From IMG/VR virus record IMGVR_UViG_3300036399_000598, positions 1-33,757 of that record: a stretch of 33,757 nucleotides of DNA; one strand, given 5' to 3'. This document shows, in pieces, positions 1 through 33,757 of the stretch. The notes under the pieces were generated by a model. The model saw only the letters and a list, made by a program, of their open reading frames with translations, made no database searches and was not told the DNA's origin. This DNA comes from a virus. How positions within the stretch are numbered: position 1 is the stretch's first letter; each line of letters starts with the position of its first letter. The translations under genes and the position numbers were made by a program.

Positions 1-127
1 TGGCAGATTGGATGAACGATTCGCGTTTGAATGTTTTGATGGCCTGTTTTGCCTCGTTTTCCTTTTGCGGAATGATTTCATCAACCAGGTGTTTGTTCTC
101 GTTGGTCAATTCAATCAATCGTTTTTG
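1..127. repeat. Terminal 127-bp overlap, copy 1 (circular junction)
   Basis: These 127 bases are identical to positions 33631-33757. An exact 127-base repeat at both contig ends is the usual mark of a circular or circularly permuted genome assembled with k=127, and the scaffold gene reads through the join without a break. It is best treated as an assembly overlap, giving a 33,630-bp circle, rather than a biological terminal repeat. A true short direct terminal repeat cannot be excluded from sequence alone. Confidence 0.93.
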
Positions 128-454
128 CAATTCTTCAGCGCCGGCCCCGGCGGTTTTGTTCATCTTATCAAACGCAACCGAAATGATGTCGTCGAATTTT
201 TTGTCCTTTACATCTTCGGCCGACAACCCGAATGTCTTTTTGATTTTTTGTTCAATCTTTGACAATTCGGTTCCCTTTACTTCGCCGCGAATGGACGAAA
301 TGAAATCCGGGTTGTTTTTCAAAACGTCGCGTTGGATGTTTTGGAAATCACCGGCGATTTCGTCAATATTGACGTCATCGGTTTCGGCGTTCAACTTTGT
401 AATTGCGTCGGATGGAACGCCAATTTTTTTCAAAAACTTTTCAATGTTGGTCAT
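1..454 (-). CDS. Capsid scaffolding protein, N-terminal part (split by the contig ends)
   Basis: The ATG at 454 opens a minus-strand frame that runs off the window at base 1 and continues from 33630 to a stop at 33251. On the circle the gene is 834 nt, 277 residues. The protein is charged and helical (many K, E, D, Q, N), with a coiled-coil-like stretch around the join (motifs EELQKRLIELTNENKHL and EIIPQKENEAKQA) and no enzymatic motif. Length, composition and position directly before the major capsid gene are those of scaffolding proteins, which guide capsid assembly and then leave. It follows the 96-residue gene by only 5 nt. The assignment rests on context and composition. Confidence 0.75.
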   Translation of the reverse strand, partial: MTNIEKFLKKIGVPSDAITKLNAETDDVNIDEIAGDFQNIQRDVLKNNPDFISSIRGEVKGTELSKIEQKIKKTFGLSAEDVKDKKFDDIISVAFDKMNKTAGAGAEELQKRLIELTNENKHLVDEIIPQKENEAKQAIKTFKRESFIQSA

Positions 455-459
455 GTATT

Positions 460-750
460 TCAATTTTTGGGTTTGCGGCCTTTTTTCACGGGTTTGGATT
501 CAACGCCATTCGATTGGATTTCGTCAATGGCGTCATCCTGGTCATTGTCTTCAATTTCCGGTTCGGCAATCTTTGGTTCCTCAATCACCGGTTTGGTGAC
601 CGTTGGGGCGCTAAATTTCACCGGCTCCGACGGTTTGTTCAATATTTCGTAAAACTTGGATTTGCCGCCTTTCTTGAGCGTGTTCCATGCGAATTGTGTC
701 ACCTCGGAAATTTTCCCGGTTTTGACGTTTTGAATGCGAATTTTGTTCAT
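460..750 (-). CDS. Small basic/acidic protein of unknown function in the head module
   Basis: A 96-residue protein starting MNKIRIQNVKTGK. A start 18 nt further up (768) is possible, but the ATG at 750 lies 16 nt below a TATATTTG promoter-like element and is preferred. The N-terminal 40 residues look like a small folded domain; the rest is a disordered acidic/proline stretch (PVIEEPKIAEPEIEDNDQDD) ending in a basic tail (PVKKGRKPKN). It sits between the 73-residue gene and the scaffold gene, so an accessory role in head assembly is possible. I do not recognise the family. Confidence 0.7.
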   Translation of the reverse strand: MNKIRIQNVKTGKISEVTQFAWNTLKKGGKSKFYEILNKPSEPVKFSAPTVTKPVIEEPKIAEPEIEDNDQDDAIDEIQSNGVESKPVKKGRKPKN

Positions 751-765
751 GTCTGAATGTTTTGT

Positions 766-796
766 CAAATATACTACGAAACAATTTTGTCACCAA
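766..796 (-). promoter_or_regulatory. Promoter-like element before the scaffold/capsid genes
   Basis: On the minus strand, 773-766 reads TATATTTG, an exact match to the Bacteroidota -7 box TAnnTTTG. Nineteen bases upstream (796-793) is TTGG, three of four bases of the -33 box TTTG. It lies over the stop of the 73-residue gene and 16 nt above the ATG at 750, so it could boost the head genes separately from the long early transcript. Confidence 0.5.
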
Positions 797-995
797 TCCG
801 GACAATCATTCCATCCAAAACAATTTCATCGTTTTTTTCAATGTCTTCAAACTCTAATGGTTCACCGGCTTCAATGCTTTGTTTCATGAATTCAATCACC
901 TGGTCTTTGCCAAATGCAACCATCATGTTCAATGGCGTTTCGGCGTTTGGAAACAATTGATTGTATTTGTCCAATAAATTGAAAATTTGGGCCAT
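774..995 (-). CDS. 73-residue hypothetical protein
   Basis: A small acidic protein (MAQIFNLLDKYNQLFPNAE...) with predicted helices in the first 45 residues and a short beta-like end (EIVLDGMIVRIGDKIVS). It starts one base after the MuF-peptidase gene stops, so it is probably translated from the same message. No family recognised. Its place next to a gene carrying a peptidase domain makes an inhibitor or partner role conceivable, but nothing in the sequence shows it. Confidence 0.65.
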   Translation of the reverse strand: MAQIFNLLDKYNQLFPNAETPLNMMVAFGKDQVIEFMKQSIEAGEPLEFEDIEKNDEIVLDGMIVRIGDKIVS

Positions 996-996
996 G

Positions 997-2628
997 TTAA
1001 AAATTTAATGTTTCTTTTGGAAAATTGGGTTTGATGACTAATTCGCGGTAATATTCCAACATTTGGTCATGTAATTCCGGAAATTCAGATTTGAAAACAG
1101 GGTTTCCAATCCAATAATTTTCGGACGCATGGGCGAACCATTCCATTCGGCGATTTGCCATGTTCGACATGTATGTTTTTGAATGTCCCCAACCATATTT
1201 TGATTTTGAAATTGCCATGATTGTGTCCGCATAGGCCCCAATGAATTCCGTGATTTCGTTTTCCGTGTAATTATTTTTTAATAGGTTTTGATATTTTTCA
1301 CTGATTTCCCTCCAATTTTGATTCAATCCAATTTTTAATTGTTTCTTAAATATGAATTCCGATGTATTAAACGCACGTTCATGTTGTGGTGAATTTTGAT
1401 GTGTATAATTTAAAAAATATTTTTTTTCAAAATGTGCGCGATGACCGTATTCATGGACAACAACTTTCGCCAAATTATTTGGATTTTTCCAACGTTCTCC
1501 TGTTCCAATGACAACGGTTTTTTCACCCGTATCATACCAGGCGCCACTTGCTCCCGGTTTATTGTTTCTTTCATATTTTCCATTATCTGACAAATCAAAT
1601 ATTTGTTGCGGAATTTTTGGGTTGTCGCGCAATGGCTCCGGCGTCAAATCCGATTTGTAATTGTAAAAATCTTTGAAATCGGACGCGGCCGGTGGCGCCT
1701 CCAAATTGGCGTTGGCTTCGGTGGCCTTTTTTTCAATCTTTTGTTGTTCTTCGGGCATGTTCAATTTTTCCCGTTGCGATTTGGTCAATTTGAATGGAAT
1801 GGCCGAATGGCGACAATTGTATCCGCCCCGGTAGATGGAAAACGTTTCGGGCGATGTCCCCGGAATCGCTCCGGTTCCATTGGCGTTCATCCATGCAATT
1901 TCCGCCGGCAAATCCTTTGATTGAATCACACCCATTGCAACCCAACGGCGACATTGGGGCCGTGAATCTTCAATCAACGAACCAACGTATCGATAGGCAT
2001 CCAATCCGAATTCGTTCGCAATCTTCGCGTTCACCTGGCCATCGAATTGATTCAGGGCGTCCCGGCTCACTTGTTTGACGTAACGTGAAAACAATCCGTC
2101 AACATCCGGCGTTCCTAAAATGTAGCGCCGTAAATATGCCTCCAAATCCGCCTTTGTGGAACCGGCCACAATATTTTGGTAAATGCCCGTCCGAACGGGT
2201 TCAATGAAATTGGATGAAACGCCCGAACCGGTCAATGACTGCAAGGTTTGTTCAACCGTCGCCCGTTGGATTGGATTAATCAATTCGCCCAATTCATCCG
2301 GGGACAAATCATTGACGTCGCGATGGATGTCGAAATTGTATTGTTTCAACGTTTCAAAATTCCGCAAAAACCCGTTCACGTCCTTTGGATATGTCGAACC
2401 CTGAATGGCCTCCAAAATGATTCGTTCGACCTGGTTGGTCAACAAAACATTTCCGTCATCAAACACAAATCGTTCGCCATCGCTCGAAAACTTTTGGACG
2501 TGTTTGGACAACGCCGCGAACACGCGTTGTTCGGTGGCCGGCAATGAATCGAAAAACGATTGATTGGCCGCCGAAACGGTCCGGTCCTGTTTTCGGATTA
2601 TGGCAATGACGTTGTCATCGAATTCCAT
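997..2628 (-). CDS. MuF-type minor head protein fused to a C-terminal zinc metallopeptidase domain
   Basis: 543 residues. Residues about 120-285 carry a MuF/SPP1 gp7-like head morphogenesis domain: DSRPQCRRW around 221-229, then IPGTSPETF and YRGGYNCRHSAIPF at 270-279. After a polar linker (about 285-335) comes a distinct domain with VVVHEYGHRAHFE; HEYGH at 392-396 is an HExxH zinc motif, and MEWFAHASENY near 495-505 could supply a third Glu ligand. MuF proteins attach to the portal and can enter the host with the DNA; MuF proteins with C-terminal effector domains are known. The peptidase could be an injected effector or a prohead protease, since no separate maturation protease is visible. 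The C-terminal coding part is far more AT-rich than the N-terminal part, suggesting domain exchange. Confidence 0.85.
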   Translation of the reverse strand: MEFDDNVIAIIRKQDRTVSAANQSFFDSLPATEQRVFAALSKHVQKFSSDGERFVFDDGNVLLTNQVERIILEAIQGSTYPKDVNGFLRNFETLKQYNFDIHRDVNDLSPDELGELINPIQRATVEQTLQSLTGSGVSSNFIEPVRTGIYQNIVAGSTKADLEAYLRRYILGTPDVDGLFSRYVKQVSRDALNQFDGQVNAKIANEFGLDAYRYVGSLIEDSRPQCRRWVAMGVIQSKDLPAEIAWMNANGTGAIPGTSPETFSIYRGGYNCRHSAIPFKLTKSQREKLNMPEEQQKIEKKATEANANLEAPPAASDFKDFYNYKSDLTPEPLRDNPKIPQQIFDLSDNGKYERNNKPGASGAWYDTGEKTVVIGTGERWKNPNNLAKVVVHEYGHRAHFEKKYFLNYTHQNSPQHERAFNTSEFIFKKQLKIGLNQNWREISEKYQNLLKNNYTENEITEFIGAYADTIMAISKSKYGWGHSKTYMSNMANRRMEWFAHASENYWIGNPVFKSEFPELHDQMLEYYRELVIKPNFPKETLNF

Positions 2629-2637
2629 GTGGTTGGT

Positions 2638-4323
2638 TTACGCGGTTTGAATCAATTGGGCCGTGACGTATGAATCAATGATTGGTTGGATTCGTTTGTC
2701 CAATTCTGCGAATATTTCGCCCAATGGTTTTTCCAAAAATTCCGTTCCAAATTCGGCGGTGATGGACGTCAATGTTTTGTATGCAAACAACGAGCGAATC
2801 AAATCGTCGCGTTTGATACTGCCGGCGGCCAACAACATTTGTTTGTCCTTTGTGTTCAAATGATAAATGGGGTCGTAACTGACCAACACTTCGACCATTC
2901 GCGAAATGGATTTGTTTCCGGAAAAACGCTTCCGGGCCAAATCTTTGGTTGATTCAACCAGGAACGCAATTGGCGCGTTTTTGTCCGTCAACTTGTTCAA
3001 TTCATCAATCAAATCGTCTTCGGTTTTCATGGAAAACGAAATCGGTTTGACGATGACCGGATTCATTGGTTCGGTCACGTTCCGATACTTTTCAATGAAC
3101 AACAATGATTTGAAAATGATTTCGTCAAATATGTTGTTGGATATTTTGGTCAACTGCGAAAACGAATCTTCGCGGTCAATCATTTTGGCCACTCCGGATT
3201 GACTTTCATCAATCACATTCAAATGCAATGATTCTTCGGCCTTTTTGAGTAGGGTCTGCCATGCCTGGCCCGAATATTCAATGATGCTCACATCCGGCGA
3301 AATGAAACGAATCATTGGCCCGTTGACGTCGCCATCAACACCCAACGCCGGATTTGATTTTTCGCGCAAAAAAACGCCGAATGGCGAACGTGAAATCACA
3401 CGTCCGGTTCCTTTGCACATTCCACATGTTTCGTGTTCTTCGGATTCGTGATTGTACACAACGCCATCGCGACAACCTTTCGCGTTGCATGTTTCGGCGA
3501 TTTCCTCGCGATACGGAAACGCGGATGTGGTCATGACTGCCGTCCAATCACTGTATTGGCGGATGGCCTCGTTGGCAAATGGAACGAACGCGGAAAAATA
3601 TGAATCAAAAAAGTTTTCATCCGTCAAATCGCCGCCCAAAATCACACCCGGAATCATTCCAATGTCATGTTGGTATATCATGACGGTGTCGAATTTTTTG
3701 TCAATCGATTGGCCAAATTGGGTGTGTTTGTAAAACGCCGAATCCGTCAATGTGTAATAAACGGCGCCGGTCTTTTGCAATTTGCCATTGACCATGACGT
3801 CGGAAAATTCCTCGTTGGATTTCCATGTCAACAATCCTGGTTCCAACGCTTTGATTTGGTCGGACATAATCAAAAGCGGTTCGACGTCCACTTTGACGGC
3901 CGGATTGGTCAACCCTTCGCCGACCGGAATCCAAACCAACCAACCGTTCGGGTCTTCAATCATTCGGCGGACAACGAATTTTTGGATGTACGAATAAAAA
4001 TATTGGCCATCCAATTTGTGTTCGCTCAAATATGTGTTCAATTCATCCGAAACGGAAATTGAAAAGTTGGCATTCTGAAAGATTCGGAACAATTTGTCAA
4101 TCGCCCGGTTCATTGAACCTTTTGTGATTGGCTCGTAAATGGCCAAACGATATTTTTGAACGTCCGGGTCTTCATTGGGACGACGGGCCGTCAATATTTC
4201 GCCGGGGTTTTTTCCGCGCGTATGGATGAACATGGTGTTCCGAACCTGGTTCCAATGGTCATAATTCTTCGGACGATATTGGTCATTGGACAACGCGGTC
4301 GATATGTTTTCAATTGTAATCAT
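2638..4323 (-). CDS. Portal protein with a zinc-ribbon-like insertion
   Basis: 561 residues from the ATG at 4323, whose ATGA overlaps the stop of the gene before it; a start at 4347 is possible but overlaps more. Portal proteins form the dodecameric ring through which DNA is packaged and ejected. Support: length, position directly before a MuF protein, and an internal portal-like body (EPITKGSMNRAIDKLFRIF; RMIEDPNGWLVWIPVGEG; an acidic helical C-terminal half). Residues about 279-308 hold CxxxxC and CGMCKGTGR, a four-cysteine pattern like DnaJ zinc modules, which is not part of classical portals. No clear single portal signature, so the call combines content and context. Confidence 0.75.
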   Translation of the reverse strand: MITIENISTALSNDQYRPKNYDHWNQVRNTMFIHTRGKNPGEILTARRPNEDPDVQKYRLAIYEPITKGSMNRAIDKLFRIFQNANFSISVSDELNTYLSEHKLDGQYFYSYIQKFVVRRMIEDPNGWLVWIPVGEGLTNPAVKVDVEPLLIMSDQIKALEPGLLTWKSNEEFSDVMVNGKLQKTGAVYYTLTDSAFYKHTQFGQSIDKKFDTVMIYQHDIGMIPGVILGGDLTDENFFDSYFSAFVPFANEAIRQYSDWTAVMTTSAFPYREEIAETCNAKGCRDGVVYNHESEEHETCGMCKGTGRVISRSPFGVFLREKSNPALGVDGDVNGPMIRFISPDVSIIEYSGQAWQTLLKKAEESLHLNVIDESQSGVAKMIDREDSFSQLTKISNNIFDEIIFKSLLFIEKYRNVTEPMNPVIVKPISFSMKTEDDLIDELNKLTDKNAPIAFLVESTKDLARKRFSGNKSISRMVEVLVSYDPIYHLNTKDKQMLLAAGSIKRDDLIRSLFAYKTLTSITAEFGTEFLEKPLGEIFAELDKRIQPIIDSYVTAQLIQTA

Positions 4324-5384
4324 TGGCAACTTTGAGATTGGTCGCATTCACAACGTTCAAAAGGAATTTCCAAAAACCATTGTGAACCGGTGTCATTGTT
4401 TTTGGCGATGTCGCCTTGAATTTGATATTCAACGCCGTCAACATACACGTCACGTCCGGTCAATACATTGACCAAATATCGGACGAATGTTTCGGGCAAA
4501 TTGGCCGTTCGCATCAACCAACTTTCGCAATATTGCGCGGCCGTTGTTTTGAGTGTGGCGCCAATTGTTTCTTTGGTGATTGTGAAATTGGTTCGTTCAA
4601 ATGATGACGGAACGCGGATTTGATTCGAGTATTGGAACGGTGTTCCGTTTCCGGGCGTGAAATCGGTTCCATAATATGTTCCGAAACAATCTTGTTTTGG
4701 ATAAAATGATTCGACCAAATGTGTTTTGGCTCCATTGGAACATGGAACCATTTTGAATGGCTCCGAACAAAATGTCGCGGTTGTTTCTGCAAGCGGTAAA
4801 CACTCGCGCGTTCCGGTAAACGTAAACAGGAAATAAAAACACGAATCCAATCCAGCGCCGGCCATATATGTGGCGATGGCGGTCAAATTGAATTGAATCA
4901 TTTGGATTGGATGTGTGGAAACGTTTCCGGCGTAATCGGTCGAATTGAAAAAACCATTGTAGTGGTTTGGCGCAATGACGGCGAACATTTCTTCGGTAAT
5001 TTCCAACGCCTGGTCGTCACAACATGCCCGGATTTCAAACGTCGCGAATGCCGTATCGGTTGGACCAACCAAATCGGATGGCAACCAACCGGATTCACAT
5101 CCGACGTTCAATTCATTGGGTTGTTGGAATTGGAAATCGAACCGGTCGCCCGTTTCAAATGGAATCCAAAATGGAACGTCCGATGGACATAAATTGCAAT
5201 TCCATGAATCGCCACAATCACACAAAATCAATCCGTTTTCGAGAATCAATCTTGAGCAATCGCGGCCACATGTATTGGTCAATTCCAAACACAAAATCCG
5301 TGAATTCGGGTCCGGGTATTCGCAAATTCCCGTTTGGTCACACCAAACCACATTTGAAAATTCGTATGAATCAAACAATTCCAT
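4320..5384 (-). CDS. Cysteine-rich putative tail/virion protein
   Basis: 354 residues containing 21 cysteines, several in pairs or CxC/CxxC groups (LCDCGDSWNCNLC near 54-66; ACCDD; FERCECDQSQSC at the end). No signal peptide or membrane segment, and beta-rich composition (F, T, Y, N). It lies between the 1060-residue tip/fibre-like gene and the portal gene and overlaps the portal start by an ATGA. Position suggests a distal tail component or head-tail linker; the clustered cysteines could bind metal or form disulfides once outside the cell. No family recognised. Confidence 0.7.
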   Translation of the reverse strand: MELFDSYEFSNVVWCDQTGICEYPDPNSRILCLELTNTCGRDCSRLILENGLILCDCGDSWNCNLCPSDVPFWIPFETGDRFDFQFQQPNELNVGCESGWLPSDLVGPTDTAFATFEIRACCDDQALEITEEMFAVIAPNHYNGFFNSTDYAGNVSTHPIQMIQFNLTAIATYMAGAGLDSCFYFLFTFTGTRECLPLAETTATFCSEPFKMVPCSNGAKTHLVESFYPKQDCFGTYYGTDFTPGNGTPFQYSNQIRVPSSFERTNFTITKETIGATLKTTAAQYCESWLMRTANLPETFVRYLVNVLTGRDVYVDGVEYQIQGDIAKNNDTGSQWFLEIPFERCECDQSQSCQ

Positions 5385-5402
5385 GTTTCAAAGGTAATTA
5401 TT

Positions 5403-8400
5403 TTACGGACATAAATCGTTTCCAATTTTGAACGTGAATGTTCCGGTCATATCGCTTCCGGTCGAACCTGAAACGATATTCCAAAAACCATTGGTGTCGG
5501 GTCCCCAAACAAACGGAACAACTCCGGATGTTGAACCAATTGGCAATGTAAACGTCAACGGCGCTCCGGTTGACAATTCGCCCATTCTGAATTCCAAAAC
5601 TCGCGTTGTTGGAACGCTGAATGAATATTCAAAAACGTAGTTTTCGCCAACTTGGGGCCATACGGTTGAACCATTTGATGAACGCCAAACCAATGTTCGT
5701 CCGGCGGTCACGTTGTTCATTGTTCCCGTAATGGCGGCGCCAACTTGTGGCGTCAATACAACAAACAACGACGAACCGGCGATTCGGGCATGAAACAAGA
5801 AATATTCACAAATGGCCGGCGCTTCCGGACTGCTAATGTATCCACAAAATAAATATTTGCCATTGGTCATTTTCGAGGGGTCCAAAATCACCGACGCTTG
5901 CAATGTAACCGGGTCGAATGCGTTGTCCTGACTGATAACGATGTCCGATGTCAATTGCGCCATTTGATAGGGTGACGGCAATTCGTCATTCTCTTGCAAA
6001 ACTGCCAATCCGTATGGCTCCGGTTCAATGAAAAATATGAAATTGCCTTCCTGTTCTGCCTGGTATGTCAAACGAATCGCGGTCCAATCTGAAAAACAAA
6101 TTGGCGGTTCGATGGCAACCCAAACGCCGGTCACGGGGTCCATTCCTTCAAAGGTGACGTCGGTCAAACGGATTTCATATCCTGAATTGTTTGGTTCAAA
6201 GTCGATGGCGTTCACCGGAAACGCTTTGACGATATTCCAAAAAAATGGCGTTCCCAAATAATTCGTCAAATTGAACGTCAAAATATATTCAAAATACACG
6301 TCATTATTTATCCATGAATCCGTTGTCGCGGTGGCGGCAATGTAAACGCCGCCCAATGGTCCGGCGTTTGTTCGGTTCATATATTGGTTTGTTGGCGCCG
6401 TTTGAACTTGGCCGCCCGAAAACAAATTGTTTTCCCAACGAACGCGGCGGTTGTTAATGGACGTCAATATTGTTCCGGCCCCTTCGGCCACAATCAAATC
6501 GCCTCCATTATTGAATCCGCCCGGAAACGCGTTGTTCCGAACTGATGTGTGACTTTCATAAATGAAAAACGTTGTTTTGCCTCCGACGGGGTAATTCTCG
6601 CGGCGTTTGTAAATATTCAAACGAACCAAAAACAACGATTCGAACGCGTCGGTGAACTCAATTCCCCAATTGGTCAAACATGTTTCAAAATCGCCCGGCG
6701 TTATGGCCAAATTATGGCCAATCCTTTCTTTGCCGACGGGGCGGAAACAATTGGACAACGTTGTTTGGAAATATTGAATCCATCCGGAATCAACATCAAT
6801 CGTACAATCACAATCAATGTCGGGTGTTCTTTTCACGGTAATTGGCTCCGACAAAAATGTGTTGACCATGGTTCCATCGCTTCCGTAAACGATGGCCGCC
6901 ATTCGATAGGTCGATGACGGATTGACCAATGTATCGACATGCAATGAAAACAACCAATTTGAACCGGACGTTCCCAAAATACCTGGTCGAACCAAATGAT
7001 TGTCCAAAACGCCCGTTCCCGGATATGTCAAAACGCGATATCGCGACGAATCGGTTGACATCATGAAATCAACTGAATTGTTGACCAATGTTTCATCAAA
7101 CAAATGGAAAACAACCGTCGGACGCGCGGCGCCGTAAATGGCCGGAACCTGAATTGAAAATTGAACACGCGTGTTTTCAATGGTTGAAAAGTTGGTCACG
7201 TTTCCAACGTTTCGGGACAACGTGAAAACCGGATTGGTGAATTCCGATGGCCCGTTGTTCAAACCCTTATTGTAAAATCTGCCGGTTATGTTCGGGCATG
7301 CAACCGAACCACAACGGAACGGCGAATCGCCAACCAAAATTGTCGGGTCGGTAACTACAAACGAACCTTCAGCAATCTTGAGCGAATTGTAAACGCTCGG
7401 AAACGAATTGTCATAATTGGTTCCGGCGGACAACGTGTTCCGACGCAATTTGAACGAATTGTCGAATGTGATGTTGGTCACAAAGTTTTCGAAATCCTGA
7501 ATCATGAAAAACGTCAACTCCACATTGAATTCACCGGTTGACGCGTTCACGGGCCGGAAATTGACGTCATAATTGCGTTGATTCATTGCGTTGATTCCGG
7601 TTCCATTCAACGTCATGGCGTGAACGGTTCCATCCGGCATCAATGAACTCGCGTATGTGATGCGATATCCGGCCGGCAACAATTGACCGGATTCAAACGG
7701 AATGGCGCAATTGTCCGCGAACAAATTCGGATTGAACTGCAATTGCCATCCGGAAAAAATCGGACTTTGATATTGCATTTTGAACACAATCGTTTTTTTG
7801 TCCAAAAACGATGTGGTGTTGTAAATGGCATCAACGGAACAAAATCCGTTTTGTGTCTGCAAGTAACCGCCATCGGTTTGGATTTCGATATCCTTACAAC
7901 AAACGCAACTTTCACATGGCGCCTCGATTGCGGAACCGGTGGCGGACAATGTAATTCCGCAATAATCCGGGCCACATGAAATGGAATCCGAAACATCGGT
8001 TGGCGACCATGACAAAGTCATTGAACCCGTACCCAATGGCGGCAAAACAACGGGCGATGTTACCAAAACAGGGTCCGGCGTTCCACAACCCGTATAATCA
8101 ATATTAAATTGAACGGGTCCAATCGTTGGATTGTTCAACGAAATACTTTGTGAATTCGTTGTTCCAATGGGTGTATCGGTGAAATCAAATGGAACTCCAG
8201 GAAAAACCCAAACGGTTGACCAATCAACACACGCCATTTCAAACGACCAATCCAAATCCGCTCCATGTTCATCCGTTTCAATTGTGCCCGTCCATGGTCC
8301 CAATGGGTCGGTGACGCCGTCCCAACAAAACTCGATTTCCATTGTGAACGTGTCGCCTTCTGCAATAAAAAAAGGAAATGAAACGGGCGAACCATTGATG

Positions 8401-8585
8401 GCCATCAAAGTAATGTTCAAACCCGAACCCGTGTCATCAATTACAAAATCCGTGATATTCAAATCCGAATTGTGGACATTCTGAAATGTGACCGTTGCCG
8501 TTTGGCAAATTTCACAACAATTCATGTAATTGATTGGACCGTCCGGTTGTAACGTGTCCAAAATATCAAAACGATGTATGGCCAT
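5403..8585 (-). CDS. Large tail tip/fibre-like protein with N-terminal ASH/Ig-like repeats
   Basis: 1060 residues. Residues about 1-120 and 125-215 look like two ASH/choice-of-anchor-type beta sandwiches (motifs CEICQTATVTFQNV, FTMEIEFCW, FDFTDTPIGTTNSQSISLNN, GITLSATGSA), then a cysteine cluster (CESCVCCKD), then a long Ser/Thr/Asn-rich beta region to the end. There is no enzymatic motif. Position after the tape measure and hub-like genes, size and composition point to a tail tip, fibre or receptor-binding protein. The N-terminal domains resemble those of the 279-residue protein at 30546-31385. Host adhesion is an inference. Confidence 0.7.
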   Translation of the reverse strand: MAIHRFDILDTLQPDGPINYMNCCEICQTATVTFQNVHNSDLNITDFVIDDTGSGLNITLMAINGSPVSFPFFIAEGDTFTMEIEFCWDGVTDPLGPWTGTIETDEHGADLDWSFEMACVDWSTVWVFPGVPFDFTDTPIGTTNSQSISLNNPTIGPVQFNIDYTGCGTPDPVLVTSPVVLPPLGTGSMTLSWSPTDVSDSISCGPDYCGITLSATGSAIEAPCESCVCCKDIEIQTDGGYLQTQNGFCSVDAIYNTTSFLDKKTIVFKMQYQSPIFSGWQLQFNPNLFADNCAIPFESGQLLPAGYRITYASSLMPDGTVHAMTLNGTGINAMNQRNYDVNFRPVNASTGEFNVELTFFMIQDFENFVTNITFDNSFKLRRNTLSAGTNYDNSFPSVYNSLKIAEGSFVVTDPTILVGDSPFRCGSVACPNITGRFYNKGLNNGPSEFTNPVFTLSRNVGNVTNFSTIENTRVQFSIQVPAIYGAARPTVVFHLFDETLVNNSVDFMMSTDSSRYRVLTYPGTGVLDNHLVRPGILGTSGSNWLFSLHVDTLVNPSSTYRMAAIVYGSDGTMVNTFLSEPITVKRTPDIDCDCTIDVDSGWIQYFQTTLSNCFRPVGKERIGHNLAITPGDFETCLTNWGIEFTDAFESLFLVRLNIYKRRENYPVGGKTTFFIYESHTSVRNNAFPGGFNNGGDLIVAEGAGTILTSINNRRVRWENNLFSGGQVQTAPTNQYMNRTNAGPLGGVYIAATATTDSWINNDVYFEYILTFNLTNYLGTPFFWNIVKAFPVNAIDFEPNNSGYEIRLTDVTFEGMDPVTGVWVAIEPPICFSDWTAIRLTYQAEQEGNFIFFIEPEPYGLAVLQENDELPSPYQMAQLTSDIVISQDNAFDPVTLQASVILDPSKMTNGKYLFCGYISSPEAPAICEYFLFHARIAGSSLFVVLTPQVGAAITGTMNNVTAGRTLVWRSSNGSTVWPQVGENYVFEYSFSVPTTRVLEFRMGELSTGAPLTFTLPIGSTSGVVPFVWGPDTNGFWNIVSGSTGSDMTGTFTFKIGNDLCP

Positions 8586-8596
8586 TTTTCTTTTGT

Positions 8597-10390
8597 TTAA
8601 ACGATTCCGGAAACGGAAATCACACGTTTGACGAAATCGACTTTTATTTCCTTAATTTCTCCAAATTTAATGTTTGAACCAACACGAATCCGAACATCTT
8701 TTGCAAAATCAATCGAATCGAATTGGCCACAATCGAACGTAAATGAAAAACTGAATTCAAACAATTTCGTTCCTGGCAACCTCGGATTGTCGATGTAGTG
8801 AAATTCGGAATATAAATTCCCGGCGTTGTCTTCGCGGAACCACATTGGATAATTGTAAAGAGAAAACACGTCCAATTCGCCGCCGCTCGATTCAAAACTT
8901 TCGCCGCCGCCGCTCCATGAAATTGGTGGACTGATGACCGGGCCGCCCGGCAGTGGTCCCCAAAACGATTTTATTTTGGCGTTGTCTTCGTCTTCGCCGT
9001 CCCAAATCATGAATTTGTAATTGAACGCCATGTGTTGGTTCATCAACAACAATCCTTTTGAGTTGGCAATTGAACCGCCAAACAACGTGTTCCAAAACGG
9101 GTCGTCATAACTTTCAAGTGTATCCGGGCCAACTTTGTCACCTCGAAAACGCGACATGGACGACAACATCGTTCGGTCCAATGAACCGGATTGTGAATCC
9201 GATGGCGGTTGATTCCATTCGACAATATCTTCATATCGGATGCCGGCTTCATTGCCTAACAGGTCCGAACCGTCCAATGTGTATTTGTAAATTCCAAACG
9301 CCGGACGTTCCCGGTCAATCCAATTGAAACAAATTTGATTGTCAACGATTCTGCCATCCAACAACAATTGTTCGGCGTCAATCCATGTTCCCGAACCAAC
9401 GAAATTGTCTTTGCGCTCGAAAATCAATTCATTGCCAACAATCCAATATTGGGCATTGAACAACGGTTTCAAATGGGTATTCATCAACGTGTCCAATGTT
9501 TCCGTTGGTAGGTTTTCCGTTATCAATAAATTTTGGCCCTGGCTCGGTTTGTATCCTTTGCGGATTGGCGCCGAAAACAACATCAAATTGTAATATGGCG
9601 ACGACGGGTCATTCAAAATCGACGATTTGAATGTCAATCCGCCGCAAAGGTCACAAACGTTTTGGATGTAATCGCGGACCAATGCCGTTGGATGATACCA
9701 TTGACATTGAATCATCCGGTCTTGCATGTCGTCCATCCATCCGCTAATTTCAGAAAACGCCCCGTTCGGATTGGTCCATGTTCCGCCCGTACATGTGGAC
9801 GAATTGCACGGCGTCCCCGGAATGGCGCAAACGATTTGACAAATAACAAACGCGACGGACTGAATTACAACCACAACCAATGACAATGGCAACAATATGA
9901 GATAAATGATGGAATTGAATATCGCGTAAATGGTGAACAAAAGTCCCATAATCCAATCCGGGCGCAAATCGACGCAATACCTAAGTTTTTTTTGCGGACG
10001 GTCCAAAAAACCCAATTCGTTGTCATATATCAAACGCGATTTGACGCAATTCAAAATTGGTTTTTTTTCAATCACTTGAGCGGAAATCCAACATTCCGGT
10101 TCACACCAATCGATGGCGTCGCCACTAATTACACCCTCGAAAACCAACCGGCCACAACATTCGTCATATACTTCAACATTTACGTTGTTGACGAATCCAT
10201 TGATGTTGTCAATCAAAATCGGTTTCAAAATGTTATAACCGTCATCGTAAAATCGCAATTCCGATGAATACGATTTGACGATGATGCCCTGGTCATCATT
10301 CTCGCGAATCGTTATTTCAAACGCTTCAATTCCGTCAATTCTGCCGGTAATCAAAACGCCGTTCAATTTTATTTTCACGCTCGATTTCAT
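8597..10390 (-). CDS. Tail hub/baseplate-like protein with a long hydrophobic segment
   Basis: 597 residues. The N-terminal 125 residues are beta-rich (VKIKLNGVLITGRIDGIEAF) with cysteine pairs. Residues about 147-189 form an almost uninterrupted hydrophobic stretch (IYLILLPLSLVVVVIQSVAF), long enough for two membrane helices, followed by a cysteine-rich loop (CAIPGTPCNSSTCTGG). The C-terminal two thirds are soluble-looking. Its start overlaps the end of the tape measure gene in an ATGA, the position of distal tail/hub genes. A membrane-inserting hub could help DNA cross the inner membrane; that is inference. Precise family not recognised. Confidence 0.7.
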   Translation of the reverse strand: MKSSVKIKLNGVLITGRIDGIEAFEITIRENDDQGIIVKSYSSELRFYDDGYNILKPILIDNINGFVNNVNVEVYDECCGRLVFEGVISGDAIDWCEPECWISAQVIEKKPILNCVKSRLIYDNELGFLDRPQKKLRYCVDLRPDWIMGLLFTIYAIFNSIIYLILLPLSLVVVVIQSVAFVICQIVCAIPGTPCNSSTCTGGTWTNPNGAFSEISGWMDDMQDRMIQCQWYHPTALVRDYIQNVCDLCGGLTFKSSILNDPSSPYYNLMLFSAPIRKGYKPSQGQNLLITENLPTETLDTLMNTHLKPLFNAQYWIVGNELIFERKDNFVGSGTWIDAEQLLLDGRIVDNQICFNWIDRERPAFGIYKYTLDGSDLLGNEAGIRYEDIVEWNQPPSDSQSGSLDRTMLSSMSRFRGDKVGPDTLESYDDPFWNTLFGGSIANSKGLLLMNQHMAFNYKFMIWDGEDEDNAKIKSFWGPLPGGPVISPPISWSGGGESFESSGGELDVFSLYNYPMWFREDNAGNLYSEFHYIDNPRLPGTKLFEFSFSFTFDCGQFDSIDFAKDVRIRVGSNIKFGEIKEIKVDFVKRVISVSGIV

Positions 10391-13300
10391 CGCGCTTTGT
10401 TTTGGATTCTGCTTTGTTTGTATGTGATTCGCGACACAATTCCGTTGATACCGCGTTCGTCGATGGACAATTCCAATCCGCGTTGGCCGCGAATGGCCTT
10501 TTCAATCCGTTCCAACTTCGATTCCATGTTCTTTGTTTGGAATGCCATAACGCCTTCGGAAAAACCTTTGGTCATCATTGGATTTCGTCCGGCGTGTATG
10601 GCCTCCAATATCGGTCGGAATTTTTGCGTTTTCTCTTTTGTGATAACGAATTCGCCTTTGTGGACAATTCCGGCCGGTTCGTATTTGCCGCCATCGCCCG
10701 TGTAACCTCCGACGGCGAATGATGCCGCCGCTTGCGCTTGCGCCCTGGCTTGGGCAAATCCGGCCGCCAATGCAATCAAAATGGCGGCAATGGCAATCGG
10801 TCCGCCCGGTGTTCCGGCGGCCTTTGAAATCGCGATGGCTGAATTCGCCGCAATTTCAATGAACGCCAACGCTTGTTGTTGTTTGACAAACGCCGCGCGT
10901 TGACGGTTCAATTCATCCAAACGGCGTTGTTCGGCCTCCAACAAATCCGCGTTCCCCTGGTCCGCAATTTCACGGGCGGCATCAACCCGGCGTTGTTGGT
11001 TGGAAATCGCCGCGTCCGTCCTTTGAATTTCTGCATCGACCAACGCTTTTGTCAACGCGAATGTTTGGTCAATCAATTCTTGGGTGGCGTTTTTGATGGC
11101 TTCCGTTCGTTTGTCCGTTTCGGTGACGGTTGTTTCCGTTGTGCTAACCTCCAATTGTTGTGTTCTGCCGGCGAAATCCGCTTTGGTGTTATAAATGGCC
11201 AAATCGGACGCGGCGTTAATCGCGGCGCGTTCTTCTTCGGTCAATTCCGTGTTTTTCAATGCCCGGTCACGGTCGGCGTTGATTTGTGCAATTTGGGTGT
11301 CCCTTATTTTGTCATAATACGATTTGAGCAATTTCAAATTCTCGTTCAATTGCGCTTTGATGGCGTTTCGTTCGTCAACACCACGGGCCGCCGTCAATTT
11401 TTTAATCAAATCCGCGCGAACCTTTTCGGCCGCCTCCAAATCGTTTTGAACTTCGGCGATTCGTTGGTCACGTCCTGTTTTTTCAATTTCTGCGATGGCG
11501 TCTTGTTGACGTTTGGCGAAATCTTCAATGATTTTCAATTCGGCCGCCTTTTGTTGTCCGGTGATTAACAACGCCCCGTTTTTTCGCAATTGGGCGAATT
11601 GTGCGGCGATTTCGTTGGTCAATGTTCCTTCCCTTCTCGCGTCTTCAATCCGTTGGTCAATTTCGGCGTTGAATTCGTCCGTCACCTTTTGGAATGTGTC
11701 TTTGTTCTTTTGGATGTAATCTTCAAACGTCTTCGGTTCAACATCCAACACACTTTGGAATTTCAATTCCAATTCCTGACCGGCAATTTCACGGGCCAAC
11801 GTATTTGACAAATCGTTGATGGCTTTTTTGATATTGTCGGCGGCCTTTGACGCGTTATTCGTTATTGTCGCCGGGTCTGAATTCACAAACGGGTCAATGA
11901 CAAATTCTTTGTTGACGGCGGCGATTTGGTCGGACGCTTCAACATATTGGTCCAAAAAGAATTCAAACCCGGTGATGGCCGTTTCCGAATTGGCGTTCAA
12001 ATCGTCCAATGACTTTTGTTCCGCTTCGCTTAATTGTTTGAATGGATTGTTGGCGATTAACGGGTCCAATGTCGCGGCGGCATTTGCGAAATTTCCGGCG
12101 GCGGCCAATTGCGATTCGGACAACGCCAATGGCGCGTCGGCCAATTGGTCGCGGACTGCCTGGTTGTTTGCGATTAGGTCGTCAACGATTTTCTTTTGAG
12201 TTGGGACCAATGACGCGTATATTTCTTGGGCGGCTTTATTTCCGGATGCAACGGCGGACGCCAATTCAACGTATGAATTCGCGGCCACTTGTTGCGCCCT
12301 GGCTTGTTTGGCGTACAAATCCGTCAACACTTGTTGTTTGGCTTCGGCTTGCGCTTTGTTTTTGATTTGTTTAATCAAATTTTGATATGCCAAATCCAAT
12401 TGTTCAATGAATTCCTTTTCATTGGTAATGTTCCGGAGGGTTGTCCCATACGTTCCATTGATTTGGTCAATCAATTTTTTCCGTTCCTCACTTCCGGCGT
12501 TTGTGTTTTTCAATGCCGTAAACAACGCGGACAATTCTCCGGTTTCTTTTGCGATTTGCTCGTTGGCCTTTGCGTTTACTTCGGCGACGGATTGTTGGGC
12601 GGCGGTCAATTCTTCGGTGGCGACAACGGCTTCATCAACGCCAAAAATGTAATCCGAAAAAATGACCAACAACGCGGTCAATGCTGAAATCACAATTCCA
12701 ACCGGATTGGCCTTCCATGCCGTGTTCAATGCCGTTGTGGCGACGGTGGCGCCCCTGGTCGCGACGGCGGACGCGGTTGTCGCCCCGGTCAACAAATTGG
12801 TGGCGGTTGTTGTGGCGGTTGTCCAAAACGCTTGCAGTTTTTTTGACGCGGCCGACAATTGTTCTTGAATCAATAATTTTTTGAATCCGATTTCATATTT
12901 CAATTGTGCAATCAACGCGGCGTTTTGGGCGGCCACATAAACACCAACGGCCCCGGCCAACAAAATGAACACACGGCGGTTTTCTTCAATCAAAGATGGA
13001 ATCCGTCCCAATCCGGCAACCAGGGCGATGGCCGCTTCGGTCAATGTTTCAAAGATTGGCAAAACGCCCTGACCAATGGTCCGTTGTAATTCGGTCCAAT
13101 TGCCTTCGAGGGTTGACAACCGTCCGGATGTTGATTCGCTCAATTTTTCGGTCAATCCAAAAAATCGTCCGCCTTCGGATGTCAATGTTGTGAACGCTTG
13201 TTCCAAATTGGCAAACGAAATTTTTCCCTCCGAACCCAACTTTTTGACTTCGCCGGCCGAAACGCCCAATTGGTCCGCGAACAACTGAATGACCGGGACG

Positions 13301-13845
13301 CCGGCTTCGGTCAATTGGTTGATGTCTTCGGCGAACAACGTACCTTGGACGCGCGCTTTGCCGTATATGACCGACAATTCGTTGAAATCTTTTCCGGTGG
13401 CGGATGCGACGTCACCAATCCGTGACAAAGTTGTTTGCAAACCTTCGACCGGTTCACCGAACGCCAAAAGTGATTTGGCGGCGTTGTTTACTTGCTCCGG
13501 GGTGAACGGTGTTTTGATGCTGAATTGTTCCAACTCTTTGAACAAATCTTTGGCGGCGGTCGCCGAACCCAAAAACGTTTCCAATGATATTTGAACATTT
13601 TCATAATCCGCGACGGCTTTGATGGCCCCTTTTGCGAAATCAATTGACGCGGCGGCGACGGATATTCCGCCAAACGCGGCGGCCGCTCCGGCAATGGATG
13701 TTTTCAACCCTCTGAATCCGGATTCCGTTTCCTTTGTGTTCTTTTGGATGTTTTCAATGCCGGTGTTCAACTTTGCGAATTCACTTCGCAATTGCGTTGT
13801 GTCCGCTTGCAGTTTGAACAATATGTTGTTGACTTCGCTTGCCAT
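10387..13845 (-). CDS. Tail tape measure protein
   Basis: 1152 residues, the longest gene. The N-terminal half has the typical tape measure region (ADYENVQISLETFLGSA, FTPEQVNNAAKSLLAFG, LTEAGVPVIQLFADQLGVS, EGNWTELQRTIGQGVLP), followed by hydrophobic segments at about 285-315 and 385-405 and near 1015-1040, and long coiled-coil stretches (about 690-980) rich in Ala, Glu, Lys, Gln. Tape measure proteins set tail length and are ejected ahead of the DNA. By the usual rule of about 0.15 nm per residue the tail would be roughly 170 nm, an estimate only. It follows the tail chaperone-like gene and overlaps the hub gene by 4 nt. Confidence 0.95.
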   Translation of the reverse strand: MASEVNNILFKLQADTTQLRSEFAKLNTGIENIQKNTKETESGFRGLKTSIAGAAAAFGGISVAAASIDFAKGAIKAVADYENVQISLETFLGSATAAKDLFKELEQFSIKTPFTPEQVNNAAKSLLAFGEPVEGLQTTLSRIGDVASATGKDFNELSVIYGKARVQGTLFAEDINQLTEAGVPVIQLFADQLGVSAGEVKKLGSEGKISFANLEQAFTTLTSEGGRFFGLTEKLSESTSGRLSTLEGNWTELQRTIGQGVLPIFETLTEAAIALVAGLGRIPSLIEENRRVFILLAGAVGVYVAAQNAALIAQLKYEIGFKKLLIQEQLSAASKKLQAFWTTATTTATNLLTGATTASAVATRGATVATTALNTAWKANPVGIVISALTALLVIFSDYIFGVDEAVVATEELTAAQQSVAEVNAKANEQIAKETGELSALFTALKNTNAGSEERKKLIDQINGTYGTTLRNITNEKEFIEQLDLAYQNLIKQIKNKAQAEAKQQVLTDLYAKQARAQQVAANSYVELASAVASGNKAAQEIYASLVPTQKKIVDDLIANNQAVRDQLADAPLALSESQLAAAGNFANAAATLDPLIANNPFKQLSEAEQKSLDDLNANSETAITGFEFFLDQYVEASDQIAAVNKEFVIDPFVNSDPATITNNASKAADNIKKAINDLSNTLAREIAGQELELKFQSVLDVEPKTFEDYIQKNKDTFQKVTDEFNAEIDQRIEDARREGTLTNEIAAQFAQLRKNGALLITGQQKAAELKIIEDFAKRQQDAIAEIEKTGRDQRIAEVQNDLEAAEKVRADLIKKLTAARGVDERNAIKAQLNENLKLLKSYYDKIRDTQIAQINADRDRALKNTELTEEERAAINAASDLAIYNTKADFAGRTQQLEVSTTETTVTETDKRTEAIKNATQELIDQTFALTKALVDAEIQRTDAAISNQQRRVDAAREIADQGNADLLEAEQRRLDELNRQRAAFVKQQQALAFIEIAANSAIAISKAAGTPGGPIAIAAILIALAAGFAQARAQAQAAASFAVGGYTGDGGKYEPAGIVHKGEFVITKEKTQKFRPILEAIHAGRNPMMTKGFSEGVMAFQTKNMESKLERIEKAIRGQRGLELSIDERGINGIVSRITYKQSRIQNKAR

Positions 13846-13847
13846 GT

Positions 13848-13952
13848 CTAATTTCTTTTTTCGTTTTGTTCATTGCGTTCATCCTGAATCCGGAAAAACG
13901 TTGAAATTGTTTGATAATATTCATCGACCGACAACGATTCCATCGCCATCAT
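13848..13952 (-). CDS. Short frame before the tape measure: 34-residue protein or frameshift extension of the tail chaperone
   Basis: An ATGA overlap with the end of the 215-residue gene gives a 34-residue frame (MMAMESLSVDEYYQTISTFF...) ending 3 nt before the tape measure start. The same frame stays open upstream, in the -1 frame of the chaperone gene, back past 14147, and reads protein-like just before this ATG (ASLEIGRYIDDINHTN). Two readings fit: a coupled small gene, or the C-terminal part of a gpGT-type product made by -1 frameshifting, as tail assembly chaperones commonly do. The sequence alone cannot decide. Confidence 0.5.
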   Translation of the reverse strand: MMAMESLSVDEYYQTISTFFRIQDERNEQNEKRN

Positions 13953-14596
13953 TTCGGTGACTTTGTTTTCACAAATGATTTGGTTGGTGTGGTTGATGTC
14001 GTCAATGTAGCGCCCGATTTCAAGGCTTGCAAAATTCGGTTGAACCTTTCGTTTTCCTGGGCGCTGACCTTCAAAAATTCGCGGATATCGTCGGACGATA
14101 ATTCCGAAAATTTCATTGTGGATTCCAACGCCCTTTGGACAAAAAAATCGCGGACCATTGGGTTTTTGTTCAACTTCGCAATTCTTTTTTCTTTGAACAC
14201 CGGATTGAATTCCGTTTCATCTTCGCCGTTCAAAACATAATAACACGCGGCCAATTCAATCAATGTCGATTCTTCGCCAATGAATTCCAACCGCCATTCG
14301 ATTTCGGCCAACAAATGGAACATTTCAACGATGTTCCCGGAATTGGCGGATTTCTTCATGGCGTCAACCATTGTTTTCAATTGGTCTTTGGACATGTTCA
14401 TTTCCGCGAACCTGGTCGCCACTTCGGCGGCGATGGCTCGTTTGGATGGCATTGTCAACGGGTTGGAATATTCAAACCATTCGTCGCCATCGGAGTCGGT
14501 GAATACTTTGGTCATTGGCAATTTGGAACCGGTCACATGTTGAACGGGTTTCGATTCTGCCGGACCTGGTTGTTGTTTTCGTTTGAACCAATTCAT
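13949..14596 (-). CDS. Putative tail assembly chaperone (gpG-like)
   Basis: 215 residues, directly before the tape measure gene, the standard place for the gpG/gpGT chaperones that coat the tape measure during tail assembly. The protein is mostly helical (residues 55-195; AEVATRFAEMNMSKDQLK, DDIREFLKVSAQENERF) and ends in a low-complexity Thr/Ser/Lys tail (TTSTTPTKS), as expected when the functional extension is in another frame. Codons 150-152 (GAT TTT TTT) contain a T TTT TTT heptamer. Its start overlaps the stop of the 42-residue gene. The call rests on position, length and frame structure, not on a recognised domain. Confidence 0.65.
   Translation of the reverse strand: MNWFKRKQQPGPAESKPVQHVTGSKLPMTKVFTDSDGDEWFEYSNPLTMPSKRAIAAEVATRFAEMNMSKDQLKTMVDAMKKSANSGNIVEMFHLLAEIEWRLEFIGEESTLIELAACYYVLNGEDETEFNPVFKEKRIAKLNKNPMVRDFFVQRALESTMKFSELSSDDIREFLKVSAQENERFNRILQALKSGATLTTSTTPTKSFVKTKSPK
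14141..14147 (-). other. Candidate -1 slippery heptamer (T TTT TTT)
   Basis: In the frame of the 215-residue gene the minus strand reads GAT TTT TTT GTC, a perfect X XXY YYZ heptamer. The -1 frame is open from here to the stop at 13848. The protein encoded just after the slip (CPKGVGIHNEIFG) looks less natural than that nearer the end, so the true slip point could lie further downstream and be non-canonical. Confidence 0.35.
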
Positions 14597-14721
14597 TTTT
14601 TTGGTTTGGGGTTGGCTTTTTTGGTTTTATTCAATGACGATTGACAAATCGCGTAGGCCGACGATTCGTTTTTCCCGGTGGCCATCACTTGAGCCACGCA
14701 ACGTTCCAATTTTTTGGGCAT
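14593..14721 (-). CDS. 42-residue basic protein between TerL and the tail chaperone
   Basis: Starts MPKKLERCVAQVMATGK and continues NESSAYAICQSSLNK with a lysine-rich end (KPKK). The pattern, a KLERCV helix then SSAYAIC and a lysine tail, resembles a small protein I have seen recurrently in phage genomes, but its function is not known to me. The stop overlaps the next start (ATGA), and a TACCTTTG promoter-like box sits 23 nt above the ATG. Two cysteines about 20 residues apart may be structural. The coding reading is well supported by frame, overlap and composition. Confidence 0.75.
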   Translation of the reverse strand: MPKKLERCVAQVMATGKNESSAYAICQSSLNKTKKANPKPKK

Positions 14722-14743
14722 GTCCTTTGAATTTTTGTTCGCT

Positions 14744-14751
14744 CAAAGGTA
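14744..14751 (-). promoter_or_regulatory. -7-box-like element before the tail module
   Basis: Minus strand TACCTTTG matches TAnnTTTG, 23 nt from the ATG at 14721, the same spacing as the two early promoters at 25758 and 24080. There is no TTTG at the -33 position (it reads AATA), so strength is doubtful. It would give the tail genes their own transcript after TerL. Confidence 0.4.
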
Positions 14752-14760
14752 GCGAAAAAT

Positions 14761-16029
14761 TCAATTGCGATATTTGACGAATTCATTGTGGAATGTCCAC
14801 AAATAATATCGGAAACAATCCAACAAGTGTGACAAATTGGAATCCTTTGTTTTTTCGATGTCGCCATTCGATGTGGTTTCCACATTCTGCAAATCATGAA
14901 TCAACCATTGACAACCGGCGTCAATCTGAATGTCCGGATGTTTTTCCAAAATGGAATTGAGCAAAACGCGCGAATTTTTGATTGATGGATTGACGCTTGG
15001 GACTTTGAACGCGGATTTGGGCAATTGCAGTTCGTCGCGAATAATTGTGTAGTAATTGACGGCGCCGCGCGTCATGGCGGAACGGTTGGCCCCGGACGCG
15101 TCACCGGTTACGATGAACAACCGGTCGCCGAATTCAACCCGGATGGATTCGCACAATCTGAAAATGTCCGAATTCTTCAACCTGAATTCCCGAATGATTC
15201 GGATTTTGTCGCCATACGATTGTCCGGCAATACATGTGATTGGGTCAACGTTGAAATCGAATGACAAAATGATTGGTTCGTTCGGATGGATGGCCACACC
15301 GGTTTTGACGGTCTTGAATTTGTTGAACGCGTAGGCGAACGGACGTTCAACGTCGGAAACGTCCCAATCGCCGTTCACAAATACGGCCCTGGTCAATTCG
15401 TCCAATGAATCCATGGCGGCCAAATATTCGGGCGGCAATGATGGATTGTCCAACATCAACGCCCGTTTGTAAAAATATCCGCCCGGCAAACTGCCGTTCA
15501 TGGCCGGTTCATGGAATGTGGTTTTGGTCCATGTTTGCGAGGGGTTACATGTGGCCATAATCAAACGCGGCGGTTGGTTTGGAATGATATGACGACCAAC
15601 GCGCAATTTGCATTTTTCAAACGTCTTTTTTTGTAATTCTTGGGCCTCTTCTAACAGAAAAAAATTCGTTTCCAATCCATCGAACCTGGTCAAATTTTTA
15701 TCCTGAACAAAGTTTTCCGGGAAAAATTCCAATGTTGAACCATTGGCAAACGTGACGATGTGGTCGGTTTGATGATATGACCGGATGAATGATTTCGGGC
15801 AAAGTTTGAAAAACGTTGGAATGGTTGTCCGCTTCAATGTCGGCAATGATTCGCGGATGACGTGTGATTTGGAATTTGGAAAAATTTTGGCCAACAATAT
15901 CAATGTGGCCAATGAAACATAAGATTTTCCGCCCCCGGCGGCCCCTCCATACAATAAATATTCATATTGGCCGGAAAATACGGCCTCCATGAATTCCAAT
16001 TGTTTTTGATGTGGTTCAAACACTACCAT
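14761..16029 (-). CDS. terL: Terminase large subunit (ATPase and nuclease)
   Basis: 422 residues from the ATG at 16029; an upstream ATG at 16068 is possible but deepens the overlap with the previous gene. It powers DNA packaging through the portal and cuts the concatemer. Walker A is GGAAGGGKS at 28-36, Walker B FLLEEAQ at 124-130, motif C MATCNP at 158-163. The RNase H-like nuclease has acidic residues in SFDFN (D258), VTGDAS (D310) and HLLDCF (D404). All expected catalytic elements are present. TerS lies upstream with two small genes between. The C-terminus is followed by a promoter-like element. Confidence 0.95.
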   Translation of the reverse strand: MVVFEPHQKQLEFMEAVFSGQYEYLLYGGAAGGGKSYVSLATLILLAKIFPNSKSHVIRESLPTLKRTTIPTFFKLCPKSFIRSYHQTDHIVTFANGSTLEFFPENFVQDKNLTRFDGLETNFFLLEEAQELQKKTFEKCKLRVGRHIIPNQPPRLIMATCNPSQTWTKTTFHEPAMNGSLPGGYFYKRALMLDNPSLPPEYLAAMDSLDELTRAVFVNGDWDVSDVERPFAYAFNKFKTVKTGVAIHPNEPIILSFDFNVDPITCIAGQSYGDKIRIIREFRLKNSDIFRLCESIRVEFGDRLFIVTGDASGANRSAMTRGAVNYYTIIRDELQLPKSAFKVPSVNPSIKNSRVLLNSILEKHPDIQIDAGCQWLIHDLQNVETTSNGDIEKTKDSNLSHLLDCFRYYLWTFHNEFVKYRN

Positions 16030-16303
16030 TGGCGGCCATGAATTCATCGAACACGTCGATTGGAACATCCAAATGGAAATTTTGCCCGGTAATCAATCGA
16101 ACATATGTTGTTCCGGGTTCATCTTCATTCCAGGCGAACACGGTTTCAATGTCGAACCGGACCGGAACGGATTCCGTTGGCCGGTCAATTCCAATGGATT
16201 CATAATCAACGGCGTCATTGATTTGGAAAAAACCATTGGCGAATACAAATCGCCCAACCAATCGCATCATGACGGATTCATTTTTTGGGTTGTTTTCTGC
16301 CAA
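16016..16303 (-). CDS. 95-residue hypothetical protein between TerS and TerL
   Basis: Beta-rich small protein (RLVGRFVFANGFFQI; YVRLITGQNFHLDVPIDVFDEF) whose 3' end overlaps the TerL start by 14 nt and whose 5' end overlaps the 94-residue gene by 37 nt. The ATG at 16267-16269 (internal, MMRLVG) would remove most of that overlap and is a reasonable alternative start near residue 12. Conserved placement inside the terminase cluster suggests a packaging or regulatory accessory role; no family recognised. Confidence 0.65.
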   Translation of the reverse strand: MAENNPKNESVMMRLVGRFVFANGFFQINDAVDYESIGIDRPTESVPVRFDIETVFAWNEDEPGTTYVRLITGQNFHLDVPIDVFDEFMAANGSV

Positions 16304-16551
16304 CGTTCGATGGCGTTTGAATTGCGCTCGAAATATCGGTCAATGATGGCCCATTCGTCGCGCGATTGAACGGATTGTTGGGTGAACCCTTCGGTCAATA
16401 TTTGGTGATTGATTGAATGGAGTTTGTTCCGAACCCAACGGTGCGCGGAACGAACGTCGCCCAAATCGTCAATGACGGATTGGATGACCATTTGGATTTC
16501 CTGTTCGCTCAATTGAACAACGAATTGTTTTTGTGGTTGGTCTTTACTCAT
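16267..16551 (-). CDS. 94-residue hypothetical protein in the terminase cluster
   Basis: Mostly helical, acidic N-terminal half and a basic end (SEQEIQMVIQSVIDDLGDV; RSRDEW-like region; ERWQKTTQK). It overlaps the TerS stop by an ATGA, so the two are translationally coupled. No domain recognised. Given the position it may act with the terminase, but this is not shown by the sequence. Confidence 0.65.
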   Translation of the reverse strand: MSKDQPQKQFVVQLSEQEIQMVIQSVIDDLGDVRSAHRWVRNKLHSINHQILTEGFTQQSVQSRDEWAIIDRYFERNSNAIERWQKTTQKMNPS

Positions 16552-17108
16552 GTGAATTCAATGGTTTGGTTTCCGATTTTGAACACTTGTGGTTCACCGG
16601 TCATTTCAACTTGAATGTTTTCATTCCAATTTGCCGGGTCTGCATTCTTCAACGTGAAAATGACGGCGGTCGATGACGGGGCCACATATCGTTTTTTGGT
16701 TTTCACCTGGCGTCCGGCCAAATCGCCCGTTTTGCCGTACAATTCAACCGTTTCCGTTTCTTCAACGTAGAACCCAACAACCAAACGTTCCAACGCGTCA
16801 ACGGCCTTTTCTCTCAATCGTTCTTTGCCGTTTTTGGAATGGGTTTGTTTGGCGGTTTTGTAACGGGCGGCAATTTGGGCATCCAGGTCAACCCAATTCC
16901 GGAATGTCCGGATTGCGATTCCATGTTCGCCACAACACGATTCCAACGTGACGTTGGCGGATTCATACGCCAAACATATTTGTTCGCACAATTCCCGTTT
17001 TTCCTCAATCGTCCGTTCGGCGGCGCTTGCTTTTCGGGGTGTTGGTTTTTTCTTTTTGTCTGCCATCGGTTTTTGGTACGATGGCGAACCACTTTTTGTT
17101 TTTTTCAT
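16548..17108 (-). CDS. terS: Terminase small subunit
   Basis: 186 residues. After a lysine/proline-rich start (MADKKKKPTPRK), residues about 35-80 form a helix-turn-helix DNA-binding region (CEQICLAYESANVTLESCC, GIAIRTFRNWVDLD). The C-terminal part has VGFYVEETETVELYG and KTKKRYVAPSSTAVIFTLKN followed by DPANWNE, a pattern typical of small terminases that end in NxxxWN-like motifs. TerS recognises the phage DNA and feeds it to TerL, found about 0.5 kb downstream. The start could also be the ATG at 17066 (MADKKKK). Confidence 0.85.
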   Translation of the reverse strand: MKKTKSGSPSYQKPMADKKKKPTPRKASAAERTIEEKRELCEQICLAYESANVTLESCCGEHGIAIRTFRNWVDLDAQIAARYKTAKQTHSKNGKERLREKAVDALERLVVGFYVEETETVELYGKTGDLAGRQVKTKKRYVAPSSTAVIFTLKNADPANWNENIQVEMTGEPQVFKIGNQTIEFT

Positions 17109-17169
17109 GTCGCCAATTTTTCGGCCATTGGTTCGGCCCGGTGTTGTTGTTGGCGATGTGGTTTGTGGT

Positions 17170-17424
17170 TTATTCTGCCTGAATCACCGGTTCCGATTTG
17201 CCGGTCACATAATTGATGAACGCCCGGCGGTCCGGTTTCATCAAATGTGGCGATTTTTCCCAATGGTCGCAAAATTGAATCCAAATGGCGTTGAAACGTT
17301 TGGCCAAATACGATTCAGTTTCGGCCGTTTCGGTGTATTGATGGAACGTGTTGACAACCGTCCAAAATTCATGATGGATTTTTGATTGTTCACGTCCGGC
17401 GGCGCGTCGAATTTGTCGATTCAT
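17170..17424 (-). CDS. 84-residue hypothetical protein
   Basis: Basic N-terminus (MNRQIRRAAGREQSK) then aromatic helical segments (HEFWTVVNTFHQY; RFNAIWIQFCDHWE). No recognised family. It is the last small early gene before TerS; 61 nt of non-coding sequence follow it, the only noticeable gap in this stretch, containing an AACAACAACA run. Confidence 0.6.
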   Translation of the reverse strand: MNRQIRRAAGREQSKIHHEFWTVVNTFHQYTETAETESYLAKRFNAIWIQFCDHWEKSPHLMKPDRRAFINYVTGKSEPVIQAE

Positions 17425-17434
17425 GTTTTCAAAT

Positions 17435-17620
17435 TTATGGCAAATCGTCGTTGAAATAATACATCATGTCAATCATGGCCATGGCCCCGGTCAACATTTC
17501 ATTCAGGGCATCAACTCGAATGATGAACATATCGATTCCGGTTGTTTCGTCATCGACCAATTGGGCGATGGCGTTTCGATGAATTTCAATGATGGATTGT
17601 TGGCGTTCAAATTTTGTCAT
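17435..17620 (-). CDS. 61-residue hypothetical protein
   Basis: Small helical protein (MTKFERQQSIIEIHRNAIAQL; MLTGAMAMIDMMYYFNDDLP) with a moderately hydrophobic C-terminal third but no clear membrane helix. Its start overlaps the stop of the 46-residue gene (ATGA). Unknown function. Confidence 0.6.
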   Translation of the reverse strand: MTKFERQQSIIEIHRNAIAQLVDDETTGIDMFIIRVDALNEMLTGAMAMIDMMYYFNDDLP

Positions 17621-17757
17621 TGGTCGAATAGGGTTAAAACGTTCGATTTAGTTTTTTTTTCGGCGTCAATTTTATCTAACAGGTCAATGACCTGGTCTTT
17701 GTGGAAATAAAATTGGCCGCCGTTTACAATCCGTTGTTTCAATTGTTCAATGGTCAT
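17617..17757 (-). CDS. 46-residue hypothetical protein
   Basis: Reads MTIEQLKQRIVNGGQFYFHK then DQVIDLLDKIDAEKKT and SNVLTLFDQ. ATGA overlaps at both ends, with the 78-residue gene before and the 61-residue gene after, make a real coding frame likely despite its length. The DQVIDLLD stretch is encoded over a 15-bp palindrome (17680-17694). Unknown function. Confidence 0.65.
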   Translation of the reverse strand: MTIEQLKQRIVNGGQFYFHKDQVIDLLDKIDAEKKTKSNVLTLFDQ

Positions 17758-17990
17758 GATTGGATGACGGATTTGATTTCATAATTGTAAAAATACGGCG
17801 ACAACCATTGTGGTTTGTCAACCTTCAATTCAACGTATGAATGGCCAATTGTTGGTCCTTTGAGTACGGTCGCCGGTCCGCTTGCGGTCATTACGCGGTC
17901 GCCTGACTTGAGTTTCCAAAATGTTTGGATGTCGATGTGTTCCATGGGTACTTTTTTAATTTTTCCGGATTCAAAAATCAAATATCGCAT
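17754..17990 (-). CDS. 78-residue hypothetical protein, beta-rich
   Basis: Reads MRYLIFESGKIKKVPMEHID, then LKSGDRVMTASGPATVLKGP and a YVELKVDKPQWLSPYF segment. The SGDRVMTASGPATVL pattern suggests a small SH3-like beta barrel, by appearance only. Start overlaps the previous stop as TAATG; stop overlaps the next start as ATGA. Function unknown. Confidence 0.6.
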   Translation of the reverse strand: MRYLIFESGKIKKVPMEHIDIQTFWKLKSGDRVMTASGPATVLKGPTIGHSYVELKVDKPQWLSPYFYNYEIKSVIQS

Positions 17991-18379
17991 TATTGAAAAA
18001 TGGATTGTTGGGCCTTTGTTTGCAGCAAATGGACATGATGTTCGGCCACTTCGCGAATTTGGCGGATGGCGGATTCACGGGCCTTCAATGATTCAATCCA
18101 TTCCATGATTTCGCCAACGGATTCGGCGGTATAATATCCGCGCGATGTGGCAATCAAACCCGGAACCAGGTTGTTCACTCGAATATATTGGATAATTTTC
18201 CGAATCCGGGTGTCTTTGAGTTTGACGCCGTATGTTTTGGCGATGGCGTCAATCATGGCGTCGGCCGTGACGATGTTTTTGATTCCTCGTTTGGTTTGGA
18301 ATCGGTCAACCATCATTGGAATCAACCGGCGTTCAACCTGGTTCAATTCGACGGTGAATTGTTCGAAATTTTTTATCAT
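17990..18379 (-). CDS. Putative winged-helix DNA-binding protein
   Basis: 129 residues. Residues about 50-85 (KLKDTRIRKIIQYIRVNNLV, then PGLIATSRGYYTAES) look like a recognition helix followed by a beta wing, typical of winged-helix domains; the C-terminal half is helical (IMEWIESLKARESAIRQ). The ATG follows a CACAAACAACAACAAC leader shared with other early genes. A regulator of the early-to-late switch is plausible but not demonstrated. Confidence 0.6.
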   Translation of the reverse strand: MIKNFEQFTVELNQVERRLIPMMVDRFQTKRGIKNIVTADAMIDAIAKTYGVKLKDTRIRKIIQYIRVNNLVPGLIATSRGYYTAESVGEIMEWIESLKARESAIRQIREVAEHHVHLLQTKAQQSIFQ

Positions 18380-18401
18380 GTTGTTGTTGTTTGTGGTTTG
18401 A

Positions 18402-18650
18402 TTAGTTGTTTTTGATTTTGCGGTCCAATTCTGCCATCAATCGGTCGCGGCGCTCCAATCGTTCCCAAATTTTTGAATTCCAACGTTTGCGAATGCCTTC
18501 AATCAATTTCAACATGGCTCCGGATGTTCCGGAATAAACCCAAATTAATTTCACCAAATACAAAATTGTTGAAAGGGTTCCCAATGCAATGATGGCAACC
18601 AGGAACAACGGGGCGGTCCAAATGACGGCGATTTTTTCAATTGTTTTCAT
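18402..18650 (-). CDS. 82-residue membrane protein
   Basis: Residues about 6-40 are hydrophobic (IAVIWTAPLFLVAIIALGT, STILYLVKLIWVY), enough for one long or two short membrane helices, followed by a very basic cytoplasmic-type tail (RKRWNSKIWERLERRDR). No family recognised. It overlaps the HTH gene by 14 nt. It may modify host membrane functions or assist lysis, but it is distant from the lysis genes. Confidence 0.6.
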   Translation of the reverse strand: MKTIEKIAVIWTAPLFLVAIIALGTLSTILYLVKLIWVYSGTSGAMLKLIEGIRKRWNSKIWERLERRDRLMAELDRKIKNN

Positions 18651-19128
18651 AATGCTTCAAAAATAGGTCAACGGATTGTTCAATGTTCATGTCTGAATCG
18701 GTTATGAACCGGGCGAATTCTGCCAACATTCGATGTTCGGCGGTCAACAATTGATTTTTGTTTTCTGCCATCCATTTGGAAAAATCCGGATGGAATTGGA
18801 ATCGTTCATAAATGATTTTGACGGGACGTCGTTCCATCATTTCGTTGACGTCACCGAAATGGTCGGATTGGTTCATTGGTTTTGTTCTTTTTGCCGGCCT
18901 GGTCTTTTTTCGGCCATGCCTGGTTGTTTCGTTGACGATGTCTTGAGTTGTAAAACATCCAAATTGATTTTGACGGATTCGGATTCCAACATCATTGAAA
19001 ATTCTCAAATATCGGTAGGCGGTCCGTTCGGTGACGGCCAAATCTTCGGCGATTCGGTGAATTGGAATTTGCCGGTCCTGAAATTCGGCCATCATGGTCA
19101 ACAATCTTTCAAATTTTCCGGTTGTCAT
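18637..19128 (-). CDS. HTH-domain putative transcription regulator
   Basis: 163 residues. The N-terminal 50 residues hold a helix-turn-helix resembling DeoR/HTH_11 types (PIHRIAEDLAVTERTAYRYL, with RIFNDVGIRIRQ as the following beta/helix). A basic linker (RHGRKKTRPAKRTK) leads to an acidic helical C-terminal domain. ATGA overlap with the 157-residue gene. No integrase or repressor partner is present, so a transcription switch within the lytic programme is more likely than a lysogeny repressor. Confidence 0.65.
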   Translation of the reverse strand: MTTGKFERLLTMMAEFQDRQIPIHRIAEDLAVTERTAYRYLRIFNDVGIRIRQNQFGCFTTQDIVNETTRHGRKKTRPAKRTKPMNQSDHFGDVNEMMERRPVKIIYERFQFHPDFSKWMAENKNQLLTAEHRMLAEFARFITDSDMNIEQSVDLFLKHYENN

Positions 19129-19598
19129 TCTTCGCCCTCCATTTGAAATTTCATCCGGTCGGCGTTTCCTCGAATGACCAATTCGTCAAAATCGGTTTGG
19201 TCAATCCATGCCCGGAATGGTTCTTTGCGGTCAAAATTGGCGTTCATCCGTTTCAAATCACTTTCAGATTTGAGAATTGCCGTAAATGCCTCCAATTCGG
19301 TCCAATGATGTTGACGGGTTCCGTCCATCAATTCCATTTTGACAACGTAATGGTCCATTTTGTGAACCATGACCAAAATTTCGGATGTGTTGGTGACTGA
19401 AATTATTCGGGTTTGATAACCGGTTTCGATTGTGGCCAAAAATTCATCCAACTCCGATTCCGTCAAATTCATCATGATGGAAACGAAACGGGGTTGTTGG
19501 TTGGCGTTGATTAGTCGGTCGGTGAATTGTTCGGCGACTTTGAACAATGGCAAATGTTGTTCGATTTCGATTCGCCAAAATTGTTTTTTCTGATTCAT
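19125..19598 (-). CDS. 157-residue hypothetical early protein
   Basis: Start chosen at 19598 (MNQKKQFWRIEIEQHLPLF), right after an ACACAACAACAAC leader; a longer frame to 19676 reads through that leader. A CATATTTG sequence 22 nt above the ATG resembles a -7 box with one mismatch. The protein mixes alpha and beta (TRIISVTNTSEILVMVHKMD, then YVVKMELMDG). Unknown function; it lies between SSB and the HTH regulator. Confidence 0.65.
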   Translation of the reverse strand: MNQKKQFWRIEIEQHLPLFKVAEQFTDRLINANQQPRFVSIMMNLTESELDEFLATIETGYQTRIISVTNTSEILVMVHKMDHYVVKMELMDGTRQHHWTELEAFTAILKSESDLKRMNANFDRKEPFRAWIDQTDFDELVIRGNADRMKFQMEGEE

Positions 19599-19683
19599 GT
19601 TGTTGTTGTGTTTGGTTTGCAAATATGGCCAACGGCCCGGAATGACCGTTGGTTTTTGTTTACGGGTTTTGAACAATTATTCG

Positions 19684-20124
19684 TTAAAACGGCAAATCGT
19701 CGTCAACGGGCGTCAAACTTTCATTTGATTGGGAACCGGCATTGGATGACGCGAATGATTGATTGGCCGCGTCTGTATTGGCTCCGGTTATTTGACCGTT
19801 ATTTGATTGGCCATCGGATTTGGACAACAATTCCACATGTTCGGCCACAACATTGGTGAATCGTTTTTTGGTTCCATCCTGGTCGGTTCGCTCGTTGATG
19901 TTCAACCGGCCTTCGACCATGATTTTGGTTCCTTTGTGAATCCATTTTTCGGCGAAATCCGCGTTTTGTCCCCAATGGACGATGTCAATCCATGTGGTTT
20001 TGTCGGTCCATTCGCCATTGACGCGCGTCCGTTCTTTGACTGCAAGCGAATAATTCACACCGGTTCCATTTGTGGTTCTTTTGGGTTCCTGGCCAACATG
20101 GCCAATGAAAAAAACTTTGTTCAT
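19684..20124 (-). CDS. ssb: Single-stranded DNA-binding protein
   Basis: 146 residues from ATG 20124. The OB fold is clear: MNKVFFIGHVGQEPKRT, VNYSLAVKERTR, TTWIDIVHWGQNADFAEKWI, KGTKIMVEGRLN, FTNVVAEHVELL. A Gln/Asn/Ser-rich flexible linker leads to the acidic tip DDDLPF, the conserved C-terminal tail by which SSBs recruit partners. It protects ssDNA in replication and recombination, and here accompanies the Bet annealing protein and the replication initiator. The stop of the 75-residue gene overlaps the start by ATGA. Confidence 0.95.
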   Translation of the reverse strand: MNKVFFIGHVGQEPKRTTNGTGVNYSLAVKERTRVNGEWTDKTTWIDIVHWGQNADFAEKWIHKGTKIMVEGRLNINERTDQDGTKKRFTNVVAEHVELLSKSDGQSNNGQITGANTDAANQSFASSNAGSQSNESLTPVDDDLPF

Positions 20125-20348
20125 TTTACTAATTGAATTTTTGGGGTTTGCGTTTGAATGATGGATTGTGGTTGGACAATCATTTTGTTTTCGGTCAACC
20201 ATTGTTCAAATGACCAACCATTTGGATGGATGGCCCGTTCGGTTTTTTCGCCTTGGTCATTGGTTGTTGATTCGATGGAACATTCGCGGATGTATTCTCT
20301 TTTGAGCAAAAACAAAATCGCGGTTCCCGGATTGATTGGTTTATTCAT
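20121..20348 (-). CDS. 75-residue hypothetical protein
   Basis: MNKPINPGTAILFLLKREYI..., with GWSFEQWLTENKMIV and a Gln/Thr-rich end. It starts at the base next to the end of the methyltransferase gene and overlaps the SSB start by 4 nt, so it belongs to the replication operon. Unknown function; no membrane segment or motif. Confidence 0.6.
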   Translation of the reverse strand: MNKPINPGTAILFLLKREYIRECSIESTTNDQGEKTERAIHPNGWSFEQWLTENKMIVQPQSIIQTQTPKIQLVK

Positions 20349-21008
20349 TTAAAAAAGTATTAATTGGCTTTTGTATTGCTTAAATCGTTTTTCCTGAGCC
20401 TCGAAATAATCGCGGTCGAGTTCACACGCGTAAAAATCAAAACCCATTTTGTCGGCGGCGATACGCGATGAACCCGAACCCAAATGTGTATCCAAAATTT
20501 TGTCGCCCTCATTCGCGTAATTTTTCAAAAGCCATTTGTATAACTCAATCGGTTTTTGAGTTGGATGAATATTTATTCCAGCCCTTTCAGTTCCTTTCAA
20601 TTTTGGCGCAAATCCGCTTTCGTTTGCTCTTGCATAACGAAAAATTTTCATTTTTGTGTTTGTGCTCACCCATGCCATTTCACCGTCGGACATTTTAAAA
20701 TTGGGTTGCATTTTGTCCCAAATTATCCAACTCATTTTCGGTGTTAAATAATTACAGAAATAATTACCGCCCCAAATAATTTGGTTTTTTGATACTCTAA
20801 AAAGTTCCAAAAAATATGTTTCATTTGGTGGTTCATTGTCCCATGATTTGAATTCACGCAATATCCATCCATGACCTTCAAAATGTTGCCTGTCTGCATT
20901 GATGCCATATGGAGGGTCAACAATTGCCAAATCAAAATATTTGTCCGGATATTTTTTCATGAAATCCATACAATCGGCATTTTCAACCAATGAAATTTTA
21001 TTATTCAT
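20349..21008 (-). CDS. Orphan DNA adenine/cytosine-N4 methyltransferase (class beta)
   Basis: 219 residues. Catalytic DPPY is at 31-34, HPTQKP at 148-153 and the SAM-binding DTHLGSGSS at 173-181; the order (catalytic motif first, SAM motif last) is that of class beta. It methylates an exocyclic amino group in DNA. No cognate restriction endonuclease gene is adjacent, so it probably protects phage DNA from host restriction or marks it for regulation. The gene is notably AT-rich (about 27-32% GC in three 60-bp blocks, against about 45% in the SSB gene), which suggests recent acquisition. The target site cannot be read from the sequence; the genome lacks GATC, so a Dam-type target seems unlikely. 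Confidence 0.9.
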   Translation of the reverse strand: MNNKISLVENADCMDFMKKYPDKYFDLAIVDPPYGINADRQHFEGHGWILREFKSWDNEPPNETYFLELFRVSKNQIIWGGNYFCNYLTPKMSWIIWDKMQPNFKMSDGEMAWVSTNTKMKIFRYARANESGFAPKLKGTERAGINIHPTQKPIELYKWLLKNYANEGDKILDTHLGSGSSRIAADKMGFDFYACELDRDYFEAQEKRFKQYKSQLILF

Positions 21009-21894
21009 ATTGTTGATTTTTAATGTTTTCGACTACGGACCGAAAATCCGTGTTTTGACGTTTGAAAGTTTGAAAAAAATGGTCCATGGTCAATTCGTAA
21101 CAACGGCGCCGGGTGATGTCTGCCAACGTTTGGTTTTGCCTAAATGCCAATTCACCCATTTCGAGCGATTCGCGCAATGAACGGACAACCTTTGCCCGTT
21201 CGCGCGATTCCGGTTTTTCATTTTCAATTTGCGCGGCAATTTGGCCTTTGGCAACCTCCATGATTTTGACTTTGTCGGAATTCTCCAAAACAAAACCCAA
21301 TTGTTCCATGGTCCTGAAAACGTGTTCAATACCTCCGACCGATGGCCAATGGATGGATTTCCCGGCGGCAAAATCGTCCCAACGTTTCAACAAACATTCG
21401 TCAACGAATCCCCAAAACAACATTTTTTTTTCGTCATCCGACGGGTTTGGTTTGGTTGTCATGTCCAACATTTTTTGATTGAATTCAACCAGGGCGGCGC
21501 CGCGTTTTTCACGGTATGCATTGGCGACGGTGGCAAAATAAACGGATGAAAAGTTTTGAAAATGGTTGATTTCGACGTCCAATTGTCCGGCGACTGCCAT
21601 CCGGAACGCCAATTTCATTTCTTCGGGCGTCATCCAACCGAATTCGGATTGAATAAATTCCACTAAAACCATTTTTTGCAATTCTGACGGCAAATTTTCG
21701 CTTTTCAGACCAACCAACGTGAAAATGTACCTCAAAGACATTTTGATTGATTCTTGGTCCGTCAAATTGCGAATTTGGGTGTCTTTTGATGCTTCGACAA
21801 TTTCGCGGCCTCTAAAACTTCGAAATTGCATCGTCGAAATTGGGTTTCGGATTTCGATTTCCGATTGATTGATTTTTTGGATTGTTGTTGTCAT
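21001..21894 (-). CDS. 297-residue replication-module protein of unknown function
   Basis: Mostly helical; motifs LRYIFTLVGLKSENLPSELQ, TPEEMKLAFRMAVAGQLD and FSSVYFATVANAYREKR. It directly follows the replication initiator-like gene, the position of helicase loaders or initiator partners in many phages, but no ATP-binding motif is present, so a DnaC-type loader is not supported. The ATG at 21894 overlaps the initiator gene by 83 nt; the ATG at 21831 (MQFRSFRG) would reduce this to 20 nt. The first codons ATG ACA ACA ACA echo the AAC-rich context of other early starts. Confidence 0.65.
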   Translation of the reverse strand: MTTTIQKINQSEIEIRNPISTMQFRSFRGREIVEASKDTQIRNLTDQESIKMSLRYIFTLVGLKSENLPSELQKMVLVEFIQSEFGWMTPEEMKLAFRMAVAGQLDVEINHFQNFSSVYFATVANAYREKRGAALVEFNQKMLDMTTKPNPSDDEKKMLFWGFVDECLLKRWDDFAAGKSIHWPSVGGIEHVFRTMEQLGFVLENSDKVKIMEVAKGQIAAQIENEKPESRERAKVVRSLRESLEMGELAFRQNQTLADITRRRCYELTMDHFFQTFKRQNTDFRSVVENIKNQQYE

Positions 21895-22627
21895 TTCGTT
21901 TGCGGACTTTCATCCAATTTTTGATTGTGAGAAAAGTTGATTTGTATTTGGTCGCAATGGTCGGAACATTTTCCATCGCCTCCAAAATTTCGGTGATTTC
22001 AATTTTTGAAAATTCGGTCAACAATTGTTCGGCCTGGTCATCGGTCAACGGCAATTTCATTTTCGATACTGCCGGAAAACTTTTTTGAATTTCCAAAACG
22101 ATTGGGTGTGTAGATACACACTCAAAAGAGTGTGTATTTATATTTGAAGATGAAGAAGAAGAAGAAGAGGTTGGAAAAAGGTTTTCGGGGGTGTTAACCT
22201 TTGGGTTAACCTTTGGGTTTTCCTTTTTTTTCAATTTCGGATTTCCGCCCAATTTGCCAATCTCGCGCCATTGTTGGCGTGTACGTTCATCATTGACCAT
22301 TCGTTTTGAAAAATATCGTCCATTTTCGTCCCTCTGAATGATTCCAAATGTGGTGAGTTCAATGAACACTTTTTGGAACGTTTTTGGATTCATTTTGGAC
22401 AACTTTTGGATTCCATTTGCATCCAAAACGACGTCGCCAAAAACCAAAAATCCTGGTTCATCGGACAAATACATGTGGCAAAGAATGTCCATCCAAACGC
22501 CTTTTGTCGCCGGTGAACAAAGATTCAATTTCGGGTCGGTCAACCAATCACCCGGATAAAATTGGAACGATGGCGACCGGTCACGGCCATTTGATTTTGG
22601 TTTGTTGTTGTTTGTCATGTGGTTCAA
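21812..22627 (-). CDS. Replication initiator/replisome organiser-like protein
   Basis: 271 residues. N-terminal winged-helix-like domain about 20-120: FQFYPGDWLTDPKLNLCSP, GVWMDILCHMYL, TTFGIIQRDENGRYFSKRM, then RTRQQWREIGKLGGNPK. This arrangement is seen in phage replication proteins of the DUF1376/DnaD-like group. A low-complexity middle follows (PKVNPKVN, then eight serines), and a helical C-terminal domain (LTEFSKIEITEILEAMENVP) that may load the helicase. No polymerase or helicase gene is visible, so host machinery is presumably recruited. The gene contains an inverted repeat and tandem repeats that could be the origin. The start may be the ATG at 22618 (MTNNNK). Confidence 0.7.
   Translation of the reverse strand: MNHMTNNNKPKSNGRDRSPSFQFYPGDWLTDPKLNLCSPATKGVWMDILCHMYLSDEPGFLVFGDVVLDANGIQKLSKMNPKTFQKVFIELTTFGIIQRDENGRYFSKRMVNDERTRQQWREIGKLGGNPKLKKKENPKVNPKVNTPENLFPTSSSSSSSSNINTHSFECVSTHPIVLEIQKSFPAVSKMKLPLTDDQAEQLLTEFSKIEITEILEAMENVPTIATKYKSTFLTIKNWMKVRKRNDNNNPKNQSIGNRNPKPNFDDAISKF
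22106..22216. other. Candidate replication origin inside the initiator gene
   Basis: Positions 22114-22137 form a perfect 10-bp inverted repeat (ATACACACTC, AAAA loop, GAGTGTGTAT). GTGTGTA occurs three times in alternating orientation (22106-22112, 22115-22121, 22130-22136). An A+T/GAA-repeat tract follows (22137-22170), then two perfect tandem 12-mers GTTAACCTTTGG (22193-22216). Iterons plus an AT-rich tract inside the initiator gene is the arrangement of lambda-type origins. No T-run flanks the stem, so a terminator is unlikely. Confidence 0.4.
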
Positions 22628-23028
22628 TTTTGCAACGTATCAATCAACGCCAAAACGCGGTCATCAACTCGTTTGCGTTTTCCGGCAATTACGTTGTGGA
22701 CAAACGTCAACGAAAATTCCGGATTCTGCCGGCAAAAGTTTTGAAGCGTTCCGAACCGTGTTTTCACGGCCTTTTCAACAAACATTCGTTGGTCGGTGTC
22801 AATACACCAAATACACGGCATCAATTCCGTTTCATGAATGGTTTGTTTTGCCTGGTTCAATATCGATTGGCTCCGGGGCGTTGACATCCGTCCATTGATG
22901 GCCGACGTCATCACATGGTATTTGATTCCGGACGCCTGGCAAAAATTGCGGATTGTTTTGAATTTTCGTTTGATGGCCGTTGATACGTCCAACGGGTCCA
23001 CAAATTGGTTTTCAATCATTGTTTTCAT
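22624..23028 (-). CDS. Small protein with two similar HTH-like halves
   Basis: 134 residues. Residues about 22-63 (KFKTIRNFCQASGIKYHVM, then AINGRMSTPRSQSI) and about 90-130 (RFGTLQNFCRQNPEFSLTF, then VIAGKRKRVDDRVLALI) align with each other: FxTxxNFC, a turn, a second helix and a basic G-R/K segment. This looks like a tandem duplication of a Cro-like helix-turn-helix, giving a built-in dimer. It lies between bet and the initiator gene. A DNA-binding role in early regulation or replication is inferred. It overlaps the initiator start by 4 nt. Confidence 0.6.
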   Translation of the reverse strand: MKTMIENQFVDPLDVSTAIKRKFKTIRNFCQASGIKYHVMTSAINGRMSTPRSQSILNQAKQTIHETELMPCIWCIDTDQRMFVEKAVKTRFGTLQNFCRQNPEFSLTFVHNVIAGKRKRVDDRVLALIDTLQN

Positions 23029-23125
23029 TGCGGTTGTATTTTGATTTTCGATTTCGATGAATTACGGCGTCGATTAGGCCAATTATGCCAACCGTCACCA
23101 ATGCAAATGGAATCCATTCAATCAT
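23012..23125 (-). CDS. 37-residue single-pass membrane microprotein
   Basis: MIEWIPFALVTVGIIGLIDA is a clear membrane helix, followed by a basic, polar tail (VIHRNRKSKYNRNEN). Its start overlaps the bet stop by ATGA and its end overlaps the next start by 17 nt. It fills what would otherwise be a 93-nt gap. Unknown function. Confidence 0.6.
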   Translation of the reverse strand: MIEWIPFALVTVGIIGLIDAVIHRNRKSKYNRNENND

Positions 23126-24057
23126 TTTTCAAATAAGTCAGTTTGAACGCCTCCATTGATTTGTTCCAACCTGGTCATGGCGGCGTCCATCACATCCGGG
23201 TTGGTGTTGTCGATTGTCAATTCCAAAATCATTTCGGTTGTTTCTGCCGTCATGATTTGGTCAATCAAATGTTCGATGGAATTTTCATCGGACGAATTGG
23301 CGGCGCCCGGTGTGGGCGCCTCCAATGCTTTTTTCCGGTCCGTCATTGCGGTTTTGAACACGGGGTTTCCATGATGCTCCGGATGTTTTTTCCAAATGTC
23401 AATCAAATCGGATTTCGATTTCGCGGCCTCAATTTGGGCAATCAACACGTCCACATTGATGACGGGTTTTTGTTCCAATGGTTGTTTGGTCGCCTGGTTG
23501 TTTGTCTGAATGGTTTCGGCCTCCATTGCGTTCAATTCTTCGGCCGTGTACGGCATTCCGCCCAATTCATCCGAAAAACAAAGTCGGAACCCTTGGGCCA
23601 TGGCCACTTTTTTGGTCATGGTCACCGGTTTGTTTTTCCAAAAGTCGGTCAACGTTCCATCGCGACGGGTTCCGAAATATTCCGAAAAATGGACTTCATG
23701 GACAAACGGAAATTGGAAATCCTTCCGGTGAATGGTAATGGTCGCAACCAATGTCGATTCTTTTGGTTTCTGCATGTTCACCGAACCGGTCGTCACAACG
23801 GACCATCCGGCCAAAAGGCCCGAACGTTCCGCGCGTTTGATGTATGTTTCATATCCGACGATGACCGAAAATTTGTCGCCATACTTGTTGGCGTAAATTT
23901 CCCGTTTGAACGGATTCAGTCCGAACCCTTGAGCGATTTCAACGAATTGTTCAAATTCACCTTTGGTCAAATTGTTCGCCATTCCCATGGCGTTCAAATA
24001 CGTTTGGAGTTTGGCCACATCAATTGTGTGGACGCGATTTTTTGCGATTTCGTTCAT
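23122..24057 (-). CDS. bet: Bet/RecT-family single-strand annealing protein
   Basis: 311 residues from ATG 24057, chosen because it directly follows a CAAAACAACAACAAC leader 22 nt below a TATATTTG box; a longer frame to 24120 would read through the promoter. Family features: GLNPFKREIYANKYGDKF, VIVGYETYIKRAERSG, then FWKNKPVTMTKKVAMAQGF and CFSDELGGMPYTAEE, which match the lambda Bet core. It anneals complementary single strands in recombination and replication, acting with SSB. No exonuclease partner is recognisable nearby; the 167-residue protein upstream is a candidate accessory. The C-terminal third is divergent and linker-like. Confidence 0.93.
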   Translation of the reverse strand: MNEIAKNRVHTIDVAKLQTYLNAMGMANNLTKGEFEQFVEIAQGFGLNPFKREIYANKYGDKFSVIVGYETYIKRAERSGLLAGWSVVTTGSVNMQKPKESTLVATITIHRKDFQFPFVHEVHFSEYFGTRRDGTLTDFWKNKPVTMTKKVAMAQGFRLCFSDELGGMPYTAEELNAMEAETIQTNNQATKQPLEQKPVINVDVLIAQIEAAKSKSDLIDIWKKHPEHHGNPVFKTAMTDRKKALEAPTPGAANSSDENSIEHLIDQIMTAETTEMILELTIDNTNPDVMDAAMTRLEQINGGVQTDLFEK

Positions 24058-24079
24058 GTTGTTGTTGTTTTGATTTCTG

Positions 24080-24110
24080 CAAATATACTTCAAAAAATCA
24101 CTTTGCCAAT
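24080..24110 (-). promoter_or_regulatory. Promoter-like element before bet
   Basis: Minus strand TATATTTG (24087-24080) is an exact TAnnTTTG; 19 bases upstream is ATTG (24110-24107), three of four bases of TTTG. It lies 22 nt above the bet ATG, matching the spacing of the promoter at 25758, and over the end of the 167-residue gene. Confidence 0.6.
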
Positions 24111-24601
24111 GTGATTTCAACCGTTGTTTTTGAACTTTTGATGGCCGGATTCATGACGTTGATTTCACCGGTTGATTCATCCAACATGGACATTGGTTTA
24201 GTCAATCCTTTCAATTGGCTTTCTAATGCCTTTTGAGCGGTTTTGACGGATTCAATTTCCGCCTCCATTTGATTCCACATTGGTGTTTGACTGAAATCGT
24301 ATTTGACGGCGGTTTCCTTTTGTTTGAACGTCACGCCAAAACGGGTGACGCCTGTTTTGGCCTCCGGTCCGTACAATTCCAATTCGTCAACGGCGGCGCT
24401 CCGGTACGATGTTTTGACCTGGTCAATGATTTGGGACAAAAATTCCAACCGGGCCAACGCGGTCAATGTGTCGACATGGCCTTCGGTGTTTAACTCAATT
24501 AATTTGGCGGCGAATTCTGCAACCTTTGTTTTGGTCAAATTTTCGACGGCGTTGATTTCTGCCAAAAAATTGTCGGTGTTGTTTTGATGAATGTTGTTCA
24601 T
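24098..24601 (-). CDS. 167-residue coiled-coil-like protein upstream of bet
   Basis: Helical, acidic N-terminal half (EINAVENLTKTKVAEFAAKL, TALARLEFLSQIIDQVK) and a C-terminal part with VTRFGVTFKQKETAVKYDF. No catalytic motif visible. Directly upstream of the Bet gene, where phage recombination accessory or nuclease-associated proteins often lie. The bet promoter overlaps its 3' end. Function unknown; a role with Bet is inferred from position. Confidence 0.65.
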   Translation of the reverse strand: MNNIHQNNTDNFLAEINAVENLTKTKVAEFAAKLIELNTEGHVDTLTALARLEFLSQIIDQVKTSYRSAAVDELELYGPEAKTGVTRFGVTFKQKETAVKYDFSQTPMWNQMEAEIESVKTAQKALESQLKGLTKPMSMLDESTGEINVMNPAIKSSKTTVEITLAK

Positions 24602-24613
24602 GATGCTGAATTT

Positions 24614-24952
24614 TTAAATGATGTTTTTGGCGGCCATTTTTGCGTTTATACAATCAACAACGGATTGGCCAATTGAACCGACGTTGATTGATTTGATGAA
24701 TGGAATGATTTCGGAAATCGGAAACATTTTGATGTCTGCCATCGTAATGGTTCGGCCCAATGGCAAACCATGATTGTAATGATGAACCAAAAATTTCAAT
24801 TCAAAATCCGTCAAACAATCCACAAATGAACCAAACAACATCAATTCCGTTGTATCTTCGGACCGTTGTTGTTGTCCATAGTGGTTTGGACATTTTGATA
24901 AGTCGCCGGGGCCATTCGCCCCGGCGTTTGTTTTGCGCGTGTTTGTCTTCAT
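24614..24952 (-). CDS. 112-residue hypothetical early protein
   Basis: Start at 24952 (MKTNTRKTNAGANGPGD), overlapping the previous stop as ATGA; a longer frame to 25030 would overlap the neighbour far more. After a disordered start, a possible metal-binding or structural segment (LSKCPNHYGQQ) and a helical part (FVDCLTDFELKFLVHHYNHG). Unknown function. Confidence 0.6.
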   Translation of the reverse strand: MKTNTRKTNAGANGPGDLSKCPNHYGQQQRSEDTTELMLFGSFVDCLTDFELKFLVHHYNHGLPLGRTITMADIKMFPISEIIPFIKSINVGSIGQSVVDCINAKMAAKNII

Positions 24953-25449
24953 GCCATGAATGTTTGAATTCGACAAACGTTTTCGATTTGGCGGAATGCT
25001 GAATCCATCGAATTGAATTCCATTGAACAATACAATTGGAATTGTTGTCCGGTCATTTGAATAATGAACATTCGGTTTTCAAATTGCCAAAACTCCATGT
25101 GAACGTCATCATTGATGGCAACCAGGCGAGCGCCCAATTGATACAATTTCCCTTTGACGCGGTCGATGTTGGCGATATCGTTTTCCTGAATCCGGGAAAA
25201 CGTTTTTTCGGCGGTCAACTCAATTCGGACATCGTCCAAAATATTTCCGGCGGCCATGACCATGAATTCACCGGTGGCGTTTTCGTCTGCCAACCACAAA
25301 TTGAATCCGTCATCGTAAAAATGACAATCGTTGATGTTGTGGGCGTCCATATGTTCGCGGAAATGCGACATTGCGGTTTTGGGTTCGCTGAATTCCAATG
25401 TGCGGAATCCGCCGCCATTCTTCATGTTGTAAATTGTGATTTTGAACAT
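24949..25449 (-). CDS. 166-residue hypothetical early protein
   Basis: Start at 25449 (MFKITIYNMKNGGGFRTLEF), after a leader with AACAACAACAA and three TCAAAA repeats; the frame upstream to 25539 is leader. Mixed alpha/beta with two similar-looking halves rich in His/Asp/Phe (HFREHMDAHNINDCHFYDD; MEFWQFENRMFIIQMTG). Possibly an anti-host early protein by position only. Family not recognised. Confidence 0.6.
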   Translation of the reverse strand: MFKITIYNMKNGGGFRTLEFSEPKTAMSHFREHMDAHNINDCHFYDDGFNLWLADENATGEFMVMAAGNILDDVRIELTAEKTFSRIQENDIANIDRVKGKLYQLGARLVAINDDVHMEFWQFENRMFIIQMTGQQFQLYCSMEFNSMDSAFRQIENVCRIQTFMA

Positions 25450-25508
25450 TTGATTTTGATTTTGATTGTTGTTGTTCCGCGTTATGGATGCGACGGCCCC
25501 CGTGTTTT

Positions 25509-25736
25509 TTATCTTAGTGTGATTCCCTTTGGTATCCATTGCATTGGGTAAACGCGATATCCAATGTGTAATTCATCCAACGAACCGCCCATGTTGCAAT
25601 TGTCACAATATGCGATGGCGTCCAATTGTGAGTGAAATCCGGCAATGGTTTCGTTCTTCATGTTGGCGAACAATTTGGCGTTTTTGGTGGCGACGTAAAC
25701 AACGGCCCAACCAATGATTTGTGATGTCTGATTCAT
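25509..25736 (-). CDS. First early gene: 75-residue hypothetical protein
   Basis: Starts MNQTSQIIGWAVVYVATKN at 25736 and contains a CDNC pair, which may be structural (AIAYCDNCNMGGSLDELH). It is the first gene after the genome's best promoter and carries the CAAAACAACAACAAT leader directly before its ATG. First genes of early operons are often host-takeover or anti-defence proteins, but nothing in this one identifies a function. About 60 nt of untranslated sequence separate it from the next start. Confidence 0.65.
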   Translation of the reverse strand: MNQTSQIIGWAVVYVATKNAKLFANMKNETIAGFHSQLDAIAYCDNCNMGGSLDELHIGYRVYPMQWIPKGITLR

Positions 25737-25757
25737 ATTGTTGTTGTTTTGTGTTGC

Positions 25758-25788
25758 CAAATATACACGCGTTTTTTATTTCCACAAA
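25758..25788 (-). promoter_or_regulatory. Main early promoter, perfect Bacteroidota consensus
   Basis: Minus strand TTTG (25788-25785), exactly 19 bases, then TATATTTG (25765-25758): an exact TTTG-N19-TAnnTTTG, the housekeeping sigma consensus of Bacteroidota. The ATG of the first early gene is 21 nt further on. It lies just downstream of the terminator at 25831-25855, so it begins a transcription unit. Confidence 0.85.
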
Positions 25789-25824
25789 TATTTTTGAAAA
25801 AAGGTTTTGAACACGGGCATGTTA

Positions 25825-25855
25825 AGCAAGAAAAAACCCGGACGTTTCCGGGTTT
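25825..25855 (-). terminator. Rho-independent terminator ending the late transcript
   Basis: On the minus strand a 9-bp stem with a 4-nt loop (arms AAACCCGGA and TCCGGGTTT in plus-strand reading, 25834-25855) runs into TTTTTT then CTTGC. It follows the last late gene (25905-26324) and precedes the early promoter, separating the end of the late operon from the start of the early one. Confidence 0.9.
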
Positions 25856-25904
25856 CAACAAGTAACCAAAACATAACAATATACAACACAAACACGGGCC
25901 GATG

Positions 25905-26324
25905 TCACCCGTTCACAATGGGTTCCAAAATTGAAACGGTCACATGTGCAATCGCGGCGGATGGCAATATCAACCACAACGTCAATCCGGTGTGGTAAAC
26001 TGCCAACGCGTAAATGGCAAACGCAACCCATGTATTCATACAATACAAACAACCGCCCATTGGTTTATACAGGAACCGGAATGGATTTTTTGGGTTGTTC
26101 ATCACTCGTTCCAAAAACCAGGTCCAAAAACCAAAGATTTGGCCCGGCTGAATTATGAAATCAATGAAAATGGTCATCGCCCCGGCTCCAATGCCAATGA
26201 TGGACGCCAAAATGATTGAATCGAAAATCGGTCCATGTTCTGCAATGGCGGAAATTCCCAAACCGGCAAATCCGCCCAAAATGAACCCGGTCATTTCATT
26301 CAATATTTTCCGAATTTTTTCCAT
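25905..26324 (-). CDS. Integral membrane protein, last late gene
   Basis: 139 residues from ATG 26324, which overlaps the previous stop (TGATG). Three or four membrane helices: MTGFILGGFAGLGISAIA, IILASIIGIGAGAMTIFIDF, TWVAFAIYALAVY, and LTLWLILPSAAIAHVTVSI. A GGCLYCMNTW motif with two cysteines lies just before the third helix and may be a metal or disulfide site. It ends the late operon next to the terminator. Function unknown; superinfection exclusion or lysis support are possible. Confidence 0.65.
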   Translation of the reverse strand: MEKIRKILNEMTGFILGGFAGLGISAIAEHGPIFDSIILASIIGIGAGAMTIFIDFIIQPGQIFGFWTWFLERVMNNPKNPFRFLYKPMGGCLYCMNTWVAFAIYALAVYHTGLTLWLILPSAAIAHVTVSILEPIVNG

Positions 26325-26632
26325 CAACAAACGGGGTAAATTCCTGAAATGGTCCATGAACAAGCGCCATCCGATGTGGTGAAATAATGCCAACCAGGTT
26401 GAACCGCGCAATCCGGGACCTTTATTTTGATTGTTGTTTCTGCGTTCTCGTTGAACGTCATTGGCAAAAATAAATTTTCACCAATATCAAAAGGAACAAC
26501 AATTGTGGTAAAAGTTCCCGTTGCGGCCCAAATTTCAAACGTGTAATTGCCTGAACATGGCGCCGTCAATTCAAAGTCAATGACCTGGCCCGGTATAAAA
26601 CAACCGATATGTTTCGAACATCCGCAATTCAT
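26324..26632 (-). CDS. 102-residue cysteine-rich small virion-type protein
   Basis: Seven cysteines in 102 residues (MNCGCSKHIGC at the start, PDCAV, GACSW, PVC at the end) on a beta-rich scaffold (FELTAPCSGNYTFEIWAATG, TIKIKVPDC). No signal peptide or membrane segment. An A-rich leader (TAAAAATATG) and a TATCTTTG box 17 nt above the ATG suggest its own transcription. Ig-like fold by appearance; perhaps a capsid or tail decoration protein. Confidence 0.6.
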   Translation of the reverse strand: MNCGCSKHIGCFIPGQVIDFELTAPCSGNYTFEIWAATGTFTTIVVPFDIGENLFLPMTFNENAETTIKIKVPDCAVQPGWHYFTTSDGACSWTISGIYPVC

Positions 26633-26648
26633 ATTTTTAAATTTATTT

Positions 26649-26656
26649 CAAAGATA
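26649..26656 (-). promoter_or_regulatory. -7-box-like element before the cysteine-rich gene
   Basis: Minus strand TATCTTTG matches TAnnTTTG and lies 16 nt above the ATG at 26632, the spacing seen at 766 and 31402. No -33 TTTG is present at 19 bases, so this is a weak candidate. Confidence 0.35.
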
Positions 26657-26657
26657 A

Positions 26658-27224
26658 TCAACACGCCGGACCGTCACATGGATTCTCACAATAATTTTCC
26701 AACGCCAAATCGCGGTCGCCGGTTAAATCAAAGTCAAACGCGACAATCGTCAAATTTTTATCGAACGGACGGCCTTTTTTGCCTGGTGATTCATCAATGA
26801 CAACCGAAACGGGGTCAATGGTCGATTCAACCGGTACAATTGAAACGTTGGCAAATGTGGCGGTCGATGGCAAATTTGCATTCATGACGGCCGCCCGTAA
26901 ACGTTCCTCCAATCTCCATGGTTCGGCGCCGCGTAAACATGCGACAACGCGCAATTGGTAGCGGATTTGGAAAAACGATTGGAATGATGCGAATTTTTTA
27001 TCGGTCGATGGCGATTGATATTCAATCCGGCCATCGTTCCTGAATCGGATGTAAAACCACGCGGAATCCTGGTCATGAATTCCGGCAAACTGATATTCAT
27101 TGGAATTGGTGTCGCGAACCAACACGCGGCCATCGTCATCAATTTTGGCCAAATAAACCGATTTTTTGATTTCCGGAATTTTGGAATGGATGGCGTCGGC
27201 AATTATGCAAATCAATTGTTCCAT
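26658..27224 (-). CDS. Putative tail terminator/tail completion protein
   Basis: 188 residues, mixed alpha/beta: an N-terminal helix (LICIIADAIHSKIPEIKKSV), strands (YLAKIDDDGRVLVRDT, AWFYIRFRNDGRIEY), then FASFQSFFQIRYQLRVVACL and a final strand LTIVAFDFDLTGDRDLAL. This order resembles tail terminator (gpU-like) proteins, which cap the tail and join it to the neck. It follows the HK97 gp10-like gene by 3 nt, the usual pairing. Ends in a Cys-containing tail (ENPCDGPAC). Confidence 0.6.
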   Translation of the reverse strand: MEQLICIIADAIHSKIPEIKKSVYLAKIDDDGRVLVRDTNSNEYQFAGIHDQDSAWFYIRFRNDGRIEYQSPSTDKKFASFQSFFQIRYQLRVVACLRGAEPWRLEERLRAAVMNANLPSTATFANVSIVPVESTIDPVSVVIDESPGKKGRPFDKNLTIVAFDFDLTGDRDLALENYCENPCDGPAC

Positions 27225-27227
27225 TCC

Positions 27228-27668
27228 TCAAAAGTAACCCAACACACGTTCGGAAATCAAATCGTTCAAATAATTTTCGACGTCGCGGCGTTCGGCGTCC
27301 GTCGGAATGAAGATTGGTTTTTTTCGCCTGGCTTCCTGGCCTTTGGCCTTTACATAATCGGTCGAATTGATAATGGCCAAAAACACGTCGTCACCGGATT
27401 TCACAACTTGCATTGAATCGCGCAATGAACCGGTGAATTCCAAATCGACCATTCCGGTTTGTCTGCCATTCTCCGAACGTTTTTCAATCCATGATTTGGA
27501 TTTATATTTTCCGATTTTGCCTCCATTGGCGTCACCGCCCTGGTTGAAAATACGTTGTTTCATTTCACCTTCCAACAATTTTCCGCCCAACAACAAAAGG
27601 TTTGGAACGTCACGTTGGACATTGGCGGCCGTTGTTTGGATTTTCTTTGTGAATTCTTGTGGCGTCAT
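27228..27668 (-). CDS. Neck/head-tail connector protein (HK97 gp10-like)
   Basis: 146 residues from ATG 27668, overlapping the u-spanin stop by ATGA; the frame extends to 27737 inside the spanin gene. Pattern of gp10-like proteins: N-terminal helix (FTKKIQTTAANVQRDV), a GGKLLEGEMKQRI helix, a basic loop, LEFTGSLRDSMQVV, FLAIINSTDYVKAKGQE and the RKKPIFIPTDAERRDVENYL end. Such proteins link the head completion ring to the tail. Position after lysis genes is unusual for the family. Confidence 0.7.
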   Translation of the reverse strand: MTPQEFTKKIQTTAANVQRDVPNLLLLGGKLLEGEMKQRIFNQGGDANGGKIGKYKSKSWIEKRSENGRQTGMVDLEFTGSLRDSMQVVKSGDDVFLAIINSTDYVKAKGQEARRKKPIFIPTDAERRDVENYLNDLISERVLGYF

Positions 27669-28081
27669 TTCAACATCCGGTAAATGGTAAACATTGCCAA
27701 TATAAGGCAAAAAATGGCCGGTCCCAACCATAGCCATTTTTTTGTTTCCGGGTCAACCACAACCGTTCGGATTGTTTCGGTGTGGTAATTTTCGACGGTG
27801 ACGGTGTCGGATGGACATTTGGTGTCCACAAAGATTGAATCACCCGGCAACCAACGAATCATGGTTTCAATCCTGGTTTCATGGTCGCGGATGAACACGG
27901 TGTCATGTTGGTTGATGGCGACGATTGTATCCATCCGGGCGCCATTGATGTGAATGACGGTGTCTTTGACCATGGTTGTGGTCCATTCCGTTTCCGAATA
28001 ACATGGATATTTTGAAACGTGACGTTGGCACGATGTCGCCATGATGGCGATGACTGCCAAACCAAATATTGTTTTTTTCAT
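27665..28081 (-). CDS. Single-protein spanin (u-spanin): lipoprotein with C-terminal membrane helix
   Basis: 138 residues. A signal peptide with lipobox (MKKTIFGLAVIAIMATSC, Cys18) would anchor it in the outer membrane; residues about 114-136 (KWLWLGPAIFCLILAMFTIY) form a membrane helix for the inner membrane. The middle is a polar, beta-rich periplasmic region (DTVIHINGARMDTIVAI, HETRIETMIRWLPG). This two-anchor plan is that of u-spanins (phage T1 gp11 type), which fuse the two membranes in the last step of lysis. The ATGA overlap with the holin-like gene supports the role. Confidence 0.8.
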   Translation of the reverse strand: MKKTIFGLAVIAIMATSCQRHVSKYPCYSETEWTTTMVKDTVIHINGARMDTIVAINQHDTVFIRDHETRIETMIRWLPGDSIFVDTKCPSDTVTVENYHTETIRTVVVDPETKKWLWLGPAIFCLILAMFTIYRMLK

Positions 28082-28536
28082 TTTTTGGCCTCCAGAAATT
28101 CGTTTTTGTAATTATCAATTTTGTCCGTAATCATTCGCGCAAACCCTTTTTTTATCCAACCCATTAACGCCAAATTTTTCACCAATGACATCAAATTGAC
28201 GATGACGATTGGAACAAACACGGCTTCATTCAACCAAAACAAAACGTCCGCCCCTTTGGATAAATTGGTGGCAAACATCAAAAGGGCCGTATGTGATAAA
28301 AGGGTCCAAAAGATTCGAAGCGCGATTCGCGTATCAAATCGGTTGTATTTGAACGCCAAAAATGACGCGGTCAAATGGTCGGCGGCGATTAGGCCAACCA
28401 GGGTGAAATATGAAATTGCCGGGTCAAAAATCCAATCGTTTACAAACGCGGAAATTGTCCCGGCAACGGCTCCGGAAATTATGGTAGAAATTATCATTGG
28501 CGATTTCATTTTGTACATGTCCGGGTGGCGGTTCAT
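28078..28536 (-). CDS. Holin-like membrane protein
   Basis: 152 residues from the ATG at 28536; a TTG at 28548 and ATGs at 28518 and 28509 are alternatives. Hydrophobic segments: SPMIISTIISGAVAGTISA, AISYFTLVGLIAADHLTA, LRIFWTLLSHTALLMFA and EAVFVPIVIVNLMSLVKN. The ADHLTASFLAFKYNRFDT loop between segments resembles phage holins of the holin_4 type. The basic tail (KKGFARMITDKIDNYKNEF) is cytoplasmic-type. Adjacent to the u-spanin and near the amidase, it completes a lysis cassette. Family assignment is moderate. Confidence 0.7.
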   Translation of the reverse strand: MNRHPDMYKMKSPMIISTIISGAVAGTISAFVNDWIFDPAISYFTLVGLIAADHLTASFLAFKYNRFDTRIALRIFWTLLSHTALLMFATNLSKGADVLFWLNEAVFVPIVIVNLMSLVKNLALMGWIKKGFARMITDKIDNYKNEFLEAKK

Positions 28537-28563
28537 GTACGTCGCCAATCAATCGAATGTTAC

Positions 28564-28577
28564 ATGACGCGCGTCAT
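28564..28577. promoter_or_regulatory. 14-bp perfect palindrome before the holin gene
   Basis: ATGACGCGCGTCAT is a perfect palindrome, 28 nt above the preferred holin start, at the end of the short Pro/Arg-rich frame. Such a GC-rich dyad is an operator candidate for a dimeric regulator or a translation-control hairpin. No T-run follows, so it is not a terminator. Confidence 0.35.
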
Positions 28578-28657
28578 AATTTTGGACGCGGACGCGATGT
28601 GGTCGGTCTGCTAACAGGGCGCGACGGGCGCGATGGCTTTGAACAATTACATTTCAT
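28574..28657 (-). CDS. Possible 27-residue Pro/Arg/Ser-rich peptide
   Basis: MKCNCSKPSRPSRPVSRPTT then SRPRPKL, starting 14 nt after the stop of the 313-residue gene and preceded by an A-rich leader (AAAACCACAAC). The repeated RP/SRP pattern and start context make coding plausible. The stop TGA lies in the palindrome at 28564-28577. It could also be untranslated leader. Function unknown. Confidence 0.35.
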   Translation of the reverse strand: MKCNCSKPSRPSRPVSRPTTSRPRPKL

Positions 28658-28671
28658 GTTGTGGTTTTTTT

Positions 28672-29613
28672 TTATGGCATCCCGTAAACATAACGCGATT
28701 GATTGCAAATGACACAAATGTCATCCATCCGGTTGAACAATTCGGGCAATTGCTGAATGGCGGTTTTCATTTGGGCGTCATATTGCGCCGTCCAATTCTC
28801 CAAACAAAAATTCCAGGTGTCTGAATCCAACAATGTGATTGAATTCAACCGGTCGGTTGTCAATGCTTCTTTTGCGATTTCCATTCCGGCCCGGTACAAT
28901 ATCGGAAAACGTAATTTTTGCGCCAATACACAACCAATTTCATCAACCGAACATTCGGCGGCGGCCCCTACAATCAAACCAAATGATGTTCCGGTTGTTG
29001 TGGTTCCTGACCAACCATTGGCAATCAAAAATTCGCTTTTTTTGGTCGAACATTTACAACCTCCCTTCACTTTCGTTTTGTTGGTGTTGATGGCGGTGTT
29101 GTCCATCAACACGAAAATTTCGTCCGTTTCTGAAAGATAATTCGGAAAAATTTCCGCGTCACCGTTTGCATCGGTTGTGAATGGAAACGATGTTGTTTTG
29201 ATTCCGTCCAATATGTCCACAAATCCGGAAAAAGCGGTTTCCTGAATCTTTATTTTCACCGATTGAACCCGAACGCGTAACATCCGCGAATCGCGCGTGT
29301 TGATACGAACGCCCCGGTCCAATGCCGCCGGTGTATTCCAAACGTTGTCCCATTCTCCAACCTTCAATTCATCAACCAATGAATTCAATCGAAAATGCGG
29401 CATGGCAAACCGGGCCATTTCATCCAAAATCAATTGTGTGGCGAAATTTATTTTTGATTCGAGCAATTGAACGCCGGATGAAAATCCGGAATCCGCCATG
29501 TCGGCCGCGCGTCGAATATTGATTCCCTCCAAATCGTCAATGTACAATCCGGATTTGGGCGTTGTCTGCGATACACAACGGATTCCAATAAAATTGTCAA
29601 AACATGTCGCCAT
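28672..29613 (-). CDS. Conserved-type virion structural protein, function unknown
   Basis: 313 residues from ATG 29613 (MATCFDNFIGIRCV), overlapping the amidase stop by 17 nt; the frame is open to 29727 but that part lies in the amidase gene. N-terminal domain: GLYIDDLEGINIRRAADMAD, LLESKINFATQLILDEMARF; a central beta part (FVDILDGIKTTSFPF, EIFVLMDN); a cysteine pair group (GGCKCSTKK); a C-terminal helical part (AGMEIAKEALTTDRLN). The position between capsid and neck genes suggests a connector or tail component. I do not recognise its fold. Confidence 0.7.
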   Translation of the reverse strand: MATCFDNFIGIRCVSQTTPKSGLYIDDLEGINIRRAADMADSGFSSGVQLLESKINFATQLILDEMARFAMPHFRLNSLVDELKVGEWDNVWNTPAALDRGVRINTRDSRMLRVRVQSVKIKIQETAFSGFVDILDGIKTTSFPFTTDANGDAEIFPNYLSETDEIFVLMDNTAINTNKTKVKGGCKCSTKKSEFLIANGWSGTTTTGTSFGLIVGAAAECSVDEIGCVLAQKLRFPILYRAGMEIAKEALTTDRLNSITLLDSDTWNFCLENWTAQYDAQMKTAIQQLPELFNRMDDICVICNQSRYVYGMP

Positions 29614-30106
29614 AACCAAAAGGGTCTTTTTTGTAAATATTTCGTTCCGGTATCCATAAAGATTCCAAATAATTTGGAACCCAAAATGACGGACATCCTT
29701 TGTTGTCAAATTGATTGTGTCCGGCAATTAGAACGTCGGGTTGATACCTTAAAACTTCGTCAATGATGGCGGCCAATGTTTGCGATTGGGCATCATTCAA
29801 CGTGTTTTTCACCCTGGTTCCATCTTTATTTAATCCACCGACATACACAACATGTCGGGAAATTGAGTTGAATCCTTTGACGCCGTTTGTGATTTCCGCG
29901 TCATCAATCCATTTGTCGCCATTGTGTTTGACAAATGTTCGACGACTGCCATCCAACAAAATCATGTCGGAATATCCAACCCGGCGCCATCCTCGTCCAT
30001 GTGGCGGCGGTGACGTATGCCAACGGACGATGTCATCCGGGGTCACGTTTTGTCCCTCCCTGGTCGCGGTGCAATGTATTATCAAAAATTTGAATGGTTG
30101 TTTCAT
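29597..30106 (-). CDS. Endolysin: N-acetylmuramoyl-L-alanine amidase (amidase_2 type)
   Basis: 169 residues, about the size of T7 lysozyme. It cuts the bond between N-acetylmuramic acid and L-alanine in peptidoglycan. Zinc ligands are likely H11 (FLIIHCTATREG), the His in LIAGHNQF and the Cys in KGCPSFWVPNYL; GWRRVGYSDMILLDG and SISRHVVYVGGL are further family motifs. No signal peptide, so release depends on the holin-like protein. TAATG overlap with the previous gene. The T7 enzyme also inhibits the host RNA polymerase; nothing here shows that function. Confidence 0.93.
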   Translation of the reverse strand: MKQPFKFLIIHCTATREGQNVTPDDIVRWHTSPPPHGRGWRRVGYSDMILLDGSRRTFVKHNGDKWIDDAEITNGVKGFNSISRHVVYVGGLNKDGTRVKNTLNDAQSQTLAAIIDEVLRYQPDVLIAGHNQFDNKGCPSFWVPNYLESLWIPERNIYKKDPFGYGDMF

Positions 30107-30549
30107 TAGTTTTCATTTTTAACCTCCATGTTTTCATTGGGTTCAATCGCTTCATTTGTTTCGACGTCTTCGGCTTTACTCTTTTTGGCGGCCTTCATTC
30201 CAATAAAAAACACGGCGAATTTTTTGTTTTCAATATGGTCAACAACCAATCCATCAAATTCGGTTTTGATATATTCCAACGCTCCGGCAATTTTGCGGTC
30301 CATTTTGCGGCGGAACATGCCCGACGTAATGGTCAAAATCACACCCTCGTTTTTGTTTATGCTCTTAATCCATGACGGTTTTGAAAATGGCGTTTTGGCG
30401 ACGGCCTCCATTCGATTCATCCGTTCAATGTGTTTGTCTTCGGTGGCGATGACGAAAACATCAAATGGCGGAATCGATTTGTATAAAGTAACAACGACGG
30501 ATTCGATAGGGTCCGGCGATGTTTCCAATTTATCGCGGTGATATATCAT
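30106..30549 (-). CDS. 147-residue hypothetical protein
   Basis: Start at 30549 (MIYHRDKLETSPDPIESVVV), overlapping the previous stop by ATGA; a longer frame to 30681 lies entirely inside that gene and is rejected. Mixed alpha/beta (FDVFVIATEDKHIERMNRME; GVILTITSGMFRRKMDRKIA) with a disordered acidic end (VETNEAIEPNENMEV). Unknown function; it stands between a virion Ig-like protein and the endolysin. Confidence 0.65.
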   Translation of the reverse strand: MIYHRDKLETSPDPIESVVVTLYKSIPPFDVFVIATEDKHIERMNRMEAVAKTPFSKPSWIKSINKNEGVILTITSGMFRRKMDRKIAGALEYIKTEFDGLVVDHIENKKFAVFFIGMKAAKKSKAEDVETNEAIEPNENMEVKNEN

Positions 30550-31385
30550 TTTCGAAAGTTTGTTCCGCGTCCGGCTCCGCCTTTTGGCGATGTGGCGCGT
30601 GAAATTTGGTTGATTGAATTTTTTGTTTTTTGGGCGAACCCTGGTTGTCCATTGAACAATCGACAATCGCCGGTTGGACAATCAACAACGGTTTTTTTTC
30701 CGGAAACGTTGTTTCCGCCGGATGGCGGTTCGGGCGCTTCGACTGCCAACCCGGTGACCGGAATTTCCAACAATTGACATTCAGTTTGAAATGTCAATGT
30801 ACAATTAAACGGACCGGGTGTTGTTGGCGTCCATGTCATTTCAATGGATTGAAAATCCTCAAAACATATTTTTCTTGTTGGGTTTGGATTTATTAATGAA
30901 TCCGGACAATCGGTTGAAAAATCGTAATTGTAACAACAAACGGTTGGATTGGTAACGGTCAATTGAACCGGATTGATTGTGTTGACGTTAACGGTTCCAA
31001 AATCAATGGACGCGGTGTCAATACTGCCGGACAAATCAATTGCCTCAAAATCAAAATTAAAAATGGTCACATCGCGGTTGTCTGACAAAATCTCCATGGT
31101 AAAAGTGTCCGTCAAACCAACCGAACCAGCGCAATAATAACCGAAAACTTGAAATGACGTGTTTGCGTCAACCGTGAATGGCGCCGTCACCGGATTTCCC
31201 AAATAATTGATTCCAAAATTGTTCAATCCAAAATTGCCACCGAATACGGCCACAAAATCGGAAATTTCAACGGCGTCCGGTCCGTCGTTTGTGATTAAAC
31301 AATCAAAGGAACAACAACAATCACCATACATAAAATTGGTTCCGCTCCCTTGGGGAATCAAACAATTGTCAATCGTCAACGCCAT
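30546..31385 (-). CDS. ASH/Ig-like domain virion protein
   Basis: 279 residues with two beta-sandwich domains of ASH/choice-of-anchor type: about 20-115 (DCLITNDGPDAVEISDFVAV, FTVDANTSFQVFGYYCAG, TFTMEIL) and 120-215 (IDFGTVNVNTINPVQLTVTN, IEMTWTPTTPGPFNC, EIPVTGLAVEAPEPP), then a basic Gly/Asn-rich tail (SPKGGAGRGTNF). About 14 cysteines. The same domain style opens the 1060-residue tip/fibre protein, so a decoration or adhesion role is likely. It has its own terminator-plus-promoter context and a leader almost identical to that of the 180-residue protein. Confidence 0.7.
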   Translation of the reverse strand: MALTIDNCLIPQGSGTNFMYGDCCCSFDCLITNDGPDAVEISDFVAVFGGNFGLNNFGINYLGNPVTAPFTVDANTSFQVFGYYCAGSVGLTDTFTMEILSDNRDVTIFNFDFEAIDLSGSIDTASIDFGTVNVNTINPVQLTVTNPTVCCYNYDFSTDCPDSLINPNPTRKICFEDFQSIEMTWTPTTPGPFNCTLTFQTECQLLEIPVTGLAVEAPEPPSGGNNVSGKKTVVDCPTGDCRLFNGQPGFAQKTKNSINQISRATSPKGGAGRGTNFRK

Positions 31386-31401
31386 TTCATTTCAATTTTT
31401 T

Positions 31402-31409
31402 CAAAGTTA
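31402..31409 (-). promoter_or_regulatory. -7-box-like element before the ASH/Ig-like gene
   Basis: Minus strand TAACTTTG matches TAnnTTTG, 16 nt above the ATG at 31385 and immediately after the terminator at 31411-31452. The -33 position shows no TTTG at 19 bases, so it is a weak match; its place right after a terminator raises its credibility. Confidence 0.45.
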
Positions 31410-31410
31410 G

Positions 31411-31452
31411 AAAAAAATGGCCAACCAACGAACGTCGGTCGGCCATTTTTAT
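31411..31452 (-). terminator. Rho-independent terminator after the tail tube-like gene
   Basis: A 10-bp stem (AAAAATGGCC at 31413-31422 with GGCCATTTTT at 31441-31450), extended by ACC/GGT across one mismatch and closed by a 10-nt loop, is flanked by T-runs on both strands. On the minus strand it follows the 180-residue gene by about 20 nt, so the capsid/tube transcript probably ends or is thinned here. Confidence 0.85.
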
Positions 31453-31471
31453 GACTCAACATTGGGGACGT

Positions 31472-32014
31472 TTAAACGCCATCCAAATTCACGGCCACAC
31501 CACACGGCATTTCGATGGCGTTCCAACTCACGGTTCCATCAAAGTAGATTGAACCGGTGTTGTTGTCTTCAATCACCTGGTCAACCTCCATGGTAAACGA
31601 TGGAATTGGACCATAGAAATATCCGTCACATGTGTAATAACCGAACTGCATCAATGGCGCGTTCACCTGAATTTCATTGTAGAAATTTATATCGGTGCAA
31701 TCGTCCGGGTCGGAGTTGTAATCTTGGAACGTGATTGTTTTTTCACCTCCAACGATACTTTCAGGCGTACACGATGAAATTCGTTTTTTGGTGAATGTTC
31801 CTTTTGGCTTTTGGCCCAATACCAAACCGGTCAACACAACGTCACCGGCGGTCACGGCCGCCAACCATTCGGTTCGGTCTGAAACATCGGTGAATGTGTA
31901 ATCACATTTGATGAAAACCAATTTTGAAATTCCGCCATTTCGGGTGGCGATTCCACAACCGGCCGACGGGGCCGGTGGTAAATTTACCGCGCATGCGGTC
32001 GTACATAATGCCAT
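31472..32014 (-). CDS. Putative major tail (tube) protein
   Basis: 180 residues, beta-rich: KLVFIKCDYTFTDVSD, WLAAVTAGDVVLTGLVLG, then KGTFTKKRISSCTPE, KTITFQDYNSDPDDC and a C-terminal part with PIPSFTMEVDQVIEDNNTGS and FDGTVSWNAIEMP. Size, composition, strong A-rich leader and own terminator suit an abundant structural protein made directly after the capsid protein. The tube assignment is by elimination and appearance; a head decoration protein is the alternative. Eight or more cysteines, unusual for a tube protein. Confidence 0.55.
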   Translation of the reverse strand: MALCTTACAVNLPPAPSAGCGIATRNGGISKLVFIKCDYTFTDVSDRTEWLAAVTAGDVVLTGLVLGQKPKGTFTKKRISSCTPESIVGGEKTITFQDYNSDPDDCTDINFYNEIQVNAPLMQFGYYTCDGYFYGPIPSFTMEVDQVIEDNNTGSIYFDGTVSWNAIEMPCGVAVNLDGV

Positions 32015-32048
32015 TTTATTTCAATTTTTTGGGTTAGTATTATTTGAA

Positions 32049-33074
32049 TTAGTCGCAACCAACGATTGTTGAACAATCCGCAAAATGGAATGTGTAATTT
32101 ACACCGGTGTTGATGTCGTCCGCGTTAAACGCGTTCGCCGGAATGAAAAACAGTCCCCAATTCAATTGGAGTTTGATTGACCATGAATCCGCGCAATCGT
32201 CATAATGAACTTTCAAATCGTATGTCAAACCGGTGAATGGGTCGGTGATTGTACCATGTTCGAACACGTCATTTCGCTTCGCGTAATCACCAACATATTT
32301 GTTCCATGTCAAAAGTTGAACGGCGCCCGGCGCCAAAACGATGAATTCGTTCGCTCCAATTACGGTGTCAACGAAACGGTCATTGTAATAACGGTAATCG
32401 GTCCAACGGCTCAAATCCATGCCCGTTGATGAATTACAACACGCGATTTGTTGTGTCTTTGCGTACAAATCAAAGTTTCCGCCGCCAATAATCATTGGCG
32501 CTCCGGATGCTCCGGTCAAATCGTATTCGTGACGGATTTGGGCGGCCGCAATCGCACGGGGCGCGTTCGATGTTGCTTCAAACAATTGGATGTCCTTTTG
32601 GGTTGTTCCATCCGCAAATTTGCCAAAGTTGGTTGATTGTTCCGCCAACAATTGGTTGTTCAACGCCGTGTTGATGGCGTTCATTTGCGCCATGATAACG
32701 TTTGAAACATAAACGGAATCCGCTTCGCAAAGTTTTCTCATTTGGTCTTCGCTGAACAACATTCCTTTTGTTTCGATACATTCGGTGATTGAAACAATCG
32801 CCTCCAATGGCGAAATTTCCTGGTCGGTGTCGCATGACGCCGTACATGTAAGGTTCACCGAATCCGCCGTTCCGCGTTGGATGTAATTCACCTGAACCGC
32901 GCGGTTTTTGCCGTTGGTTGGAATTGGAATCGCTTCAAAACCCATTCGGTTTTCTTCAGACATCAACGCGTCCAAATATCCAACGCGGTCACGCTTTAAC
33001 GCCGGCGCGTTCATGCCGGCAACGGAATTCAAATCCGTTTGTAATTTTTGACAAAGTCCTTGAGTAAATGCCAT
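32049..33074 (-). CDS. Major capsid protein
   Basis: 341 residues from ATG 33074 (MAFTQGLCQKLQTDLNSVAG), preceded by an A-rich leader (AAAAATTAAAAAAATGG); a frame to 33164 reads through that leader. N-terminal helices, then VQVNYIQRGTADSVNLTC, a spine-like helix region (MLFSEDQMRKLCEADSVYVS, AQMNAINTALNNQLLAEQ), APMIIGGGNFDLYAKTQQ and a C-terminal beta part (DPFTGLTYDLKVHYDDCADS). It follows the scaffold gene, and length and secondary-structure order fit HK97-fold capsid proteins. About a dozen cysteines. No head maturation protease gene lies nearby. Confidence 0.8.
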   Translation of the reverse strand: MAFTQGLCQKLQTDLNSVAGMNAPALKRDRVGYLDALMSEENRMGFEAIPIPTNGKNRAVQVNYIQRGTADSVNLTCTASCDTDQEISPLEAIVSITECIETKGMLFSEDQMRKLCEADSVYVSNVIMAQMNAINTALNNQLLAEQSTNFGKFADGTTQKDIQLFEATSNAPRAIAAAQIRHEYDLTGASGAPMIIGGGNFDLYAKTQQIACCNSSTGMDLSRWTDYRYYNDRFVDTVIGANEFIVLAPGAVQLLTWNKYVGDYAKRNDVFEHGTITDPFTGLTYDLKVHYDDCADSWSIKLQLNWGLFFIPANAFNADDINTGVNYTFHFADCSTIVGCD

Positions 33075-33078
33075 TTTT

Positions 33079-33213
33079 TTAATTTTTAAAAAGGTTTTTT
33101 TTGTTTGATTTTGTGGGGGTGTATAACACAAAACCCAAACGCGCAATGGTCGCCATGATGGCAATCATTCCGAATTTGGGTCGGTTCCCCGGTCGGCGTT
33201 TACGGTTCGCCAT
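33079..33213 (-). CDS. Possible 44-residue basic membrane-like protein between scaffold and capsid genes
   Basis: The 176-nt gap between scaffold and capsid genes holds one frame: MANRKRRPGNRPKFGMIAIM then ATIARLGFVLYTPTKSN and a lysine-rich end. A basic start followed by a 20-residue hydrophobic stretch could be a small membrane protein. The gap otherwise contains an A-rich capsid leader. Coding is not certain: GC-rich codons and overlap with the leader are arguments against. Confidence 0.35.
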   Translation of the reverse strand: MANRKRRPGNRPKFGMIAIMATIARLGFVLYTPTKSNKKNLFKN

Positions 33214-33250
33214 CAACCCGGTGATTCGTTTACGGCCCGACGGCCCCGGT

Positions 33251-33757
33251 TTATTTGGATTCGTTTCCGAATACCTTCATGGTCTGCAATGAAGCGGCGT
33301 TCGCTTGGGCCTTTGCCATTCCGGCCAATTGATATTTTGGCGGTTCGGCTCCGGGCGTTGGTGGCGGTGGCGGCGTTCCATTGCCTTGTTTGGTCGGTGT
33401 TGGACTGCCGTTGGATTGTTTAATCACACCCAATGACGCCAAATGTCCGTCCAATATTTCGTCAAATGTAACGATTTTCGTTCCATCGTTGTTCAACGGG
33501 TTCAAATTATTTTTGGTTTTCACAACCAATTCGCCGTTGTCGTCCACATCCACATTGAAATTGGATTCCAAATAAGTTTGGACGGCCGGTTTGACAACCT
33601 CCGGCGATACAATCAACGAACGTTTGGCGATGGCAGATTGGATGAACGATTCGCGTTTGAATGTTTTGATGGCCTGTTTTGCCTCGTTTTCCTTTTGCGG
33701 AATGATTTCATCAACCAGGTGTTTGTTCTCGTTGGTCAATTCAATCAATCGTTTTTG
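33251..33757 (-). CDS. Capsid scaffolding protein, C-terminal part (split by the contig ends)
   Basis: This is the continuation of the gene that starts at 454; here the 5' end is open. Reading through the 127-bp overlap gives one 277-residue protein. The ATG at 33748 is internal (it equals position 118) and not the true start. The C-terminal half ends in a low-complexity Pro/Gly/Thr segment (NGTPPPPPTPGAEPP) followed by a short polar tail with KVFGNESK at the end. Such a flexible C-terminus is common in scaffolds, where a terminal helix contacts the capsid protein. The next genes downstream are a possible 44-residue protein and the major capsid protein. Confidence 0.75.
   Translation of the reverse strand, partial: QKRLIELTNENKHLVDEIIPQKENEAKQAIKTFKRESFIQSAIAKRSLIVSPEVVKPAVQTYLESNFNVDVDDNGELVVKTKNNLNPLNNDGTKIVTFDEILDGHLASLGVIKQSNGSPTPTKQGNGTPPPPPTPGAEPPKYQLAGMAKAQANAASLQTMKVFGNESK
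33631..33757. repeat. Terminal 127-bp overlap, copy 2 (circular junction)
   Basis: Exact copy of positions 1-127. Removing one copy leaves a 33,630-bp circle in which the minus-strand scaffold gene is continuous. Confidence 0.93.

Follow-up and report, generated by a model that had tools for sequence, protein, structure and literature searches.

In bacteriophage lambda, the replication origin lies in the middle of the O gene, where tandem iterons sit beside an AT-rich tract (PMC7466680). The rep gene of the lactococcal phage Tuc2009 is also recorded as containing the origin of replication. In bacteria, the DnaA-trio is a 3'-GAT-5' repeat that is bound by DnaA (PMC6669920). The locus described here lies near 22.1 kb in a viral record (IMGVR_UViG_3300036399_000598), the whole of which (33,757 nucleotides) was analyzed and is called the window below. 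The window has 127-bp direct terminal repeats (positions 1-127 and 33631-33757) and therefore probably represents an entire phage genome that is circularly permuted. A first-pass annotation had proposed a lambda-like origin inside an initiator gene at this locus. Based on conservation at the DNA level, placement within the initiator gene, and resemblance to in-gene origins already known, we conclude that this region is very probably a phage replication origin, located in the linker-coding part of the phage's own initiator gene.

The resemblance to lambda is in the mid-gene location and in the tandem iterons adjoining an AT-rich tract (PMC7466680). As in a lambda-type origin, the tandem iterons are conserved in relatives and the adjacent DNA is AT rich (66% AT at positions 22106-22175 versus 55% for the genome). 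In contrast to the 19-bp iterons of lambda, the iterons here are 12 bp long and contain GGTTAACC, and they are accompanied by a tract of hexamer repeats that is followed, in many relatives, by a hairpin with a TNNC loop. The window initiator matches replisome organizer rather than O-like PHROGs. In Tuc2009, the linker-coding part of rep likewise carries repeats, but these are an array of AGGWW pentamers (L423:3487-3545), and rep of the lactococcal phage TP901-1 has neither a hexamer tract nor a TNNC-type hairpin.

The initiator (replisome organizer) gene occupies positions 21812 to 22627 and encodes 271 amino acids, starting at TTG 22627 or ATG 22618. It is on the minus strand (22627-21812), which corrects the first-pass annotation. 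The protein matches PHROG 13246 (replisome organizer; E = 9e-12) and PHROG 9327 (primosomal protein; E = 1.5e-5). The PHROG search gave no O-like match for the window initiator; in some relatives, the C-terminal part matches PHROG 678, which is O-like. No Pfam profile, including DUF1376 (PF07120), matches it at E < 0.1. Among viral proteins, Foldseek places it next to DUF1376 proteins and phage proteins of replication initiation. Fold searches against the PDB gave weak matches to RepA-type initiator N domains (E = 0.02 to 0.06), on which we do not rely, and the matches from an alignment-based PDB sequence search were mainly low complexity. In the AF2 model (mean pLDDT, 81), an ordered, winged-helix-like N domain (about residues 20-133) is joined to a helical C domain (about residues 175-250) by a disordered linker (about residues 134-170; pLDDT < 50), and this linker falls exactly over the DNA element. 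The next gene (21001-21894, minus strand) overlaps the end of the initiator gene and belongs to phrog_26016, annotated as unknown function; its position makes it a candidate partner in helicase loading. Two further repeat pairs surround the region, a perfect 16-bp inverted pair (22407-22422 and 23101-23116) and an exact 17-bp direct repeat (21385-21401 and 22773-22789).

The repeats that the first-pass annotation had reported are all present within the gene, at 22106-22228. Read in the direction of this minus-strand gene, the order is 12-mers, CT tract, AT stretch, hairpin; in full, it is three 12-bp units, CCAACC, a run of TCT/TCA codons, AATATAAAT, and a 10-bp hairpin. The iteron array (22193-22228, minus strand) consists of three units of the form AAGGwwAACCC(A). 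Two of these are the reported tandem 12-mers, perfect GTTAACCTTTGG units at 22193-22204 and 22205-22216, and the third is degenerate (GTTTTCCTTTTT, 22217-22228). The core of the iterons contains the palindrome GGTTAACC (22204-22211), which is the sole such site in the window. A CCAACC half-site (22169-22174, minus strand) stands at the head of the tract and is enriched in relatives. The reported GAA tract (22145-22168) is, on the gene strand, a hexanucleotide pyrimidine tract, (TCWTCT)n, which translates to eight serines and which we propose as the unwinding tract; the longest homopurine run of the window is at 22152-22170. From the tract to the hairpin runs an AT-only stretch, AATATAAAT (22136-22144, minus strand), the last 2 bases of which are shared with a hairpin arm.

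The hairpin (22114-22137, minus strand) has perfect 10-bp arms and a 4-nt loop. It is the inverted repeat of the earlier annotation, which on the plus strand reads ATACACACTC-AAAA-GAGTGTGTAT, and it is one of only two perfect 10-bp inverted repeats with loops of 3 to 12 nt in the window. The hairpin is backed by its predicted DNA fold (-9.3 kcal/mol; z = -5.9), by covariation, and by hairpins at the same place in relatives. As a terminator it was rejected: it has no T-run, and a terminator call on the plus strand at 22193 is merely the 12-mers. The three alternating copies of GTGTGTA were located on the plus strand at 22106-22112 (GTGTGTA), 22115-22121 (TACACAC), and 22130-22136 (GTGTGTA). The copy at 22106-22112, TACACAC on the gene's minus strand, adjoins the hairpin, and relatives retain it as TACACACCC or TGCACACCC. 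It encodes a conserved Thr/Ala-His-Pro and is thus partly explained by the conserved His-Pro of the protein.

We assessed these repeats against chance by shuffling synonymous codons while keeping the protein. Inverted repeats of equal length occur in 4.5 to 7% of shuffled genes and direct repeats of equal length in 2.6 to 3%, so that the hairpin or the direct repeat alone proves little, and each repeat length is barely beyond chance. Codon use is decisive. Codons 154 to 173 (22168-22109) have a z score of -10.4 when compared with the usage of the phage itself and are its most aberrant stretch; the next most aberrant, among the 25 genes examined, has a z score of -5.0. TCT is used for serine 8 times within these 20 codons versus 9 times in all other genes. 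Together, the repeats, the codon use, and the conservation in relatives are far beyond chance, and it is the DNA itself, not the protein, that is under selection at this region.

The window and six related viral contigs with 78 to 95% protein identity were aligned (7 sequences). The three 12-bp units and their register are kept in these close relatives, and two of them (L002 and L014) carry an identical T-to-A change in both of the units that are perfect in the window. Over 12 pairs of the hairpin, 91.7% of pair cells are preserved; two pairs are changed on both sides (C-G to T-A), and there are no one-sided changes. The hairpin covariation score is 0.159 versus 0.078 in shuffles, and 0 of 500 shuffles score as high. 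These compensatory changes are supportive rather than conclusive because the sequences are few and related. Within the AT stretch, ATATAAATA is invariant in all 7 sequences. The earlier annotation had asked whether related phages with a different protein sequence still carry the repeats; in these sequences hairpin pairs change on both sides and the 12-mers change together, and in the more distant relatives below the tract retains its TCW codons at every GC content.

The distant set comprises 133 nonredundant relatives with GC contents of 35 to 69%; protein-based searches yielded 102 unique N domains, 92 of them with a serine tract. Serine codons within the tract are TCT (654), TCA (442), or others (44), which is 96% TCW (1,096 of 1,140), compared with 38% (791 of 2,090) outside the tract in the same genes. 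Even in genes with more than 62% GC, TCW accounts for 93% of serine codons in the tract versus 21% elsewhere. The codons most common ahead of the tract are CCA ACC CCT, and after CCAACC-CCT, even-numbered serine codons are nearly always TCT while odd-numbered ones are TCA or TCT. Only 2 TCA-TCA pairs are observed in the tract, against 146 expected. This parity recurs in the subset of relatives fetched by protein only. Selection on the protein cannot explain the (TCWTCT)n register; a 6-nt period is invisible to it, and the register thus points to selection at the DNA level. A 21-nt pattern built on the register (CCAACCCCTTCWTCWTCWTCW) is found in at least 120 viral stretches, and 105 of the 106 unique ones lie in this initiator family in the serine frame; the reversed pattern has 0 matches in viral contigs. 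The hexamer pattern alone was discarded as a specific marker since many of its matches fall in unrelated genes, where they encode acidic or serine tails. In the 133 relatives, the DNA upstream of the tract contains GGTTAACC 68 times versus 6.7 expected (tenfold) and CCAACC 140 times versus 21 expected; GGTTAACC, CCAACC, and AAGGWWAACC are all at about 7 to 10 times the synonymous-shuffle expectation. If the region is an origin, the poly-serine linker is mainly a by-product of the DNA. Some relatives carry endonuclease inserts in the linker (GIY-YIG-like T5orf172/MUG113 in L056 and L062; HNH in L299 and L351), between the N domain and the serine tract and adjoining the presumed origin.

Past the tract, within 60 to 66 nt, relatives have hairpins of unrelated sequence. 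TNNC-loop hairpins scoring at least 7 are found there in 15.8% of cases, compared with 0.2% when synonymous codons are shuffled and 0.1% in control windows taken from elsewhere in the same genes. The loops are mostly TGAC, TAAC, or TATC and are closed by C-G; a strict cTNNCg-anchored hairpin is present in only 30 of the 133 relatives. The window hairpin itself has a TTTT loop on the gene strand, and near relatives have TATC or TAAC.

Some viral DUF1376 proteins, a family found among the Foldseek neighbors of the window protein, share the TCATCT tract, and one (L290) also has a TAAC-loop hairpin; unlike them, the window protein is without a Pfam match. Other initiators have different perfect hexamers in the same place: (GACAGG)n in phi297 and its kin, (AGATAC)n in phages that share the phi297 hairpin and C part and not its N part, (GGAAAA), (GAGAAG), and similar hexamers in SOVA965-like proteins, and (GTGATA)n in Aeromonas phage 4_L372X. 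Several of these tracts are followed by TNNC-loop hairpins. Pam1 has a TAAC hairpin and no hexamer tract, and a clear tract is absent in Rac ydaU and several other named DUF1376 phages, so tract and hairpin are not universal. Among Pseudomonas phage initiators (L368-L408), N and C halves have been exchanged at the hexamer tract and hairpin, with an identical C part and hairpin joined to two different N parts and hexamers.

Several of these observations could be read without an origin. The linker might simply be a flexible, serine-rich tether whose repeats arose by replication slippage in low-complexity DNA. The linker is predicted by AF2 to be disordered, hexamer copy number ranges from 3 to 7 in the near kin of phi297, a variation that slippage would produce, and the repeat lengths alone are marginal against synonymous shuffles. 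However, neither a tether nor slippage accounts for tract serines that are 96% TCW at every GC content and in 6-nt register, nor for the compensatory changes in the hairpin, and tandem slippage produces neither a recurrent TNNC-loop hairpin nor GGTTAACC sites; we consider this explanation very unlikely. An RNA element, in which hairpin and tract would act in the mRNA as an attenuator, a translational control, or a processing signal of the initiator operon, is equally improbable. The hairpin fold is stable, and the initiator gene overlaps the next gene and is codirectional with it, yet no U-run follows the hairpin, no terminator is listed there, an Rfam search gave no match, and the iterons would be left unexplained. 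G-U pairs are absent at the 9 mismatched positions in family stems, and there is no one-sided G-U change in the 7 close sequences, which, in these small numbers, leans toward DNA over RNA.

Instead of an origin, the region could also be an operator bound by a regulator, or a recombination junction, a hot spot for the exchange of initiator modules. The Pseudomonas phages do indicate that modules join at the tract and hairpin, since N part and hexamer differ while C part and hairpin stay the same. Exchange at this boundary is nevertheless expected if the origin is a shared seam, an operator would be unusual within a coding sequence at such a distance from the start of the gene, and iterons plus tract are better fitted by an origin, so we give this reading very little credence as well. 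For the origin itself, GC skew, which had been suggested as a check, gives no support, because no extreme lies at 22.1 kb (minimum at 14425; detrended maximum at 25855). Our analysis establishes that the DNA sequence is selected and that its three-part order is conserved; selection on the DNA of an initiator gene is not, taken alone, proof of an origin.

If the region is an origin, initiation might proceed as follows. The winged-helix-like N domain would bind the 12-bp iterons with their core palindrome GGTTAACC. The initiator-iteron complex would then open the adjacent (TCWTCT)n tract and AT stretch, where the 6-nt register suggests that subunits of the initiator or of a loader contact one strand in an ordered way. 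The hairpin past the tract may mark the opened end or give it its shape, for instance as a signal for entry or priming, and the C domain, probably with a loader, would recruit the host DnaB helicase. In having a short tandem repeat beside double-strand initiator sites, with a repeat length that matters, this arrangement resembles the DnaA-trio of bacterial oriC. It differs in its 6-nt register, in its 5'-GAW-3' reading on one strand, and in having no DnaA box nearby. Given the hexamer register of (TCWTCT)n, and with the only DnaA-box match of the window at 1400, we do not assign the tract to the DnaA-trio; unit, polarity, and initiator differ, and the resemblance is offered as an analogy only. 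Across the window (1-33757), the DnaA-box-like TTWTNCACA occurs once versus 8 times expected, which perhaps reflects avoidance of the host initiator.

The overall plan is known from lambda ori in gene O, while the hexamer code and the hairpin appear to be undescribed: the open-licence literature searched yielded no description of a tract or hexamer origin, an absence that is weak evidence. More tentatively, and with rather more doubt than belief, we propose that the low-complexity linkers found in many phage initiators (poly-Ser, EKEKEK, TGTGTG, DTDTDT) may be footprints of an undescribed origin code, made up of a hexanucleotide tandem tract that is specific to the N-domain type and read in 6-nt register at unwinding, and a TNNC-loop hairpin for helicase loading or priming. 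If true, such a code would be the phage counterpart of the DnaA-trio. Apart from this proposal, the conserved element supplies a sequence signature by which the likely origin can be placed in the genomes of many uncultured phages, and it accounts for puzzling serine runs in the protein as a consequence of DNA function. It also provides a testable hexamer rule for DNA opening by phage initiators, which is a poorly understood step.
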